From the NCBI RefSeq assembly GCF_003984645.1, contig NZ_RWKI01000002.1:186001-250000 (forward strand): 64,000 nt of DNA, read 5' to 3'. Position numbers and translations under genes: made by a program. Positions 1 through 64,000 of this stretch are shown in pieces. The notes beneath the pieces were generated by a model, which was not told the origin of the DNA, did not search any database, and was given only the letters and a program-made list of their open reading frames with translations. The stretch comes from Variovorax sp. MHTC-1 (GTDB lineage: Bacteria > Pseudomonadota > Gammaproteobacteria > Burkholderiales > Burkholderiaceae_C). Position 1 is the stretch's first letter, and every line of letters starts with the position of its first letter.

Positions 1-1
1 G

Positions 2-2445
<2,444 letters not shown>

Positions 2446-2455
<10 letters not shown>

Positions 2456-4701
2456 ACGAGCCGCCTGGGCCATCCGACGAACGTGGGCCCGACGGGCTGC
2501 CCTTCGACGAGAAGGCCGACATCCTGGTCGTCGACGATCTGCCCGAGAAGCTGCTGGTCTTCCGCACCGTGCTCGAGGACCTGGGCCAGAACCTGGTGCT
2601 GGTGCGCTCCGGCACCGATGCGCTGCGGGAGATCCTGCAGCGCGAGTTCGCGGTCATCCTGCTCGACGTCAACATGCCAGGCATGGACGGCTTCGAGACG
2701 GCGACGCTGATCCGCCAGCATCGGCGAAGCGCCCATACGCCGATCATCTTCATCACCTCCTATGCCGACGAGATGCAGACCGCGCGCGGCTACTCGCTCG
2801 GGGCGGTGGACTACATCCTTTCGCCGGTGGTGCCAGAGATCCTGCGCAGCAAGGTGAGCGTCTTCGTCTCGCTGTACCTGATGCGGCGCCAGGTCCGGCG
2901 CCAGGCCGATGCGCGGGCCGCGGTGATGGCGGCACAGGCGGCCCGCCGCGTCGCGGAGGAGAACGACAGGCGCTCCGCATTCCTCGCCCATGCCAGCCGT
3001 GCGCTCAGCGGATCGCTGGAGATCACGGCTGCGATGAATCAGCTGGTCGAACTGCTGGTGCCAGCCCTGGCGCCGCTCGCCGTGCTGCTGCTGATCGACC
3101 CCGAGCTCGGCGCGGGCGAGGTGCTTGCCGCGGCCGAGCGGCCGGGCCACGCGAGACTTCAATGGTCGGCCGCCGTCGAATCGGCACTCGACCCGGGCAT
3201 CCGGGCTGCGCTGCGGGCTGCGGCAAACGGCAGGCGGCGAACCACCATGACGGAAGAAGCGCTGCAGCCGCTCACGGCCGCATCGTTCGGCCTCGCTCCG
3301 GCGGGCGCCGAGTTCCCGCTGCTGCGCTCGGCCGCGGTCGTGCCGATGGTCTTCGGGGAACGTGTGCTGGGCGCGGTTCTGGTCGCGTCCGCGAATCCGG
3401 ACGACCGGATCGCCGGCGCCGAAGCCGGGATGCTCGACGAGCTGGCGTCCCGCGCCGCGACGGCCTTCGAGAACGCGCGCCTCTACCGCATCCTGCAGCG
3501 CGAAATCCTCGAGCGGCAGGCGGCGCAGGAAGAGCTGCAGCAGGCCAACCAGCGCAAGGACGAATTCCTCGCAATGATGTCGCACGAGCTGCGCAATCCG
3601 CTGGCGCCCATCCATACCGCCGTCGAGGTGATCCGCCGCGTCGCCGCGCCGCAGCCCCGGGTCACGTGGGCGCTCGACATCGCCGACCGGCAGCTGCGGC
3701 AGATGACGCGCCTGATCGAGGAGCTGCTCGATGTCGCCCGCATCAGCCAGGGCAAGATCGTCCTGAAGCGCGAGACGATGGATCTCAATACCGTGATCGG
3801 CCAGGGCGTGGAAACGGTGCAGCCCTTCATCGACAGCCGTCGCCAGGTGCTGAGCGTCGCGATACCCGAAGAGCCGGCATGGCTTCTGGGCGACGTGGCC
3901 AGACTCACGCAGGTGATCGCCAACCTGCTGCACAACGCCTCCAAGTACAGCCCGGAGGGAACCGCCATTGCGCTCGCTTGCTGGTTCGAGGAAGACGACA
4001 TCGTCGTCTCGGTGCGCGACCAGGGCATCGGCATCGACGAGGAGCTGCTGACGCGCATCTTCGACCTGTTCGCGCAAGGCAAGCGCGGCCTCGACCGCGC
4101 CCAGGGCGGGCTGGGCGTCGGCCTGACGCTGGCACGGCGACTGACGGAGATGCACGGCGGCCAGATCGAGGTATTCAGCGAAGGGCGCGACCGGGGTTCC
4201 GAGTTCAAGATCCGCTTGCCGCGCGTCGCGGCCGTGCCCGAAGCGGGGCAGAACGCGGCCGCGGTCCTTTCAGCGCCTCGCCTTGAGCCGCAGCGCGTCC
4301 TGATCGTCGACGACAACTGCGACGCGGCCGCGGGCATCGCGGCGGTTTTCGAGCTCGAAGGGCACCAGGTTCGCACTGCGGGCGATGGCGAGGAAGCGCT
4401 CGCGATCGTCGCGGCATACCGGCCCGGCATCGTCGTGCTGGACATCGGGCTGCCGCTGCTCGACGGCTACGAGGTCGCGCGCCGGATGCGAAGAATGCCC
4501 GAGGCCGCAGAAGCGCTGCTGATCGCGCTGACCGGCTACGGCCAGAACGAGGACCGCCAGGCCGCGCTGGGCGCCGGCTTCGATCACCACTTCGTCAAGC
4601 CCGCGGAGCCGAATGCGCTCCTGGCCTGCATCCGTCAGTGGTTGTTCGAGCGGCGCGCCAGCGAAAGGCGCACCGTATCACCGTCCAGCGCCACGAAGTA
4701 G
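2446..4701 (+). CDS. hybrid histidine kinase with N- and C-terminal receivers
   Basis: I place the start at GTG 2446, behind a G-rich ribosome site (gcggggg) and inside the upstream stop region; a longer reading from 2365 would run through the upstream gene. The protein has about 751 residues. Order of domains: receiver (ADILVVDDLPEK, acceptor Asp in LLDVNMPGMDG), an alpha-helical stretch, a GAF-like sensor domain in the middle, a HisKA domain (AMMSHELRNPLAPI), a HATPase domain (NLLHNASKYS, DQGIGI, GGLGVGLTL) and a terminal receiver (VVLDIGLPLLDG). There is no transmembrane segment, so it is probably cytoplasmic and takes phosphate or signal from the neighbouring kinase. Its last 67 bases overlap the convergent gene on the other strand. 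Confidence 0.9.
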
Positions 4702-5321
4702 CCCAGGTCTTCGGCCAGCAGCTGCAGCGCGACCCCATCGATCGCCAGCTTGCGCGGCGCCCGGTGCGGATCCGCAGGCTCCGTGGGGTCCGACGCTCCG
4801 CGCGTCCCCTGGAAACGCACGACATCGCCACCTTCGGGCTCGATGCGCACCGCGCTGAGTTTCGGTGCGCCGTCGTGCAGATAGCTCAGGGCACCGAGGA
4901 ACATGTAGCGCAGCGCGGCGCCGGCCGGAAAGCGCTGCTCGTCCTCGTCGGGCGCCAGTCCCTCGCCGATGTGGAGCCGGATGCCGTTCAGTTCGAAGGC
5001 GGCGCGCATCAGTCCTGTGCACTGGGCCACGAGCGCGCTGCGGGTGACGCCCTCGTCGGTGACGGCCAGCTCCCAGTCGCGCAGCGAACGCACCCCGGTC
5101 GCCAGCGCGCCGACCTGGCTTTCCACCAGCGCCACCCTTTCCTCCCAGGCGGCCGAGTCGGCAGGCTTCACCGTTGCCAGGCGCTTGAACATCAGCATGG
5201 CCATCCGGATCACCGACACGGGCGAAGCCAGATCGTGGCGCAGCGCCGGGAAGACGCGTGTGAGCAGTTCGTGGCGCACGCCGGCAGCCATCCAACTTCG
5301 GGCTCCGGGTGTGGCCTTCAT
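4635..5321 (-). CDS. histidine-kinase-like protein lacking a clear ATPase domain
   Basis: A 228-residue protein with an H-box-like motif RHDLASPVSVIRM around His29, embedded in a long helical region as in HisKA dimerisation domains. The C-terminal half has the size of a small HATPase domain but shows none of the usual N, G1 or G2 boxes, so it is either a degenerate kinase or a phosphotransfer protein. Its ATG overlaps the stop of the receiver gene upstream by 4 bases (ATGA), which indicates translational coupling and a working pair. Its 3' end overlaps the convergent hybrid kinase gene by 67 bases. The likely role is to relay phosphate between the hybrid kinases and the single-domain receiver; this is inference. 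Confidence 0.7.
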   Translation of the reverse strand: MKATPGARSWMAAGVRHELLTRVFPALRHDLASPVSVIRMAMLMFKRLATVKPADSAAWEERVALVESQVGALATGVRSLRDWELAVTDEGVTRSALVAQCTGLMRAAFELNGIRLHIGEGLAPDEDEQRFPAGAALRYMFLGALSYLHDGAPKLSAVRIEPEGGDVVRFQGTRGASDPTEPADPHRAPRKLAIDGVALQLLAEDLGYFVALDGDTVRLSLARRSNNH

Positions 5322-5680
5322 CGTGCAGCAGGCGGCGCCAAGATGCGATCCAGATCTTCGAAGTCGATCGGCTTCTGCAGATGATGGTCGAACAGGCCCG
5401 GCGCGGTCGTGCCGCCGGGCTCGTCGGCGCCGTAGCCCGAGATCGCGATCAGCAGCAGCGGCTTGTTGCCCGCCTGGTCACGCATGCGCCGCGCCAGTTC
5501 GGCGCCGGGGAGATCGGGCAGCACCAGATCGACCAGTGCCGCATCGAAGGCTGTCTCGGCCGCCGCGTCGATCGCCTGTTGCGCGGTGTAGCTGCAATGC
5601 GCCGCATGGTCCTGCAGCGCCAGCAGTTCCCGCAGCAGATCGGCCGCGGCCTGGTTGTCGTCGACGATCAGCACGTTCAC
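5318..5680 (-). CDS. single-domain response regulator (receiver only)
   Basis: The start is GTG 5680, with a G-rich ribosome site (ggggg) about 9 bases upstream; the ORF open further upstream reads into intergenic and fahA antisense sequence. The 120-residue product is one receiver domain: acidic pair in VLIVDDNQ, acceptor Asp in AALVDLVLPDLPG, switch region near LLIAISGYG and conserved Lys in HLQKPIDF. It has no output domain, so it probably works as a CheY-like or phosphorelay intermediate. It overlaps the downstream kinase-like gene by 4 bases. Its place just after the fahA gene on the same strand does not prove co-transcription, because 92 bases separate them. Confidence 0.85.
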   Translation of the reverse strand: MNVLIVDDNQAAADLLRELLALQDHAAHCSYTAQQAIDAAAETAFDAALVDLVLPDLPGAELARRMRDQAGNKPLLLIAISGYGADEPGGTTAPGLFDHHLQKPIDFEDLDRILAPPAAR

Positions 5681-5772
5681 AGCAAATACCCCCGGAAACG
5701 GCTTGCAGTATCGAGGGCGGCCGCGGAACCCGGCGTAGGAGCGTGCCTCGTCCGAACCGAGGCCGTGGACGC

Positions 5773-7053
5773 TCAGGCGCCGGCCGCTTCGACCGTCGCG
5801 CTGACTTCGCCCAGCCCGATGCGCACCGCGCCTTCGCGCTCGCAGAAGCCGCGCAAGGAGAGCGTGTCGCCGTCTTCGAGGAAGCTGCGGCGCTCGCCGT
5901 TGGGAAGCAGGATCGGCTCCTTGCCGCCCAGCGTGAGCTCGAGCAGCGAGCCGGCCTCGTCGGGCTTCGGACCCGAAAGCGTGCCCGAACCGAGCAGGTC
6001 GCCCGGCTGCAGGTTGCAGCCGTTCACCGTGTGGTGCGTGACGAGCTGCGCGGCGGTCCAATAGGCGGCTTCTTTCGCGTTGCCGCGCGTGAGACGCACG
6101 GCGCCCTCGCCGGCTGCGCGCATCTTCGCGGTTTGCAGCCAGACCTCGAGCGTGATGTCGAGCGCACCGCCTTCGCGGTTGGCGGGCGCATCGAGGTAGG
6201 GCATCGGCTGCGGATCGCCGGCCGGACGCTCGAAGGCGGCGCGGAAGGGCGCGAGCGCCTCCATCGTCACGATCCAGGGCGAGAGCGTGCTGGCGAAGTT
6301 CTTCGACAGGAAGGGCCCGAGCGGCTGGTACTCCCAGGCCTGGATGTCGCGCGCCGACCAGTCGTTGAGCAGGGTGACGCCGAACAGGTGCGCTTCCGCC
6401 TCGCCGATGGCGATCGGCTCGCCGAGCGCATTGCCCTGGCCGACCAGGAAACCGAGTTCGAGCTCGTAGTCGAGCCGCTTCGAAGGACCGAAGGACGGCG
6501 TTGCGGCATCGGGCGCCTTGGTCTGGCCTTGCGGACGCTTGAAGCGCTGGCCGCTGACGCCGATCGACGAGGCGCGGCCGTGGTAGCCGATGGGCACCCA
6601 CTGGTAGTTGGGCAGGAGCGGTTGGTCGGGGCGGAACAGGCTGCCGACCGTGCGCGCGTGATGGATGCCGGTGTAGAAGTCGGTGTAGTCGCCGATGCGG
6701 CAGGGCACCGTCATCTCGACGGCCGACTGGGCCAGCAGGGCCTTGGCCCACTCGCCGGCCTGCTCGCTGCCTTCGGCCAGGCCGGCGGAGATCGCGGTAC
6801 GCAGGGCCTGGCGTTCCGTCGGGCTCTTCGCCATCACCACGTTCATGTCGTCCGTATGGACCAGGCCGGTCGCCTTCAGGTCCAGCACCTGGTCGCCGAT
6901 CGCGACGCCGATGCGGAAAGGCTCTCCGCTGCCGGCGGGCCGGAAGCGGCCGAACGGAAGGTTCTGGATCGGAAAGTCGCAGGCAGCCTGGTTGGCCGAA
7001 GCGACCCAGCTACGCAGCGCCGGGTCGTGGGTGGCGTTCAGTGCGTTGTTCAT
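5773..7053 (-). CDS. fahA: fumarylacetoacetase
   Basis: The enzyme hydrolyses fumarylacetoacetate to fumarate and acetoacetate, the last step of homogentisate catabolism. The 426-residue length matches the bacterial family. Visible signatures are [13 protein letters not shown] and [10 protein letters not shown], which carry metal-binding Asp and Glu residues, then [20 protein letters not shown], which holds a further metal Asp, and the C-terminal GSGTLSGP stretch. ATG 7053 overlaps the hmgA stop (ATGA), so the two are translationally coupled. It is the last gene of a five-gene operon running from 11184. The pathway step usually between hmgA and fahA, maleylacetoacetate isomerase, is not in the window. 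Confidence 0.97.
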
Positions 7054-8369
7054 GGCTTGAATTGGTCCTTGAGGCCGGCCCAGCAGTCGGCGTAATCGGT
7101 GTCCAGCGCCGGGCTCTGCAGCGCCCAGGCGGTGGGGATGAAGCGCAAGCGGCTCTCGAACATGAAGGCCAGCGTGTTGTCCAGCTTCTGCGGCTTGAGG
7201 TCGGCGTGGCTGGCCTTCTCGAAGGCTTCCTCGTCGGGGCCGTGCGGCACCATCGCGTTGTGCAGGCTGGCGCCGCCCGGCTTGAAGCCTCCGGGCTTGG
7301 CGTCGTACTCGCCGTAGACCAGGCCCATGAACTCGCTCATCAGGTTGCGGTGGTACCAGGGCGGACGGAAGGTGTCTTCCATCACCAGCCAGCGCGGCGG
7401 GAAGATCACGAAGTCGCAGTTGGCGGTGCCGGGCGTGTCCGAGGGCGATGTAAGCACGGTGAAGATCGACGGGTCCGGATGGTCGAAGCTGATCGAGCCG
7501 ATGGTCATGAAGTTGGCCGTGTCGTACTTCACCGGCGCCAGGTTGCCGTGCCAGGCGACGACGTTGAAGGGCGACTGCTTCGTCGGCGCGCGCCAGAAGC
7601 GGCCGGCGAACTTCTTGACGATCTCGTAGCCGCCGGCCTCGCTCTCGAAGGCGGCGACCGGCGCCTGGAAGTCGCGCGCGTTGGCCAGGCCGTTGGAACC
7701 GATCGGGCCGAGCTCGGGCAGGCGGAACTGGGCGCCGTAGTTTTCGCAGACATAGCCGCGCGAGGGCCCCGCGCCGGCCTCCGAATCCGGCAGCGCGACC
7801 TTGAACGCGACGCCGCGCGGCAGCAGCGCGATCTCGCCGGGCTTCACATCCAGCACGCCCATCTCGGTGGTGATCACGAGGCGGCCCTGTTGCGGCACCA
7901 GCAGCATCTCGCCGTCGGCGTTGACGAAGGCGCGGCGCTCCATCGAACGGCTCGCGAGGTAAACGTGCGCGGCGACGCCGCTGTGCGCCTCGGCATCGCC
8001 GTTGGCCGCCAGGGTGTGGATGCCGTCGACGAAATCGACGTCGGCATCGTCGAGCGGGATCGGATGCCAGCGCAGCGGCTCGGGCGCCAGCGCGATGCTG
8101 CGGTCGGCGCCGGTCTGCCAGTGCGGCTGCGCGTAGGCCTGGTAGCGGCCGGAGACCACCGAGGGCTGGCGCCGGTACATCCAGCTGCGCCGGTTCTCGT
8201 GGCGCGGGGCGGTGAAGGCGGTGCCCGAGATCAGCTCGGGGTAGAGGTCGAAGGGCGCGCGCTGCGGGCTGTTGCGGCCCTGCGGCAGGGCGCCGGCGAC
8301 GGCCTCGGTCGCGTATTCGTTGCCGAAGCCGCTCTGGTAGCGGCGCTCGGCGGTGGAGTGATTCGTCAT
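7050..8369 (-). CDS. hmgA: homogentisate 1,2-dioxygenase
   Basis: This non-haem iron enzyme opens the ring of homogentisate to maleylacetoacetate. The 439-residue protein starts with the family-typical [13 protein letters not shown] and keeps the iron-ligand region: the stretch [14 protein letters not shown] supplies His and Glu ligands and [12 protein letters not shown] the second His. The ATG at 8369 overlaps the stop of the preceding DUF2783 gene by 4 bases and its own stop overlaps fahA in the same way. It is the fourth gene of the operon, after a beta-lactamase-fold protein, an FAD monooxygenase and DUF2783. The divergent IclR gene is the likely regulator. Confidence 0.98.
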
Positions 8370-8575
8370 GGTGTGCTCTTGCTTTCGTTGGATCGGGCAG
8401 CGACCGCGAGCGCGCGCCGCAGTACGGCCAGCGAGCCGATGTGGTTGGCCAGCACCAGCACCAGTCGCGCATTGAACGCGTGGCTTTCCTCGATCGACAG
8501 GCCTTCGTGCGCCTCGAGCAGCGCTTCGTAGAAATCGTCGGGCGACTCGAGGTTGGGGGTGGTGATCAGTTCCAT
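8366..8575 (-). CDS. small DUF2783-family protein (first copy)
   Basis: A 69-residue protein of unknown function, easily missed because of its size. It is recognisable by the pattern [15 protein letters not shown] followed by [13 protein letters not shown], which recurs in the second copy at 44642-44821 as DGFYAEWLAAHEGLS and NARLVLLLANQCG. Both copies sit directly after an FAD monooxygenase gene. ATG 8575 lies 10 bases after the monooxygenase stop, and its TGA overlaps the hmgA ATG. No signal peptide or membrane segment is visible. The strict linkage suggests a small partner, such as an accessory subunit, of the monooxygenase or the following enzyme, but no activity is known to me. Confidence 0.85.
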
Positions 8576-8585
8576 GGTTTTTTCA

Positions 8586-10220
8586 TCATGCCTTGGCCAG
8601 CGCGCGATCGAAGGCGGCGCGCAGCGCCTGCGCGCTCGGCTGGCGCCAGCGTGCGCACACATGCTGGTCGGGACGCAGCAGGTAGACGGTGCCCGGGCGC
8701 GCGTCGTAGCGCTCCGCGGCCAGATCGGCTTCGCCGGCGGCTGCGATGCGCAGCACGTGCAGCGGGAGGTCGGCTTCCGCAATGGCCTGCAGACCGCGCT
8801 CGGCGGCTTCGCCCTCGCCGAAGACCAGCGCGGTGAAGCGGGTCGGCAGCTCGCGCAGCAGCCAGCCGCTAGTGCCGTCGGCACGCACGATGGGCGCATC
8901 GGCCGCCGGTGCGCCGGGGACCATGCGGCCGCCGAAGACATCCGCATCGGGCGTATTGAGCGGCGAGCCGTGCAAGGTGGTCGGCACCGAGAGCCGCCCG
9001 CTGTTGACCAGCGAGCGCGCGAAAGGCTGGTCCTTGGACAGCTCGAGCACGGCATCGCGGAACAGCCGGCTCGTCTCGCTCTTCGGCGTGATGAAGTCGG
9101 TGGCGCGCGTGGAGTTGCGGATGTTCTCGTCGGCCGCGAACTCGCGCTCGCTGCCGTAGCTGTCGAGCAGCGCATCGGGCGCCTCGCGCTTCAGCACGGC
9201 GGCCAGCTTCCAGGCCAGGTTGTCGGCGTCCTGCACGCCCGAGTTGGCGCCGCGCGCGCCGAAGGGCGACACGCCGTGCGCCGAATCGCCGGCGAACAGC
9301 ACGCGGCCCTGGCGGAAGCGTTCCATGCGCTGGCAGGCGAAGGTGTAGACGCTGGCCCAGCCGATGCTGAACTGCACGCTGCGAAAACCGATGCTGTCGA
9401 GCAGCGCGCGCACGCGCGGATTGATCTTCTCAGGCTTGCGCTCCTCCACCGGATCGGCGTCCCAGCCGAGCTGGAAGTCGACGCGCCACATGCTGTCGGC
9501 CTGCTTGTGCAGCAGCACGCTCTGATTCGGATGGAAGGTCGGATCGAACCAGAAGCGGCGCTCGGTCGGCAGATCGGCATCCATCGCGATGTCGGCGATC
9601 AGGAAGCGGTCGCGGAACACGCGGCCCTTGGTCTCCTGGCCGAGCAGCTGCCGCAGGTTGGAGCGCGAGCCGTCGCACGCCGCCACGTAGTCGGCCGCGA
9701 TCGTGTAGTCGCCCTCGGGCGTCTCGACGGTCAGGAGCGCATGGTCGGCCTGCTGCTCGATGCCGACCACCTTGTTGTTCCAGCGCAGGTCGACCAGCGG
9801 CAGCTGCGCGGCGCGTTCCGCGAGGTAGCCTTCGACGTAGTACTGCTGCAGGTTGATGAAGGCCGGGCGCTCGTGGCCGGCCTCGGGCAGCAGGTCGAAG
9901 CGGTAGACCTGCTCGTCCTTGAAGAACACCTTGCCGACCTTCCACGAGACGCCCTTGGCCACCATGCGGTCGCCGCAGCCGAGGCGATCGAAGATTTCCA
10001 GCGTGCGCTTGGCGAAGCAGATGGCGCGCGAGCCGGTCGAGAGCGTGCAGTCGTTGTCGAGCAGCACCACCGGCACTTGCTGCTGTGCGAGATCGACGGC
10101 GAGTGCGAGGCCCACGGGGCCGGCGCCGACCACCACCACCGGATGGCGGACCGGGGTCGCGGCATCCTGGTCCGGGTGGTGCCTGTAGTCGAAGCGCAGG
10201 GACTGGTAGTCGACCGCCAT
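8586..10220 (-). CDS. FAD-dependent aromatic monooxygenase (PheA/TfdB-type), hmg operon copy
   Basis: A 544-residue flavoprotein of the para-hydroxybenzoate-hydroxylase-like class. The N-terminal FAD site is VVVVGAGPVGLALAVDL, the second FAD motif is VLFAGDSAHGVSPFGARG, and the middle motif is AACDGSRS. The C-terminal thioredoxin-like region is of the length found in phenol-hydroxylase-type enzymes. Such enzymes use NAD(P)H and oxygen to hydroxylate a phenolic ring. Its position before hmgA suggests that it makes a ring-cleavage substrate, possibly homogentisate from a hydroxyphenylacetate; this is inference. It begins 4 bases after the beta-lactamase-fold gene. A diverged paralogue lies at 43002-44645 in the second operon. 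Confidence 0.88.
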   Translation of the reverse strand: MAVDYQSLRFDYRHHPDQDAATPVRHPVVVVGAGPVGLALAVDLAQQQVPVVLLDNDCTLSTGSRAICFAKRTLEIFDRLGCGDRMVAKGVSWKVGKVFFKDEQVYRFDLLPEAGHERPAFINLQQYYVEGYLAERAAQLPLVDLRWNNKVVGIEQQADHALLTVETPEGDYTIAADYVAACDGSRSNLRQLLGQETKGRVFRDRFLIADIAMDADLPTERRFWFDPTFHPNQSVLLHKQADSMWRVDFQLGWDADPVEERKPEKINPRVRALLDSIGFRSVQFSIGWASVYTFACQRMERFRQGRVLFAGDSAHGVSPFGARGANSGVQDADNLAWKLAAVLKREAPDALLDSYGSEREFAADENIRNSTRATDFITPKSETSRLFRDAVLELSKDQPFARSLVNSGRLSVPTTLHGSPLNTPDADVFGGRMVPGAPAADAPIVRADGTSGWLLRELPTRFTALVFGEGEAAERGLQAIAEADLPLHVLRIAAAGEADLAAERYDARPGTVYLLRPDQHVCARWRQPSAQALRAAFDRALAKA

Positions 10221-10224
10221 GGCT

Positions 10225-11184
10225 TCAGCCTTCCAGCGCTTTCCACATCTCTATGTCGCGCTCTGCAGTCCAGACGCGCGGATCGGCGTGGCCCGAGGCC
10301 TCGTCGTAGGCGCGGCTCACGTCAAAAGGCATGCAGTGGTCGAAGATGACCCACTGGCTGTACTTGGGCTTGAGCTTGGCGTAGGTGTCCTTGTAGACCG
10401 TGTTCAGGTCGCGGCCGGCCTTCACGCCTTCCTGCACGCTCTGGTAGACGTCGGCGACGAAGCTTCGCGTGCCGGCCAGGCCCTTGGCCACCTCTTCCGG
10501 CGTGGTGAGCGCAGCGCCGCGGCCGGGCACCAGGGCCTTCGGCTCGAGCGCGGCGATGTTGTCCAGGGTCTTCGGCCAATCCTGGAAGTAGGCGTCGCCG
10601 GCATAGGGCGTGGCGTCGAACTCGACCAGGTCGCCCGACAGCAGCGTGCGCTCCTCTGGCAACCAGACCACGGTGTCGCCCTTGGTGTGGCCGCGGCCGA
10701 GCTGGATCAGCTGCACTTCGAGCTTGCCCAGCCACAGCGTCATCTTGCCGGTGAAGGTCATGGTGGGCCAGGTCAGGCCGGGCGGCACCGTTTCGACGTT
10801 CTGGAAGAGGCGCGGGAAGCGGCCGATCTCGCTCGCCTTGTCCTCCTCGCCGCGCTCGACGATCAGGTCGCGCGTGTCCTGGCTGGCGATGATGTGCTCG
10901 GGCTTGTAGCCGGCCGCGCCCAGCACGCGCACCGCGTGGTAGTGCGTGAGCACGACGTACTTGATGGGCTTGTCGGTCACTTCGCGGATGCGGCGCACCA
11001 CGTCGGCGGCCATCGCGGGCGTGGCCTGGGTATCGGCCACCAGCACGCAGTCTTCGCCGATCACGATGCCCGTGTTCGGGTCGCCCTCGGCCGTGTAGGC
11101 CCAGGCATGCTCGGAAATCTGGCTGAAGGTGATCTTCTTTTCTTCGAGGTCGGCCTGGCTGGCGAAAACCTTGGTCTGGCTCAT
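10225..11184 (-). CDS. beta-lactamase-fold hydrolase with altered metal motif (first copy)
   Basis: A 319-residue metallo-beta-lactamase-fold protein and the first gene of the hmg operon. The usual HxHxDH metal motif reads HYHAVR at residues 81-86, so the Asp and last His of the second metal site are replaced by Val85 and Arg86. The later ligands are kept: His in GRGHTKGDT, Asp in LLSGDLVEFD and a His in the FDHCMPFDVSRAYDE segment. It may bind a single metal ion or act on an unusual substrate. The paralogue at 44818-45780 has the same replacement, so it is a family feature rather than a sequencing error. The exact reaction is unknown. No signal peptide is seen. Confidence 0.85.
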   Translation of the reverse strand: MSQTKVFASQADLEEKKITFSQISEHAWAYTAEGDPNTGIVIGEDCVLVADTQATPAMAADVVRRIREVTDKPIKYVVLTHYHAVRVLGAAGYKPEHIIASQDTRDLIVERGEEDKASEIGRFPRLFQNVETVPPGLTWPTMTFTGKMTLWLGKLEVQLIQLGRGHTKGDTVVWLPEERTLLSGDLVEFDATPYAGDAYFQDWPKTLDNIAALEPKALVPGRGAALTTPEEVAKGLAGTRSFVADVYQSVQEGVKAGRDLNTVYKDTYAKLKPKYSQWVIFDHCMPFDVSRAYDEASGHADPRVWTAERDIEMWKALEG

Positions 11185-11212
11185 CGGGGTCTCCTTGGTG
11201 ATTTGTCTAACA

Positions 11213-11224
11213 CGAATGAATTCG
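11213..11224. promoter_or_regulatory. inverted repeat between hmg operon and iclR, candidate operator
   Basis: In the 121-base gap between the divergent hmg operon and the IclR gene, cgaat-ga-attcg forms a perfect 5-2-5 inverted repeat. The octamer acgaatga occurs at 11212-11219 and again at 11231-11238, 19 bases apart. IclR regulators often bind short palindromes in such gaps, so this is a reasonable operator candidate controlling both directions. Confidence 0.4.
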
Positions 11225-11305
11225 CAGGGAACGAATGAGGCGGAGTGTAGTCCGGAGATCAGTTAATGTCTAATGCCTTCTACATGAACGAACAAAGAGA
11301 CGGAT

Positions 11306-12151
11306 ATGGCCGCTGACGGCAACGACCGCGCACAACGCGGCATCCAGAGCATCGAAGTGGGCGGCCAGTTGCTGCGCGCCCTGGTGCACCATGGCCGGCC
11401 GATGGCGCTGAAAGACCTCGCGCGCGAGGCCGAGATGTCGCCCGCCAAGGCGCACCCCTACATGGTCAGCTTCGGCCGCCTCGGACTGATCGAACAGGAC
11501 CGCAGCAGCGGTCACTATCTGCTCGGCCCGCTGGCTTTGCAACTGGGGTTGATCAGCCTGCAGCAGGCCGATCCGGTCCATATCGCGACGCCGCTGATCG
11601 CCGAGCTCGCTCAGCAGATCGGTCACACCGCCGCCATCGCGGTGTGGGGCGACCGCGGCGCCACCATCGTGCGCGTGGCCGAGTCGCCGGCGGCTTTGCA
11701 TGTGAGCATGCGGCACGGCACGGTGTTCTCGTTGACCAGCACCGCCTCGGGCCGCCTCTTCGCCGCCTACCTCGACGCCGCAGTGGTCAAGCGCCTGCTC
11801 GACAAGGAGCGCAAGCGGGAAAGAAGCAGCACCGCGCCGGCGCCGCACGTGGGCATGCCGCCACCGCCGCCGCTGCCGGATTGGAACGCCTTCGAGGCGC
11901 AGCTGCACGAGGTGCGCGAGCGCGGCATCAGCCGCTCCGAAGGCGAAATCGTGCCGGGCGTGAGCGCGATGTCCGCGCCGGTGTTCGACCACACCGGCGC
12001 GATCGCGCTGGCGATCACCGCGATCGGGCCAGCCGGCGTTTTCGATGCGAAATGGGACGGGCCCGTCGCCCGCGCGCTGAAGCAGTGCGCGGGCGAGGTG
12101 TCGCAGCGGCTCGGCGCCGCACGCGCCTCCGTGGCGCCTAGGCCCGCTTGA
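11306..12151 (+). CDS. IclR-family transcriptional regulator
   Basis: A 281-residue regulator divergent from the homogentisate operon. The N-terminal winged helix-turn-helix covers about residues 10-75 (LKDLAREAEMSPAKAHPYM), followed by the IclR effector-binding domain with the family stretch GEIVPGVSAMSAPVF and VWGDRGATIVRV. A low-complexity proline run (about residues 180-190) interrupts the effector domain. It probably responds to an aromatic intermediate and controls the divergent operon and itself; the effector is not visible from sequence. The stop overlaps the convergent GlsB-like gene by 14 bases. Confidence 0.92.
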   Translation: MAADGNDRAQRGIQSIEVGGQLLRALVHHGRPMALKDLAREAEMSPAKAHPYMVSFGRLGLIEQDRSSGHYLLGPLALQLGLISLQQADPVHIATPLIAELAQQIGHTAAIAVWGDRGATIVRVAESPAALHVSMRHGTVFSLTSTASGRLFAAYLDAAVVKRLLDKERKRERSSTAPAPHVGMPPPPPLPDWNAFEAQLHEVRERGISRSEGEIVPGVSAMSAPVFDHTGAIALAITAIGPAGVFDAKWDGPVARALKQCAGEVSQRLGAARASVAPRPA

Positions 12152-12383
12152 GAAGGCGGACGATCAGCAGAAGCACGATCGCCCCGATGGTGGCGACGAC
12201 GATGCTGCCCACCAAGCCGCCGCCGAGCGAAACGCCGGCCGAGCTGAAAAGAAGGCCGCCGAGAAAGGCGCCGATCACGCCGACGACCAAGTCGCCGACG
12301 AGGCCGAAGCCACCCCCTTTGACCAGCACGCCGGCCAGCCAGCCCGCCACGAGGCCAACGACAAGAAACAGCAAAAGGCTCAT
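12138..12383 (-). CDS. GlsB/YeaQ/YmgE-family membrane protein
   Basis: An 81-residue, almost wholly hydrophobic protein with three predicted membrane segments separated by glycine-rich turns (VGLVAGWLAGVLVKGGGFG, GVIGAFLGGLLF, and a C-terminal segment). The pattern and length are typical of the small transglycosylase-associated or stress-response membrane family. ATG 12383 has a good ribosome site (gggag) upstream. Members are often stress induced, but no direct role is established here. It stands alone on its strand and its end overlaps the iclR end by 14 bases. Confidence 0.9.
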   Translation of the reverse strand: MSLLLFLVVGLVAGWLAGVLVKGGGFGLVGDLVVGVIGAFLGGLLFSSAGVSLGGGLVGSIVVATIGAIVLLLIVRLLKRA

Positions 12384-12460
12384 TTTTTACTCCCTGATTG
12401 AACTACAAGGGCGGCGGCGCCGCCCGCGCGCAGGGTATCAGCGGGCGCCGGACCTGGCAA

Positions 12461-12985
12461 TCAAGCGGCCGTCGGCCCGGCGGGCGGGCGCGAGGCCTTC
12501 AGCGCCCTGGCACGTTCCAGGCTTTCGGCCGGCCAGTGCTCGGCGCGGCTGTAATACTCGGCCACGGCCGGCGTGCCCGGCGGCAACAGCACCCAGGGCT
12601 GCTTCGACATCGTGAAGATGTGGATGTCGGGCGGCAGGTGGTCCGGCGCATCGAGCGTGCCCACGCGCACGAAGCACACGGCATCGCCGGCACCCGCGTA
12701 GTGGCTCCACAACGCGACGCGGCAGTGCGGGCAGCGCGCCACCTTCTCGCCCCTGCCGCTGAAGGACGGCGTGAGCACGAGATCGATCTCGCCCTGCAGC
12801 AGTTGCACGCGATCCGCCTCGATCAGCGCGTTGAGCGCGAAGGCGGTGCCGGTCTCGCGCTGGCACCAGCGGCAATGGCAGCAGTGCACGAACAGCGGCC
12901 GCGTCGTCATGCGGTAGCGAACGGCGCGGCAGGTGCAGCCGCCTTCGAGCGGGAAGGGGTGGGGGTCGTTCGGGATGGCGCTCAT
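12461..12985 (-). CDS. GFA-family zinc protein (first)
   Basis: I take ATG 12985 as the start, giving 174 residues; a longer frame adds a basic leader with no support. The glutathione-dependent formaldehyde-activating (GFA) fold is shown by paired cysteine motifs: GGCTCRAVRY, the CCHCRWCQ cluster and RCPHCRVALW, which bind zinc. Typical members are near 130 residues; this one has about 40 extra at the C-terminus. Many GFA proteins are of unknown activity. It lies 50 bases after a thioesterase and a second GFA gene on the same strand, so the three may form one transcription unit. Confidence 0.85.
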   Translation of the reverse strand: MSAIPNDPHPFPLEGGCTCRAVRYRMTTRPLFVHCCHCRWCQRETGTAFALNALIEADRVQLLQGEIDLVLTPSFSGRGEKVARCPHCRVALWSHYAGAGDAVCFVRVGTLDAPDHLPPDIHIFTMSKQPWVLLPPGTPAVAEYYSRAEHWPAESLERARALKASRPPAGPTAA

Positions 12986-13035
12986 GGTGCGCCGTACTTT
13001 CGCGCGGCCGCGCGCGAAACGCAAACGCGGCGTTC

Positions 13036-13488
13036 TCAGGTTGCGGTCGCCCCAAGCGCCACGAACTCGCCCTCGAGGCGCCCCACCGTTCGGCCCCCTT
13101 GCGCCAGCACGGCCGCAACGGCGATGCGAGCCCGCCCCTTGCGGTCGAGCATGCGAAGAAAGCTCGGCCAGGCCTGCGGCTGGGCGATGTGCGAGCTTGC
13201 TGTGAATTCGCCCGTGATCGGCAGTTCGTAGTCCATGCTGTTGCGCTGGATGACCAGACGGCTCGAGACGCCAGCGCGCTGAAGCCGCGTGTGCAGCAGC
13301 GACCAGGCCGCCAGGATGGCGATGGCCGAGGCGCTGCCGCCGAACACGGTCTCGCGGTGGTTGATGTTGGGCGCCAGCGGTGCGCTCAGCACGACGCTGT
13401 CTTCATGCAACGCGAGCACCGCCACCTGCATCGCCTTCGACAACGGAATGTGCGCGTGCAGATAGTCCTGCAGCTCGCCGGGACTCAC
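13036..13488 (-). CDS. hotdog-fold thioesterase-like protein (YiiD C-terminal type)
   Basis: Start GTG 13488 overlaps the stop of the upstream GFA gene (GTGA), which argues against the much longer open frame extending to 14097. The 150-residue protein matches the putative-thioesterase domain found at the C-terminus of YiiD: an N-terminal helix with HAHIPLSKAM, the region APLAPNINHRETVFGGSA, which resembles the hotdog active-site loop, and a central ILAAWSLLHTRL helix. It would hydrolyse an acyl thioester; the substrate is unknown. The coupling to a GFA-family gene is conserved only within this window as far as I can see. Confidence 0.8.
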   Translation of the reverse strand: MSPGELQDYLHAHIPLSKAMQVAVLALHEDSVVLSAPLAPNINHRETVFGGSASAIAILAAWSLLHTRLQRAGVSSRLVIQRNSMDYELPITGEFTASSHIAQPQAWPSFLRMLDRKGRARIAVAAVLAQGGRTVGRLEGEFVALGATAT

Positions 13489-13832
13489 CGCGAACGCCCG
13501 TCGAAATGCGTCACCAGCACCGAGTCGAGCTCGATGCCCTCGATGCAGCGGATGTTGATCGCCGACATCTTGTTGCCCTTGGGATCGCTGCCCTCCGCAA
13601 AGGGATGGATGCCGCAGGCGGGACAGAAGTGGTGCTCGAGCACATGCTTGTTGAACAGGTAGGTCCCCATGTCCTCGCGCGGCGTGAGCAGCGTGAAGCT
13701 GTCGCGCGGCACGAACCACAGCAGCGAGCCCTTGCGCTGGCACATCGAACAATTGCACGCCATCGCATTCTTGATCTCGCCCTCGGCCTCGAACGCAATC
13801 CGGCCGCAATGGCAGCTGCCTCTGTATTTCAT
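13485..13832 (-). CDS. GFA-family zinc protein (second)
   Basis: ATG 13832 follows the ribosome site ggag at a good distance and gives 115 residues; a start 21 bases earlier is less likely. The zinc-binding cysteines are GSCHCGRI, CNCSMCQRKG and CPACGIHPFAEG, the complete GFA pattern, and the length is typical. GFA proteins share a fold with glutathione-dependent formaldehyde-activating enzyme, but only a few have that activity, so none is claimed. It overlaps the thioesterase gene downstream by 4 bases. Confidence 0.9.
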   Translation of the reverse strand: MKYRGSCHCGRIAFEAEGEIKNAMACNCSMCQRKGSLLWFVPRDSFTLLTPREDMGTYLFNKHVLEHHFCPACGIHPFAEGSDPKGNKMSAINIRCIEGIELDSVLVTHFDGRSR

Positions 13833-13925
13833 CGGAGTCTCCGTTGAAAGCACGGCCCCACAGTATGCAGCGCCGCAGTTCGTGTGCGCTCACAAGAACC
13901 CGCCCGGCGAAGCCAGGGCCGTTCG

Positions 13926-13968
13926 GGAACACCGCGGAACCGGCTTTGCCGGGCCGCTGGTGTTGCCC
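13926..13968. repeat. 43-base imperfect palindromic repeat, family B, copy 1
   Basis: The 43 bases from ggaacaccgc to ggtgttgccc match the stretch at 39009-39051 at 42 of 43 positions. The outer ends (aacaccgcgg and ccgctggtgtt) pair with one bulge and the middle has ccggc-ttt-gccgg, so the whole folds into a long hairpin on either strand. A partial inverted copy lies at 58595-58614. It sits in the 265-base gap between a GFA gene and the DUF1501 gene and codes for nothing evident. Confidence 0.85.
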
Positions 13969-14060
13969 CCGGCGAGGGCTGAAGGCCGCGGCTCCAAGCC
14001 CGCCTGCGCAGGCTTGGACGGCCTGAAGGGCCAAGGCCTCCGTGCCGCGGCACGTTTGGC

Positions 14061-14094
14061 GGCCACACGAAGTGGGCACGCCTGGGGGAGAGCT
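14061..14094 (-). repeat. Short repeat next to gene end, family A, copy 1
   Basis: Read on the minus strand, this begins just after the DUF1501 stop with ctctcccccaggc, followed by cacttcgtgt. The same core follows the stops of pyk and smg and lies at two other gaps (26668, 58534). It is a shortened copy without the strong G/C hairpin seen in the others. The sequence between this and the family B copy (13969-14060) is GC-rich and shows no gene. Confidence 0.7.
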
Positions 14095-14097
14095 CAA

Positions 14098-15564
14098 CTA
14101 CGCCATGAAGCCCACGTTTTTCGGGTAGTCGATGCCGTTGAAGTTGCCGCCGAAGTTCTTGAGATTCGGCAGGATGCTCTCCAGGTTGCCCGCCGGCACG
14201 CCGAACCAGCTCGCCAGCGTGGCGCCGTACTGGTCGACCGAGGTGGTGGGAATCAACCGGCCCTGCCCCACGTGGCCTTCATAGCCGGCCAGCTTCGAGT
14301 CGTTGTTGATGCTGACCACCTGCGGCGTGCCATAGATCTGCTTGCCCTTCACCGCGCCGCCGACGATGAAATGGTGGCCGCCCCAGCCGTGGTCGGAGCC
14401 GTCGCCGTTGGAGGCCAGCGTGCGGCCGAAGTCGGAGGCAGTGAAGGCCGTGACCTTGTCGGCCATGCCCTGCGCGACCATCTGCCGGTAGAACGCGGCC
14501 ATCGCGTCGCTCAACTGCTTCATCAGGCCGGGCTGGTTGGCGATCAGGTTGTCGTGCAGGTCGAAGCCGCCCATCGAGACGAAGAACACCTGCCGCTTGG
14601 CGCCCAGCGTGCTGCGACCGCGGATCAGGCGCGCGACCATCTTGAGCTGGTTGCCCAGGCCGGTGGCCGGGAAGGTGCCGGCAGCGAAGTCCGTGCCGAT
14701 GGCCGAAGTGACCGAACCCTCGGCCTCGACCGCTCGCTTGGTGACCTTGTTGTATTCGTTCTCCAGCACATGGCCGCGCGCCTGCTGCACGAGCTGCGCC
14801 ATCGCGGCCTTGACCGAGCTCGAGCCGTAGACGCTGGCGTTCTTCACGCTGTTGATGCCGACCGCACCGCCCGTGCTCAGCTGGTACTGCAGCGCGGTAT
14901 CGCCCGAGAGGAACACCGCGTTGCCCGACACCGACATGCAGGTGAAGAGCGAGTTGCTGTTCTGCGTGAGCATCAGGTCGCCGATGTTGCCGCCCCAGCC
15001 GACGGTCGAGCCTTCGGGCGAGGACGACTGCCAGGTCGACTGCTGGTCGTTGTGCGAGAACAGTTTCGGCGGCTGCGGATAGAGCTTCTTGTTGCTGTTG
15101 TTGTACTGGGCGCGCGTGAGCGGCACCACCAGGGGTCCCACGTTGAGCTGCACCGCCATTTTGGCGTCGGTGTTGAACAGCGAGGCCAGCTCGGTCATCG
15201 CCGGGTGCAGCGCGTACTGGCGTCCGTCGGGCAGGGCCGTGGTGGGCGCGAGCAGAGTCGGCGTCAGTTCGGCCTTGCCGATCGCCACGCCCCCCGCTGC
15301 TTGGCCCGCGGCGCCGCCGCGAATCGTGCTGTAGGCGTTGTAGCTCGGGTCGTCGTAGGTGACGACTGTGTTCGCATAGTCGTTGCCGCCGAACAGGAAG
15401 ACGCAGACCAGCGCCTTGTAGTCGTCGCCGGCCGACTGCGCGGCGGCCTCGCCCATTGCGGCCAGGTTGAGCGCGAAGGGCAGTGCGGTGCCCGCCATGG
15501 CGAGCTGGCCCGAGCGGCGCAGAAAGGCGCGGCGGGTGTGGGCCGCAGGATCGATCAGGTACAT
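14098..15564 (-). CDS. DUF1501 protein with Tat signal
   Basis: A 488-residue protein exported by the Tat route: the leader has the twin-arginine motif TRRAFLRRSGQLAM followed by a hydrophobic stretch and AAA cleavage region near residue 40. The body matches the DUF1501 (sulfatase-like, alkaline-phosphatase-fold) family, with VCVFLFGGNDYANTVV near the start of the mature protein, VSMGGFDLHDN, and FTASDFGRTLASNGDGSDHG with the metal-ligand-like Asp/His cluster. It begins 11 bases after the DUF1800 stop, and the two families are commonly paired. No substrate is known. ATG 15564 is the only start that preserves the leader. Confidence 0.9.
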   Translation of the reverse strand: MYLIDPAAHTRRAFLRRSGQLAMAGTALPFALNLAAMGEAAAQSAGDDYKALVCVFLFGGNDYANTVVTYDDPSYNAYSTIRGGAAGQAAGGVAIGKAELTPTLLAPTTALPDGRQYALHPAMTELASLFNTDAKMAVQLNVGPLVVPLTRAQYNNSNKKLYPQPPKLFSHNDQQSTWQSSSPEGSTVGWGGNIGDLMLTQNSNSLFTCMSVSGNAVFLSGDTALQYQLSTGGAVGINSVKNASVYGSSSVKAAMAQLVQQARGHVLENEYNKVTKRAVEAEGSVTSAIGTDFAAGTFPATGLGNQLKMVARLIRGRSTLGAKRQVFFVSMGGFDLHDNLIANQPGLMKQLSDAMAAFYRQMVAQGMADKVTAFTASDFGRTLASNGDGSDHGWGGHHFIVGGAVKGKQIYGTPQVVSINNDSKLAGYEGHVGQGRLIPTTSVDQYGATLASWFGVPAGNLESILPNLKNFGGNFNGIDYPKNVGFMA

Positions 15565-15575
15565 CGCGCGCTTCC

Positions 15576-17408
15576 TTATTTCTGGATCAGGTAGTCCGGC
15601 GAGGCCATCACCAGCAGCACCGCGGCATAGACGCGGTTGTTCTTGACGCTGTCGCTGCTGGTTGCGGTGACGGTCGGCGTGGCGAGCGCGTTGACGATCA
15701 GAGACTGCGAACTGCCCGAGAGCTGGTTGCCGGTCAGAAGCAGGTTCAGCCGCCGCACCAGCGCGGCCGGGTCGAGCACCAGCGCCTTCTCGGCCGCGTA
15801 GCTCGCGATCACGTCCTTGCTGCTGAAGCCGTTGGGAAGCACGTTCTGCATGAAGTTGAGGTAGCCGCCCACGCTGGTTTCGTTGACCAGCTGAAACTCG
15901 GGCGCGACCAGCTTCGCGCTGGCGATCGCGGTCGAAGGCGGCACGTAGCCGGGCCGGAAGAAATTGAAGACCGAAGGCGAGCGCAGCGGACTCTGGCCCA
16001 GCGAACTGAAGGGATCGGAGCGGTCGCCGATGTTCCAGGTGCCCAGCGCTGAGGTGACGCCGAAGGTGCGGCCCCATTGCACGAGGCGCAGCATCGGTTC
16101 GCGCAGATGGCCGAAGTTCGGATCGGCGAGGCCGGCCGGGCTGCGCGCCTCGTTGTCGAGCAGCACGGCGGCGAGCACGCTCTTCATGTCGCCGCGCACG
16201 CCGGCGCCGTTGTTGGCGAATACATCCGAGACGCGCTTCACATAAGCCGGGCTCGGGTTGCTGGTCACGAGGCGCTGGATCAGCTGCTTGCCGATGAAGG
16301 GGCCGACGTTCGGGTGGTTGAACAGCGTGTCGAGCGCGATCTTGAGCGCGGCCTTGCCCTCGGTGTTGGCCGGCACGGTGGCGCCGAGGAACCTGGCTTC
16401 GAGCATCGAGTGCCTGGATGCCGTGAGCGCCATCGGCCGCCTGGTCCAGGCGTTGCTCTCGATGGTGTAGCTGGCGCCGGGTGGCGTGAAGGTATTGCGC
16501 TCGGCGGCGGGGATGTCGAGGTCGTAGCCGGTGAACACGCGCGCCAGATTGGTCACGTCATCCTGCGTGTAGCTGTCCAGCGGCGCGCCGTCGGCACCGA
16601 GCCTGACCGTGCCGTCGGCGTTGAGCTGGTAGAGCCCGATGGTCATGAGCTGCATGACCTCGCGCGCGTAGTTCTCGTCCGGCTGGCGGCCCTGCGCGTT
16701 CTCCTTCTGGTTGCCGCGCGTGTTGAGGTAGTAGCCCATCGCCGGGTTGAGCGTCACATCCTCCAGCAGCTTGCGGAAGTTGCCGGTGACGCCGGCGACC
16801 AGCATGTCCCAGTACTGGGCCATCATGTGGTGCGGCCAGCTGGAGCCGATGCCGTTGGCCGAGACCACGAAGATCTCGGTGAATGCCAGCGCCATGCGCT
16901 TGCGCATGCCGTCCGGCGCGGTCATGAGCTGGCTCCAGATCATGTCGTCGGTGTCGACGGTGTTGTATGGCTTGCTCGCGATCCAGTCCCAGCCCGTCTG
17001 CGTGGGCGGCCGGTCCACCTGCTCGCCGAGCCAGGGCAGGTAGCCCTTGGAGCGCACTTCGGCGATCTCGGCCTCGGAAGCCGAGAACTGCGCCTGCAGC
17101 AGGAAGCGGGCGGCCTCGTCGTCGCTCTTGGCCTGCGTGTAGATGTAGGTCTGCCCGGTCGGCGTACTGGCCAGGGGCGTCAGCGAGCCGGCCTGGGCCT
17201 CGCCGCCGCCCATCCCGGCGAAACTGCTGCCGCCCCCTCCGCCGCCGCCACCGCCGCATGCGGCGAGCGCCGCTGCGGCAGCCAGCGCGGCTGCCCGGGG
17301 CAGGGGATTGTTGTGCGCCGCCGGCGCCTCGGGGGCCGCGTGCGTTTCGGACGCGCGCAGCATCTCGTCGGTCGCCTCGGAGCGACCGGTCGCAATATCT
17401 TCCACCAT
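15576..17408 (-). CDS. DUF1800 protein, probable lipoprotein
   Basis: A 610-residue DUF1800 protein, with characteristic stretches WLGEQVDRPP, MRKRMALAFTEIFVVS, NPAMGYYLNTRGNQKEN, PDENYAREVMQLMTIGLY and LREPMLRLVQWGRTF. Near residues 45-55 a hydrophobic alanine stretch ends in LAACG, a lipobox, followed by a run of nine glycines, so the protein is probably a lipoprotein, although the 35 residues before the hydrophobic core are long for a signal peptide. A later start would shorten that region; ATG 17408 has a ribosome site (gagg). It forms an operon with the DUF1501 gene downstream. Function is unknown; such pairs are seen as secreted or surface complexes. Confidence 0.88.
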   Translation of the reverse strand: MVEDIATGRSEATDEMLRASETHAAPEAPAAHNNPLPRAAALAAAAALAACGGGGGGGGGSSFAGMGGGEAQAGSLTPLASTPTGQTYIYTQAKSDDEAARFLLQAQFSASEAEIAEVRSKGYLPWLGEQVDRPPTQTGWDWIASKPYNTVDTDDMIWSQLMTAPDGMRKRMALAFTEIFVVSANGIGSSWPHHMMAQYWDMLVAGVTGNFRKLLEDVTLNPAMGYYLNTRGNQKENAQGRQPDENYAREVMQLMTIGLYQLNADGTVRLGADGAPLDSYTQDDVTNLARVFTGYDLDIPAAERNTFTPPGASYTIESNAWTRRPMALTASRHSMLEARFLGATVPANTEGKAALKIALDTLFNHPNVGPFIGKQLIQRLVTSNPSPAYVKRVSDVFANNGAGVRGDMKSVLAAVLLDNEARSPAGLADPNFGHLREPMLRLVQWGRTFGVTSALGTWNIGDRSDPFSSLGQSPLRSPSVFNFFRPGYVPPSTAIASAKLVAPEFQLVNETSVGGYLNFMQNVLPNGFSSKDVIASYAAEKALVLDPAALVRRLNLLLTGNQLSGSSQSLIVNALATPTVTATSSDSVKNNRVYAAVLLVMASPDYLIQK

Positions 17409-17520
17409 GAGTTCCTCGCTCCTCGGCGCGCTTGCGCCGTTCTTCTCCAGGCAAGTGCCATGCCCGACTTACGCCAGGCTGCGAGGACTCTAAAGGCGGT
17501 AGAAAGGCGCCGACTACGAC

Positions 17521-17554
17521 AACAATTGTTCTGAAATGTGACTTTTTCCGTCAC
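17521..17554. promoter_or_regulatory. palindromes in the pyrF/DUF1800 gap
   Basis: The 186-base gap holds a perfect 10-base palindrome, aacaattgtt (17521-17530), and an inverted repeat gtgac-N7-gtcac (17538-17554). Neither has a T-run after it, so they look like protein-binding sites rather than a terminator. They lie upstream of the DUF1800/DUF1501 operon. Confidence 0.3.
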
Positions 17555-17594
17555 TCCGATACAACCGCGCCTTGCCGGCGACGCGAAAAGTCGC

Positions 17595-18419
17595 TCAGAG
17601 CTTGGCTTTTTCGAGGCTGTCGCGGGTGCGGATCGCCTCGCGCCGGGCGGCTTCGGCGAAGTCGGGGCCGGCCGAGGCGTAGCAGATGGCGCGCGACGAA
17701 CTGACCACGATCGGCGCATCGGCGCGCCAGCCGGCACGCACGGTGGCGACCGCGTCGCCGCCCTGGGCGCCGATGCCGGGAATCAGCAGCGGAACGGTGG
17801 GCGCCAGCGCGCGCACGCGCTCGATCTCGGCCGGATAGGTGGCCCCGACGACGAGGCCGAGCTGGCCGTTCAGATTCCAAGGCCCCTGGACGAGTCTTGC
17901 AACGTGTTCATACAAAAAAGGTTCTCCTTCCAGGCCCGCGAGCCGCTGGCCCTGCAGGTCGGCGCCGCCCGGGTTGCTGGTGCGGCACAGCAGGAAGGCG
18001 CCCTTGCCGTGATGGCGCAGGTAGGGCTCGACCGAATCGAAGCCCATGAAAGGCGACAGCGTGACGGCATCGGCGCCGTAGCGCTCGAAGGCTTCGCGCG
18101 CGTACTGCTCGGCCGTCGAGCCGATGTCGCCGCGCTTGGCATCGAGGATCACCGGCACTTGCGGCGCGTTGCGGCGCATGTGCTCCATGAGTTGTTCGAG
18201 CTGGGCCTCGGCACGGTGGGCCGAGAAGTAGGCGATCTGCGGCTTGAAGGCGATCGCCAGGTCGGCAGTGGCATCGACGATGCGCGCACAGAAGTCGTAG
18301 ATCTTGCCGGCGTCGCCCTTCAGATGGATGGGGAATTTCGCGGGTTCGGGGTCGAGGCCCACGCACAGCAGCGAGCCATTTTGGCGCTCGGCGGCGCGCA
18401 GCTTGTCCAGGAAGATCAT
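17595..18419 (-). CDS. pyrF: orotidine 5'-phosphate decarboxylase
   Basis: This enzyme makes UMP by decarboxylating orotidine 5'-phosphate. The 274-residue length and the motif [14 protein letters not shown], with the catalytic Lys and Asp residues, mark the longer type 2 form found in many proteobacteria. Other family stretches are [14 protein letters not shown] near the start and [13 protein letters not shown] near the end, which binds the phosphate. It stands with its own start at ATG 18419, 39 bases after the uracil-DNA glycosylase gene, and could be the last gene of that operon. Confidence 0.97.
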
Positions 18420-18458
18420 GGGGCGGAATTCTAGGGTCCTCCGCCGCCTCCGCAGCGC

Positions 18459-19223
18459 TCAGCCCGAGCGCAGCAGTTGCTCGGCCGCCAGGCACAAGTC
18501 GGCCCAGGCGCGCGCCTTGTCGGCCGGATTGCGCAGCAGGTAGGCCGGGTGGTAGGTCGCGACGACCGCGACATCCTCCAGATCCGGGATGGCCAGCCGC
18601 AGCGCGCGGCCGCGCAGCTTGCCGAGCGGCTCGCCGCTTTGCAGCAGGCTCTGCGCCGCCAGCGGGCCCATCGCGAGGACCACCCGCGGCGCCAGCGCGG
18701 CGGCGGACGTCGCGAAGGCCTCGGCGATCGGGCCCGGGCTGCCCGGCTGGCCCGCGGCCACGCCGCGGTGCGTGCGCATCAGGTGCACGGGCGTCGCTGC
18801 GCCATGCAGTTGCAGCGCGCGCAGCATGTTGTCGAAAAGCCGGCCGGCATCGCCCGCGAAGGGTTCGCCGTGGCGCCCGTCGAGCTCGGGCGGCATGTCG
18901 GCGACGATCAGCCAGCCGCCTTGCACGTCCTTCTCTTCATTGCCGTAGAGACGATGCGGCGCATCGATCAGCACGGTCGCACCATGGGACGATGCGGTAG
19001 GCGGACGGGCCGCGGCGGGCACCGGCGCAATGGCGCGGGCCGGCTGCGGCGCAGGCAGCGTGCGCGGCAGCGCCGGCACGGCTTCGGCCTCGACGCGGAC
19101 AGCCACCACGGCCGCCACCTCGACAGCCTCGGCCGGCGCCTCTACCGGCCACCAGACCTTGACGCCCATCTCGTCGAGCATCGCGCGCTGCCGCGCGTCG
19201 AGATTCAGCGTGCCGGCGCTCAT
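18459..19223 (-). CDS. uracil-DNA glycosylase superfamily protein
   Basis: The start ATG 19223 overlaps the rimI stop by 4 bases and gives 254 residues. The first 90 residues are an Ala/Val/Pro-rich, probably unstructured extension. The rest matches the family 4/5-type uracil-DNA glycosylase fold: GEPFAGDAGRLFDNML, LAMGPLAAQSLL and the His motif VVATYHPAYLLRNPADK. The first motif, usually GEAPG, reads VADMPPELDG here, and no four-cysteine iron-sulfur pattern is visible, so catalysis on uracil is uncertain. It is the fourth gene of a coupled run with the EamA transporter, tsaB and rimI. Confidence 0.8.
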   Translation of the reverse strand: MSAGTLNLDARQRAMLDEMGVKVWWPVEAPAEAVEVAAVVAVRVEAEAVPALPRTLPAPQPARAIAPVPAAARPPTASSHGATVLIDAPHRLYGNEEKDVQGGWLIVADMPPELDGRHGEPFAGDAGRLFDNMLRALQLHGAATPVHLMRTHRGVAAGQPGSPGPIAEAFATSAAALAPRVVLAMGPLAAQSLLQSGEPLGKLRGRALRLAIPDLEDVAVVATYHPAYLLRNPADKARAWADLCLAAEQLLRSG

Positions 19224-19795
19224 TTCAATGCACCCCATGCGCTGGTCGATTCGTTGAGCAGCAGGCTCATTACCACCGCATCCTCGCGTGCGTTGCCCTC
19301 TGCCGGGTAGTAGCCCTTGCGCACGCCCACGCGGCGAAATCCCTGGCGTTCGTAGATGGCGAGCGCGCGCAGGTTGCTGGCGCGCACTTCGAGCCAAAGC
19401 CACTGCGCGTTCTGGCCGCGCGACCAGCCGGCCAGCGCCTCGAGCATCAGCGGTGCCCAGCCCTGGCCCTGAAAGGCCGGCGCGACCGTGAGATTGAGCA
19501 GATGGACTTCGTCGACGCCTTTCATCGCCACGAAGTAGCCGATGACAATTTCGTCGCCGGTCCGCGCCGCCGGCCGTCCCCAAAGCGCGCGCGGCCCGCC
19601 CGCGGGCGGCGGCAGCGCGAGCGGCGCCACCAGGCACTGGCAGTGGTAGCCGGCGGCCAGCGAGTCGCTGAAGTTGGCCGGCGTCCAGGGATGGGTGAAG
19701 GCGGTCTTCTCGATCGCGCAGACAGCCGGAATCCGCTCGAGCGTGATCGGTTCGAGACGGGCTTCACGCGGCGGTTGCTGCAGGACTGCACTCAT
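19220..19795 (-). CDS. rimI: ribosomal protein S18 alanine N-acetyltransferase
   Basis: A 191-residue GNAT acetyltransferase. The acetyl-CoA loop is VAPAFQGQGWAPLMLEAL, preceded by the RimI-typical LLNLTVAP, and followed by LEVRASNLRALAIYERQGF, with the late Tyr of the family. Its place directly after tsaB, with a 4-base overlap, is the usual one for rimI. It would acetylate the N-terminal Ala of ribosomal protein S18, or act on a related substrate. An internal segment (about residues 60-80) rich in Pro and Arg is longer than in the E. coli protein. Confidence 0.88.
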   Translation of the reverse strand: MSAVLQQPPREARLEPITLERIPAVCAIEKTAFTHPWTPANFSDSLAAGYHCQCLVAPLALPPPAGGPRALWGRPAARTGDEIVIGYFVAMKGVDEVHLLNLTVAPAFQGQGWAPLMLEALAGWSRGQNAQWLWLEVRASNLRALAIYERQGFRRVGVRKGYYPAEGNAREDAVVMSLLLNESTSAWGALK

Positions 19796-20505
19796 GATGA
19801 CGAATCGGTGGTTGCCGCCTTGAGGGCTGCACGCTCTTCAGTGGTCTGCGCCACTTTATCGCGAACATAGAGCGGCCAGGCCTCTGCGGGGGCGACGGTG
19901 CGGCCGGCTGCAAGCAATTCGGGCACCAGGCGCAGCATCGCGGCCGCGGTGGGCAGCACCTCGTGGCGCGCCGCGGCGACCGGCAGGCGCTCGCCATAGG
20001 CCGCGAAGGCATTGCCGGCCAGCGCCCAGCCGGGCGGCACCTCGACCTCCTCGGGTGCCAGCAGTACCGCTTCGCCGGCAGGCGCCGCTGCACTCCCCAA
20101 TTCATAGCGCGCGGCATACACCTGGTCCATGCGGGCATCGAGCACGGCGACCACGCGCATGGCGCCGAAACGGTGATGCGCCTCCTCTGCCACGGCCTGC
20201 AGCGTGTCGATCGGCAGCAGCCGCAGGCCCGCGCCGAAGCCCAGGCCCTGCGCCACTGAGCAGGCGGTGCGCAGGCCGGTGAAGGAACCGGGTCCGCGCC
20301 CGAACGCGATCGCATCGAGCTCGGCCAGCGCGAGGCCGGCTTCGGCCAGCAGTTGCTGGATCAGCGGGATCAGCGTGGTCGAGGATTGCGCGCCGCCGGC
20401 GCCGCTGTGCTCGAGCAGCCGGTCGCCCCGGCGCACCGCGACCGACAGCACCTCGGTGCTGGTGTCGAAGGCCAGGAGCTTGAGCTCTGTCGCCACGGCC
20501 GTCAT
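19792..20505 (-). CDS. tsaB: tRNA t6A threonylcarbamoyltransferase complex subunit TsaB
   Basis: A 237-residue ASKHA-fold protein required with TsaD and TsaE for the t6A modification of tRNAs reading ANN codons. It is recognised by LLAFDTSTEVLSVAV at the N-terminus and AIAFGRGPGSFTGLR, the family hallmark. ATG 20505 overlaps the stop of the EamA transporter gene, and its stop overlaps rimI. The longer open frame to 21120 is an artefact across the transporter gene. The partner synthase (Sua5 type) lies 4 kb away at 24471-25472. Confidence 0.95.
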   Translation of the reverse strand: MTAVATELKLLAFDTSTEVLSVAVRRGDRLLEHSGAGGAQSSTTLIPLIQQLLAEAGLALAELDAIAFGRGPGSFTGLRTACSVAQGLGFGAGLRLLPIDTLQAVAEEAHHRFGAMRVVAVLDARMDQVYAARYELGSAAAPAGEAVLLAPEEVEVPPGWALAGNAFAAYGERLPVAAARHEVLPTAAAMLRLVPELLAAGRTVAPAEAWPLYVRDKVAQTTEERAALKAATTDSSS

Positions 20506-21494
20506 CCGCGCGCCGGCGCGGCGGCCGGCCTTGCCGCTGCCGCAGCGCGAACGCGCTGCACGCCGAACAGGATGCCGGCCGTCACCAGCAGCAGCCCGGC
20601 GATCAGGTTCCAATGCAGCGGCTCGCCGAGGAAGAGCACGGCGGCGAGTGCGGAGAGGCCCGGCACCACGGCCGTGATCATGGTCGAGCGCACCGGCCCG
20701 AAGTACTGGATCATGCGCGTGAAGCTGATGCCGGAGATGACGACCGAGCCGACACCCTGGAACAGCATCTGGAACACGATCTCGCCGGCCGGCGCGCTGT
20801 CGAGCCGGCTCGCGACCACGCCGGCGGCGGCCAGCAGGAGATAGACCGGCACGTAGGTCATGAAGGCGAACACGGTGATGGCGATGGTGGCGCGCACCGC
20901 GTCCAGCCCGTGGCGCCGCACCACGACGCTGTAGCAGGCCCAGCAGAAGGCCGCGCTCATGAAGAGCAGGTCGCCCTTCCAAATCTGGCCGCCCTCGAGG
21001 GCATGCAGCAGGCTTGCGCCGCCGACCAGCAGGTCGCCCGCGACGATCAATGCGAGTCCGAGCGCGCGGGCTGCAGTGATGCGGTCGTGCAGCACGATGG
21101 CAGCCAGCACGGCCGTCCACAGCGGCAGGCTGCCCGGCATCAACACCGAGGCATGGGTGGCGGGCGCGTAGACAAAGCCGGTGTAGGCGAGCAGGGCATA
21201 GGCCAGGCCGCCGAAAGCGCCCGCGATCGCGGTGGCGCGCAGCGAAATGGGCGACAGGCCAAAGAGCGAGCCGGCAGACGGATCGCTCCGTCGCGCCTGC
21301 ATCACCAGCCAGGCGCCCCAGGGCATGAGCACCAGGCTTGCGCCGCAGATGCGCGCGAAGGCGATATCGAAGGGCGTCAGCGAGCGGCCGGCCGAGGCCC
21401 GCGCGATCACGATGAAAGCGGTCCAGACCAGGACGGTGACGACAGCCGCGCCGATGCCGATGGTGCGGGCGGAAAAGCGGGGTGCGGCGGGCAT
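20502..21494 (-). CDS. EamA/DMT-superfamily transporter
   Basis: A 330-residue membrane protein with about ten hydrophobic segments arranged as two EamA repeats. The first repeat includes TVLVWTAFIVIARASA and the loop before TGFVYAPATHASVLMPGS; the second includes FMSAAFCWACYSVVVRR and ALAAVLFLGEP. It is a drug/metabolite exporter of unknown substrate. Start ATG 21494 is divergent from dacB, with 75 bases between them; the stop overlaps tsaB by 4 bases, an unusual translational coupling of a transporter with a tRNA-modification gene. Confidence 0.9.
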   Translation of the reverse strand: MPAAPRFSARTIGIGAAVVTVLVWTAFIVIARASAGRSLTPFDIAFARICGASLVLMPWGAWLVMQARRSDPSAGSLFGLSPISLRATAIAGAFGGLAYALLAYTGFVYAPATHASVLMPGSLPLWTAVLAAIVLHDRITAARALGLALIVAGDLLVGGASLLHALEGGQIWKGDLLFMSAAFCWACYSVVVRRHGLDAVRATIAITVFAFMTYVPVYLLLAAAGVVASRLDSAPAGEIVFQMLFQGVGSVVISGISFTRMIQYFGPVRSTMITAVVPGLSALAAVLFLGEPLHWNLIAGLLLVTAGILFGVQRVRAAAAARPAAAPARG

Positions 21495-21569
21495 CACGCG
21501 ATTATCGAGGGACGGCCATGCACCGCGCTGCCATGGGCCCTTGGCACTGCAGGCCGGGATAATCGCGCG

Positions 21570-23009
21570 ATGCTTTTCGCCCTGCCCCTTGCCGCGCGCC
21601 GCGCCCTCCGCATGCCGTCCCTGGTTCTGGCGCTGGCGGCGCTGGGCTCGGTGCCCGCCATCGCCCAGATCCTCCCGCCCGAAGTCGAGGCTGCACTGGC
21701 CCGCGCCAAGGTGCCGCGCGATGCGGTGACGATGCTGGTGGCCGATGCCGACGCCACCCGCGCCCCGCGGCTCGCGTGGCGGGCGCAGGTGCCGGTCAAC
21801 CCGGCCTCGGTCATGAAGCTGGTCACTACCTACGCGGCGCTCGACCTGCTCGGCCCGGCCTTCACCTGGACCACGCCGGTATACGTCGACGGCCCGATCC
21901 AGAACGGCGTGCTGGCCGGCAACCTCTACATCAAGGGCCAGGGCGATCCGAAGCTGGTGCTGGAGCGCCTGTGGCTGCTGCTGCGCCGCGTGCAGGGGCT
22001 GGGCATCCACACGATCCAGGGCGACATCGTGCTGGACCGCAGCGCCTTCGAAGTTCCCGACGTCGATCCGGCGGCCTTCGACGGCGAAGGCCTGCGCCCC
22101 TACAACGTCGCGCCCGATGCGCTCCTGATCAACTTCAAGTCGGTGGTCATGACCTTCGTGCCGAACCGCGACAGCGGGATGGCGCAGGTCAACTTCGAGC
22201 CCTACCTCGCCGGCGTGGCAACGCAAGCCACGGTGCCGCTTTCGGCCGGCGAATGCGGCGACTGGCGTGCCGCGCTGGCACCGGCCTTCACCGACCCGAC
22301 GCGCGTGAGTTTCGCCGGCAGCTACCCCGCCGCCTGCGGCGAGAAGGTGTGGCCGGTGGCTTATGCGGATCCGCGCAGCTACGCGGTGCGCGCGGTCGGC
22401 GGGCTGTGGGCCGAGATGGGTGCCAAGCTCCGGGGCCAGGTGCGCGAGGGGCAGGTGCCGGCGGGTCTCAAGCCCGCATTCGAGCTCGCCTCGCCGCCGC
22501 TGGCCGAAGTGATCCGCGACATCAACAAATACAGCAACAACGTGATGGCGCAGCAGCTGTTCCTCACGCTCGGCCTGCAGCAGAAGAAACGCGGGACGCT
22601 CGAGGGCGCGCGCGCCGCAATGCGCCAGTGGTGGAACGAGCGCATCGGCACCGGCGAAGGCCAGCCGGTGTTCGACAACGGCTCGGGCCTCTCGCGCGAG
22701 GAGCGCATCAGCGCAGCCGCGCTGGCGAAGATGCTGCAGGTGGCCTGGCGCTCGCCGGTGATGCCCGAGCTGATGTCCTCGCTGCCCGCCACCGGCGTCG
22801 ACGGCACGCTGCGCAAGCGCGCGCTGCGCTCGGGCGGCGCGGCGCATCTCAAGACCGGCACGCTGCGCGATGCAGCCGGCGTCGCGGGCTACGTGCACGG
22901 CGCGAGCGGCCGGCGCTGGGTGGTGGTCGCGATCGCGAACAACGGCAATGCCGGCGCGGCGCGGCCGGCTTTCGATGCGCTCGTGGACTGGGCCGCTCAG
23001 GACAACTGA
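21570..23009 (+). CDS. dacB: D-alanyl-D-alanine carboxypeptidase/endopeptidase (PBP4 type)
   Basis: A periplasmic penicillin-binding protein of 479 residues that trims peptidoglycan cross-links. The serine-peptidase motifs are all present: PASVMK (SxxK) about residue 85, KYSNN (SxN) in the middle, and HLKTGTL (KTG) near the C-terminus. The large insertion between the first two motifs is typical of PBP4. The leader MLFALPLAARRALRMPSLV to AIAQ is a signal peptide; ATG 21612 inside it is an alternative start. It is transcribed divergently from the EamA gene. Confidence 0.95.
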   Translation: MLFALPLAARRALRMPSLVLALAALGSVPAIAQILPPEVEAALARAKVPRDAVTMLVADADATRAPRLAWRAQVPVNPASVMKLVTTYAALDLLGPAFTWTTPVYVDGPIQNGVLAGNLYIKGQGDPKLVLERLWLLLRRVQGLGIHTIQGDIVLDRSAFEVPDVDPAAFDGEGLRPYNVAPDALLINFKSVVMTFVPNRDSGMAQVNFEPYLAGVATQATVPLSAGECGDWRAALAPAFTDPTRVSFAGSYPAACGEKVWPVAYADPRSYAVRAVGGLWAEMGAKLRGQVREGQVPAGLKPAFELASPPLAEVIRDINKYSNNVMAQQLFLTLGLQQKKRGTLEGARAAMRQWWNERIGTGEGQPVFDNGSGLSREERISAAALAKMLQVAWRSPVMPELMSSLPATGVDGTLRKRALRSGGAAHLKTGTLRDAAGVAGYVHGASGRRWVVVAIANNGNAGAARPAFDALVDWAAQDN

Positions 23010-23128
23010 ACCGAGCGTCGCCAACGCGACTTCCACGCCGTTCCGGCTCCGGGTTTCCCTTGTCTTGCTTTGTAGATCGCCAGCCTAGGATCGGTGCGCC
23101 TTTCACAACAAGACTCCCGGAGACATCC

Positions 23129-24463
23129 ATGAAGCGCCTGCATCTTCTGAGCGCCGTCGCCATGGCCAGCCTGCTGGCCGCCTGCGGCGGCGGCGGCGAC
23201 GGCCCTGGTTTCAACTTCGGAGCCGGCGGCGGCGGGACCGGCGCACTCCAGGAACCGGCGGTAAAGGTGACGACGCTGTCGGCCGCGCAGATCGATGCGG
23301 GCACCGCGCAGAACGGCTTGCAGCCGATCAGCGGCAAGGCCAAGTGCGACGTGAACGTGGTGGCGCTCAACTACAGCACAGTGGGTCCGAAGGGCGAAGC
23401 CACCAACGCCTCCGGCGTGCTGCTGATGCCCGCGGGCAGCTGCGCCAACGACGCGCCCCTGGTGGCCTACGCCAAGGGCACCGACGTGCAGAAGCCGCGC
23501 ACGCTGGCCAATCCGCAGGATCCGGAGACCTTCCTGCTGACGGCGATGTACGCGGCACAGGGCTATGCCGTGGTCGCCACCGACTACCTGGGCTATGCCA
23601 AGTCGAGCTTCTCGTACCACCCCTACCTGCATGCCGATTCGGAAGCGCGCTCGGTGCTGGATTCGATCCGCGCCGCGCGCACCGCGCTGGCGGCGACGGG
23701 CGGATCGTTCTCAGGCAAGGTGATGTTCAGCGGCTACTCGCAGGGCGGGCACTCGTCGATGGCGGCGCACCGGGCCGCCGAGCGCGACAACCCGCTCGAA
23801 TTCAACGTGGTGGCCGGGGCTCATCTGGCAGGTCCGTACAACCTGTCGGGCTCGTTCAAGCTCACGCAGGCGATCGCGGGCTACCAGTTCTTCGTTCCCT
23901 TCGTCGTCACGTCCTATCAAAAGGTCTACGGCGACGTCTACACCGACGTCAACACGGTCTTCAAGGCGCCCTACGCGGCGACCATCGAAAACCTGCTGCC
24001 GAGTCCGACGTTGAACTTCACCACGCTGGTGACGAGCGGCGCGCTGCCCGGCGCCAACGGCGAGACGCCGGCGCAGGCGCGCGACGCGCTGTTCCACAGC
24101 GCGTTCCTGACGGACGTGCAGACCAACCCCGACAACGCGTTCTTCCTCGACGCGAAGAAGAACGACCTGTTCGGCTGGAGTCCGCGCGCCAAGACGCTGC
24201 TGTGCGGCGGCGCCGGCGATCCCACGGTGCCGCCGGCCGTGCACATGGCCCCCATGAAGGCGGACTTCGACGCGCGCGGCGTGACCACGGTCACGACGGT
24301 GGACGTCGATGCGCAGATCCAGGCGGCATACGGTCCGGGCGGCACGGCGCCGACCGATCCGACGACGCCTGCCTACGCCACCTACTTCGCCGCCTACCAC
24401 GGCACCTACGAGCCACCGTTCTGCCACGCACGTGCGCGGGCCCTCTTTGACACGGTGAAGTAG
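23129..24463 (+). CDS. secreted lipoprotein hydrolase (alpha/beta fold, lipase-like)
   Basis: A 444-residue lipoprotein with the lipobox LLAAC near residue 20, followed by a glycine-rich stretch. The catalytic core is alpha/beta hydrolase: the nucleophile elbow GYSQGGHSS is clear, VVATDYLGYAKSS lies before it, and the later Asp and His are probably in GGAGDPTVPP and the region around FAAYHGT. It resembles secretory lipases and esterases of the LIP-type family. ATG 23129 follows a good ribosome site (ggaga). It converges with the Sua5 gene, only 7 bases apart. The substrate is unknown. Confidence 0.85.
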   Translation: MKRLHLLSAVAMASLLAACGGGGDGPGFNFGAGGGGTGALQEPAVKVTTLSAAQIDAGTAQNGLQPISGKAKCDVNVVALNYSTVGPKGEATNASGVLLMPAGSCANDAPLVAYAKGTDVQKPRTLANPQDPETFLLTAMYAAQGYAVVATDYLGYAKSSFSYHPYLHADSEARSVLDSIRAARTALAATGGSFSGKVMFSGYSQGGHSSMAAHRAAERDNPLEFNVVAGAHLAGPYNLSGSFKLTQAIAGYQFFVPFVVTSYQKVYGDVYTDVNTVFKAPYAATIENLLPSPTLNFTTLVTSGALPGANGETPAQARDALFHSAFLTDVQTNPDNAFFLDAKKNDLFGWSPRAKTLLCGGAGDPTVPPAVHMAPMKADFDARGVTTVTTVDVDAQIQAAYGPGGTAPTDPTTPAYATYFAAYHGTYEPPFCHARARALFDTVK

Positions 24464-24470
24464 CGGGAGA

Positions 24471-25472
24471 TCAGGCCGCGGCCGCGCGCTGCAAGCGATC
24501 GCGCACGCCTTCCCATTCGGGACCGGCCGGCGGCGTCTCGACCCAGATCAGCTTGACGCCCTCGGCGTCGAAGGCGCGCAGCACCGCGAAGAGCTGCTGC
24601 GCGGCGGCGGCGGCATCGTCGGGCATGCGGCGCTGCAGGATGTGCTGCGAACGGCTCTTGAGCACGCTGCGCGACCAGACCGCGATGTGGGCGGCATAGG
24701 GGCCGAGCACATCGAGGCCGGTCTGCATGGCCTTCGCATCCATCAGGCGCAGCTTGGCGCTCGGCGCGTAGTGGGCCTCGAGCGTGCCCGAGGCGCGCGG
24801 GTCGGGCGCTGCCAGCTCGTGCTTGTCGCGCAAGGCCTCGCCGCAGGCCGCCTCGATCTGCGTGCGCGTGATGGCGCCGGGGCGCAGCAGCACCGGCGCG
24901 CCGCGGCTGCAGTCGACGATGGTCGATTCGATGCCCACCTCGCAGGGACCGCCGTCGATCACCAGCAGCTCGTCGCCGAACTCCTGCTGCACATGCTGCG
25001 CGGTGGTCGGGCTCACGCGTCCGAAACGGTTCGCGCTCGGCCCGGCCACGCCCGGCACGCCCTGTTCGGCGCAGGCCGCGAGCAGCGCCTGCGCCACCGG
25101 GTGGGCGGGGCAGCGCAGGCCGATGGTGTCCTCGCCGCCGGCGGCCGCCGCGGCCACGCCGGGCTGGCGCGTGACGATCAGGGTCAGGGGGCCCGGCCAG
25201 AAGGCGAGCACGAGTTTCTGGGCGAAAGGCGGCAGCGGCTGCGCGAAGCGCGACAGCGCTTCGGTGCCCTTGACGCCGGCAGCCACGTGGACGATCAGCG
25301 GATGGTTGCTGGGCCGGCCCTTGGCCTTGAAGATGCCGGCCACGGCCGCGTCGCTGGTCGCATCGGCGCCCAGGCCGTAGACGGTTTCGGTCGGGAAGGC
25401 GACCAGGCCGCCGGCGCGCAGCGCGCGCACGCCCTCGTCGATGGCAGCGGGCGACTGGCCGTCGCGGATCAT
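24471..25472 (-). CDS. L-threonylcarbamoyladenylate synthase, long Sua5-type form
   Basis: The enzyme makes threonylcarbamoyl-AMP from threonine, bicarbonate and ATP for tRNA t6A. The first 200 residues are the YrdC domain, with FPTETVYGLGADA and FKAKGRPSNHPL (the KxR...SxN pattern) and the GPSANRFGRVSPT region. The rest is the C-terminal Sua5 domain, including the linker near APSAKLRLMD, so this is the TsaC2 type and not the short TsaC. ATG 25472 overlaps the purK stop by 4 bases, so the gene is coupled to purine synthesis genes. Its length of 333 residues is normal for Sua5. Confidence 0.93.
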   Translation of the reverse strand: MIRDGQSPAAIDEGVRALRAGGLVAFPTETVYGLGADATSDAAVAGIFKAKGRPSNHPLIVHVAAGVKGTEALSRFAQPLPPFAQKLVLAFWPGPLTLIVTRQPGVAAAAAGGEDTIGLRCPAHPVAQALLAACAEQGVPGVAGPSANRFGRVSPTTAQHVQQEFGDELLVIDGGPCEVGIESTIVDCSRGAPVLLRPGAITRTQIEAACGEALRDKHELAAPDPRASGTLEAHYAPSAKLRLMDAKAMQTGLDVLGPYAAHIAVWSRSVLKSRSQHILQRRMPDDAAAAAQQLFAVLRAFDAEGVKLIWVETPPAGPEWEGVRDRLQRAAAA

Positions 25473-26659
25473 TCGGAAAGCGGAATCGGCAGGCCGAGCA
25501 GCGCAGCCGCGAAATCGGCGGTGCTGCGAACCGTGTCGATGTTCTCGCCCGTGATCGTGAGATGGCCCATCTTGCGGCCGCGGCGCGCCTCGGCCTTGCC
25601 GTAGAGATGGAGATGCGTTCCAGGCAGCGCGAGCACATCGGCCCAGCGGGGCTCGACCGCCGTCTCCGACGACCTGGGCCCGCCCGCGGCCTCGGCGTCG
25701 GCGAACCACAGGTCGCCCAGCAGGTTCAGCATGAGCGCGGGGCTGTGCTGGCGCGGCGCGTTCAGCGGCAGGCCGGCGAGGGTGCGCACCTGCAGCTCGA
25801 ACTGCGAGATGTCGCAGGCCTCGATGGTCCAGTGGCCGCTGTTGTGCGGGCGCGGCGCCATCTCGTTAACCACCAGCGAGCCGTCGGCCAGGACGAAGAA
25901 TTCGACGCACAGCACGCCGACATAGCCCAGGCCCTCCGCGATGGCGACGGCCGAGTCGACGGCGCGCCGCGCCTGCGCTTCGGCCATGTTGCCGGCATGC
26001 ACCTCGGTCACCGCGAGGATGCCGTCGCGGTGCAGGTTGCGCTGCGGCGGGAAGTGCACCACCTGGCCATCTTCGCCGCGGGCGACGATCACCGAGCACT
26101 CGAAGTCCAGTGGCAGCAGCTTTTCGAGCACGCAGGGCACGCCGCCCGTCGCCTTCCAGGCGGCTGCGAGTTCCTCGCGCGTGCCGACGCGCTGCTGCCC
26201 CTTGCCGTCGTAGCCGAGCCGCGCGGTCTTGAGGATGCCGGGCAGCAGGTTCGGCGGCACGGCCATGTGGTCGGCGGACTCGACGATCGCGTAGGGCGCA
26301 CAGTCGACGCCGCAGCCGACGAAGTGGCTCTTCTCGCGGATGCGGTCCTGCGCGATCGCCACCGAGGTCGCCGCCGGCCATACCGGACGCGCGACCGAGA
26401 GATGTTCCAGCGAGGGCGCCGGCACGTTCTCGAATTCGGTCGTGATGGCATCGGCCAGGCCCGCGAGCCGTGCGAGGCCGTCGACATCGGTGTAGTCGGT
26501 GTGGATGTGATGGTGGCTCACGCGCCCTGCGGGACTGTCGGCATCGGGGTCGAGCACCGCCGTGAAGTAGCCCATGCGCTGCGCCGCGTGCACGAACATG
26601 CGGCCGAGCTGCCCGCCGCCGAGTACGCCGAGCGTGGCGCCCGGCAGGATCGCGCTCAT
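25469..26659 (-). CDS. purK: 5-(carboxyamino)imidazole ribonucleotide synthase
   Basis: PurK uses ATP and bicarbonate to convert AIR to N5-CAIR in purine synthesis. The 396-residue ATP-grasp protein starts with ATLGVLGGGQLGRMF, with TEFENVPAPSLEHL and ILKTARLGYDGKGQ later, and ends with the family stretch GHLTITGENIDTV. ATG 26659 overlaps nothing upstream; purE lies 91 bases before it and the gap holds a family A repeat. The stop overlaps the Sua5 start. Confidence 0.97.
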   Translation of the reverse strand: MSAILPGATLGVLGGGQLGRMFVHAAQRMGYFTAVLDPDADSPAGRVSHHHIHTDYTDVDGLARLAGLADAITTEFENVPAPSLEHLSVARPVWPAATSVAIAQDRIREKSHFVGCGVDCAPYAIVESADHMAVPPNLLPGILKTARLGYDGKGQQRVGTREELAAAWKATGGVPCVLEKLLPLDFECSVIVARGEDGQVVHFPPQRNLHRDGILAVTEVHAGNMAEAQARRAVDSAVAIAEGLGYVGVLCVEFFVLADGSLVVNEMAPRPHNSGHWTIEACDISQFELQVRTLAGLPLNAPRQHSPALMLNLLGDLWFADAEAAGGPRSSETAVEPRWADVLALPGTHLHLYGKAEARRGRKMGHLTITGENIDTVRSTADFAAALLGLPIPLSE

Positions 26660-26667
26660 AAGGCGAC

Positions 26668-26727
26668 CTCCCCCAGGCTCGTCACTTCGTGTACTTCGCG
26701 CACCCCCTCCCGAAGGAGGGGGCGCGC
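26668..26727 (+). repeat. Short repeat with strong hairpin, family A, copy 2
   Basis: In the purE-purK gap, cccccaggctcgtcacttcg is followed by gtacttcgcgca and then the perfect hairpin ccccctcc-cgaa-ggaggggg (26703-26722). The first half is the common family A core. Here the core points against the transcription direction of both flanking genes. No T-run follows the hairpin on the minus strand, so it is not a classic terminator, but it could stabilise or end the purE transcript. Confidence 0.75.
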
Positions 26728-26750
26728 GCCTTCGGACGGCCGGGCGGCGC

Positions 26751-27293
26751 TCACAGGGCGCCTCCGCCCTGAGGCGAGAACGGCGATACCGCCGGCGAAT
26801 CGACCGGCGGCAGGGCCATCGATCGGGCCGCCTCGGTCTGCTGCGCGCGGAAGGCGTCGAGCCGCTCGCGCAGCGCCGGATCGGCCACGGCCAGCATCGC
26901 GACCGCGAACAGCGCCGCGTTGGCCGCCCCGGCGTTGCCGATGGCAAAGGTCGCGACCGGCACGCCCTTGGGCATTTGCACGATGCTGTAGAGCGAATCC
27001 ACACCCTGCAGATGCCGGCTCGCGACCGGCACGCCGAGCACGGGCACCGTGGTCTTGGCCGCCAGCATGCCGGGCAGGTGCGCCGCCCCGCCGGCGCCGG
27101 CGATGATGGCCGCCAGGCCGCGCGACGCCGCGTTTTCGGCATAAGCGAACAATTCGTCGGGCATGCGGTGGGCGGAGACCACCCGCGCCTCATGGGCGAT
27201 GCCGAATTGCTGGAGAATCTCGACCGCGCTGCGCATCGTCTCCCAGTCGGAGCTCGAGCCCATCACCACGCCGACCTGAATTGTTTGCTTCAT
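26751..27293 (-). CDS. purE: 5-(carboxyamino)imidazole ribonucleotide mutase
   Basis: PurE (class I) rearranges N5-CAIR to CAIR, the step after PurK. The 180-residue protein shows [26 protein letters not shown] (with the catalytic His), [13 protein letters not shown] and [20 protein letters not shown], the complete class I signature. The last 25 residues are a Pro/Ser-rich tail not present in E. coli. ATG 27293 is divergent from the CnoX-like gene with 36 bases between. It is the upstream gene of purE-purK-Sua5. Confidence 0.97.
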
Positions 27294-27329
27294 GGTTCCA
27301 ATTTTACGTTTCACCCCCAGGTTCCCGCG

Positions 27330-28250
27330 ATGATCGACATCACCCTCGAAAATTTCCAGACCGAGCTGATCGACGGCTCGATGACCACGCCGGTGCTGCT
27401 CGACATCTGGGCCGAGTGGTGCGGGCCGTGCAAACAGCTCGGTCCGGTGCTCGAAAAGCTCGAACTCGAGTATGGCGGCCGCTTCACGCTGGCCAAGCTC
27501 GACGCCGACAAGGTGCCGCAGATCTCGCAGCAGCTGAGCCAGATGTTCGGCGTGCGCAGCATTCCCTTCTGCGTGATGTTCAAGGGCGGCCAGCCGGTCG
27601 ACGGCTTCGTCGGCGCGATTCCTGCCGACCAGATCCGCAGCTTCCTCGACAAGCATGTGCCGGGCGCCGACGAGGCCGCGGCCGCCGAACAGGAAGATGC
27701 GGCGCAGGAAGCGCTGGCCGAGGGCGATACCGAAGGTGCGCTCGAACGTCTGCAGCAAGCGCTCGCGACCGACCCGGCCAACGACGACGCGCGCTTCGAC
27801 TACGTCAAGCTGCTGCTGCAACAGGACCGCGTCGACGATGCCAAGGTCGCGTTCGCCCCGGTGATCGCCAAGACTTCGGCCGTGCGTCGCTTCGACACGC
27901 TCCAACGCTGGATCGACGCGATCGACTTCGCAGCGCCGGCCACCGGTGCGGCACCGATCCTCGCCGACGCCGAGGCCCGCATCGCGGCCAACAAGCGCGA
28001 CTTCGAAGCCCGCTTCGACCGGGCGCGCCTTCTGATGAGCGCGCAGCGATGGACCGATGCGATGGACGAATTGCTCGACATCCTGATGCGCGACAAGGGC
28101 TGGAACGAAGAACTGGCCCGCAAGACCTATGTCGCGATCCTGGACATCATCGAGCCGCCCAAGCCCAAGGTGGCGGACGGCCAGATCCCGCCGGACGATC
28201 CGACCGTGGCGAGCTACCGGCGCCGCCTGAGCAGCGTGGTGCTGAGCTGA
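27330..28250 (+). CDS. thioredoxin with TPR tail (CnoX/YbbN-like)
   Basis: A 306-residue cytoplasmic protein made of a thioredoxin domain (about 1-110, active site [10 protein letters not shown] at about residues 30-36) and tetratricopeptide-like helices (about 120-290). This is the architecture of CnoX (YbbN), a holdase that protects proteins from oxidative damage and hands them to GroEL. Unlike E. coli CnoX, which lost one active cysteine, this protein keeps both Cys of CGPC, as in some other proteobacteria, and so could have redox activity. It is divergent from purE. Confidence 0.9.
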
Positions 28251-28283
28251 AGGCGGGGGTGCGTCGGCCTGCGGGCGGGGGCG

Positions 28284-28312
28284 TTGGCGCGCCGAGCAGG
28301 CTCGCATACGAT
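28284..28312 (+). promoter_or_regulatory. putative sigma-70 promoter of META lipoprotein gene
   Basis: ttggcg (28284-28289) and tacgat (28307-28312) are separated by 17 bases, close to the consensus -35 and -10 boxes, and lie about 40 bases before the ATG at 28350. Confidence 0.3.
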
Positions 28313-28349
28313 GGGCGAGTTTCAATTTGTTGCCAAGGGAAATCCGGCC

Positions 28350-28790
28350 ATGCGCTCCTTGTTCTTCACGACCGCATTGCTCGCATCCGCGCTCACCGCC
28401 GGTTGCGGCAGCGGCATCAGTCTCGATGAGCCGATCGAAGGGCCGGTCTGGCAGCTCGAGCAGCTCGGCAACGAGTTGATCGAGCCGAGCAGCGATCCGC
28501 GCCGCAACGCCCAGATCCAGTTCGACCGCAACAGCGGGCGGATCAGCGGTTCGGGCGGCTGCAACCGCGTATCGGGCACTTACGAGCGCAGCGGCAGCAT
28601 GCTCAGGATGCGCCAATTGGGCGCGACCCGCATGGCCTGCCCCAACGAGGCGAGCACCATCAACGAGACCCAGTTCTTCGCGGCGCTGCGGGCCACGGCG
28701 AGCTACAGGTTGCAGGGGAGCTCGCGGCTCTCGCTGCTGGACGCGGCCGGGCGTACCGTCGCAACCTTGAGCAACGGCTCGGCGCGTTGA
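28350..28790 (+). CDS. META-domain lipoprotein
   Basis: A 146-residue lipoprotein: the signal peptide runs to the lipobox ALTAGC near residue 20. The rest is a META (HslJ-like) domain, with [32 protein letters not shown], which is the family hallmark, and [13 protein letters not shown]. Such proteins are small outer-membrane or periplasmic lipoproteins linked to stress or antibiotic tolerance (HslJ), and the precise role is unknown. ATG 28350 follows the ribosome site aaggga. It is the last ordinary gene before the accessory cassette. Confidence 0.9.
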
Positions 28791-28891
28791 CCGCCGGCGG
28801 CCTGCCCAACGCCCGGCTCGGGGAACGCCACCCGCAGGGCGGTACGGGGCACGACGGGTGACCACACGTCCTCTGGCGGATGGACATCTCG

Positions 28892-28920
28892 TTGCCGATG
28901 TGACACAAACGACTTACACG
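28892..28920 (+). promoter_or_regulatory. putative promoter of cyclase operon with CRP-like half-site
   Basis: ttgccg (28892-28897) and tacacg (28915-28920) are 17 bases apart. Between them lies tgtga (28899-28903), the left half of a CRP site, without a good right half. Transcription from here would start about 28927 and fits a translation start at ATG 28954 or 28981, not at GTG 28858. Confidence 0.3.
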
Positions 28921-28953
28921 CCTCGCCGCGCGTGTTACTCCACCCCCGAGGGG

Positions 28954-30756
28954 ATGACGTTGTCATCGCGTCCCAACAACATGCCGTCTCTGCCCGATCC
29001 CGAATTCAGCCTGCAGCGCCGTCGCAAGGTGGTGCTGGTAGTTGATCTCGTCGAATCGGTGAGTCTGATGCAGGCGGACGAACTGAGGGTCATCACACGC
29101 TGGCAAGCCTTTCTTGCGCACGTGAACCAGGTCGTACTGCCCGCCAACGAAGGGCGACTGGTGAAAAGTATGGGTGACGGGTTAATGGTGGAGTTCGAAA
29201 GTGCGCCGCAAGCGGTGGCAGCGGCCTTGGACATGCATGCGTGGATGACCGCAGGGCCTCGCGACATCGCACCGCTCATGCAGTTGCGCGCTGGCCTGCA
29301 CAGCGCGGAAATCTATTCGGACCAACACGACATCTACGGTGCTGGGGTAAACCTTGCGGCACGTATCGCGACGCTGGCGGGTCCAGGCGAGACCGTGGTC
29401 AGCACGGCAATCCGCGACAGTCTTACAGACGGGCTTGACGGCATGCTCGAGGACCTTGGAGAGTGTTACCTCAAACATCTGGAAGCCCCAGTGCGCGCGT
29501 GGCGCGTCGGGGCTGCCGGACGGAATCCCGTCGTCATTGCGAAACGCAACTACGCCGCGCCTTTGCAGCCCACCATTGCGGTCATTCCGTTTACAGCGCG
29601 CAGCCGCGAAGCGGAGCATTTCGCAGTCGGCGAACTGATTGCGGACGGGGTGATTGCACAGCTGTCCCGAATCAGCGAATTCAAGCTTATCTCGCGACTC
29701 TCAAGCGCAGCATTCAGGGATCGCGACTCAACCGTCGACAACGTGGCCGTCAATCTGGGTGCCGACTACGTAGTCAGCGGCAGCTACGTCATGCTGGGAA
29801 CGAAGCTTCAGGTCAATGCAGAGCTTGCAGGCAGTCGGGACCACGTGCTGCTTTGGACCGATCGCATTCATGGCGATATCGCAGATCTGTTGACCGCCCA
29901 AAGCGAACTCGTAAATACGATTTCGAGCAATGTGCAGGCAGCCATCAGCCAGAAGGAAGTGGCGCAAGCACTGACGCGTCCCTTGCCGACTCTTGCAAGT
30001 TGCTCGCTGATGTTCGGCGCGATGTCGCTCACGTACAGCATGGCGCGCGCCGAATTCTTCAGGGCCCAGGAACTCCTGCTGCACTTGATGGAGAGGCACC
30101 GGCGCCATCCATTGCTGCCCGCCTGGCTGGCCAAGTGGCACGTCCTCCAGGTCGAGCAGGGCTGGACCGACGATGCGACGGCTGTGGCACATCGCGCGCT
30201 TGACCACTCGAGCCGTGCACTGGATCTGGATCCTCATTCGTCGCTGGCCCTGGCCATCGACGGATTCGTGCGTTGCAACCTGCACCAGGACTTCGACGCT
30301 GCTGCCGATCGCTACCGAGCCGCACTTCAATGCAATGCCAGCGAACCGCTCGCATGGCTGTTTCTGGGAATGCTGCACGCGTTTCGCGGCGAGGCAGCCC
30401 CTGCGCTTGACGCTGCCGAGCGCGCACAAGCCCTTTCGCCATTGGATCCTGCCAAATACTTCTACGACTCCCTGGCGGCATCCGTGCAGCTCAGCGCGGG
30501 CAACTACGAGCGTTCGATAGAACTTGCACGGCGCTCCCTGCGCGCCAATGGCTCACATCTGTCGACCCATCGCGCAATGACCATCGCGCAGGTCATGGCA
30601 GGACACATGGACGAAGCACGGGCGTCGGCAGCCCGACTCATGCAACTGGATCCACAGCTCACGGTATCGCGCTATCTCGCACGCTCGCCTGGCGTGCGTG
30701 TGGGACCGGGACGGCGCTTTGCCGAAGCGCTGCAGGCTGCGGGCGTTCCGCAATAA
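28954..30756 (+). CDS. class III adenylate/guanylate cyclase with TolB-like and TPR regions
   Basis: With the start at ATG 28954 (28981 is possible; GTG 28858 is unlikely) the protein has about 600 residues. The cyclase domain (about 25-190) keeps the catalytic set: metal Asp31 in VVLVVDLVES, Lys71 and Asp75 in LVKSMGDGLMVEF, and the late Asn/Arg pair in GAGVNLAARI. Lys71 at the base-selecting position favours ATP. Next is a TolB-N/FlgO-like domain (about 205-320; TIAVIPFTARS, GADYVVSGSY), then TPR-like helices to the end. There is no membrane segment. It is the first gene of a cyclase/haloperoxidase/protease operon, 19 bases before the next gene. Base composition is less GC-rich than the neighbours. 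The signal and the product receptor are unknown, but a CRP-like gene lies nearby. Confidence 0.88.
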   Translation: MTLSSRPNNMPSLPDPEFSLQRRRKVVLVVDLVESVSLMQADELRVITRWQAFLAHVNQVVLPANEGRLVKSMGDGLMVEFESAPQAVAAALDMHAWMTAGPRDIAPLMQLRAGLHSAEIYSDQHDIYGAGVNLAARIATLAGPGETVVSTAIRDSLTDGLDGMLEDLGECYLKHLEAPVRAWRVGAAGRNPVVIAKRNYAAPLQPTIAVIPFTARSREAEHFAVGELIADGVIAQLSRISEFKLISRLSSAAFRDRDSTVDNVAVNLGADYVVSGSYVMLGTKLQVNAELAGSRDHVLLWTDRIHGDIADLLTAQSELVNTISSNVQAAISQKEVAQALTRPLPTLASCSLMFGAMSLTYSMARAEFFRAQELLLHLMERHRRHPLLPAWLAKWHVLQVEQGWTDDATAVAHRALDHSSRALDLDPHSSLALAIDGFVRCNLHQDFDAAADRYRAALQCNASEPLAWLFLGMLHAFRGEAAPALDAAERAQALSPLDPAKYFYDSLAASVQLSAGNYERSIELARRSLRANGSHLSTHRAMTIAQVMAGHMDEARASAARLMQLDPQLTVSRYLARSPGVRVGPGRRFAEALQAAGVPQ

Positions 30757-30775
30757 CACTTCCGAGGAGAGCGAC

Positions 30776-31819
30776 ATGGCTGGTTGGGGCGGTTGGGGTG
30801 GTTGGGGTGGTTGGGGTGGTTGGGGTGGCTGGGGTGGCTGGGGCGGTTCGAGTGCCGCTGCGACAGCCTCACCGAGCGCAATAGCAGAGCCGTTGCTCGC
30901 GGAAGCCCTGATGCGCAGCCGGGACGGAACCGTCCTGCAGGATGTGAACGCTTCATTTGCGCCGAAGCACTCTCCTGTCGGAGACACCTCATCGATGAAA
31001 CGCTGGGAGTCAATTCTGCGCTTCAATGCCGCCTTGTTCGACCTGCTTTCCGGCCTGAGTTTCACGCTTGGCCAGCAGAGCGCCACGCTGTCTGTTCAAG
31101 GGCAGCCATTGATAAAGATGGAGAGGCCGGACGACACCTTCTTCGAAAGTCAGTTGAGGCATGTGATCGATTACGCGGAGATTCGAACTGATCGCGCCAG
31201 CGAAATCGTTGTGCAAATGCATCCGCAAGTTCCCTTTTGGAGTGCTGCAGTGCATATCCATCCCGCGCACACGCCAAAAACACTCGAGATGATCGAGCTT
31301 GCCCTGGGGTTCGCGTCCATCATCTGCATGCGCTTCAAGCAGGCGATGGCTGTAGCGCGTCCGATCGATTGGAGTACCGATATCCAGCCCATCATCGCAA
31401 CGCCCAGCCACAGCGCCTACCCCAGCGGTCACGCGACCGAGGCTTTCATGATCGCGTATGCGTTGCCGAAGATTCTGACCAACGATGCAAGCGCGCAGAG
31501 CGCGTATCAGACGCAGTTGGAACGCCAAGCCCATCGCATCGCCGAAAACCGGACCGTGGCCGGGGTTCATTTTCCAGTCGACAGCGCTGCTGGACAAATC
31601 TTGGCGAAGGTGCTTGCCGACTATTTCTTGTTCAGTTGTTTCGGCGACCACGCGGTCAGAGCGCGCAGCTTTGAACCATCGGACAAGGACGCCGACTTTG
31701 ATCCTGTCGCCAACTTGGAAGCGTGCAAGCCTATAAGCACTCTCAAGCTGCCAGCCGCCCAGCCTGAGACGAGTCCACTCTATTGGTTGGCCGAAAGAGC
31801 GCGGAGGGAATTCGAATGA
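30776..31819 (+). CDS. vanadium-haloperoxidase/PAP2-superfamily protein with (GWG)7 N-terminus
   Basis: A 347-residue protein with ATG 30776 behind a strong ribosome site (gaggag). Residues 3-23 are seven perfect Gly-Trp-Gly units. The catalytic residues of the vanadium-haloperoxidase/PAP2 superfamily are present: Lys188 and Arg195-Pro196 (KQAMAVARP), Ser217-Gly-His219 (PSGH), and Arg259 and His265 (NRTVAGVHFPVD). These bind vanadate or phosphate. There is no signal peptide and no membrane segment, so it is a soluble cytoplasmic enzyme, unlike most PAP2 phosphatases. The stop overlaps the protease gene by 4 bases. Halide oxidation, phosphatase action or another use of the site cannot be told apart from sequence. 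Confidence 0.88.
   Translation: MAGWGGWGGWGGWGGWGGWGGWGGSSAAATASPSAIAEPLLAEALMRSRDGTVLQDVNASFAPKHSPVGDTSSMKRWESILRFNAALFDLLSGLSFTLGQQSATLSVQGQPLIKMERPDDTFFESQLRHVIDYAEIRTDRASEIVVQMHPQVPFWSAAVHIHPAHTPKTLEMIELALGFASIICMRFKQAMAVARPIDWSTDIQPIIATPSHSAYPSGHATEAFMIAYALPKILTNDASAQSAYQTQLERQAHRIAENRTVAGVHFPVDSAAGQILAKVLADYFLFSCFGDHAVRARSFEPSDKDADFDPVANLEACKPISTLKLPAAQPETSPLYWLAERARREFE
30782..30844 (+). repeat. Seven 9-base tandem repeats encoding GWG; G-quadruplex candidate
   Basis: Seven copies of a 9-base unit, mostly ggttggggt, start just after the ATG of the haloperoxidase gene and encode Gly-Trp-Gly. Synonymous third-position changes occur only in the first and last two units. The coding strand has closely spaced runs of two and four G, so G-quadruplex formation is likely. 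The unit length keeps the frame, so copy-number change would lengthen or shorten the protein without breaking it. Confidence 0.9.
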
Positions 31820-33696
31820 ACGCCCGCGTGCGACCTGATTTGTACTGGTGGTGGGCCGAGGCTACAGACTATCGTTTTGGAGCCGATGCCCGGGAAGGCA
31901 GGTTGCTGCAATTGCTGATTGAAGGAATCAGCGAGACGTCGGCAGTGGAGCTGGATCAGTGGCTGATGAAAGGCGATTCAGGTTTTGTTCCTGCTCCGTA
32001 CAAACGGGCAAACGCACGTTTCTTCAGCGCATTCGTAGCAAGAAGCAAGATCGCCCTCCTGCCCGGCAGCATCGTCCGGCGTTTCAAGCTCGGGCTGGCG
32101 TTGCGTCCCGATGCCGCCGTCAGGGATCACCCTGCCACCACCCCGGGGAGCCATCATCGCCACAGAACGTGTGCCGGCCACCTTGATACGGCGTCCGCTT
32201 TGAAGCCAAAGGCGGTGCTCGCCATCATCGACGATCTGATCGACGTCGATCATTTCGAGTTCCGAGATCGCTTCACGGGCGGTTCGCGCTTCGAGCTCTT
32301 TTGGGATCAGACAACGAACGCGTCCGCCGGGGGGCGCGCGCCAGACTATGGCTATTCGCTGCTCGGGGATGCCCGCTCGCCCTTGGCTCATCGCCGCGCG
32401 CAGTCTCATGGAACCCATGTAGCCAGCCTCGGCGGGGGGGGCAAAACGCCCGCCTACCGATTGCGTCACAACCAGCCGTTTGCGGGACGCAGCGTTCCCT
32501 CGGCGGACGCAGCATCGGCCGGCCGACTGGCGGCGGTATGCCTGCCACAGGCGACCGTGATGGACACGTCGGGCGGCGCGCTAGCGGTGAATGTCTACGA
32601 CGCGCTGAGCTATCTTCTCGACAACATCGCGTCCGACACAGCAGTGATCGTCAACTTGAGCTTCGGAACGATGGCCGGACCGCACGACGGCACTTCAGTG
32701 CTGGAAGCTGCGATCGACTACCTCATTGCCTCCTCGAACGACGCGGTGCCCAAGCGCAATTTGACAGTCGTACTCCCCGCAGGAAATAGCTTCGATGCGC
32801 AATGTCATGCGCGCTTCACGGTGCCGCCCTCGTCGGCAGATGACCCGTCTCGTGGTGACGATCTGGTCTGGCGCGTGCTGCCCGACGACGGTACGCCCAG
32901 TTTCGTTGAGTTGTGGATGCCGGAAGGCGCGAATGCCAGGATCGAGGTGACTTCTCCCAACGGAGACTTGCAGTTTCATTCGGTATCCGAAGGCCACGTC
33001 GTTTGGCCAGCGGGTGCTACCGGACAGGCAGTGCAAGGCGGAATATTCCATTCCGCCTTGCCCGCAAATGGCGATCACGGCCAACTTTTTCTGATTGGCA
33101 TGGCACCGACTCGGCGCAGCAATCCGGGAGCGAAGAGCGCGATATCAAGCCACGGGGACTGGAAAATCAAGGTGATCAATGACGGCGCCCTGCCCCTCCC
33201 GATACGGGCGTGGATCGAGCGGGATAACGTTTCATTCGGTCAACGCCGACGCGGCAGGCAATCTTATTTCGTCGATAAAGGCGAACTTCGCAAAAGCAGC
33301 AATCCAAAATTTTCATCCCTCCTCCGGGCCGATCGCATCACCGGGTTCGGCACCATGAATGGCATTGCAACGGGCAGGGAGACTACGGTCGTTGGGGGAT
33401 ACCAACTGAGTGACCAAACGCTCGGCGCCTATAGCGGCGCAGGTACCCCGGATCATCACGTTCGCCCGCCGAATGTCCTGAGTCCGGGCGATGAAAGCTC
33501 AGTACTCGTCGGCCTTCCCGGTGCAGGCATTTCGCGCCACGCTACTGTGCGGATGCGCGGCACGAGCGTCGCGGCGCCCTTGGTGGCGCGATGGTTCTTC
33601 AATCGACATTTGAATGGTCGTTCGCCAGGCGTCTTGCGCGACACGAACACCGCTGGATATGACGTGCGTTCGGGCTTCGGCCAGTTCCTGCCTTGA
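31816..33696 (+). CDS. S8 (subtilisin-like) serine peptidase without signal peptide
   Basis: A 626-residue subtilase with the full catalytic set: Asp139 (AVLAIIDDLIDVDH), His198 (QSHGTHVASLG), oxyanion Asn324 (VVLPAGNS) and Ser584 (MRGTSVAAPL). The 135-residue N-terminal extension, with RPDLYWWWAEATDYR at the start, is not a typical I9 propeptide. About 260 residues lie between Asn324 and Ser584, much more than in the minimal subtilisin core, as a beta-rich insert. No signal peptide is seen, so it probably acts inside the cell. ATG 31816 overlaps the haloperoxidase stop and has a ribosome site ggaggga. It is the third gene of the operon; a possible effector, but the target is unknown. Confidence 0.9.
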   Translation: MNARVRPDLYWWWAEATDYRFGADAREGRLLQLLIEGISETSAVELDQWLMKGDSGFVPAPYKRANARFFSAFVARSKIALLPGSIVRRFKLGLALRPDAAVRDHPATTPGSHHRHRTCAGHLDTASALKPKAVLAIIDDLIDVDHFEFRDRFTGGSRFELFWDQTTNASAGGRAPDYGYSLLGDARSPLAHRRAQSHGTHVASLGGGGKTPAYRLRHNQPFAGRSVPSADAASAGRLAAVCLPQATVMDTSGGALAVNVYDALSYLLDNIASDTAVIVNLSFGTMAGPHDGTSVLEAAIDYLIASSNDAVPKRNLTVVLPAGNSFDAQCHARFTVPPSSADDPSRGDDLVWRVLPDDGTPSFVELWMPEGANARIEVTSPNGDLQFHSVSEGHVVWPAGATGQAVQGGIFHSALPANGDHGQLFLIGMAPTRRSNPGAKSAISSHGDWKIKVINDGALPLPIRAWIERDNVSFGQRRRGRQSYFVDKGELRKSSNPKFSSLLRADRITGFGTMNGIATGRETTVVGGYQLSDQTLGAYSGAGTPDHHVRPPNVLSPGDESSVLVGLPGAGISRHATVRMRGTSVAAPLVARWFFNRHLNGRSPGVLRDTNTAGYDVRSGFGQFLP

Positions 33697-33722
33697 AGGC
33701 AAGCTCGCGTGGACTCGCCGAT

Positions 33723-34385
33723 CTACCAGCGAGTCGGCATGGATTTCATCAGGGTAATGTGCTTCGCCTGCCGCAAGATATGGCCGCCCTCAGCAAGATC
33801 CTTCAGCAAGCGGCTGACCATTTCTCTTGAGCATCCGATCTCGCTTGCTATCTGTTGATGTGTGAGTTGCTCGGTGATGAGGCGGGAGCCATCTGGCCGC
33901 ACCTGCGCCCGCTCCTCCAGAAATTGCCGCAGCCTGCTATAGACATCGAGCAACGCCATGCTTCGCGCACTCTCGGTGGCCAGCCTCGCCCGCTTGATCA
34001 AGCGCTTGATCAAGCCTAGTGCGAACTCCGGATCGGCCGCAATGTGGCGCAGCATCGTCTCACGCGTCACGATCGCGCAGATCGTCGGCTCCACCGCCTG
34101 AACGCTTGCCGAGCGTAGACCGCCATCGAGCGACATCTCGCCCACGTATTCCCCCGGCCCATGCAGGCCCAGGGTTACCTCGCGGCCGCGCGCATCGGAC
34201 ACGAAGGCGCGCAGCCGGCCCGAGAGCACGATATAGATGGCGTCGCCCTGGTCACCCTCTTCGATCAGCACGGCGTGGGTGCGATAGCGGCGCTGCACCC
34301 CCAGCGCCGCGAGCTTGCGCAACTCCGGCGGCAGTGCTTCGGCAGGCGAGTCTTCGGCGCGGGAGGCGGCAGGCTTGGGCGGCAT
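33723..34385 (-). CDS. CRP/FNR-family regulator with cyclic-nucleotide pocket residues
   Basis: I choose ATG 34385 (220 residues); an in-frame TTG at 34421 is weaker. The N-terminal cyclic-nucleotide-binding beta roll (about 20-130) carries the phosphate-binding pattern GEMSLDGGLRSASV, with Gly82, Glu83, Arg91, Ser92 and Ala93 in the places used by E. coli CRP to hold cAMP. After a long helix (about 130-160) comes a winged helix-turn-helix (HQQIASEIGCSREMVSRLL). There is no FNR cysteine set. The gene is convergent with the cyclase operon, 26 bases after the protease stop, so it could read the cyclase product; this is inference. Confidence 0.88.
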   Translation of the reverse strand: MPPKPAASRAEDSPAEALPPELRKLAALGVQRRYRTHAVLIEEGDQGDAIYIVLSGRLRAFVSDARGREVTLGLHGPGEYVGEMSLDGGLRSASVQAVEPTICAIVTRETMLRHIAADPEFALGLIKRLIKRARLATESARSMALLDVYSRLRQFLEERAQVRPDGSRLITEQLTHQQIASEIGCSREMVSRLLKDLAEGGHILRQAKHITLMKSMPTRW

Positions 34386-34425
34386 GCGCGGACTATACGG
34401 TCCGCGCGGCGCCCGCCCCAAGTCT

Positions 34426-35097
34426 TCAGTCGTGCCCCGCCAGCCGCAGCGCCGACACGATCTGCGGCATGCGCGACAACTCGCGCACCAGTTCCCGCAC
34501 GCTGCCGCGGCCGGTCTTCTGCCGGACGTTCTTGATGTGGGTGCGCACGGTGGAGACGCGAATGCCTTGCAGGCAGGCGATCTCCTGAGCCCCGTGCCCC
34601 GCGCACAGCTGCGTCAGCACCGCCTGCTCCGCCGGGGTGAGCCGTTTGGAGCGGGCGAACATCTGCACCGTGAGCGTCTCGCAGCTCGCGCGCCGGCTGC
34701 ACATGACGAGCACGGTATCGACCGTCTCGCTCCCGTGCAGCATCGCGAGTGGGATGAAGGCCAGCGAGAGCGGCTCGCCCGCCGGGCCGAGCTCAACGAT
34801 GCTGCGGCAATCGCGCTCGGCGTCCCTGAGCGCCTGGCGGATCTTCGCCTGCCAGACCGGCAGGGCGCCCTCCATCAGGCCATCGACGCGGTGCAGCGCG
34901 CGGCCCGCGGCCAGCTCGCGCCGCGCTGGCCGGTTCGCATGCAGGATGCGCCCGGTCAGGTCGACGAGCACCAGGCCGTGGTCGATCTCGTCGAGCACGC
35001 GCGCCAGCAGGCCGGCCTGCAGGGCATCGGGCGGCGGCGGAACGGTGTTCCGTACTTCCTCACGTTGGAAAATAGGTGACTCGGCGATCGCGTTCAT
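34426..35097 (-). CDS. LuxR-family regulator with PAS-like sensor domain
   Basis: A 223-residue regulator with a PAS-like N-terminal half (VLDEIDHGLVLVDLTGRILH, then a beta-rich stretch to about residue 135) and a C-terminal LuxR helix-turn-helix (about 150-215; LTPAEQAVLTQLCAGHG, GIRVSTVRTHIKNVRQKTG). It has no receiver domain, so it senses a ligand or redox state directly. ATG 35097 follows the ribosome site gaggaaag, which is locked in a 12-base stem (35101-35130). The gene follows the CRP-like gene on the same strand in reverse order, with 40 bases between them, so the two may be co-transcribed. Confidence 0.88.
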   Translation of the reverse strand: MNAIAESPIFQREEVRNTVPPPPDALQAGLLARVLDEIDHGLVLVDLTGRILHANRPARRELAAGRALHRVDGLMEGALPVWQAKIRQALRDAERDCRSIVELGPAGEPLSLAFIPLAMLHGSETVDTVLVMCSRRASCETLTVQMFARSKRLTPAEQAVLTQLCAGHGAQEIACLQGIRVSTVRTHIKNVRQKTGRGSVRELVRELSRMPQIVSALRLAGHD

Positions 35098-35100
35098 GGC

Positions 35101-35130
35101 ACTTTCCTCATCCGTTGTGATGAGAAAAGT
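35101..35130 (-). promoter_or_regulatory. 5' leader hairpin covering the ribosome site of the LuxR-type gene
   Basis: On the minus strand acttttctcatc pairs with gatgaggaaagt over 12 positions (11 Watson-Crick and one U-G) around a 6-base loop acaacg. The 3' arm contains the ribosome site gagga and ends 3 bases before the ATG. It could control translation (for example by temperature or a bound protein) or serve as a DNA operator. Confidence 0.6.
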
Positions 35131-35208
35131 ATCGGAAATCCCGATGGCGCCGGGCTGTGACTATTGCCGCCGGATTTGTGACTTATTCACCTCCGCCGAT
35201 CGACTGCC

Positions 35209-36114
35209 TCAACCTGTCAGCCGCTGCAGCGCCTCGCGGTACTTGGCCGCCGTCTTCTCGATCACCTCGGCCGGCAGGCGCGGCGCCGGCGGCGTCTTGT
35301 CCCAGGGCTTGCCGTTGATCTTGGTGGCCTCCAGCCAGTCGCGCACGAACTGCTTGTCGTAGCTCGGCGGATTCGTGCCGGCGGCGAACGCGGCCTCGTA
35401 GCCCTCGACCGGCCAGTAGCGCGAACTGTCGGGCGTCAGCACCTCGTCCATCAGCACCAGCGTGCCGGCCTCGTCGAGGCCGAACTCGAACTTGGTGTCG
35501 GCAATGATCATTCCCTTCGCCAGCGCGATGGCCGCGGCCGCCTCGTAGATTGCGATGCTGGTCTCGCGGATCTGCTGGGCGAGTGCCGGCCCCACGGCCT
35601 CCACCACCTTGTCGTAGCTGATGTTCTCGTCGTGCGCGCCCGCCGCCGCCTTGGCCGCGGGCGTGAAGATCGGCCGCGGCAGCTTGCTCGCGTTGCGCAG
35701 GCCCTCGGGCAGCGGCACGCCGCAGACGGCACGGTTCTCCTGGTATTCCTTCCAGCCGCTGCCGGCGAGGTAGCCGCGAACCACGGCCTCGACCGGGATC
35801 GGCTTGAGCCGCTTGACAAGCATGGAGCGGTCCCTGACCTGGGGCACTTCTTCAGGGGTCACCGCGCTTTCGGGCGCATCGCCGGTCAGGTGGTTGGGGC
35901 ACAGGTGTCCGAGCCGGTCGAACCACCAGAGCGCCATTTGCGTGAGGATCACGCCCTTGCCCGGAATCGGCTCGCCCATGATCACGTCGAAGGCCGAGAG
36001 GCGGTCGCTCGCGACCATCAGGATGCGGTCGTCGCCGACCGCATAGTTGTCGCGCACCTTGCCGCGCGCGAGCAGGGGGAGACTCTGGATGGAGGAGGTG
36101 TGGACGGTGGTCAT
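35209..36114 (-). CDS. purC: phosphoribosylaminoimidazole-succinocarboxamide synthase
   Basis: PurC joins CAIR and aspartate to SAICAR in purine synthesis. I take ATG 36114 (301 residues); a longer frame adds an unconserved basic leader. The family stretches are [40 protein letters not shown] and [17 protein letters not shown], then [14 protein letters not shown] near the C-terminus with the substrate-binding Asp and Lys. The length is that of the long yeast-like type common in betaproteobacteria. It is preceded by fba with a clear terminator between, so it has its own promoter. Confidence 0.97.
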
Positions 36115-36164
36115 GGCGGGGCGGCTGTGTCGGGATGGACGAGAACGATGGAGATTGTGCGCGC

Positions 36165-36190
36165 AGAAAAAAGCCACCGCGAGGGTGGCT
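36165..36190 (-). terminator. rho-independent terminator downstream of fba
   Basis: On the minus strand agccacc-ctcgc-ggtggct forms a perfect 7-base stem followed by a run of Ts (the A-run at 36167-36172 on the plus strand). It lies 20-45 bases after the fba stop and ends that transcript before purC. Confidence 0.9.
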
Positions 36191-36210
36191 TGTGCGCAGC
36201 GGCGAAAGGA

Positions 36211-37275
36211 TCAGACCACTTCTTGCGCGAGCTCGCCCTTGGCGTACTTGGCGGCGACGACCTGCAGCGTGTCGCCCTTGAACTTGGCACCCTGGCCCTC
36301 GCAGCCGAACTCGATGTAGCGCTGCTTGCAGATCTGCTTGGCGGCCTCGCGCGCGGGCTTGAGCCATTCGCGGGCGTCGAACTTCTCCGGGTTTTCGGCC
36401 AGGAACTTGCGCACGGCGCCGGTCATCGCGAGGCGGATGTCGGTGTCGATGTTGATCTTGCGCACGCCGTACTTGATGGCCTCCTGGATCTCCTCGACCG
36501 GCACGCCGTAGGTTTCCTTCATGTTGCCGCCGTACTGGCGGATGATGGCCAGCAGATCCTGCGGCACGGAGGACGAGCCGTGCATCACCAGGTGGGTGTT
36601 GGGGATGCGGCGGTGGATCTCCTTGATGCGGTCGATCGCAAGGATGTCGCCGGTGGGCTTGCGGGTGAACTTGTAGGCGCCGTGGCTGGTGCCGATGGCA
36701 ATGGCCAGCGCGTCGAGCTGGGTCTTCTTGACGAAGTCCGCTGCCTGCTCGGGGTCGGTCAGCAGCTGCTCGCGCGTCATGGTCGCGTCGGTGCCGTGGC
36801 CGTCTTCCTTGTCGCCCTTCATGGTCTCGAGCGAACCCAGGCAGCCCAGTTCGCCTTCCACCGTCACGCCGACCTTGTGGGCCATGTCCACGACCTTGCG
36901 CGTGACGTCGACGTTGTAGTCGTAGCTGGCGATGGTCTTGCCATCGGCTTCCAGCGAGCCGTCCATCATCACCGAGGAGAAGCCCAGGTTGATTGCACCC
37001 TGGCACACGTCGGGGCTCTGGCCGTGGTCCTGGTGCATCACCAGCGGAACGCTCGGGTAGGCCTCGATGGCCGCCAGGATCAGGTGCTTGATGAAAGGCT
37101 CGCCCGCGTACTTGCGTGCACCGGCGCTGGCCTGCAGGATGACCGGCGCGCCGGTTTCCTTGGCCGCTTCCATCACGGCCTGCACCTGTTCCAGGTTGTT
37201 GACGTTGAATGCCGGGATGCCGTAGCCGTTGGCTGCGGCGTGGTCGAGCAGTTCGCGCATCGAGACAAGTGCCAT
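36211..37275 (-). CDS. fba: class II fructose-bisphosphate aldolase
   Basis: The zinc aldolase cleaves or forms fructose 1,6-bisphosphate in glycolysis and gluconeogenesis. The 354-residue protein is of the type used by Comamonadaceae and by CbbA of the Calvin cycle. Zinc ligands are the two His in [14 protein letters not shown], the later His in [12 protein letters not shown] and the His in [11 protein letters not shown]; the loop [14 protein letters not shown] follows the family. It has its own terminator. The adjacent pyk and pgk genes on the same strand are part of the same metabolic block but are separated by repeats. Confidence 0.97.
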
Positions 37276-37429
37276 GGGTAGTACCTCGCGGGGAAGATTA
37301 AGAACAAAAAACTACCGCGATTCTACCGAGCGCCCCTGTCGGACAGCGCTGACGCGCGCCGGGCGCAAACGACATCAGGCACGTTTTCGTGAGGGCCGCC
37401 GCGCACGGCCACCCGAAGCGGCCGGCCCG

Positions 37430-37486
37430 CCCCCCGGCAGGGGGGTTGGCGAAGCGACACGAAGTGCGCGCAGCCTGGGGGGCGAG
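37430..37486 (-). repeat. Short repeat with G/C hairpin at pyk end, family A, copy 3
   Basis: Starting one base after the pyk stop, the minus strand reads ctcgccccccaggctgcgcg, then cacttcgtgtcgcttcgcca, then acccccctgccggggggc, a perfect G/C hairpin. It is the fullest copy of the family and probably acts as a transcript end or stabiliser for pyk. Confidence 0.8.
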
Positions 37487-38935
37487 CTAATTCACCCGGC
37501 AGATCTTCAGCATGTTGGTGCCGCCGGGCGCGCCCATCGGCTCGCCGCAGGTGATCGCGTAGACGTCGCCGGTCTGCACGATGCCGCGCTTCTTGAGGTG
37601 GGCCTCGGCCTGCAGCAGCGCGGTGTCGCGGTCGCTTTCGGAATCCATGAGCAGCGGCCGAACATTGCGGTAGAGCGCCATGCGGCGCTGCGTGGCGAGG
37701 CGCGAGGTCAGCGCATACATCGGGATGTGGGCGCGGTGGCGGCTCATCCACAGCGGCGTGGAGCCCGATTCGGTCAGCGCGACGATCGCCTTGGCGCCCA
37801 GGTGGTGGGCGGTGAACAGCGCGCCCATGGCGATCGACTGGTCGATGCGGGCGTAGGACTGACCGCTGAAGTCGGCATCGAGCTTCAGGTCCTCGGCAGC
37901 TTCGGCGGCCTCGCAGATGCGGCTCATCTCCTGCACCGTCTCGAGCGGATAGCGGCCCGAAGCGGTCTCGGCCGAGAGCATCACGGCGTCGGTGCCGTCG
38001 AGCACGGCGTTGGCCACATCGCTGACCTCGGCGCGCGTGGGCACCGGGTTGGTGATCATCGACTCCATCATCTGCGTGGCGGTGATGACGACCTTGTCCA
38101 TCTCGCGCGCCATGCGGATCATCTTCTTCTGCAGCGCCGGCACGGCCGCATTGCCGACCTCGACCGCCAGGTCGCCGCGCGCGACCATGATGCCGTCGCT
38201 GGCGCGCAGGATCTCTTCCAGCTTCGGGATCGCCTCGGCACGCTCGATCTTGGCGATCAGGCCCGGCTTGTGGCCGAACTCGGCCGCCGCCACGTTGCAG
38301 AGCTGGCGCGCCATCTCCATGTCGGTCGCGTTCTTCGGAAAGCTCACCGCCACGTAGTCCGCCTGGAAGCTCATCGCGGTCTTGATGTCCTCCATGTCCT
38401 TGGCCGTCAGCGCCGGCGCCGTGAGTCCGCCGCCTTGCTTGTTGATGCCCTTGTTGTTGGAGAGCTCGCCGCCCAGCCGCACCGTGGTGTGGACCGCGTC
38501 GCCCTTGACGGCCTCGACCGTGAGCACGATCAGCCCGTCATTCAGCAGCAGGCTGTCGCCGGGCTTCACGTCGCGCGGCAGATCCTTGTAGTCCAGCCCC
38601 ACTTCGCTGACATCGCCCAGCTCGGTGCGCGAAGCGTCGAGCACGAACTTCGCACCGGCCTCGAGCCTGACCTTGCCCTCGGCGAACTTGCCGACCCGGA
38701 TCTTCGGACCCTGCAGATCGGCCATGATCGCCACCTCGCGCCCCGTGCGGCGGGCCGCCTCGCGCACCATGATGGCGCGGTTGATGTGGTCCTGCGCCGT
38801 GCCGTGGCTGAAGTTGAGCCGCACCACGCTGACCTTGTGATGGATCATCTGCTCGAGCAGCTCGGGCGAACTCGATGCCGGGCCGAGCGTGGCGACGATC
38901 TTGGTGGCGTGGCGGGGAAGGCGAGGCGTACTCAT
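37487..38935 (-). CDS. pyk: pyruvate kinase
   Basis: Pyruvate kinase converts phosphoenolpyruvate and ADP to pyruvate and ATP. The 482-residue protein shows KIVATLGPASSSPELLEQM, VVRLNFSHGT, IMADLQGPKIRVGKF, the active-site stretch GLIAKIERAEAIPKLEEIL (with the catalytic Lys) and DGIMVARGDLAVE with the metal-binding Glu/Asp. The C-terminal regulatory domain is complete. The ATG at 38935 is preceded on the minus strand by the palindrome atactgtat (38958-38966). The stop is followed at once by a family A repeat. Confidence 0.97.
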   Translation of the reverse strand: MSTPRLPRHATKIVATLGPASSSPELLEQMIHHKVSVVRLNFSHGTAQDHINRAIMVREAARRTGREVAIMADLQGPKIRVGKFAEGKVRLEAGAKFVLDASRTELGDVSEVGLDYKDLPRDVKPGDSLLLNDGLIVLTVEAVKGDAVHTTVRLGGELSNNKGINKQGGGLTAPALTAKDMEDIKTAMSFQADYVAVSFPKNATDMEMARQLCNVAAAEFGHKPGLIAKIERAEAIPKLEEILRASDGIMVARGDLAVEVGNAAVPALQKKMIRMAREMDKVVITATQMMESMITNPVPTRAEVSDVANAVLDGTDAVMLSAETASGRYPLETVQEMSRICEAAEAAEDLKLDADFSGQSYARIDQSIAMGALFTAHHLGAKAIVALTESGSTPLWMSRHRAHIPMYALTSRLATQRRMALYRNVRPLLMDSESDRDTALLQAEAHLKKRGIVQTGDVYAITCGEPMGAPGGTNMLKICRVN

Positions 38936-38957
38936 TCAGGTCTCCGGTTTGTATTCC

Positions 38958-38968
38958 ATACTGTATAC
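38958..38968. promoter_or_regulatory. palindrome upstream of pyk
   Basis: atac-t-gtat is a 9-base odd palindrome that overlaps the 6-base palindrome gtatac. The A/T-rich patch stands out from the GC-rich surroundings, 22-33 bases before the pyk ATG. It could be a -10 region or a GntR-like operator; I cannot decide. Confidence 0.3.
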
Positions 38969-39008
38969 ACTTTCCCTGCCCCCAGCCAGCGCTATTTGGC
39001 CCGTCCCA

Positions 39009-39051
39009 GGAACACCGCGGAACCGGCTTCGCCGGGCCGCTGGTGTTGCCC
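39009..39051. repeat. 43-base imperfect palindromic repeat, family B, copy 2
   Basis: Matches the copy at 13926-13968 in 42 of 43 positions (one T to C change in the loop) and has the same long hairpin. It ends 8 bases before the pgk stop, so on the minus strand it lies just after the pgk gene, and also just upstream of the pyk promoter region. Confidence 0.85.
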
Positions 39052-39059
39052 ATAACGTT

Positions 39060-40256
39060 CTATTCGCCAGCCGCGCGCTTCGAAAGAATCTCGAAGGCGG
39101 GCAAGGTCTTGCCTTCCAGGATTTCGAGGAAGGCGCCGCCGCCGGTCGAGATGTAGCCCACCTGCTTTTCGATGCCGTACTTGGCGATGGCGGCCAGCGT
39201 GTCGCCACCGCCGGCGATCGAGAAGGCGTTGCTGTCGGCGATGGCGCGTGCGATGGCCTCCGTGCCCTTGGCGAAGGCGTCGAACTCGAACACGCCCACC
39301 GGGCCGTTCCACACGATGGTGCCGGCTTCGCGCAGCTGGGCGGCCAGGATCTCCGCGGTCTTCGGGCCGATGTCGAGGATCAGGTCGTCGTCGGCCACGT
39401 CGCCGGCCGCTTTTACCGTGGCGACGGCATCGGCCGCGAAGGTCTTGGCCGTGACCACGTCGACCGGAATCGGCACCGCCGCGCCGCGCGCGCGCATCGC
39501 CTCGATCACGGCCTTGGCCTCATCGAGCAGGTCGGGCTCGGCCAGCGACTTGCCGATCTGGAGGCCGGCCGCGAGCATGAAAGTGTTGGCGATGCCGCCG
39601 CCCACGATCAGCTGGTCGACCTTGTCGGCCAGGCTTTTCAGGATGGTGAGCTTGGTGCTGACCTTGGAGCCGGCGACGATCGCGACCAGCGGGCGCTTCG
39701 GCTGCGCCAGCGCCTTGGTGATGGCGTCGATCTCGGCCGCCAGCAGCGGGCCGGCGCAGGCCACCTTGGCGTACTGGGCGATGCCGTAGGTCGTGGCCTC
39801 GGCGCGGTGCGCAGTGCCGAAGGCGTCGTTGACGTAGATGTCGGTCAGCGCGGCGAGCTTGCGCGCGAGTGCCTCGTCGTTCTTCTTCTCGCCCTTGTTG
39901 AGGCGGCAGTTCTCGAGCAGCACGACCTGGCCGGCCGCCACCTGGACGCCATCGACCCAGTCGGCCACCAGCGGCACCTCGCGGCCCAGCAGCTCGCCCA
40001 GGCGCTTGGCGACCGGCGCCAGCGAATCCTCGGGCTTGAACGCGCCTTCCGTCGGACGGCCGAGATGGGAGGTGACCATCACCGCGGCGCCGGCGTCGAG
40101 CGCCAGCTGGATGCAGGGCACCGAGGCGCGGATGCGCGTGTCTTCGGTGATGCGGCCGCTGTCGTCCTGCGGCACGTTGAGATCGGCTCGGATGAACACG
40201 CGCTGGGCCGCGACTTTGCCTTGCGCACAGAGGTCGGTGAATCGAAGAACGTTCAT
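39060..40256 (-). CDS. pgk: phosphoglycerate kinase
   Basis: Phosphoglycerate kinase moves phosphate between 1,3-bisphosphoglycerate and ADP. ATG 40256 gives 398 residues, the usual length; the longer open frame crosses into the LysR gene and is not real. Family stretches are [28 protein letters not shown] (substrate His and Arg), [26 protein letters not shown] and the ATP loop [13 protein letters not shown]. It is upstream of pyk on the same strand with 124 bases between, which hold a family B repeat. Confidence 0.97.
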
Positions 40257-40342
40257 GGGATGGGCAGGATGAGAAACGGACGGGGGAGTGCCTTGAAAAG
40301 AGGCGAGCGGCCATTGTAGGTTTCGACGGTGGCGCCCCGATG

Positions 40343-41254
40343 TCAACCCGCGAGACCCGGCTTCCGCACGAACTGCTCCAGCATCTCGACGAAGCCGGCC
40401 GCCGCCGGCGACAGGGAGCGCCGCGACGCGGTGTAGACGCAGACCTCGCGATGGAAATCGGGCCGGTCGAGCTTGACCATCTGCAGCCCGTGGGCCTTGA
40501 CCAGCGAGGCGGAGTAGGTCGGGCAGACCGTGAGCCCCAGGCCCGAAGCGACCATGCCCAGGGCGGTCGTCATGTAAGAGACCTCCTGCGTCGTCGCGCG
40601 CTGCATCAGCTCGCGGGCTTCGGCGTCCAGCTCGGGCAGCACGCGCTGGCGGAAGTCGCGCGTCGGCGCAATGAAGGTGTAGGGCGCGAGCTCGCTCCAG
40701 CGCACCTGGCGCCGGCGCGCGAAGACATGGTCGGAGGGGCAGATCAGCCAGTGGCGATCGCGAAAAAGCGCGCGGCGCTCGATCACTGCCGGGTCCACCG
40801 CCACGTCCTGTCCCACCGCCAGCTCCGCCTCGCCCGAGAGCACGCCGGCCAGCAGGTGCTCGGGCAGCGTGTCGGCCAGGCGCACGTCGATGTCCGGGTA
40901 GCGCGCGCTGTAGGCCGCGATCACGCGCGGCATCAGCGTGCAAGCCATGAGCTGCGGCGCGGCAAGCCGCAGCACGCCCTTCTTCTGGTCGCGCAGCTCG
41001 GTCACGCCGGCCACTGCGCCCGCGAGATCGGCCAAGAGGCGCTGCACCGAAGGCTGGAATTCGCGCCCGGCCTCCGAGAGCAGCACGCGCCGCGTGTGGC
41101 GGTCGAAGAGCTGCACGCCCATTTCGCGCTCCAGCTCGCGCACCAGCACGCTGAGTGCCGACTGGGTCAGGTGCAGCCGGGCGGCGGCGGCGGTGAAGCT
41201 GCCGGTCTCGGCCACGGCGTCGAAGGCGCGCAGCTGGCGCAGGGTCAGATTCAT
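40343..41254 (-). CDS. LysR-family transcriptional regulator
   Basis: A 303-residue regulator with the N-terminal LysR helix-turn-helix ([37 protein letters not shown]) and an effector domain of the periplasmic-binding-protein type from about residue 90. It is divergent from the 41.3-46.8 kb catabolic operon, with 91 bases between, and probably controls it. The inverted repeat at 41267-41292 in the gap is a candidate binding site. The effector is not known. Confidence 0.93.
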
Positions 41255-41266
41255 GGCCTCAGTTCA

Positions 41267-41292
41267 TCAATCAATGAATTTATTTCGATTGA
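41267..41292. promoter_or_regulatory. inverted repeat between lysR-type gene and operon 2
   Basis: tcaatc (41267-41272) and gattga (41287-41292) face each other across an A/T-rich 14-base spacer containing atgaatttatttc. LysR regulators bind such interrupted dyads in the divergent promoter region. Confidence 0.45.
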
Positions 41293-41345
41293 ATCATAAG
41301 AAGAACGACGGCCCAATCACGGACAGCCCACCCTGGAGACAAGCC

Positions 41346-41879
41346 ATGACCACCCCGCCCGTGCCCGTGCGCGGACTGCACCACTTCGCCTGGCGCTGCC
41401 GCGACAGCGAGGAGACGCGCCGCTTCTACGAGGACCTGCTGGGCCTGCCGCTTGTGCACGTGATCAAGAGCGACCACGTGCCGAGCACCGGCGAGTTCTG
41501 CCCCTACATCCACATCTTCTTCCAGATGCGCGACGGTTCCTACATCGCCTTCTTCGACCTCGGCGACGACGTGGCCGCGCTGCCCTCGCCCAACACGCCG
41601 GCCTGGGTCAACCACATCGCGCTGCGCGTCGATTCGGTGGCCGATCTGCTGGCCGCCAAGGCGCGGCTCGAAGCGGCCGGCGTCGAGGTGCTGGGCGTGA
41701 CCGACCACCACATCATCGAGTCGATCTACTTCTTCGACCCCAACGGCATCCGCATCGAGCTGACCACGCCCACCGTGCCGCAGACCGAGATGGATGCGCA
41801 TGCGAAGCGCGCGCATGCAGACCTCGCCGCCTGGACCGAGCGCAAGGCCGAACTGCGGAGGAAGGCGGCGCATGCCTGA
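41346..41879 (+). CDS. VOC-family (glyoxalase/extradiol dioxygenase fold) protein
   Basis: A 177-residue protein with two glyoxalase-type beta-alpha-beta repeats: GLHHFAWRCRDSEETRRFYE in the first and WVNHIALRVDSVADLLAAK in the second, and the C-terminal FFDPNGIRIELTTP. The metal-ligand positions His (LHHFAW), His (VNHIAL) and Glu (IELTT) are kept. Such proteins include extradiol dioxygenases, glyoxalases and isomerases. As the first gene of an operon with an FAD monooxygenase, it may take part in breaking down an aromatic compound; the reaction is not known. Start ATG 41346 follows a ggag site. It overlaps the next gene by 8 bases. Confidence 0.88.
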   Translation: MTTPPVPVRGLHHFAWRCRDSEETRRFYEDLLGLPLVHVIKSDHVPSTGEFCPYIHIFFQMRDGSYIAFFDLGDDVAALPSPNTPAWVNHIALRVDSVADLLAAKARLEAAGVEVLGVTDHHIIESIYFFDPNGIRIELTTPTVPQTEMDAHAKRAHADLAAWTERKAELRRKAAHA

Positions 41880-42993
41880 GCTCCAACTCGCCGTCATCGA
41901 CGTCAAGCCCGGCGCTGCCATGGAGAGCCAGTCGGGCCTGCAGATGCTGCGCCCGCGCATCTACGGCGCGTACCGCGTGCCGGCCGGCCCGAAGAAGATC
42001 GCGGCCATCGTGATGCACCCCACGAGCAACTTCATGGGGCACTACCTGATCGCGCCGCTGGCCGAGCGCGGCATCTGCTGCATGGGCCTCAACTCGCGCT
42101 ACATGGGCAACGACACGGTGCTGCTGATGGAGCGCGCGATCCAGGACCTGGGTGCCGGCGTGCAATTCCTGCGCGCCGCGGGCTACGAGAAGGTGCTGCT
42201 CATCGGCAACTCGGGCGGCGCCGCGCTCGCGAGCTTCTACCAGGCGCAGGCCGAGAAGCTCACGGCACATCACTTCCCGGACGGCGATCCGACACATTTG
42301 CATCCCGACGACCTGCCGCCGGCCGACGGCATCGCCTTGTGCGCGGCGCACCAGGGCCGCTCGAAGCTGATGCGCGACTGGATCGATCCCTCCGTCACCG
42401 ACGAGCACGACCCGCTGTCGGTGGACCCCGAGCTCGACATGTACGACCCGCGCCATGCCGTGCCCTACAGCGCCGCGTTTCTCGCGCGTTTCAGCGCCGC
42501 CCAGAAGGCCCGGCTCGACCGGCTGGAGCACTGGGCGATGGAGCGACTGCGCCAGTTGCGCAGCACGCCGGACGCGCCGCGCGACCAGGCATTCATCGTC
42601 TATCGCACGCACGCCGATCCGCGCTGCGTGGACCTCTCGATCGATGCCAACGACCGCGCACCGGGCAGCGTGTGGGGCGACGCGCGGCAGGTGAACTACT
42701 CGGCCAACGCGATGGGCCGCACCACCTCGCTCACGGCCTTTCTTTCGCAATGGTCCTCGCGCTCGCAGGCCGACGGGCCCTCGAACCTGGCGCGCACCAC
42801 CTGCCCCAAGCTGCTCCTGACCTACACAGCCGACCAGTCCACCTTCCCGAGCACGCGCGATGCCTGGCTCGCAGCCGGCGGCGAGCGCATCCGCAATATC
42901 GACATCGTCGGCGGCAACCACTACCTCGCGGGCCAGCCGGAGCTGGTGCCGCGCGCCGCCGACGCCATCGCCGAATGGGCCCACGCGCTCTGA
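41872..42993 (+). CDS. alpha/beta hydrolase
   Basis: ATG 41872, behind the ribosome site ggaggaag, gives 373 residues; a longer frame from 41794 adds an unlikely Arg-rich leader. It has an alpha/beta-hydrolase fold with nucleophile elbow LLIGNSGGAALASFY (Ser) near residue 117 and a likely catalytic His in the final IVGGNHYLAGQPEL; the acid is probably the Asp in LLTYTADQSTFPS. It has no signal peptide and would hydrolyse an ester or a carbon-carbon bond in the pathway. It is the second gene of operon 2 and precedes the monooxygenase by 8 bases. Confidence 0.85.
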   Translation: MPELQLAVIDVKPGAAMESQSGLQMLRPRIYGAYRVPAGPKKIAAIVMHPTSNFMGHYLIAPLAERGICCMGLNSRYMGNDTVLLMERAIQDLGAGVQFLRAAGYEKVLLIGNSGGAALASFYQAQAEKLTAHHFPDGDPTHLHPDDLPPADGIALCAAHQGRSKLMRDWIDPSVTDEHDPLSVDPELDMYDPRHAVPYSAAFLARFSAAQKARLDRLEHWAMERLRQLRSTPDAPRDQAFIVYRTHADPRCVDLSIDANDRAPGSVWGDARQVNYSANAMGRTTSLTAFLSQWSSRSQADGPSNLARTTCPKLLLTYTADQSTFPSTRDAWLAAGGERIRNIDIVGGNHYLAGQPELVPRAADAIAEWAHAL

Positions 42994-43001
42994 ACGCCGC
43001 G

Positions 43002-44645
43002 ATGGAAAGCTTCCACTTCGCGCCCGAATACGAGCTGCCGCGCTGGCCGTTCCAGCCGCCGCCCGAGCTGCGCAGCGGCCAGGTCGTGCGCCATCCGATC
43101 GTCATCGCCGGCGCCGGGCCGGCCGGCCTCACGCTGGCCTGCGACCTCGCGCAGCGCGGCGTGCGCGCCGTGCTGCTCGACGAAGACGACACGGTGGGCG
43201 TGCGCGGCGCCTCTTCGCGCGGCATCTGCTATGCGCAGAAGAGCCTGGAGATCTTCGAGCGCCTCGGCATCTACCGGCGCATCGCCGACAAGGGCATCAC
43301 CTGGTCCTTCGGCCGCACCTTCTCGGGCGAAGAGGAGGTCTACAACTTCAACCTGAAGACCGACAGCGTCTCGGCGCAGCCGCCCTTCATCAACCTGCAG
43401 CAGTTCTACCTCGAGTGGTTCCTGGTCGACCGCGTCCTCGAGCTCGGCCTGACCGACTTGCGCTGGAAGAACCGCGTGGCGCGCATCCATCCCGGCGACG
43501 ACGGCGTACGCATCGAAGTCGAGACACCGGCCGGCTGCTACGCCATCGATGCCGGCCACCTGATCGATGCGACCGGCGCCAACAGCGCGATCCGCACCCA
43601 GCTCGGGCTCGACGCCCACACTTCGCGCAGCACCGACCGCTGGTGCATCAGCGATGTGCGCTTCAAGAAACCGCTGCCCGTCGAGCGTTGGACCTGGGTC
43701 GACGCGCCGTTCAACGAAGGCCGCGCGGTCTGGCAGCACCTGATGGCCGACGGCGTCTGGCGCATCGACTACCAGATGCCCGAAGACTGCGACACCGCCC
43801 ACATCAGCAAGCCCGAAGTGGCCGGCGCGCGGCTGCGCGAGCAGCTCGGCCCGGGCGTCGAGTTCGAGTTCGTCTGGATCGGCCCCTACGGCTACCGCGA
43901 CCATCTGCTCGACCGCTTCCGCCATGGCCGCGTGTTCTTCATCGGCGACTCGGCCCACGTCGTGAGCCCCTTCGGCGCGCGCGGCGGCAACAGCGGCATC
44001 CAGGACGCCGCCAACCTCGGCTGGAAGCTGGCGCTGGTCATGCAGGGCCAAGCCGGCGACGCGCTGCTCGACACCTACGATGCCGAGCGCCGGCCGGCCG
44101 CCGCGCAGAACCTCCAGGTCACGAGCCGCACGGCCCGCTTCCTGGCCCCGCGCTCGCCGGCCGAGCACACGCTGCGCCGCGCGGTGGTGGCGCTCGCCGC
44201 GCGCCATCCCTTTGCCCGCGCGCTCGTCAACACCGGCCGCATGTCGGTGGCGAACGACTACCCGGCGGCGCGGCACCTGCCCGCAGGCGGGTACACGCTG
44301 CAGAACCTGCCGCTTCGCTGGAGCGACGGCAGCCCGACCACGCCGATGCAATTGCTGGCCGATGGAACGAAGTGCCTCGGACTCTGGTTCGCACCGGCGC
44401 GCGCACAGGCCGAGGCTGCAGCCGAGCTGACGGCATCGCTGCCGCTGCAGCTCGTCGCGGTGGGTGGCGAGAGTGGCCTGCCGACGCTGAAGCCCGATGA
44501 AACGCTGGCCCGCCATCTCGGCATCGAGTCGCCCGGCAGCTTCTGCCTCGTGCGGCCCGACGCCTACCGCGCCGCGCTGCTTTCCGAACCCACGCCGGCG
44601 GCGATCGCAGCCGCTCTCCGCACTGCACTGGCACAAGACACATGA
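43002..44645 (+). CDS. FAD-dependent aromatic monooxygenase (PheA/TfdB-type), operon 2 copy
   Basis: ATG 43002 gives 547 residues. The FAD sites are VIAGAGPAGLTLACDL and VFFIGDSAHVVSPFGARG; the middle motif reads DATGANS where the first copy has CDGSRS. The pattern GICYAQKSLEIFERLG near the N-terminus and the tail length match the paralogue at 8586-10220. It uses NAD(P)H and oxygen to hydroxylate a phenolic substrate that is unknown here. It is followed by DUF2783 (4-base overlap) and a beta-lactamase-fold gene, the same trio as in the hmg operon but in a different order. Confidence 0.88.
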   Translation: MESFHFAPEYELPRWPFQPPPELRSGQVVRHPIVIAGAGPAGLTLACDLAQRGVRAVLLDEDDTVGVRGASSRGICYAQKSLEIFERLGIYRRIADKGITWSFGRTFSGEEEVYNFNLKTDSVSAQPPFINLQQFYLEWFLVDRVLELGLTDLRWKNRVARIHPGDDGVRIEVETPAGCYAIDAGHLIDATGANSAIRTQLGLDAHTSRSTDRWCISDVRFKKPLPVERWTWVDAPFNEGRAVWQHLMADGVWRIDYQMPEDCDTAHISKPEVAGARLREQLGPGVEFEFVWIGPYGYRDHLLDRFRHGRVFFIGDSAHVVSPFGARGGNSGIQDAANLGWKLALVMQGQAGDALLDTYDAERRPAAAQNLQVTSRTARFLAPRSPAEHTLRRAVVALAARHPFARALVNTGRMSVANDYPAARHLPAGGYTLQNLPLRWSDGSPTTPMQLLADGTKCLGLWFAPARAQAEAAAELTASLPLQLVAVGGESGLPTLKPDETLARHLGIESPGSFCLVRPDAYRAALLSEPTPAAIAAALRTALAQDT

Positions 44646-44821
44646 ACACCGAGCCCCACATCCCCGACCCCGACGGCTTCTACGCAGAATGGCTGGCCGC
44701 CCACGAAGGCTTGAGCGAAGCGCAGAGCGCCGACCTCAACGCCCGCCTCGTGCTGCTGCTGGCCAACCAGTGCGGCGACCAGGCCGTGCTGCTGGAATGC
44801 ATCGAGGCGGCGCGCGAATGA
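44642..44821 (+). CDS. small DUF2783-family protein (second copy)
   Basis: A 59-residue protein, found because its ATG overlaps the monooxygenase stop (ATGA) and its TGA overlaps the next ATG. Its core DGFYAEWLAAHEGLS and DLNARLVLLLANQCGDQ matches the copy at 8366-8575, and the C-terminus is shorter. Both copies follow an FAD monooxygenase directly and precede another catabolic enzyme, which points to a conserved partner role. No known function. Confidence 0.85.
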   Translation: MNTEPHIPDPDGFYAEWLAAHEGLSEAQSADLNARLVLLLANQCGDQAVLLECIEAARE

Positions 44822-45780
44822 GCGAATCGACCGTCTCCTTCGCTTCGGCGGCCGACACGCGCGAGCAGAAGCCGCAGGTGCGCGAGCTCGCGCCCAACGT
44901 CTACGGCTACATCAGCGACTTCGATCCCAACTGCGGCTTCATCGTCGGCGACGAGCACGTGGTGCTGATCGACACGCGTCCGACGCCGCGCATGGCGCGC
45001 GACTTCCTGGCCGACATCCGCACAGTCACCGACAAGCCGGTCAAGTTCATCGTGCTCACGCACTACCACGCGGTGCGCGTGATGGGCGCCAGCGCCTTCC
45101 ACGAGGTGCAGGCCGTCATCGCGAGCCGCGGCACGCTCGACTGGGTGCGCGAGCGCGGACAGGCCGACTTCGACTCCGAGGTCGGGCGCTTTCCCCGACT
45201 CTTCGCCGGTGTCGAAGAGATTCCCGGCCTCACCATGCCGAGCATGAGCTTCGAGCGCGAGATGAGCCTGTGGCTCGGCACGCGCGAAGTGCGGCTCATG
45301 TGCCTGGGCCGCGGGCACTCGGGCGGCGATACCGTGGCCTGGCTGCCCGATTGCGGCGTGCTGTTCTCCGGCGACGTGGTGGAGAACCGCTGCGGCGTGT
45401 ACGCCGGCGATGCCTATGTCCACGACTGGGCCGGCACGCTGGACGCCGTGGCCGCGCTGAAACCCGATGTGCTGGTGCCGGGACGCGGCGCCGTACTGCA
45501 AGGCGCCGCCGCCTGCAGCGAGGCGATCGCGCTCACCAAGGCTTTCCTGTCCACGCTGCTCGCGAGCGTTCGCTCAGGCATCGACGCGGGCGAGGGCCTG
45601 CGTGGCTGCTTCGAACGCACCGAGGCCGCCATGAAGCCGCGCTTCGGCGACTGGCCCGTGTTCCAGCATGTGCTGCCCTTCGACGTGTCGCGCGCCTATG
45701 ACGAGCTGCGCGGCATCGAGCACCCTGTCGTGTGGACTGCAGAGCGCGACCGCGAGCTGTGGCAAGCCTTGCGCGGCTGA
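44818..45780 (+). CDS. beta-lactamase-fold hydrolase with altered metal motif (second copy)
   Basis: A 320-residue paralogue of the protein at 10225-11184. The metal motif reads HYHAVR at residues 82-87 in place of HxHxDH, the same substitution as in the first copy. The other ligands are His in GRGHSGGDT and Asp in LFSGDVVEN, and the end has FQHVLPFDVSRAYDE. It shares the leader-like segment LIDTRPTPRMARDFL with the first copy. It is the fifth gene of operon 2, coupled to DUF2783. The function is unknown but tied to the monooxygenase. Confidence 0.85.
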   Translation: MSESTVSFASAADTREQKPQVRELAPNVYGYISDFDPNCGFIVGDEHVVLIDTRPTPRMARDFLADIRTVTDKPVKFIVLTHYHAVRVMGASAFHEVQAVIASRGTLDWVRERGQADFDSEVGRFPRLFAGVEEIPGLTMPSMSFEREMSLWLGTREVRLMCLGRGHSGGDTVAWLPDCGVLFSGDVVENRCGVYAGDAYVHDWAGTLDAVAALKPDVLVPGRGAVLQGAAACSEAIALTKAFLSTLLASVRSGIDAGEGLRGCFERTEAAMKPRFGDWPVFQHVLPFDVSRAYDELRGIEHPVVWTAERDRELWQALRG

Positions 45781-45807
45781 GTTCCTTATCAACCCGGAGA
45801 CAAAGCG

Positions 45808-46779
45808 ATGAAACGATTCCTGCAACTGCTGGCCACTGGCCTCGCCCTGGCCGCGGCCAGCCACGTACCGGCCCAGAGCGCCTACCCCAGCCAGCCGCTG
45901 CGCTGGATCGTGCCGTACCCCGCCGGCGGCGGCACCGACAACCTCGCGCGGGCATTGGCCGACGCGATGCAGCCTTCGCTCGGGCAGCCGATCGTCATCG
46001 ACAACCGGCCGGGCGCGTCCACCAACATCGGCGTGTCGGTGCTGATGCAGGCCAAGCCCGACGGCTACACGATCATGCAGGCCGAGAACGCGGCGCTGCT
46101 GTTCAACGAGCACATGTTCGCCAAGCTGCCCTACAAGCCGGCCAGCGACTTCAGCTACATCGGCACCATCGGCCGCTTCCCGGTCGCGCTGGTGGTGCAT
46201 CCGGACTTCCCGGCCAAGACGGTGGCCGAGTTCGTGAGCTACGTGAAGGCGAATCCCGACAAGGTCAGCTATGCCTCGCCCGGCAACGGCACGCCGCACC
46301 ACATGGCAATGGAGCTCTTCAAGCAGAAGGCCGGCCTTTCCATCGTGCATGTGCCGTACAAGGGTGCCGCTCCGGCGATGACCGACATCATGGGCGGCCA
46401 GGTGCCCACCATGATGCTGGACCTGGCCTCAGGCCTGCCGATCATCCGCTCGGGCAAAGTGCGCGTGCTCGCGATCGCGCTGCCGCAGCGCGCGAGCGCC
46501 TTGCCGGATGTGCCGACCTTTTCCGAAGTCGGCCTCAAGGACGTCAACGCCTATGCCTTCCACGGCCTGATCGGCCCGGCCGGCATGCCGCAGGAGGCGG
46601 TAAACCGGATCAACGCCGAGCTGCACAAGGCGATGAAGTCGCCGAAGGTGACGAAGCTGTTCGCGGACTTCGGCTTCGAGGCGCTGCCCGGCACACCGCA
46701 GGACTTCTACAAGCTGTCGCGCGCCGAGAGCGAGCGCTGGGGCAAGGTCATCAAGTCGGCCGGCGTGCAACTCGATTAG
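45808..46779 (+). CDS. tripartite-tricarboxylate-transporter-type substrate-binding protein (Bug/TctC family)
   Basis: A 323-residue periplasmic binding protein with signal peptide (MKRFLQLLATGLALAAAS to PAQS). The Bug family stretches are present: LRWIVPYPAGGGTDNLAR, IVIDNRPGASTNIG, VSYASPGNGTPHHMAMELF, VHVPYKGAAPAMTDIMGG and NAELHKAMKSPKV. Betaproteobacteria have large numbers of such genes, mostly without their transport partners, as here: no tctA or tctB is nearby. As the last gene of operon 2 it probably binds the substrate or a related organic acid and signals or delivers it. Confidence 0.93.
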   Translation: MKRFLQLLATGLALAAASHVPAQSAYPSQPLRWIVPYPAGGGTDNLARALADAMQPSLGQPIVIDNRPGASTNIGVSVLMQAKPDGYTIMQAENAALLFNEHMFAKLPYKPASDFSYIGTIGRFPVALVVHPDFPAKTVAEFVSYVKANPDKVSYASPGNGTPHHMAMELFKQKAGLSIVHVPYKGAAPAMTDIMGGQVPTMMLDLASGLPIIRSGKVRVLAIALPQRASALPDVPTFSEVGLKDVNAYAFHGLIGPAGMPQEAVNRINAELHKAMKSPKVTKLFADFGFEALPGTPQDFYKLSRAESERWGKVIKSAGVQLD

Positions 46780-46785
46780 GGCCTG

Positions 46786-47136
46786 TTACCAACCGAGCCC
46801 CAAGTGAAGCGGCAGGTAGACCGCCATGCCTGCCAGCATCGTCCCCAACACGCCGCGGCGCCAGAAGTAATAAGCGGCGCCGGCCGCAGCGGCATACAGC
46901 CGCGCATCCTTCCAGGTCGCGATCAGGTGCCCTTGCGTCATCACGATCTCGGGCACGATCACCGCCGCCAACGCCGCCGCAGGCGCATAGTGCAACGCGC
47001 GGTGCGCCCATCCCGGCAGGCCCCATGGCCGGTCGAGGATGAAGAAGAAGCAGCGCGTCAGCACCGTGACGCCCGCCAGGCCGACGATCACGGCCAGCGT
47101 CCAGAAATCGGTTGACCCGCCGTTGCCCATGTTCAC
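46786..47136 (-). CDS. azlD: branched-chain amino acid exporter small subunit AzlD
   Basis: A 116-residue membrane protein with four hydrophobic segments, typical of AzlD (TRCFFFILDRPWGLPGWAHR is the conserved central stretch). GTG 47136 overlaps the AzlC stop by 4 bases (GTGA); ATG 47130 is an alternative. With AzlC it exports branched-chain amino acids and their analogues. Its end lies 6 bases from the convergent binding-protein gene, with no visible terminator. Confidence 0.93.
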   Translation of the reverse strand: MNMGNGGSTDFWTLAVIVGLAGVTVLTRCFFFILDRPWGLPGWAHRALHYAPAAALAAVIVPEIVMTQGHLIATWKDARLYAAAAGAAYYFWRRGVLGTMLAGMAVYLPLHLGLGW

Positions 47137-47873
47137 TTGTCGTCCTCCGCACCGGGGTCCAGCCCGAACTGCTTCTCAAGCCAGAAGCACAGCAGCACCG
47201 CGACGCCGATGCCGGCCACGATGTTGAGCTTGAGCGGCAGTGCATAGGCCGCCACGGCCGTGGCGCCCGCGACCAGTGCCGCCAGGATGCGCAGCCGCGT
47301 CGTCGCCATCGAGCAGACGATGGCCACCAGGCTCAGCACGCCGGCGAAGCCCAGTCCCCAGCTCTGCGGAATCAGGTTGGCCAGCACGATGCCGAGCAGG
47401 CTCATGCCCATCCATGAAGACCAGGTTACGAAGTAATTGCCGGTCAGGTAGGCCTCCTGCGCGTGCTTCTCGGGTTCGCTCGCGGGCGGCTCTGGGTAGC
47501 GCCCGGTGAACATCGCATAACTCATGTCGGCCGTGAGATAGCCGTGCATGAGCCGGCGCCAGCGCGGCATATGCATGAGGTAGGGCCGCAGATGCAGGCT
47601 GAAGACCACGAAGCGCAGGTTGACGCAGAAGCCCGTAGCCAGGACCACCCATGCCGGCGCGCCCGCGATCAGCAGCGGAATCGCGGCCAGCTGCGAGCTG
47701 CCGGCATAGACCAGCAGCGTCATCGCGACCGACTCGAACACGCTCATGCCCGACTTGACCATCGCCACGCCGGTCATCAGGCCCCAGGCGCCGATGCCGA
47801 CGGCGACCGAGGACATCTCGCTCGCGCCTTCGCGGAATTCGGGTTGGCGGCGGATGGAAGAAGACAAGAACAT
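47133..47873 (-). CDS. azlC: branched-chain amino acid exporter large subunit AzlC
   Basis: A 246-residue membrane protein of the AzlC/YgaZ family with several hydrophobic helices. Key stretches are IGAWGLMTGVAMVKSGMS near the N-terminus, VYAGSSQLAAIPLLIA, VNLRFVVFSLHLRPYL, and SMSLLGIVLANLIP. It pairs with AzlD to export branched-chain amino acids. ATG 47873 is well placed. It is upstream of azlD in a two-gene operon. Confidence 0.93.
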   Translation of the reverse strand: MFLSSSIRRQPEFREGASEMSSVAVGIGAWGLMTGVAMVKSGMSVFESVAMTLLVYAGSSQLAAIPLLIAGAPAWVVLATGFCVNLRFVVFSLHLRPYLMHMPRWRRLMHGYLTADMSYAMFTGRYPEPPASEPEKHAQEAYLTGNYFVTWSSWMGMSLLGIVLANLIPQSWGLGFAGVLSLVAIVCSMATTRLRILAALVAGATAVAAYALPLKLNIVAGIGVAVLLCFWLEKQFGLDPGAEDDK

Positions 47874-47961
47874 CAGGACTCCCGCCGGGCCGACACAAGG
47901 GAGGCCTGCGGCCCCTCGTAAGGCAGCGAGGATACGCAGTGCCGAGCGCGAGGGCAGGTCA

Positions 47962-48912
47962 TCAGCCGAAGACCTGCCCCGGCTGGATGTCGAAGCCGCG
48001 CAGGAAATCGGCCGCGGCCAGGCGCTTGCCGCCGGGCCGCTGAAGCTCGGTGATCACGACGACGGCATCCCCGGCGGCAACGGCGATGCCCGGCGCGCCG
48101 GCCGCCAGCACCGTGCCTGCCGCGTCGGCAGGCACCCCGGGCTGAACCCGCGCCGCCCAGAGCTTGATGGTTTCGCCGCCGAGCGCGCTGCTCACGCCGG
48201 GGAAGGGATCGAAGGCGCGGATGCGGCGCACGATGGCGGCGGCGTCCTGGGTCCAGTCCATCTGCGCTTCGTGCTTCTCGACCTTGTGCGCGTAGGTCAC
48301 GCCTTCGGCGGGCTGCGGTTCGGCCTGCAGCGTTCCGGCCTCGGCCTGCTTCAGCGCGTCGACGATCAGCCGTCCACCGAGCGCAGCGAGCCGGTCATGT
48401 AGTTGCGCGGTGCTGTCCTCGCCGATGGCGAGCGATTCAGAGATCAGCATGTCGCCGGTGTCGAGCCCGGCGTCCATCTGCATGATGGTGACCCCGGTCT
48501 CGGCATCGCCGGCCTCGATCGCGCGGTGGATCGGCGCCGCGCCGCGCCAGCGCGGCAGGAGGCTCGCATGGATGTTGAGGCAGCCGAGGCGCGGCGCATC
48601 GAGCACCCACTGCGGCAGGATCAGGCCGTAGGCGGCAACCACCGTCACGTCGGGCTGCGCCTCGGCGATGGCGTCACGCGCCGCCGCGGCATCTTCGGGG
48701 TACTTGCCGTCCAGCCGAAGGCTGCGCGGCTGCGCCACCGGCCAGCCGTGGGCGACGGCGAACTGCTTGACCGGCGAGGCCTGCAGCTTCATGCCCCGGC
48801 CGGCGGGGCGGTCGGGCTGGGTCAGCACCAGCACGATCTCGAAGCCCGCAGCGGCGATCGCCTCCAGCGCGACGCGGGCGAACTCGGGCGTGCCCGCAAA
48901 TACGACCCTCAT
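47962..48912 (-). CDS. fmt: methionyl-tRNA formyltransferase
   Basis: Fmt adds a formyl group to initiator methionyl-tRNA. The 316-residue protein has [19 protein letters not shown] at the start, [19 protein letters not shown], then [20 protein letters not shown], which contains the catalytic Asn and His, and [11 protein letters not shown]. The C-terminal domain is complete. It is the last gene of the def/lipoprotein/fmt run on the minus strand, 7 bases after the lipoprotein gene. Confidence 0.97.
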
Positions 48913-48919
48913 GCGCCCC

Positions 48920-49429
48920 TCACAGCGGGGCCAGCAGTTCGAGCGTCAAATCGTCGCCGGTGTGGTAGCGCTGCACCACGCCGGCGGGATCGACATAGAC
49001 ATAGAGAAGGCGGGGCGTGTTCATCATCTTGTAGCGCCAGGTCCAGATCACGCCGTCGAAGGAACTCACGCGCGTGATCTCGAACGGCCGACCGTAGGTG
49101 CGCAGCAGATCGGCCTCGCGCCAGACGCCCACGCCCGGCTGGATGGTGCGGTCGAACAGGCGCTCGTCGAGTTCCTGGCGGATCGAGATCACGCGGCCGC
49201 CGGCGTCGAGATCGACGTTGTTCACCTCGAAGCCCGCCGGCGCGCGGGAATACTGGAGCCGCTCGCCGCCGCCGGGCAGCGGATAGATGGCGGTGGGCGC
49301 GCCGAGCTGCCGCAGCGCGTCGGCCTTCGAGGTGCCCGGCGCGATTCGCGTGGGCTCGCCCGCACACCCCGCCAGCCCCAGCGCTGCGGCAAGCAGCGCC
49401 GCGGCGCCGGCACGGGCGGCGACGCTCAC
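48920..49429 (-). CDS. small lipoprotein (BamE-like fold)
   Basis: A 169-residue lipoprotein with GTG start overlapping the def stop (GTGA). The signal peptide ends in the lipobox GLAGC near residue 22. The mature part starts with the small [20 protein letters not shown] pattern that resembles SmpA/BamE-like outer-membrane assembly proteins, repeated in the later [15 protein letters not shown], and a long beta-rich end. The precise function is unknown. Its placement between def and fmt is unusual. Confidence 0.85.
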
Positions 49430-49959
49430 CGCCGCCCGTCCCGTTGTTCGAGCTTCTGGTCTTCGCGCTGCTGCTTGAGCAGCTTGCTCTTGATGCGGTT
49501 GCGCTTGAGGGGAGAGAGGTACTCGACGAACACCTTGCCGAGCAGATGGTCGAGCTCGTGCTGGATGCAGACCGCAAGCAAGCCCTCGGCCTCGATGGTC
49601 TGGGGCTCCCCATTGGCGTCGAGGGCGGTCACGCGTACCGCGGTCGAACGCTCGACGCCGTCATAGATGCCGGGCACCGAGAGGCAGCCTTCTTCGTTGA
49701 GTACTTTTTCCTCACTGGCCCAGACGATCTCGGGGTTGATCAGCACCACCGGCTGGTTGCGCTCCTCCGAAATGTCGATCACCACCAGCCGTTCATGCAC
49801 GTCGACCTGCGTGGCTGCCAGGCCGATGCCGTTGGCCTCGTACATGGTTTCGATCATGTCGGCGACCAGTGTCTTGATGCGAGCGTCGACGCCCTGCACC
49901 GGCTTGGCGACCGTGTGCAGCCGCTTGTCGGGATAGCTCAGGATGGTTCTTTTGGCCAT
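49426..49959 (-). CDS. def: peptide deformylase
   Basis: Peptide deformylase removes the formyl group from new proteins. The 177-residue protein has all three family motifs: GIGLAATQV (motif I), EGCLSVPG (motif II with metal Cys) and QHELDHLLG (motif III with metal His and catalytic Glu). Its partner in the same pathway, fmt, lies two genes away. ATG 49959 is divergent from the LysM gene with 162 bases between, and its 3' end overlaps the lipoprotein gene. Confidence 0.98.
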
Positions 49960-50121
49960 GAATGAGAGGAAAAATTGTCGTTATTTTCGCCATTTCCGCG
50001 ACGGTACGACGCGCTGCGACCTGATAAACGTTGCCCCTTCAAGGGCTTCAGCGCAAAATTCGTTGCAAATTGTGAGGATTCGTACGTCCCCCTGGGCGTA
50101 GTGCGTGCACACCATCAAACC

Positions 50122-51339
50122 ATGAAACAACTCCGAATCAACGACCGCCTGCGTCCGAACATCTTCGCCACGCTGGCGATGATCGCCATGGTGGGCAGCG
50201 GCACGACGGCCTTCGCGCAAAACTACCCCGTCACGCCGCAGCAACGCGCCACGGCCCAGCAGACGGCGCAAACCGGCGTGCCGCTCAGCGAGCTGGCGCC
50301 GAACGCGCCCGACGAATACACGATCAAGCCGCGCGACACGCTGTGGGCCGTTTCCCGCCTCTTCCTGCGCAGCCCCTGGCGCTGGCCCGAGCTCTGGGGC
50401 ATGAACATGGGCGAGATCCGCAACCCGCACCTCATCTATCCGGGCCAGGTGCTCTATCTCGACAAGACCGGCGGCCGCGCCCGCCTGAGCACCCGCCGCG
50501 GCGGCTCGGGCGCGGCTGACGGAGGCACCATCAAGCTGACGCCGCGCACGCGTTTCGAATCGCTGTCGGGCATGGCGCTGCCGACGCTCAATCCCAGCCT
50601 GATCGAGCCCTTCCTGAGCGAACCGATCGTGGTCGACCAGGAGACGCTGCTCTTGTCGCCGCGCATCGTGGCCGGCAACGACAGCCGCGTGTTGCTCGCC
50701 CGCGGCGACCGCGCCTATGCGCGCGGCGAAGTCAACTCGCCGCTGGTGGAAACCGCCGGCCCCATCAAGACCTTCCGCATCTTCCGCAACGCAACGCCGC
50801 TGAAGGATCCCGGCACCGGCGAGATCCTCGGCTACGAGGCGCAGTACCTCGGCAAGGCCCAGCTGCAGCGCGGCGAGTCGAGCGTCACCGAGATGGTGGA
50901 AGGCAAGGAGCTCAAGAGCGTGGTGCCCGCAACCCTCGACATCGTGGCAGCGCGCGAGGAAATGCGCGCCGGCGACCGCCTGCTGCCCGAGCCGCCCCGC
51001 CAGCTGCTGAGCTACGTGCCGCGCGCACCCCACCAGACGATCGAGGAGGGCCGCATCGTCTCCGTCTACGGCAACGCCGTCCAGTTCGCGGCCCAGAACC
51101 AGGTGGTCGCGATCAACAAAGGCACGATCGACGGCATCGAGAACGGCCATGTGCTGGCCATCCTCAAGAACGGCGAAACCATCATCGACAAGACCGGATC
51201 GGGCAAGGAAACGCTGAAGCTGCCCAACGAGCGCATCGGCCTCTTGATGGTGTTCCGTCCGTTCGAGCGGGTCTCGTACGCGCTGGTGCTCGAAATCAGC
51301 GACGCTCCGCGCATCGGCGATCTGCTGGTCAATCCCTGA
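50122..51339 (+). CDS. LysM peptidoglycan-binding protein
   Basis: ATG 50122 gives 405 residues; the earlier frame start at 49975 is less likely since the leader beginning MKQLRINDRLRPNIFATLAM is a signal peptide and ends at FAQN. One LysM domain follows (about 65-115: YTIKPRDTLWAVSRLFLRS, WRWPELWGMN, HLIYPGQVLYL). The remaining 290 residues are of unknown fold, with a stretch INKGTIDGIENGHVLAI typical of proteins beside dprA in Burkholderiales. It is divergent from def and precedes dprA by 21 bases. Confidence 0.9.
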   Translation: MKQLRINDRLRPNIFATLAMIAMVGSGTTAFAQNYPVTPQQRATAQQTAQTGVPLSELAPNAPDEYTIKPRDTLWAVSRLFLRSPWRWPELWGMNMGEIRNPHLIYPGQVLYLDKTGGRARLSTRRGGSGAADGGTIKLTPRTRFESLSGMALPTLNPSLIEPFLSEPIVVDQETLLLSPRIVAGNDSRVLLARGDRAYARGEVNSPLVETAGPIKTFRIFRNATPLKDPGTGEILGYEAQYLGKAQLQRGESSVTEMVEGKELKSVVPATLDIVAAREEMRAGDRLLPEPPRQLLSYVPRAPHQTIEEGRIVSVYGNAVQFAAQNQVVAINKGTIDGIENGHVLAILKNGETIIDKTGSGKETLKLPNERIGLLMVFRPFERVSYALVLEISDAPRIGDLLVNP

Positions 51340-51360
51340 CGCCTCCTCTTCCCCCTTCGC

Positions 51361-52495
51361 GTGGAACGTGAAGAACTCGCGGGCTGGCTGCGGCTCACGC
51401 TGACGCCGGGCATCGGCAACGGGGCTGCGCGCAAGCTGCTCGCGGCCTTCGGCCTGCCGCCGGACGTTTTCGTTCAGTCGCCGGCGGCGCTGCGGCAGCT
51501 GGTGACCGACGCGCAGGCAGAGGCCCTGTCTCGCGCGCGCCGGCCGAATTCGCAGCGCAGGTCGATCAGACCCTCGAGTGGCTGCAAGGCGCCACGCGGC
51601 GCATCCTGACCCTCGGCGATCCCGGCTATCCGGCCTCGCTGCTTGAGATGGCGGACCCGCCGCTGATGCTCTACCTGCTGGGTGCGCCGGCATTGAATTT
51701 CACGCAGCTCAAGAACAGCATCGCCTTGGTCGGCAGCCGCAATCCGACGCCGCAGGGCACGTCGAAGGCGCGCGCGTTCGCTCGGGCTTCGGTGAAGCCG
51801 GCATTCCGGTGGTGTCGGGGCTTGCGCTCGGCGTCGACGGCGCGGCATACGAAGGCGCGCTCGATGCATCCGATGACCCCGACCGCCCGGCGACGGTGGC
51901 GGTGGTCGGCACGGGCCTGGACCGCGTCTACCCCGCCAGGCACCGCGAGCTGGCGCACCGCATTGCGGCCCGCGGCCTGATCGTGAGCGAGTTCCCGCTC
52001 GGCACGCCGCCGCTCAACCAGAACCTCCCGAAGCGCAACCGCATCATTGCCGGCCTGGCGCGCGGCACGCTGGTGGTGGAGGCCGCACTGCAGTCGGGCT
52101 CGCTGATCACCGCCAGGCTCGCGACCGAGCAGGGCAAGGAGGTGTTCGCCATTCCCGGCTCGATCCACTCGCCGCAGTCGCGCGGCTGCCATGCCTTGAT
52201 CCGCCAGGGTGCGAAGCTGGTCGAGACAGTGAGCGACGTGCTCGAAGAGCTGCAGCTGGAGGACGTTGCCGCTTCCACCGCCACCGCCGCGAACCCGAGA
52301 TCCGAAGACGCCGATGCCATGCTGGAACACCGGCTGCTGCGCAACATGGGCTACGACCCGGTGAGCCTGGATGCGCTGTGCGCACGCACCGGCTTCAGCG
52401 CCGCCGAGCTGCATGCGCAGTTGCTGGAACTCGAACTCGCCGGCAGCGTGGCCCGCCTGCCCGGCGGCCTGTTCCAGCGCGTCGCGCAGGCTTGA
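51361..52495 (+). pseudogene. dprA: dprA, DNA-processing protein, broken by two apparent single-base deletions
   Basis: DprA loads RecA on incoming single-stranded DNA during natural transformation. The start GTG 51361 codes for MEREELAGWLRLTLTPGIGN in frame 1. Near 51530-51545 the frame moves to another that reads PAEFAAQVDQTLEWLQGAT and VGSRNPTPQG. At 51786-51788 it moves again, to the frame that reads GEAGIPVVSGLALGVDGAAY and RNRIIAGLARGTLVVEAA, and runs to 52495. Adding one base at each place restores one protein with every DprA motif. In this sequence the gene cannot be read through. It is followed by smg, the usual neighbour. A sequencing or assembly error is the alternative explanation. 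Confidence 0.85.
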
Positions 52496-52554
52496 CGGCG
52501 TCGCGTTCGAACAACGCGGCGAGCCAGGCGCGCCGAGTGGGCTATATTGGCCCC

Positions 52555-53070
52555 ATGTTCGAAGTGCTCGTGTATGTCTACGAAAACTACTGGCGCGGCG
52601 ATGCGTGTCCCGAGCCCGAGCAACTGGGCCGCAAGCTCAGCGCGCAGGGCTTCGATGCGGAAGAGATCCGCGACGCGCTGCGCTGGCTCGACGGCCTGAG
52701 CCTCGCCACCCAGGGCGTGCAGCTGACCCGGCACCCCGAGGGGACCAGCGCCACGGTGAGCCTGCGCAGCTCGGCCGATGCCGCCCTGCCCGCATCGCCG
52801 GGCTCGATGCGCGTCTATTCGGCCGCCGAGCAGGAGCACCTGGGTGCCGAATGCCTGGGCTTCATCAGTTTCCTCGAGTCGTCTCACGTGCTGCCCTCCG
52901 GCATGCGCGAGATCGTGATCGAGCGCGCGATGGCCACGCCGGGCGACCCGGTGGCGCTCGACGAGCTCAAGATCATCGTGCTGATGGTGCACTGGAGCAC
53001 CGGCGTCGAGCCCGATGCGCTGGTGCTCGACGAGCTTTGCGACGACACGACCGATCGCATCGCGCATTGA
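52555..53070 (+). CDS. smg: Smg family protein (DUF494)
   Basis: A 171-residue cytoplasmic protein of the Smg/DUF494 family, which in many proteobacteria lies after dprA. It begins MFEVLVYVYENYW and continues EQLGRKLSAQGFDAEEIRDA, both family features. Function is unknown, though the family is tied to DNA-processing loci. ATG 52555 is 60 bases after the dprA stop. It is convergent with the DUF1631 gene; the 94-base gap holds a family A repeat. Confidence 0.93.
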   Translation: MFEVLVYVYENYWRGDACPEPEQLGRKLSAQGFDAEEIRDALRWLDGLSLATQGVQLTRHPEGTSATVSLRSSADAALPASPGSMRVYSAAEQEHLGAECLGFISFLESSHVLPSGMREIVIERAMATPGDPVALDELKIIVLMVHWSTGVEPDALVLDELCDDTTDRIAH

Positions 53071-53075
53071 GGCTC

Positions 53076-53120
53076 TCCCCCAGGCTCCGCGCACTTCGTG
53101 TCGCGCGCGCCTCCCGCGGT
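53076..53120 (+). repeat. Short repeat at smg end, family A, copy 4
   Basis: Five bases after the smg stop, cccccaggctccgcgcactt begins the family A core (gcacttcgtgtcgc follows). The gap to the DUF1631 stop continues with GC-rich inverted segments. It may act as a transcript end for smg and the convergent gene; no T-run is seen. Confidence 0.7.
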
Positions 53121-53164
53121 GTCCCGCAAACGGGCCTGGCTTCGCCGGCCGCGGAGATTCTTAT

Positions 53165-55552
53165 CTAGTTCAGCAGTCGTTCGGGATTCGCGTCGAGCTT
53201 GGCCAGCGCCTCGCGCGTGGCCCGCACCGTGAGCGTTTCCTCTTCCGCCGGCACCAGCAGCCCGGCCTGCAGATAGGACGCCAGCCGCCCGACCTGGACC
53301 AGGAAGCTGCGCCCGTCGCTCGATGCGAACAGGTGCAGCTGCTTGCGCTCGCTGCGCCAGACGAACTGGACCTGGCTCACGCGGTCGTTGTGGTCGAGCA
53401 TGAACCAGGTACCGACCTGGAGTTCGCGCGCCCACGCGAGCATGTCCTCGCCGACCTTGGTGCCGGTGTCGGGCACGATCTCGAGCGATGCCGCATCGAC
53501 CCCGAGCAGCAGCTCGATGCTGGCGGCGTCCAGCGGCAGGTCGGTCGCGCCGTCGTCATCGGAAACGAAATCCTCGAGGTTGGCCAGGCGCTTGGCCATG
53601 GCCTCGATCTTGGCCGGCGGAATGGCCTCGGTCTTCGACAGGAAGGCATCGGACAGCGTGGCGCCGATGGTCTTGATGTGCGCCTCCTGCGGCTCGCCCT
53701 CGATGCCCAGCAGGCCCATGCCCTGGCGCAGGCGCTGCAGCAGCTGGGGCAGATCCTGGATCACGCGGGCGCGGTCGTTGCGGTTGGGCTTGGCGCTCGC
53801 GGCCCACACCAGGTCGGAAGCGGCGCGCTTGAGCGTGACCGTCTGCTCGTCCTGGGCGCCGTAACGCAGCGCCGCGATCGCGAGCACCTCGGCCCAGACC
53901 TTGAACAGGAATTCGCGGATCTCCTCGCGCACCGGCATGTCGTTGAGCATCTTGCGCAACTCGATGGTGTACTGGATCGCCATCGTCTCCTTCTGCTCGA
54001 CCTGCTGTGCCACGCTCATCAGGCGCTGGGTGGCGTCGCTCTGCGTCAGGTACTTGTTGAGGAAGGCGACGAATTCGTCGAACACCAGCTTGAACACGCG
54101 CTGGCCGGTTTCAGGGTACTGCTCGATCACCTGGACCACGCGCCGGATCTCGCCCTCTAGCGCGCTGCCCGAGATGGCGGCGGCGTCGAAGCCCATGACG
54201 CAGGAGCCCATGCGGTCGATCAGCATGCGCGCAGGATGCTGCAGCGTGCCGAAGAATTCCGGCTCGGCGATCGCGACGCGCAGCACCGGCATCTGCAGCC
54301 GCGCGAACCACACGCGCGCCGAGAACGGGATGCGCTCCTCGGCAAGAATGGCCTGGAACATCAGCGCCACGATCTCGACCGTCGCCTTGTCGGCCGTGGT
54401 CGGCGCCTTCTTCTTGAGTTCGCTGGTGCGCCGGCGCAGTTCGGCCGCGGTCTGGTGAATGGCCGTGGCTTCGTCGCCGACCACGTACTGCGAGGCCATC
54501 ATCTGGTAGGCCGCTTCCGCATCGGCGATGGCGGCGGCAAAGGCCGGTGCGCCGAGGCCACCGGCATTGCCACTGCCGCCCGCACCGCCGCCGGACCCGC
54601 CCGCGGCTCCGGCGCGGTGCTGGGTGATGTCGCCGCCGATGCGCGCGGTCACGAAACGCTTGAGATTGAGCAGCACGCCCTGCGCCCGCTGGCGCGCCAG
54701 GACCAGCGGCGAGCCGCCGGTCGCGACCATCGTGTCGCCGCCGGCGCTGCCAGGCCCGCGGCCGACGCCGATCGCCGCCGGCGCGAAGCTGCCGGGGGGC
54801 GCTCCGAAGGCGGCCGGATTGCCGCCGATGCCCATCGGCGCGCTGCCGGCATGGGATGCTCTCGCGAAACTGGAGCCGAGCGCCGCCGTGCCGGAACTGA
54901 CACTGCCGGTGCGCTTGACGAAGCTCTTGAGATCGATCTCGGGCATCACGCCCTTCTCGATCAGGAAGGCATTGGATTCCCTGTAGGCCTTGGCGATCAC
55001 ATCGACCAGGTGGTTCTGCACCACGTCCTGCACCTTGGTCCAGAGACTGCGGCTCAGGCCGGCGGCTAGCCACTGGTCGACCAGCACCTTGGCCAGCGCC
55101 TCGGGCTTGAGGATGTCCCGGGCAGCCAGCTCGGCCGTGCCTTCGAGATGCTGGATGCGCAGGCGCAGGTCGTTGAGCTCGAAGCTGGCCTTGTCCTGGA
55201 TGGCCTGGGCCAGGCGCGAGTACAGGATGCCGGTTTCCACCACGTCGTCGCCGATCAGCTCGAGACGCGACAGCGAGTTGGCCGAAGGCCCGCTGCCGGT
55301 GCTGCCGGCCAGCGCCTTGCGCCATGCGGTCTGCGACAACGGCACCCAGCTCGACCCCTGGGCCTGAAAAGCGATGTAGTCGTCGCGGTTCTCCTGCATC
55401 TGGCGCACGTTGCCGGTCATCCCGGCCAGCGCAGCCAGCCGCTCGCGGATCGCGAGAGCGACCGGCGGGATCGCCCCTTCGGTGGCGGCGACGAAGCGTT
55501 CGCGCGTCTCGCGAGCGAGTTGCTGGGAAGAAGCTGGAGACCGCGAGATCAT
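53165..55552 (-). CDS. DUF1631 family protein
   Basis: A 795-residue cytoplasmic protein of the DUF1631 family, found in betaproteobacteria and Pseudomonas. The N-terminal half is helical, with the pattern LNDLRLRIQHLEGT and LVDQWLAAGLSR; a Gly/Ala-rich linker (about 225-335) joins it to a C-terminal half with conserved VWFARLQMPVLRVAI and RIFLDRMGSCVMGFD-like stretches. The family is of unknown function, and no enzymatic motif is visible. ATG 55552 stands alone; the gene is monocistronic and convergent with smg. Confidence 0.88.
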   Translation of the reverse strand: MISRSPASSQQLARETRERFVAATEGAIPPVALAIRERLAALAGMTGNVRQMQENRDDYIAFQAQGSSWVPLSQTAWRKALAGSTGSGPSANSLSRLELIGDDVVETGILYSRLAQAIQDKASFELNDLRLRIQHLEGTAELAARDILKPEALAKVLVDQWLAAGLSRSLWTKVQDVVQNHLVDVIAKAYRESNAFLIEKGVMPEIDLKSFVKRTGSVSSGTAALGSSFARASHAGSAPMGIGGNPAAFGAPPGSFAPAAIGVGRGPGSAGGDTMVATGGSPLVLARQRAQGVLLNLKRFVTARIGGDITQHRAGAAGGSGGGAGGSGNAGGLGAPAFAAAIADAEAAYQMMASQYVVGDEATAIHQTAAELRRRTSELKKKAPTTADKATVEIVALMFQAILAEERIPFSARVWFARLQMPVLRVAIAEPEFFGTLQHPARMLIDRMGSCVMGFDAAAISGSALEGEIRRVVQVIEQYPETGQRVFKLVFDEFVAFLNKYLTQSDATQRLMSVAQQVEQKETMAIQYTIELRKMLNDMPVREEIREFLFKVWAEVLAIAALRYGAQDEQTVTLKRAASDLVWAASAKPNRNDRARVIQDLPQLLQRLRQGMGLLGIEGEPQEAHIKTIGATLSDAFLSKTEAIPPAKIEAMAKRLANLEDFVSDDDGATDLPLDAASIELLLGVDAASLEIVPDTGTKVGEDMLAWARELQVGTWFMLDHNDRVSQVQFVWRSERKQLHLFASSDGRSFLVQVGRLASYLQAGLLVPAEEETLTVRATREALAKLDANPERLLN

Positions 55553-55680
55553 GGACAGTAGCGACGGCTAATTAAAACGTTTCAGGCGCGAGCTTGCATC
55601 TGTAAGCGTAACCGCACAAGAGCCGCCCCCGCTCGGCAGCAACCCCAACAGACGAAAGTCGGTGTGCCGTGACGCGCCGT

Positions 55681-56634
55681 TCACACGGTGGCGCCTGCGT
55701 TCGGATCGTCCGGATCGCCCTCGCGCTTGATCGGCCCCTTGACCAGGTCCTCCCGCTTCACGCCCAGCCACATCGCGATCGCCGCCGCCACGAAGGCCGA
55801 CGAGTAGATGCCGAACAGGATGCCGATCGTCAGCGCCAGCGCGAAGTAGTGCAGCGTGGGGCCGCCGAAGAAGAACATCGAGAGCACCACCAGTTGGGTC
55901 GAGCCGTGCGTGATGATGGTGCGGCTGATGGTCGAGGTGATCGCGTTGTCGATGACTTCGCGTGTCGTCATCTTGCGGTAGCGCCGGAAGTTCTCGCGCA
56001 CGCGGTCGAAGATGACCACCGACTCGTTGACCGAATAGCCCAGCACCGCCAGCACCGCCGCCAGCACGGCGAGCGAGAACTCCCATTGGAAGAAGGCGAA
56101 GAAGCCCAGGATGATCACCACGTCGTGCAGGTTGGCGAGCACGGTGGCGACCGCGAACTTCCATTCGAAGCGGAAGGCCAGGTAGACCATGATGCCGACC
56201 ACCACCATGCCCAGCGCCTTCAGGCCGTTGGTGGTGAGCTCCTCGCCCACCTGCGGGCCGACAAATTCGTTGCTGCGCAAGGTGGCCGATGGGTCTGCCG
56301 CCTTGAGCGCCGCCATCACTTGCTCGCTCTGCTGGGCCGAGGTCTGGCCTTTTTGCACCGGCAGGCGGATCTGCACGTCGCGCGAGGTGCCGAAGTTCTG
56401 CACCTGCACCTCGGGGTAGCCGAGCTTGCCTACGGTCTCGCGCACCTTGCCGACGTCGACCGATTGCTGGTAGGCGACCTCCATCACGGTGCCGCCGGTG
56501 AACTCGACCGACAGGTGCAGCCCGCGGTGGAACAGGAAGAACACCGCCAGCAGGAAGGTGATGATGGAAATCGCGTTCAGCACCAGCGCGTGGCGCATGA
56601 ACGGGATGGTCCGGTGGATGCGGAAGAACTCCAT
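55681..56634 (-). CDS. secF: protein translocase subunit SecF
   Basis: SecF forms with SecD an inner-membrane complex that uses the proton gradient to help the Sec translocon. The 317-residue protein has six membrane segments and family stretches: GLHLSVEFTGGTVMEV, LAVLGYSVNESVVIFDRVRE and the C-terminal FGIYSSAFVAAAIAMWLG. ATG 56634 lies 8 bases after the secD stop, so the genes are translated together. Confidence 0.97.
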   Translation of the reverse strand: MEFFRIHRTIPFMRHALVLNAISIITFLLAVFFLFHRGLHLSVEFTGGTVMEVAYQQSVDVGKVRETVGKLGYPEVQVQNFGTSRDVQIRLPVQKGQTSAQQSEQVMAALKAADPSATLRSNEFVGPQVGEELTTNGLKALGMVVVGIMVYLAFRFEWKFAVATVLANLHDVVIILGFFAFFQWEFSLAVLAAVLAVLGYSVNESVVIFDRVRENFRRYRKMTTREVIDNAITSTISRTIITHGSTQLVVLSMFFFGGPTLHYFALALTIGILFGIYSSAFVAAAIAMWLGVKREDLVKGPIKREGDPDDPNAGATV

Positions 56635-56642
56635 TTTTTCCC

Positions 56643-58523
56643 TTACTTGACGTCGGCCATGGTCTTGCCGGCGTCCGGCTTCCAGACCGTACCGATCGAC
56701 AGGCTCTTGAGCTTCTTCTTGCTGCCGTACCAGAAGTTCACCAGCCCGCGCGAGAAGAACACCGCCGAGAACATGGAGGTGACGATGCCGATGCAGTGCA
56801 CCACGGCGAAGCCGCGCACCGGGCCCGAGCCGAAGGCCAGCAGCGCGATGCCCGCGATCAGTGTGGTCACGTTGGAATCGAGAATCGTGCCCCAGGCGCG
56901 GTCATAGCCCGCATGGATGGCCGCCTGCGGCGAGGCGCCGTTGCGCAGTTCCTCGCGCACGCGCTCGTTGATCAGCACGTTGGAGTCGATGGCCACGCCG
57001 ATCGCGAGCGCCATCGCCGCGATGCCGGGCAGCGTGAGCGTGGCCTGCAGCATCGAAAGGATTGCGACCAGCAGCAGCAGGTTGACGGCGAGCGCGATCG
57101 ACGAGATCACGCCGAACAGCGCGTAGTACGCGCACATGAAGATCATGATGGCGATGAAGCCGTACATCACGCTCTTGAAGCCCTTCTCGATGTTGTCGGC
57201 ACCCAGGGTCGGACCGATGGTGCGTTCCTGGATGATTTCCATCGGCGCGGCCAGCGAGCCGGCGCGCAGCAGCAGCGCGAGGTCGTTGGCCTCGACCACC
57301 GTCATCGAGCCCGAGATCTGGAAGCGGTTGCCGAGCTCGCCGTTGATCGACGGTGCGGTCAGGACCTCGCCCTTGCCCTTTTCGAAGATCAGCATCGCCA
57401 TGCGCTTGCGGAAGTTCTCGCGACTCACGTCGCGCATGATGCGGCCGCCCTTGGAATCCATGGTCAGGTCGACCTTGGGCTGCTGGGTCTGCGAGTCGAA
57501 GCCGGGTTGCGCGTCGGTGAGGTTCTCGCCCGTCACCAGCACCTGTTTCTTGACGATGACGGCGCGGCCTTCGCGATCGAGGAATTTCTCGGAGCCGAAG
57601 GGCACAGGGCCGCTGCCGGTTTCGGCCGCGCGGCCTTCGGCCGACTCGTCGACCAAGCGCATCTCGAGCGTGGCGGTGCGGCCCAGGATGTCCTTGGCCT
57701 TGGCCGTGTCTTGCACGCCCGGCAGCTGCACCACGATGCGGTCCAGGCCCTGCTGCTGGATCACCGGCTCGGCCACGCCGAGCTCGTTGATCCGGTTGTG
57801 CAGGGTCGTGATGTTCTGCTTGAGCGCCGCATCCTGCAGCCGGCGCGCGGCCTCGGGCTTGATGGTGGCGACGAGCCTCCACTCGCTGCCTTCCTGGCTC
57901 TCGGTCGTCGCGAGATCCGGGAACTGGTCCTGGATCAGCGCCTTGGCTGCGTCCAGCCCGGCGGCATCGCGGAAGCGCACCTCGATGGTCTGGCCGTTGC
58001 GGTTGACCGAGGTGCCGCGGACATTTTTGTCGCGCAGGCCGGTGCGCAGATCGTTGGCGAAGGACTCGGCCCGCTTGTCGATGGCGCCCTTCATGTCGAC
58101 CTGCAGCAGGAAGTCGACGCCGCCGCGCAGGTCCAGGCCCAGATACATCGGGTAGGCGTGCAGCGCGGCGAGCCATGCCGGCGAGCGCGACACCAGGTTG
58201 AGCGCCACGATGTAGGGCGGGTCGCTCGGGTCCGGCACCAGCGCGCGCTGCAGCACGTCGCGCGCCTTCAGCTGGTCGTCGGTGCTGAGGAAGCGCGCGC
58301 GCACCGAGGTGGCGTCCAGCGTCATCAGGTCGGGCGCGAGCCCGGCGGCCTTCAGCGCCTCGGCCACGCGGGCCTGGGTACCGGCGTCGACCTTGACGGT
58401 CGACTTGCCCGCGGATACCTGCACCGCAGGCGCCTCGCCGAAGAAATTGGGCAGGGCATAGATCAGCCCCACGAGCAGCACGATCACGATGATCGCGTAC
58501 TTCCAGACCGGATATCGGTTCAT
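56643..58523 (-). CDS. secD: protein translocase subunit SecD
   Basis: SecD is the large subunit of the proton-driven SecDF complex. The 626-residue protein has a first membrane segment (YAIIVIVLLVGLIYALPNFF), a large periplasmic domain with LGLDLRGGVDFLLQVDMKGA, and five later membrane segments including LTLPGIAAMALAIGVAIDSN and NERVREELRNG, the family hallmarks. It is the middle gene of yajC-secD-secF. The gap to yajC is 187 bases and holds repeats. Confidence 0.97.
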   Translation of the reverse strand: MNRYPVWKYAIIVIVLLVGLIYALPNFFGEAPAVQVSAGKSTVKVDAGTQARVAEALKAAGLAPDLMTLDATSVRARFLSTDDQLKARDVLQRALVPDPSDPPYIVALNLVSRSPAWLAALHAYPMYLGLDLRGGVDFLLQVDMKGAIDKRAESFANDLRTGLRDKNVRGTSVNRNGQTIEVRFRDAAGLDAAKALIQDQFPDLATTESQEGSEWRLVATIKPEAARRLQDAALKQNITTLHNRINELGVAEPVIQQQGLDRIVVQLPGVQDTAKAKDILGRTATLEMRLVDESAEGRAAETGSGPVPFGSEKFLDREGRAVIVKKQVLVTGENLTDAQPGFDSQTQQPKVDLTMDSKGGRIMRDVSRENFRKRMAMLIFEKGKGEVLTAPSINGELGNRFQISGSMTVVEANDLALLLRAGSLAAPMEIIQERTIGPTLGADNIEKGFKSVMYGFIAIMIFMCAYYALFGVISSIALAVNLLLLVAILSMLQATLTLPGIAAMALAIGVAIDSNVLINERVREELRNGASPQAAIHAGYDRAWGTILDSNVTTLIAGIALLAFGSGPVRGFAVVHCIGIVTSMFSAVFFSRGLVNFWYGSKKKLKSLSIGTVWKPDAGKTMADVK

Positions 58524-58533
58524 AGCTTTGCTC

Positions 58534-58614
58534 GTCCCCAGGCTGCGCGCACTGCGTGTCGCTTCGCCGACCCCCTACCGGGGGCGCTGCCTATGGCCCG
58601 GCAAAGCCGGTTCC
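58534..58614 (+). repeat. Composite repeat in yajC-secD gap: family A copy 5 and partial family B
   Basis: tccccaggctgcgcgcactg to cttcgccgaccccctaccgg (58534-58576) is a family A copy with the hairpin ccccc-tac-cgggg. At 58595-58614 the 20 bases ggcccggcaaagccggttcc are an inverted partial copy of family B. The next 96 bases contain a further hairpin, ccggcgaagccgg (58686-58698), near the yajC stop. Two unrelated repeat families side by side suggest a preferred target. Confidence 0.75.
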
Positions 58615-58710
58615 ATGGCAGCCCACGAACGCGGCGCGCTACGCGCGGCCGATGGAGAAAATGGTCACTGCACATTGCATTTCGGCCGGCGAAGCCGGCT
58701 GGGGGAAGCA

Positions 58711-59043
58711 TTACTTGATGGCGCCTTTGGGCAGCACTTGCACGACCGCCGAGCGCTGCAGCTGCACTTCGACGCCCTTGGCGATCTCGACCGTCAGGTA
58801 TTGGTCGCCGAGCTGGGTGATCTTGCCGAGCAGGCCGCCGGCGGTCGCCACCTCGTCGCCCTTGGCCAGGGCGTCGATCATGGCGCGCGCTTCCTTCTGG
58901 CGCTTCATCTGCGGGCGGATCATCACGAAATACAGCACCACGAACATCAACACCAGCGGCAGCATGCTGCCGAGCGAGGACATCATGTCGCCGCCGCCGG
59001 CAGCAGCAGGCGCGGTCTGGGCGAAAGCAGAGGAAATGAACAA
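58711..59043 (-). CDS. yajC: preprotein translocase subunit YajC
   Basis: YajC is a small single-span protein that joins the SecDF complex. I place the start at TTG 59043 with the ribosome site ggag 6 bases upstream, giving 110 residues, the usual length, and the family-typical N-terminus FISSAFAQTAPAA. A longer frame to 59112 adds a leader not seen in the family. The membrane segment is LPLVLMFVVLYFVMI, followed by RPQMKRQKEAR, the hallmark, and ITQLGDQYLTVEIAKGVEVQ. Confidence 0.9.
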   Translation of the reverse strand: MFISSAFAQTAPAAAGGGDMMSSLGSMLPLVLMFVVLYFVMIRPQMKRQKEARAMIDALAKGDEVATAGGLLGKITQLGDQYLTVEIAKGVEVQLQRSAVVQVLPKGAIK

Positions 59044-59251
59044 GGAAGTCTCCAGCAGAGGGAAGTGATAAGAGCGTGAAACCCCGCCGGGGTTCACGCG
59101 TCCGCGGCGCATGACGCGGCCGCACAGCGCGGGGCCGAGCCGCGCACAGCATCGAGCATTGTATTCGGCGACGTCCGCCCCGCCGACGTGCTAACCCGGC
59201 GACGGATTCAGGGCTTTCGGGGCCGCGCCAGGCGGTCCGCCCGCGCGCGCC

Positions 59252-62200
59252 TCAGGCTGCAGCGCGCTGCGCCTGCGGATCGCGCCACTTGGCCACCAGC
59301 TCGGCCCAGCGCTTGCGCGCGGCCGCCAGGTTGCGCTCCTTGACGTGGCCGTAGCCGCGGATCTGCTCGGGCAGGCTCGCGATTTCGAGCGCGAGCGCAT
59401 GGTTGCCGGCGTTCAGCCCGGCCAGCACTTCGTCGATGCTGGCACGGTACTCGGCGATCAGCGCGCGCTCGGTCTTGCGCTCTTCGGTGCGGCCGAAGAC
59501 GTCGAGCGCCGTGCCGCGCAGACCCTTGAGCTTGGCGAGCAACCGGAAGCCGGTCAGCATCGCGGGGCCGAACTTCTGCTTCTGCAGTTCGCCTTTGGCA
59601 TTGCGCTTGGCGATGATCGGCGGGGCCAGGTGGTAGTGGAGCTTGAAGTCGCCCTCGAACATGCCCTCGACCCGATCGAGGAAGCTGCGGTCGGTGTGCA
59701 GGCGCGCGACTTCGTACTCGTCCTTGTAGGCCATGAGCTTGAACAGGTAGCGCGCCACCGCTTCGGTCAAACTGGTTTTGCCCAGCGCCGACTCGGCCTG
59801 CTGCACCTTCGCGACGAAGGCCTTGTACTGCCCCGCATAGGCCGCGTTCTGGTAGCCGGCGAGGAACTCGGCGCGGCGCGGGACCAGGCTCTCGATCGTG
59901 TCGCGCTTCTTGAACTCGATGACCTGGCCGGGCGAGATGCGCTTTTGCAGCGCTTCCGGCCGCTGCGCGGCCTGGCGCCCCCATTCGAAGGCGGCCTTGT
60001 TGTTCTCGATCGCCACCGCATTGAGCTCGATCGCGCGCATCAGCGACGCATGCTCGAGCGGAAGCCAGCCCTTCTGCCAGGCGTAGCCCAGGATCATCGG
60101 ATTGACGTAGATGCTGTCGCCCATCAGCGAGGTCGCGGCCGCATCGGCATCGAAGGCGCCGACGCCTTCGACTCCCACGGCGCGCGCGATCTCGGCGGCG
60201 CAGGCTTCCTGCGGGTTCTGCCAGTTGGCGTTGCGCACGAAGGCCGCCGTCGGCGTGCTGTGGCTGTTGAGCGCGACATGGGTGCGCCCTTCGCGCATGC
60301 GCGCCATGGTTTCGGCGTTCACGCTGACCAGCGGGTCGCAAGCCAGGATCAGGTCGGCCGCCGCTGTGCCCACGCGCGTGGTGCGGATGTCGTCCTGCGT
60401 GTCGCCGATCAGCACGTGGCTCCAGGTGGCACCGCCCTTCTGCGCCAGCCCGGCCGCGTCCTGCGTGACGATGCCCTTGCCCTCGATGTGGGCCGCCATG
60501 CCCAGCAGCTGGCCGATGGTGATGACGCCGGTACCGCCGACGCCCGCCACCACCACGCCCCAGACCTTGCCGCCCGAAAGCGAAGGCAGGGCCGGCTCTG
60601 CAAGCGCACCCAGCTCCGCCGGCGTGGCGGACTTGTCCTTCGCCTTCTTCTTGAGCTGACCGCCTTCGACGGTCACGAAGCTCGGGCAGAAGCCCTTCAG
60701 GCAGCTCATGTCCTTGTTGCAGGTGCTCTGGTTGATGGTGCGCTTGCGGCCGAACTCGGTCTCCAGCGGCTCGACCGAGAGGCAATTGCTCTGCACGCTG
60801 CAGTCGCCGCAGCCTTCGCAGACCAGGTCGTTGATCACCACGCGTTTGGCCGGATCGACTGCCGTGCCGCGCTTGCGGCGGCGGCGCTTCTCGGTGGCGC
60901 AGGTCTGGTCGTAGATGATGGCCGTGGTGCCCTTGATTTCGCGGAACTCGCGCTGGACCTCGTCCAGCTCGTCGCGATGGCGCACCTTCACGTCCTGGCC
61001 CGGCACGTTCACGCCCTCGTACTTCTCGGGCTCGTCGGTCACGACCACGACCTTGACCGCGCCTTCGGCATGCAGGCTTTCGGCGATCTGCAACACCGAG
61101 TGGCCCTCGGGCCGCTCGCCGACCTGCTGGCCGCCGGTCATGGCGACCGCGTCGTTGTAGAGGATCTTGTAGGTGATGTTGACGCCGGCCGCGATGCTCT
61201 GGCGGATCGCCAGCAGGCCGCTGTGGAAGTAGGTTCCGTCGCCGAGGTTGGCGAAGATGTGCTGGTCGGTGGTGAAGGGCTGCTGGCCGACCCACGGCAC
61301 GCCCTCGCCGCCCATCTGCGTGAAGCCCAGCGTCGAGCGATCCATCCAGGTCGCCATGAAATGGCAGCCGATGCCCGCCATCGCGCGCGAACCCTCGGGC
61401 ACCACGGTGCTGGTGTTGTGCGGGCAGCCGGAGCAGAACCAAGGCTGGCGTGCGGCGTCCGACACGCCGACGGTCTGCGGCGCCGCCATCGCCTGCTCCT
61501 TGGCCTCGAGGATGGCGAGCTGCGCATCGATGCGCGCGGCCATGTCGGCGCCGGCGGCAGCCAGGAGGCCGCTCTTCTTCAGGCGCTGCGCGATCGCCTT
61601 GGCGATCAGTGCCGGGTTCAGGTCGGCATTGGCGCGCAACAGCGTGTGCGAGGTCGGATTGGGCATCGACCATTCGCCGCCGGAGTAGCCCTCGGCCTCG
61701 TACACCTCGCCCTCGTCGAACTTGCCGACCACGTTGGGCCGCACGTCGGCGCGCCAGTTGTAGAGCTCTTCCTTGAGCTGGTATTCGATGACCTGGCGCT
61801 TCTCCTCGACCACCAGGATCTCCTGCAGGCCGGTGGCGAAGGCGCGCGTGAGCTGCGCCTCCAGCGGCCACACGACCGCGACCTTGTGCAGCCGGATGCC
61901 GAGCTGGCGGCAGGCTGCGTCGTCCAGGCCCAGGTCGAGCAGCGCCTGGCGCGTGTCGTTGAAGGCCTTGCCGCTGGCCATGATGCCGAAGCGGTCGTTC
62001 GGGCCTTCGATCACGTTGTGATTGAGCCGGTTGGCGCGGATGTAGGCCAGTGCGGCGTACCACTTGTAGTGCATGAGCCGCGCCTCCTGCTCCAGCGCAT
62101 GGTCGGGCCAGCGGATGTGCAGGCCGCCGGGCGGCATCTGGAAGTCGGTGGGCATCACGATCTCGACGCGCTCGGGGTCGATCATCGCGGTGGCGCTCGA

Positions 62201-62857
62201 TTCGACGATCTCCTGGATCGTCTTCATGCCCGACCAGATGCCGGCGAAGCGGCTCATCGCGAAGGCATGGATGCCGAGATCCAGGATCTCCTGCACGTTG
62301 GTCGGGAAGAACACCGGCGTGCCGCAGGCCTTGAAGATGTGGTCGCTCTGGTGCGCCGCGGTCGAGCTCTTGGAGATGTGGTCGTCGCCGGCCACTGCGA
62401 TCACGCCGCCCCAGGGTGTGGTCCCGGCCATGTTGGCGTGCTTGAAGACGTCGGAGCAGCGGTCTACACCAGGGCCCTTGCCGTACCAGATGCCGAACAC
62501 GCCGTCGTACTTGTTGGTGCCCGCGGGCGAGAAGCCCAACTGCTGGGTGCCCCAGAGCGCGGTGGCCGCGAGCTCCTCGTTCACGCCCGGCTGGAACACG
62601 ATGTGCTGTTCCTTCAGGTACTTGCTGGCCTTCCAGAGCGCCTGGTCGTAGCCGCCGAGCGGCGAGCCGCGGTAGCCGCTGACGAAGCCGGCCGTGTTCT
62701 TGCCGGCCTGCTTGTCGCGCAGGCGCTGCAGCATCGGCAGCTTGACCAGGGCCTGCACGCCGGACATGAAGGCGCGGCCGTAGTCGAGTGAATATTTGTC
62801 GTCGAGCGTGACGGTTTCCAGGGCCTTGCGGATGTGTTCCGGCAGCGGTGCGTTCAT
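59252..62857 (-). CDS. indolepyruvate ferredoxin oxidoreductase, fused subunits
   Basis: A 1201-residue enzyme that converts 2-ketoacids from aromatic or branched-chain amino acids to acyl-CoA, with ferredoxin reduction. The N-terminal region (about 40-400) matches the alpha (pyrimidine-binding) part; the thiamine-binding part is about 450-650 (GDGTYFHSGLLAIRQS, CSGCPHNTSTV). Cysteine clusters CEGCGDCSVQSNC and CNKDMSCLKGFCPSF follow, then the gamma domain (VVVAGVGGTGVITIGQLLG). The C-terminal part is the late helical domain often found in this fused type. ATG 62857 has a ribosome site (ggaga); a frame extending to 62998 is unlikely. It is divergent from an Lrp regulator that probably controls it. 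Confidence 0.95.
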   Translation of the reverse strand: MNAPLPEHIRKALETVTLDDKYSLDYGRAFMSGVQALVKLPMLQRLRDKQAGKNTAGFVSGYRGSPLGGYDQALWKASKYLKEQHIVFQPGVNEELAATALWGTQQLGFSPAGTNKYDGVFGIWYGKGPGVDRCSDVFKHANMAGTTPWGGVIAVAGDDHISKSSTAAHQSDHIFKACGTPVFFPTNVQEILDLGIHAFAMSRFAGIWSGMKTIQEIVESSATAMIDPERVEIVMPTDFQMPPGGLHIRWPDHALEQEARLMHYKWYAALAYIRANRLNHNVIEGPNDRFGIMASGKAFNDTRQALLDLGLDDAACRQLGIRLHKVAVVWPLEAQLTRAFATGLQEILVVEEKRQVIEYQLKEELYNWRADVRPNVVGKFDEGEVYEAEGYSGGEWSMPNPTSHTLLRANADLNPALIAKAIAQRLKKSGLLAAAGADMAARIDAQLAILEAKEQAMAAPQTVGVSDAARQPWFCSGCPHNTSTVVPEGSRAMAGIGCHFMATWMDRSTLGFTQMGGEGVPWVGQQPFTTDQHIFANLGDGTYFHSGLLAIRQSIAAGVNITYKILYNDAVAMTGGQQVGERPEGHSVLQIAESLHAEGAVKVVVVTDEPEKYEGVNVPGQDVKVRHRDELDEVQREFREIKGTTAIIYDQTCATEKRRRRKRGTAVDPAKRVVINDLVCEGCGDCSVQSNCLSVEPLETEFGRKRTINQSTCNKDMSCLKGFCPSFVTVEGGQLKKKAKDKSATPAELGALAEPALPSLSGGKVWGVVVAGVGGTGVITIGQLLGMAAHIEGKGIVTQDAAGLAQKGGATWSHVLIGDTQDDIRTTRVGTAAADLILACDPLVSVNAETMARMREGRTHVALNSHSTPTAAFVRNANWQNPQEACAAEIARAVGVEGVGAFDADAAATSLMGDSIYVNPMILGYAWQKGWLPLEHASLMRAIELNAVAIENNKAAFEWGRQAAQRPEALQKRISPGQVIEFKKRDTIESLVPRRAEFLAGYQNAAYAGQYKAFVAKVQQAESALGKTSLTEAVARYLFKLMAYKDEYEVARLHTDRSFLDRVEGMFEGDFKLHYHLAPPIIAKRNAKGELQKQKFGPAMLTGFRLLAKLKGLRGTALDVFGRTEERKTERALIAEYRASIDEVLAGLNAGNHALALEIASLPEQIRGYGHVKERNLAAARKRWAELVAKWRDPQAQRAAA

Positions 62858-62993
62858 CGAGTTTGTCTCCGTGGCTGTGCCTTGTGGGCTTGGCGGTTGG
62901 CGGCGAGGCGTCCGGGTAGGAACACACCCCGCAGCCATCATGCTCGCAAAGTGTATGCCTGCTGCCTTGATAGGTGTTTGCGTTCTTTGCCCA

Positions 62994-63012
62994 TTCAAGA
63001 CCGTGTTTTGAA
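62994..63012. promoter_or_regulatory. inverted repeat in ior/lrp-type divergent region
   Basis: ttcaa-N9-ttgaa lies 26 bases before the ATG of the Lrp-type gene. Lrp/AsnC-family proteins bind A/T-rich dyads in such positions and often regulate themselves, so this is a candidate operator for both genes. Confidence 0.4.
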
Positions 63013-63037
63013 AGGATCTTGCTTAAACTAGGCCTCC

Positions 63038-63550
63038 ATGGAAAGCATTGACAAATTCGACCTCGCGATCCTGCAAGAACTGCAGGCCGATGCCCGGCTC
63101 ACCAACGCCGAGCTGGCCCAGCGCGTGGGGCTCTCGGCCGCGCCCTGCTGGCGCCGCGTGCGGGCGCTCGAGACCGCCGGCTACATCCGCGGCTACCACG
63201 CCGAGATCGACCGCCACAAGATCGGCCTGGGCGTGCTCGCCTTCGTGCGCCTGGACACCGACCGCGCCACCGGCGAAGTCACGCGCAAGATCGAGGAAGC
63301 GATCCGCAAGCTGCCCGAAGTGGTGGCCTGCCACTACATCAGCGGCACCGGCATGTTCGAGCTGCAGGTGGTCGCCGAAGACCTGGACGGCTTCTCGCGC
63401 TTCGCGCTCAACAGCCTGATGCACCTGCCCAATGTGAAAGACCTGCACACCAGCTTCTCGCTCGGCGAGGTCAAGGCCAGCCGAGCGCTGCCGCTGGGCC
63501 ACCTGGCGAAGAAGCCGGCCAAGTCCGGCAAGCCGGGCGCGGGACAATAG
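63038..63550 (+). CDS. Lrp/AsnC-family regulator
   Basis: A 170-residue regulator with the AsnC-type helix-turn-helix (about 5-60: FDLAILQELQADARLTNAEL, RVGLSAAPCWRRVRALE) and the effector RAM domain (GVLAFVRLDTDRATGEVTR, LPEVVACHYISGTGMFELQV). The C-terminus is lysine-rich and probably disordered. It is divergent from the ior gene and separated from the MFS gene by 6 bases. In such proteins the effector is often an amino acid; here an aromatic or branched-chain one would fit the ior neighbour. Confidence 0.93.
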   Translation: MESIDKFDLAILQELQADARLTNAELAQRVGLSAAPCWRRVRALETAGYIRGYHAEIDRHKIGLGVLAFVRLDTDRATGEVTRKIEEAIRKLPEVVACHYISGTGMFELQVVAEDLDGFSRFALNSLMHLPNVKDLHTSFSLGEVKASRALPLGHLAKKPAKSGKPGAGQ

Positions 63551-63556
63551 CGGCCG

Positions 63557-64000
63557 ATGCCACCGATCTCGACCGAGGAAACCCCCGTCGCCCCCTTGCG
63601 CGCGCAGCCGCCGCGCATCGGCCCCTTCGAACCGCTCAGGCAGCCGGTGTTCCGCATGCTGTGGAGCACCTGGCTGGTCGCCAACGTCTGCATGTGGATG
63701 AACGACGTGGCGGCGGCCTGGATGATGACCTCGCTGACCACCTCGCCGATCTGGGTCGCGCTGGTGCAGTCGGCCTCCACGCTGCCGGTGTTCCTGCTCG
63801 GGCTGCCCAGCGGCGCGCTGGCCGACATCCTGGACCGGCGCCGCTGGCTGGTCGCCACCCAGTTCTGGCTCGCCGGCACAGCGATCGTGCTGTGCGGCGC
63901 CGTGGTGCTGGACCTCATGACCGCGCCGCTCCTGCTGGCGCTGACCTTCGCCAACGGCATCGGCCTGGCGCTGCGCTGGCCGGTGTTCTCGGCCATCGTG
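63557..64000 (+). CDS. MFS transporter, 3' truncated by window edge
   Basis: The first 148 codons of a gene that runs beyond the window. After a Pro/Ala/Arg-rich leader the protein has membrane segments beginning WSTWLVANVCMWMNDVAAAW and SASTLPVFLLGLPSGALADI, followed by LDRRRWLVATQFWLAGT, the usual MFS loop motif. The pattern resembles the MFS_3/EntS-like exporter group. ATG 63557 is 6 bases after the Lrp-type stop. The substrate cannot be told. Confidence 0.88.
   Translation, partial: MPPISTEETPVAPLRAQPPRIGPFEPLRQPVFRMLWSTWLVANVCMWMNDVAAAWMMTSLTTSPIWVALVQSASTLPVFLLGLPSGALADILDRRRWLVATQFWLAGTAIVLCGAVVLDLMTAPLLLALTFANGIGLALRWPVFSAIV

What the first reader, a model, noticed from the sequence alone, without database searches (positions are those of the whole stretch)
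35101..35130. Hairpin that hides the ribosome site of a LuxR-type regulator
A 12-base stem with one U-G pair and a 6-base loop covers the gaggaaag ribosome site and ends 3 bases before the start codon. This geometry suits a thermometer, a protein-controlled switch or attenuation by translation. The gene lies next to the CRP-like regulator and the cyclase cassette, so translational control could link them.
Basis: partly seen in the sequence, partly recalled or inferred. Interest (0 to 1): 0.6.

Follow-up and report, generated by a model that had tools for sequence, protein, structure and literature searches.

The report
Start-site-gated hairpin guarding a regulator's ribosome site
A real hairpin hides the ribosome site of a PAS-LuxR regulator gene in Variovorax, but its blocking arm overlaps the gene's own predicted promoter, so it probably silences only RNA running in from the neighbouring purC gene rather than acting as a thermometer.

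Summary
The hairpin is real (minus strand 35130..35101: 12 pairs, one U-G, 6-base loop, 3 bases before ATG 35097) and covers the ribosome site. Relatives in Variovorax and loci from 27 other genera share a two-part operator (GTGAATnnnTCAC, second TCAC) and a -10-like hexamer 57-59 bases after GTGAAT. This puts the transcription start at 35121, inside the 5' arm: only 3 of its 12 bases would be in the gene's own mRNA. Pairing of the start-site region with the ribosome site is kept, with paired changes, in purC-linked relatives and, less firmly, in some other genera. The promoter sits behind a same-strand gene in 66 of 75 loci, rarely with a terminator-like site between (the window has one weak one). 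Best reading: a fold-back insulator. RNA running in from purC hides the ribosome site; RNA from the regulator's own activator-dependent promoter lacks the blocking arm and is translated, as published for T4 genes e and I-TevI. A thermometer fails in silico (still closed at 60 C). Start site and read-through are inferred, not measured; column-by-column covariation was negative.

The parts
35119..35130 (-). 5' arm of the hairpin (ACTTTTCTCATC); overlaps the end of the -10 element and the predicted start of transcription
   Evidence: coordinates of -10 and +1
35113..35118 (-). loop ACAACG
35101..35112 (-). 3' arm GATGAGGAAAGT containing the ribosome site GAGGAA
35128..35133 (-). -10-like hexamer GATACT (family pattern T/C/G-A-NN-CT)
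   Evidence: 57-59 nt after GTGAAT in 55 of 56 motif-bearing loci, searched from 53 on
35121..35121 (-). predicted transcription start (A of a CA, 7 nt after the -10); own 5' leader would be 24 nt
   Evidence: for the place; CA with its A exactly 7 nt after the -10 in 26 of 34 leaders, 6 to 9 nt in 32 of 34; inferred, not mapped
35178..35190 (-). first operator element GTGAATAAGTCAC, centred near -63
   Evidence: TGTGAATAAGTCACAAA with up to 3 mismatches matches here (1 mismatch) and at one other place (3 mismatches) in the genome
35157..35168 (-). second operator element GGCAATAGTCAC, centred near -41.5, its TCAC 21 bp from that of the first
34426..35097 (-). PAS-LuxR one-component regulator gene (223 aa)
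   Evidence: Pfam GerE; AlphaFold model with PAS-like N-domain and HTH; best PDB matches VqmA
33723..34421 (-). CRP/FNR-like regulator gene, 4 nt downstream as the ORF finder places it, probably same operon
   Evidence: Pfam cNMP_binding and HTH_Crp_2; a CRP match lies in 60 of 68 loci held around relatives
35209..36177 (-). purC (SAICAR synthetase), upstream same-strand gene and presumed source of read-through RNA; its stop codon is 18 nt before the operator (start as listed by the ORF finder)
   Evidence: Pfam SAICAR_synt
35131..35145 (-). weak terminator-like stem (6 pairs, 3 of them G-C, then ACTTTTCTCA) in the promoter spacer; might stop part of the read-through; not seen as such in most relatives
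   Evidence: 1 found, 0.6 expected in shuffles; a site in this spacer in 4 of 34 leaders and 0 of 40 other loci

Best explanation
The hairpin is a start-site-gated translation lock (fold-back insulator). The luxR-crp operon has its own activator-dependent promoter wedged between purC and luxR. Its -10 element and start site overlap the 5' arm, so the operon's own mRNA begins near the loop (about 35121), lacks the anti-ribosome-site strand and can be translated. RNA polymerase running in from purC copies the whole inverted repeat; that RNA folds at about -15 kcal/mol, hides GAGGAA, and luxR (and, if coupled, crp) is not made from it. Shown here by computation: hairpin, conserved operator and -10 spacing, position-specific kept pairing, a same-strand neighbour close upstream. 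Inferred: actual start site, read-through from purC, the effect on translation, and the activator's identity (perhaps LuxR or the CRP-like protein itself).
For: (1) Promoter: GTGAATnnnTCAC, a second TCAC and a -10-like hexamer at 57-59 nt in 55 of 56 motif-bearing loci and, with laxer motif and spacing set to 56-60, in 78 of 120 loci; a CA with its A 6 to 9 nt after the -10 in 32 of 34 leaders. (2) Pairing kept with changed sequence: a one-base insertion in both arms (L152, 15 pairs, -24.4 kcal/mol, against its near relative L004 with a bulge, -17.2) and a re-paired inner stem (L150 against L149); other arm sequences in L014 and in L065, L073, L141. (3) Own 5' block with own 3' block folds better than permuted blocks among purC-linked and near subclades: z -3.6 to -6.1 cut after -1, -2.5 to -4.9 cut after +4. 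(4) Over 36 clusters the excess of own over permuted pairing peaks at -9..+2, z -3.9, family-wise p 0.0055 over 84 offsets; it is z -0.3 when the 3' window moves 16 nt towards the gene. (5) Ribosome-site exposure: window 0.00 in long RNA against 0.39 in own RNA; means of 34 leaders 0.12 against 0.36. (6) A same-strand coding-like ORF ends within 130 nt upstream of the operator in 66 of 75 loci; a terminator-like site upstream of the operator in 2 of 74. (7) Same logic published for T4 gene e and I-TevI (passages).
Against: Column-wise covariation on 29 leaders does not exceed shuffles: 74.7% of cells paired against 75.2%, one pair changed on both sides against 1.7. Without the Variovorax cluster the cross-genus signal is z -3.0, p 0.003 at that offset but family-wise p 0.089; with 10- and 8-base windows it is z -2.3 and -0.9 there (family-wise p 0.41 and 0.53 at their best offsets), and there is a shoulder of z about -2.4 at -22..-11. 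Of 34 non-Variovorax clusters 16 show no excess. Shuffling just the six bases before +1 of the window gave as good a gain in 23% of 200 cases, because they are pyrimidine-rich. The stem is weak in L155, L159 and L012 and there is little or none in L063, L067, L068, L071 and L078. In 5 of 34 leaders own RNA is computed to be no more open than long RNA, and only 4 of 34 exceed 0.5. The window itself has a weak terminator-like site before the hairpin, which could limit read-through. The strict sigma-70 scan found no promoter. No measured start site or RNA. Shared ancestry is only partly removed by the subclade permutation.
Confidence: 0.58

Rival explanations
1. The hairpin is in the gene's own mRNA (start site upstream of 35131, or just after the -10) and is a cis-regulated ribosome-site lock, opened by a protein, small RNA or other factor.
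For: If RNA starts at -6 the lock already forms in the window: exposure 0.01, and 0.18 as mean of 34 leaders. No start site has been mapped. Kept pairing fits equally well.
Against: The -10-like hexamer at fixed spacing from the operator and the CA about 7 nt later point to a start inside the arm; part of the stem (35130..35128) lies inside the -10 hexamer itself, which RNA from this promoter cannot contain.
Confidence: 0.21
2. Chance plus composition: a pyrimidine-rich start region happens to complement a purine-rich ribosome site, with no function.
For: Column-wise covariation negative; discriminator shuffle 23%; several relatives lack a good stem; 16 of 34 other clusters show no excess; other 12-pair stems occur in the window.
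Against: Own pairing beats permuted pairing, which controls for composition; paired insertion and re-paired inner stem.
Confidence: 0.16
3. RNA thermometer opened by warmth.
For: Ribosome site in a stem with one U-G pair.
Against: Computed exposure 0.00 at 10-50 C and 0.04 at 70 C; no Rfam match; own RNA probably lacks the arm.
Confidence: 0.02
4. DNA operator: the inverted repeat over -10 to the ribosome site binds a repressor.
For: It is a dyad over the promoter.
Against: Arm sequence, loop length (4 in L152, 10 in L150, over 20 in L073) and register vary between relatives while pairing persists; no second copy in the genome with up to 3 mismatches; the conserved motif lies upstream instead.
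Confidence: 0.03

Closest known systems
Phage T4 gene e (lysozyme) and homing endonuclease I-TevI; similar arrangements named for I-TevII, I-TevIII, segB and Aeh1 mobE
   Same: A hairpin hides the ribosome site in RNA from upstream promoters; the gene's own late promoter is placed so that its RNA lacks the 5' strand and is translated (PMC3014915 and PMC2988022, passages).
   Different: Those are phage genes with a phage late sigma factor; this is a bacterial chromosomal regulator operon behind purC with an activator-type operator, and the start site is not mapped.
IS10 and IS50 transposase protection from outside promoters (fold-back inhibition)
   Same: Incoming transcripts fold and hide the ribosome site, own transcripts start inside the repeat (recalled; not found in the passages I saw).
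   Different: There the repeat is the end of a mobile element; here no second copy was found in the genome.
Ribosome-site RNA thermometers (ROSE, FourU; recalled)
   Same: Ribosome site paired near the start codon.
   Different: Too stable to melt in computation, no Rfam match, own RNA probably lacks one arm.
VqmA-type PAS-LuxR regulators
   Same: Protein architecture: PAS-like domain plus LuxR HTH.
   Different: About 20% identity and whole-chain TM-scores of 0.30-0.38; ligand unknown; tells nothing about the hairpin.

Membership tests
T4-type start-site-gated ribosome-site hairpin | Stem covers the ribosome site in long RNA | tested here: met
   (computed folding)
T4-type start-site-gated ribosome-site hairpin | Own promoter located so that own RNA lacks the 5' strand | tested here: inconclusive
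   Predicted from conserved operator and -10 spacing; no mapped start
T4-type start-site-gated ribosome-site hairpin | Upstream transcription reaches the gene | tested here: inconclusive
   Same-strand ORF close upstream in 66 of 75 loci; terminator-like sites upstream of the operator in 2 of 74 and in the promoter spacer in 4 of 34 plus 0 of 40, the window being one of the 4; RNA not seen
T4-type start-site-gated ribosome-site hairpin | Long RNA poorly translated, short RNA well translated | not testable with these tools
   needs bench work
RNA thermometer | Ribosome site exposed within the growth temperature range | tested here: not met
   (computed)
RNA thermometer | Match to a described thermometer family | tested here: not met
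   Rfam, window 33000..37000, no match up to E 1
DNA operator dyad | Conserved sequence and spacing of half-sites | tested here: not met
   arms and loops vary while pairing persists
Intrinsic terminator/attenuator | Stem followed by a T run | tested here: not met
   this stem is followed by GCCATG and the scan did not list it; the scan lists another, weak stem just upstream at 35145..35131

The most novel reading that the evidence does not exclude
A family-wide way to insulate a regulator operon from its neighbours: an activator-dependent promoter whose -10/start region is itself the anti-ribosome-site strand, kept by paired change across several genera of the family as the operon sits behind different genes, so that only self-started mRNA is translated.
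Probability: 0.33. Interest if true: 0.7.

Novelty: new variant of a known kind. Interest (0 to 1): 0.45.

Why it matters
If true, the choice of start site, not temperature or a ligand, decides whether a bacterial chromosomal regulator is translated. This logic is described for T4 phage genes; here it would serve as insulation in a crowded genome where a promoter sits a few bases behind another gene, and it would warn that ribosome-site hairpins found from genome sequence should not be called thermometers before the start site is known.

Tried and rejected
Rfam, further copies of the hairpin and of the operator gave nothing more. Column-wise covariation on alignment A1 was negative; MAFFT misplaces some rows with insertions there, but I report it as it stands. 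Whether hairpin strength goes with lack of a terminator could not be tested: only 2 of 74 loci had a terminator-like site upstream of the operator.

Paper searches: searches listed nothing; some searches listed 4, 2, 2, 1 and 5 papers; two searches listed 10 of 478 and 8 of 74, so those two lists are capped. By title and start of abstract none concerned this operon or this use in a chromosomal regulator. I saw passages of PMC3014915 and PMC2988022 (used), and of PMC4265352, PMC5006887 and PMC12802891 (not bearing on it); the other listed papers I saw only in the lists.

Rows dropped: 8 repeat records of the same genomes (in the counts from then on), 11 of 55 leaders longer than 36 nt were left out of the permutation; 42 of 120 loci without motif, -10 or start; L099 for its weak ribosome site; identical leaders merged, 57 loci to 34. 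One search stopped with an error and was redone. Start codons were misplaced for L015, L016, L035, L054, L055, L057-L059 and L063; later calls mended this, with GTG or ATG 3 nt apart chosen differently between calls for L015, L016, L054 and L055. The cyclase link could not be tested (flanks too short).

Full report
What is there. On the minus strand purC (stop at 35209) is followed after 111 bases by a 223-residue LuxR-type gene (35097..34426) and, 4 bases later as the ORF finder places it, a CRP/FNR-like gene (34421..33723). The hairpin at 35130..35101 is as described: 12 pairs with one U-G, loop ACAACG, ending 3 bases before ATG, with GAGGAA in the 3' arm. It folds better than all 200 shuffles as a 33-mer, less strikingly in longer context, and with up to 3 mismatches it is single in the genome. 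Stems of that length also occur at six other places in the window. The window's genome is a Variovorax by inference: its nearest named relatives are (20 of 24 named loci bear that name), and several same-genus handles have contigs of the same length as named Variovorax records.

The protein. Pfam gives GerE for the C-terminus. The predicted structure (mean pLDDT 75.9, pTM 0.55) has a PAS-like N-terminal domain and a LuxR HTH; the best PDB matches are VqmA PAS-LuxR chains, at whole-chain TM-scores of 0.30-0.38. So this is probably a one-component sensor-regulator of unknown ligand.

Relatives. The gene was found in 35 of 101 genomes of the genus at E <= 1e-40 and in 132 of 399 genomes drawn from the family at E <= 1e-20, in 61 of 141 genera. 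A CRP-like match lies in 60 of 68 loci held around relatives and purC in the Variovorax group, L056 (Xenophilus) and L057-L059 (genus handle g96), not in L017 or L060-L085.

A conserved promoter runs through the hairpin. Upstream of the gene lies GTGAATnnnTCAC followed by a second TCAC, and then a hexamer TANNCT (CANNCT or GANNCT in Variovorax) 57 to 59 bases after the G of GTGAAT in 55 of 56 motif-bearing loci. In a larger set with a laxer motif and the spacing set to 56-60, 78 of 120 loci fit; by their handles these come from Variovorax and 27 other genera (hand count). A second element centred near -41.5 and a -10 with its conserved A and T is what an activator-dependent sigma-70 promoter looks like (general knowledge). 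In the window the -10 is GATACT at 35133..35128 and +1 falls on the A at 35121. Of 34 distinct leaders, 26 have a CA whose A is exactly 7 bases after the -10 and 32 have one 6 to 9 bases after it. The 5' arm of the hairpin (35130..35119) thus overlaps the -10 and the start: 9 of its 12 bases would not be in the gene's own mRNA. The strict sigma-70 scan found no promoter here, as one would expect if the -35 is replaced by an activator.

The pairing itself is kept. Leaders of relatives differ in the arms, yet most of the purC-linked ones can pair the region around the start site with the ribosome site. Two cases are telling: L004 has an extra G in the 5' arm (a bulge, -17.2 kcal/mol), while its near relative L152 has in addition an extra C in the 3' arm, giving 15 unbroken pairs and -24.4 kcal/mol; L149 has a changed inner 5' arm without partner, while its near relative L150 has the matching change in the 3' arm. 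When 5' and 3' blocks are permuted among subclades, own combinations are better by z -3.6 to -6.1 with the cut after -1 and -2.5 to -4.9 with the cut after +4; a duplex version on 22 purC-linked subclades gives z -3.0 and -4.4 in two draws. Over 36 sequence clusters the excess of own over permuted pairing peaks at -9..+2 (z -3.9, family-wise p 0.0055 over 84 offsets), with a shoulder of about -2.4 at -22..-11; without the Variovorax cluster it is z -3.0, p 0.003 at that offset, family-wise p 0.089, and weaker with shorter windows. Moving the 3' window by 6 bases keeps it (z -3.8), by 12 weakens it (z -1.6), by 16, 20, 24 and 30 leaves z -0.3, -1.2, -0.8 and 0.0. Of 34 clusters outside Variovorax, 6 have an excess above 4 kcal/mol and 16 none.

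Against this, simple column-wise covariation on 29 leaders is no better than shuffles, shuffling the window's own six bases before +1 does as well in 23% of 200 cases, and some relatives have weak stems or hardly any. I take the pairing as well supported in the purC-linked group and suggestive beyond it.

Why an RNA that the gene's own promoter cannot make? Because another RNA can. In 66 of 75 loci a same-strand coding-like ORF ends within 130 bases upstream of the operator, most of them 9 to 46 bases before it (a heuristic). A terminator-like site upstream of the operator was found in 2 of 74 loci. In the promoter spacer such a site occurs in 4 of 34 leaders and 0 of 40 other loci; the window is one of the four, with a weak stem of 6 pairs at 35145..35131 (0.6 expected by chance), so read-through here may be reduced. 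Rho-dependent ends are not seen by such scans. RNA running in from purC would contain the whole repeat; the computed chance that the ribosome site is free is 0.00 in such RNA and 0.39 in RNA started at 35121 for the window, and 0.12 against 0.36 as means over 34 leaders; in 5 of the 34 own RNA is no more open. This is the logic of T4 gene e and I-TevI: long transcripts are locked, transcripts from the promoter inside the repeat are not (PMC3014915, PMC2988022; passages). IS10 and IS50 are said to do the same (recalled).

Other readings. The stem stays closed up to 60 C in computation, which speaks against a thermometer. Varying arms and loops speak against a DNA operator. No T run follows the stem, so it is not an intrinsic terminator. 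The serious rival is that transcription starts further upstream, so that the lock is in the gene's own mRNA; only a mapped 5' end can settle this.

Standing. Shown by computation: hairpin, conserved operator and -10 spacing, position-specific pairing, same-strand neighbour. Inferred: start site, read-through, translation effect, activator. My searches (open-licence papers only, two of the lists capped) listed no paper on this operon or on this use in a chromosomal regulator.

Noticed in passing
window 35157-35190 (-): The operator GTGAATnnnTCAC plus second TCAC is conserved before this gene in loci of Variovorax and 27 other genera, but TGTGAATAAGTCACAAA with up to 3 mismatches occurs at only 2 places in the genome: it looks operon-specific, perhaps autoregulatory.
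   Followed up: partly
L064, L077: Two tandem copies of the LuxR-type gene lie at these loci.
   Followed up: no
window 31783-33696 (+); L011, L033, L060, L061, L062, L148: A peptidase-like ORF (S8-type label is my reading, not from a family search) lies convergent to the operon here and has relatives beside the operon in 6 of 56 other loci.
   Followed up: partly
window 30698-31819 (+): ORF with a long Trp-Gly-Gly repeat near its N-terminus.
   Followed up: no
genus-wide: 66 of 101 genomes of the genus had no match at E <= 1e-40, so the operon is patchy within the genus.
   Followed up: no
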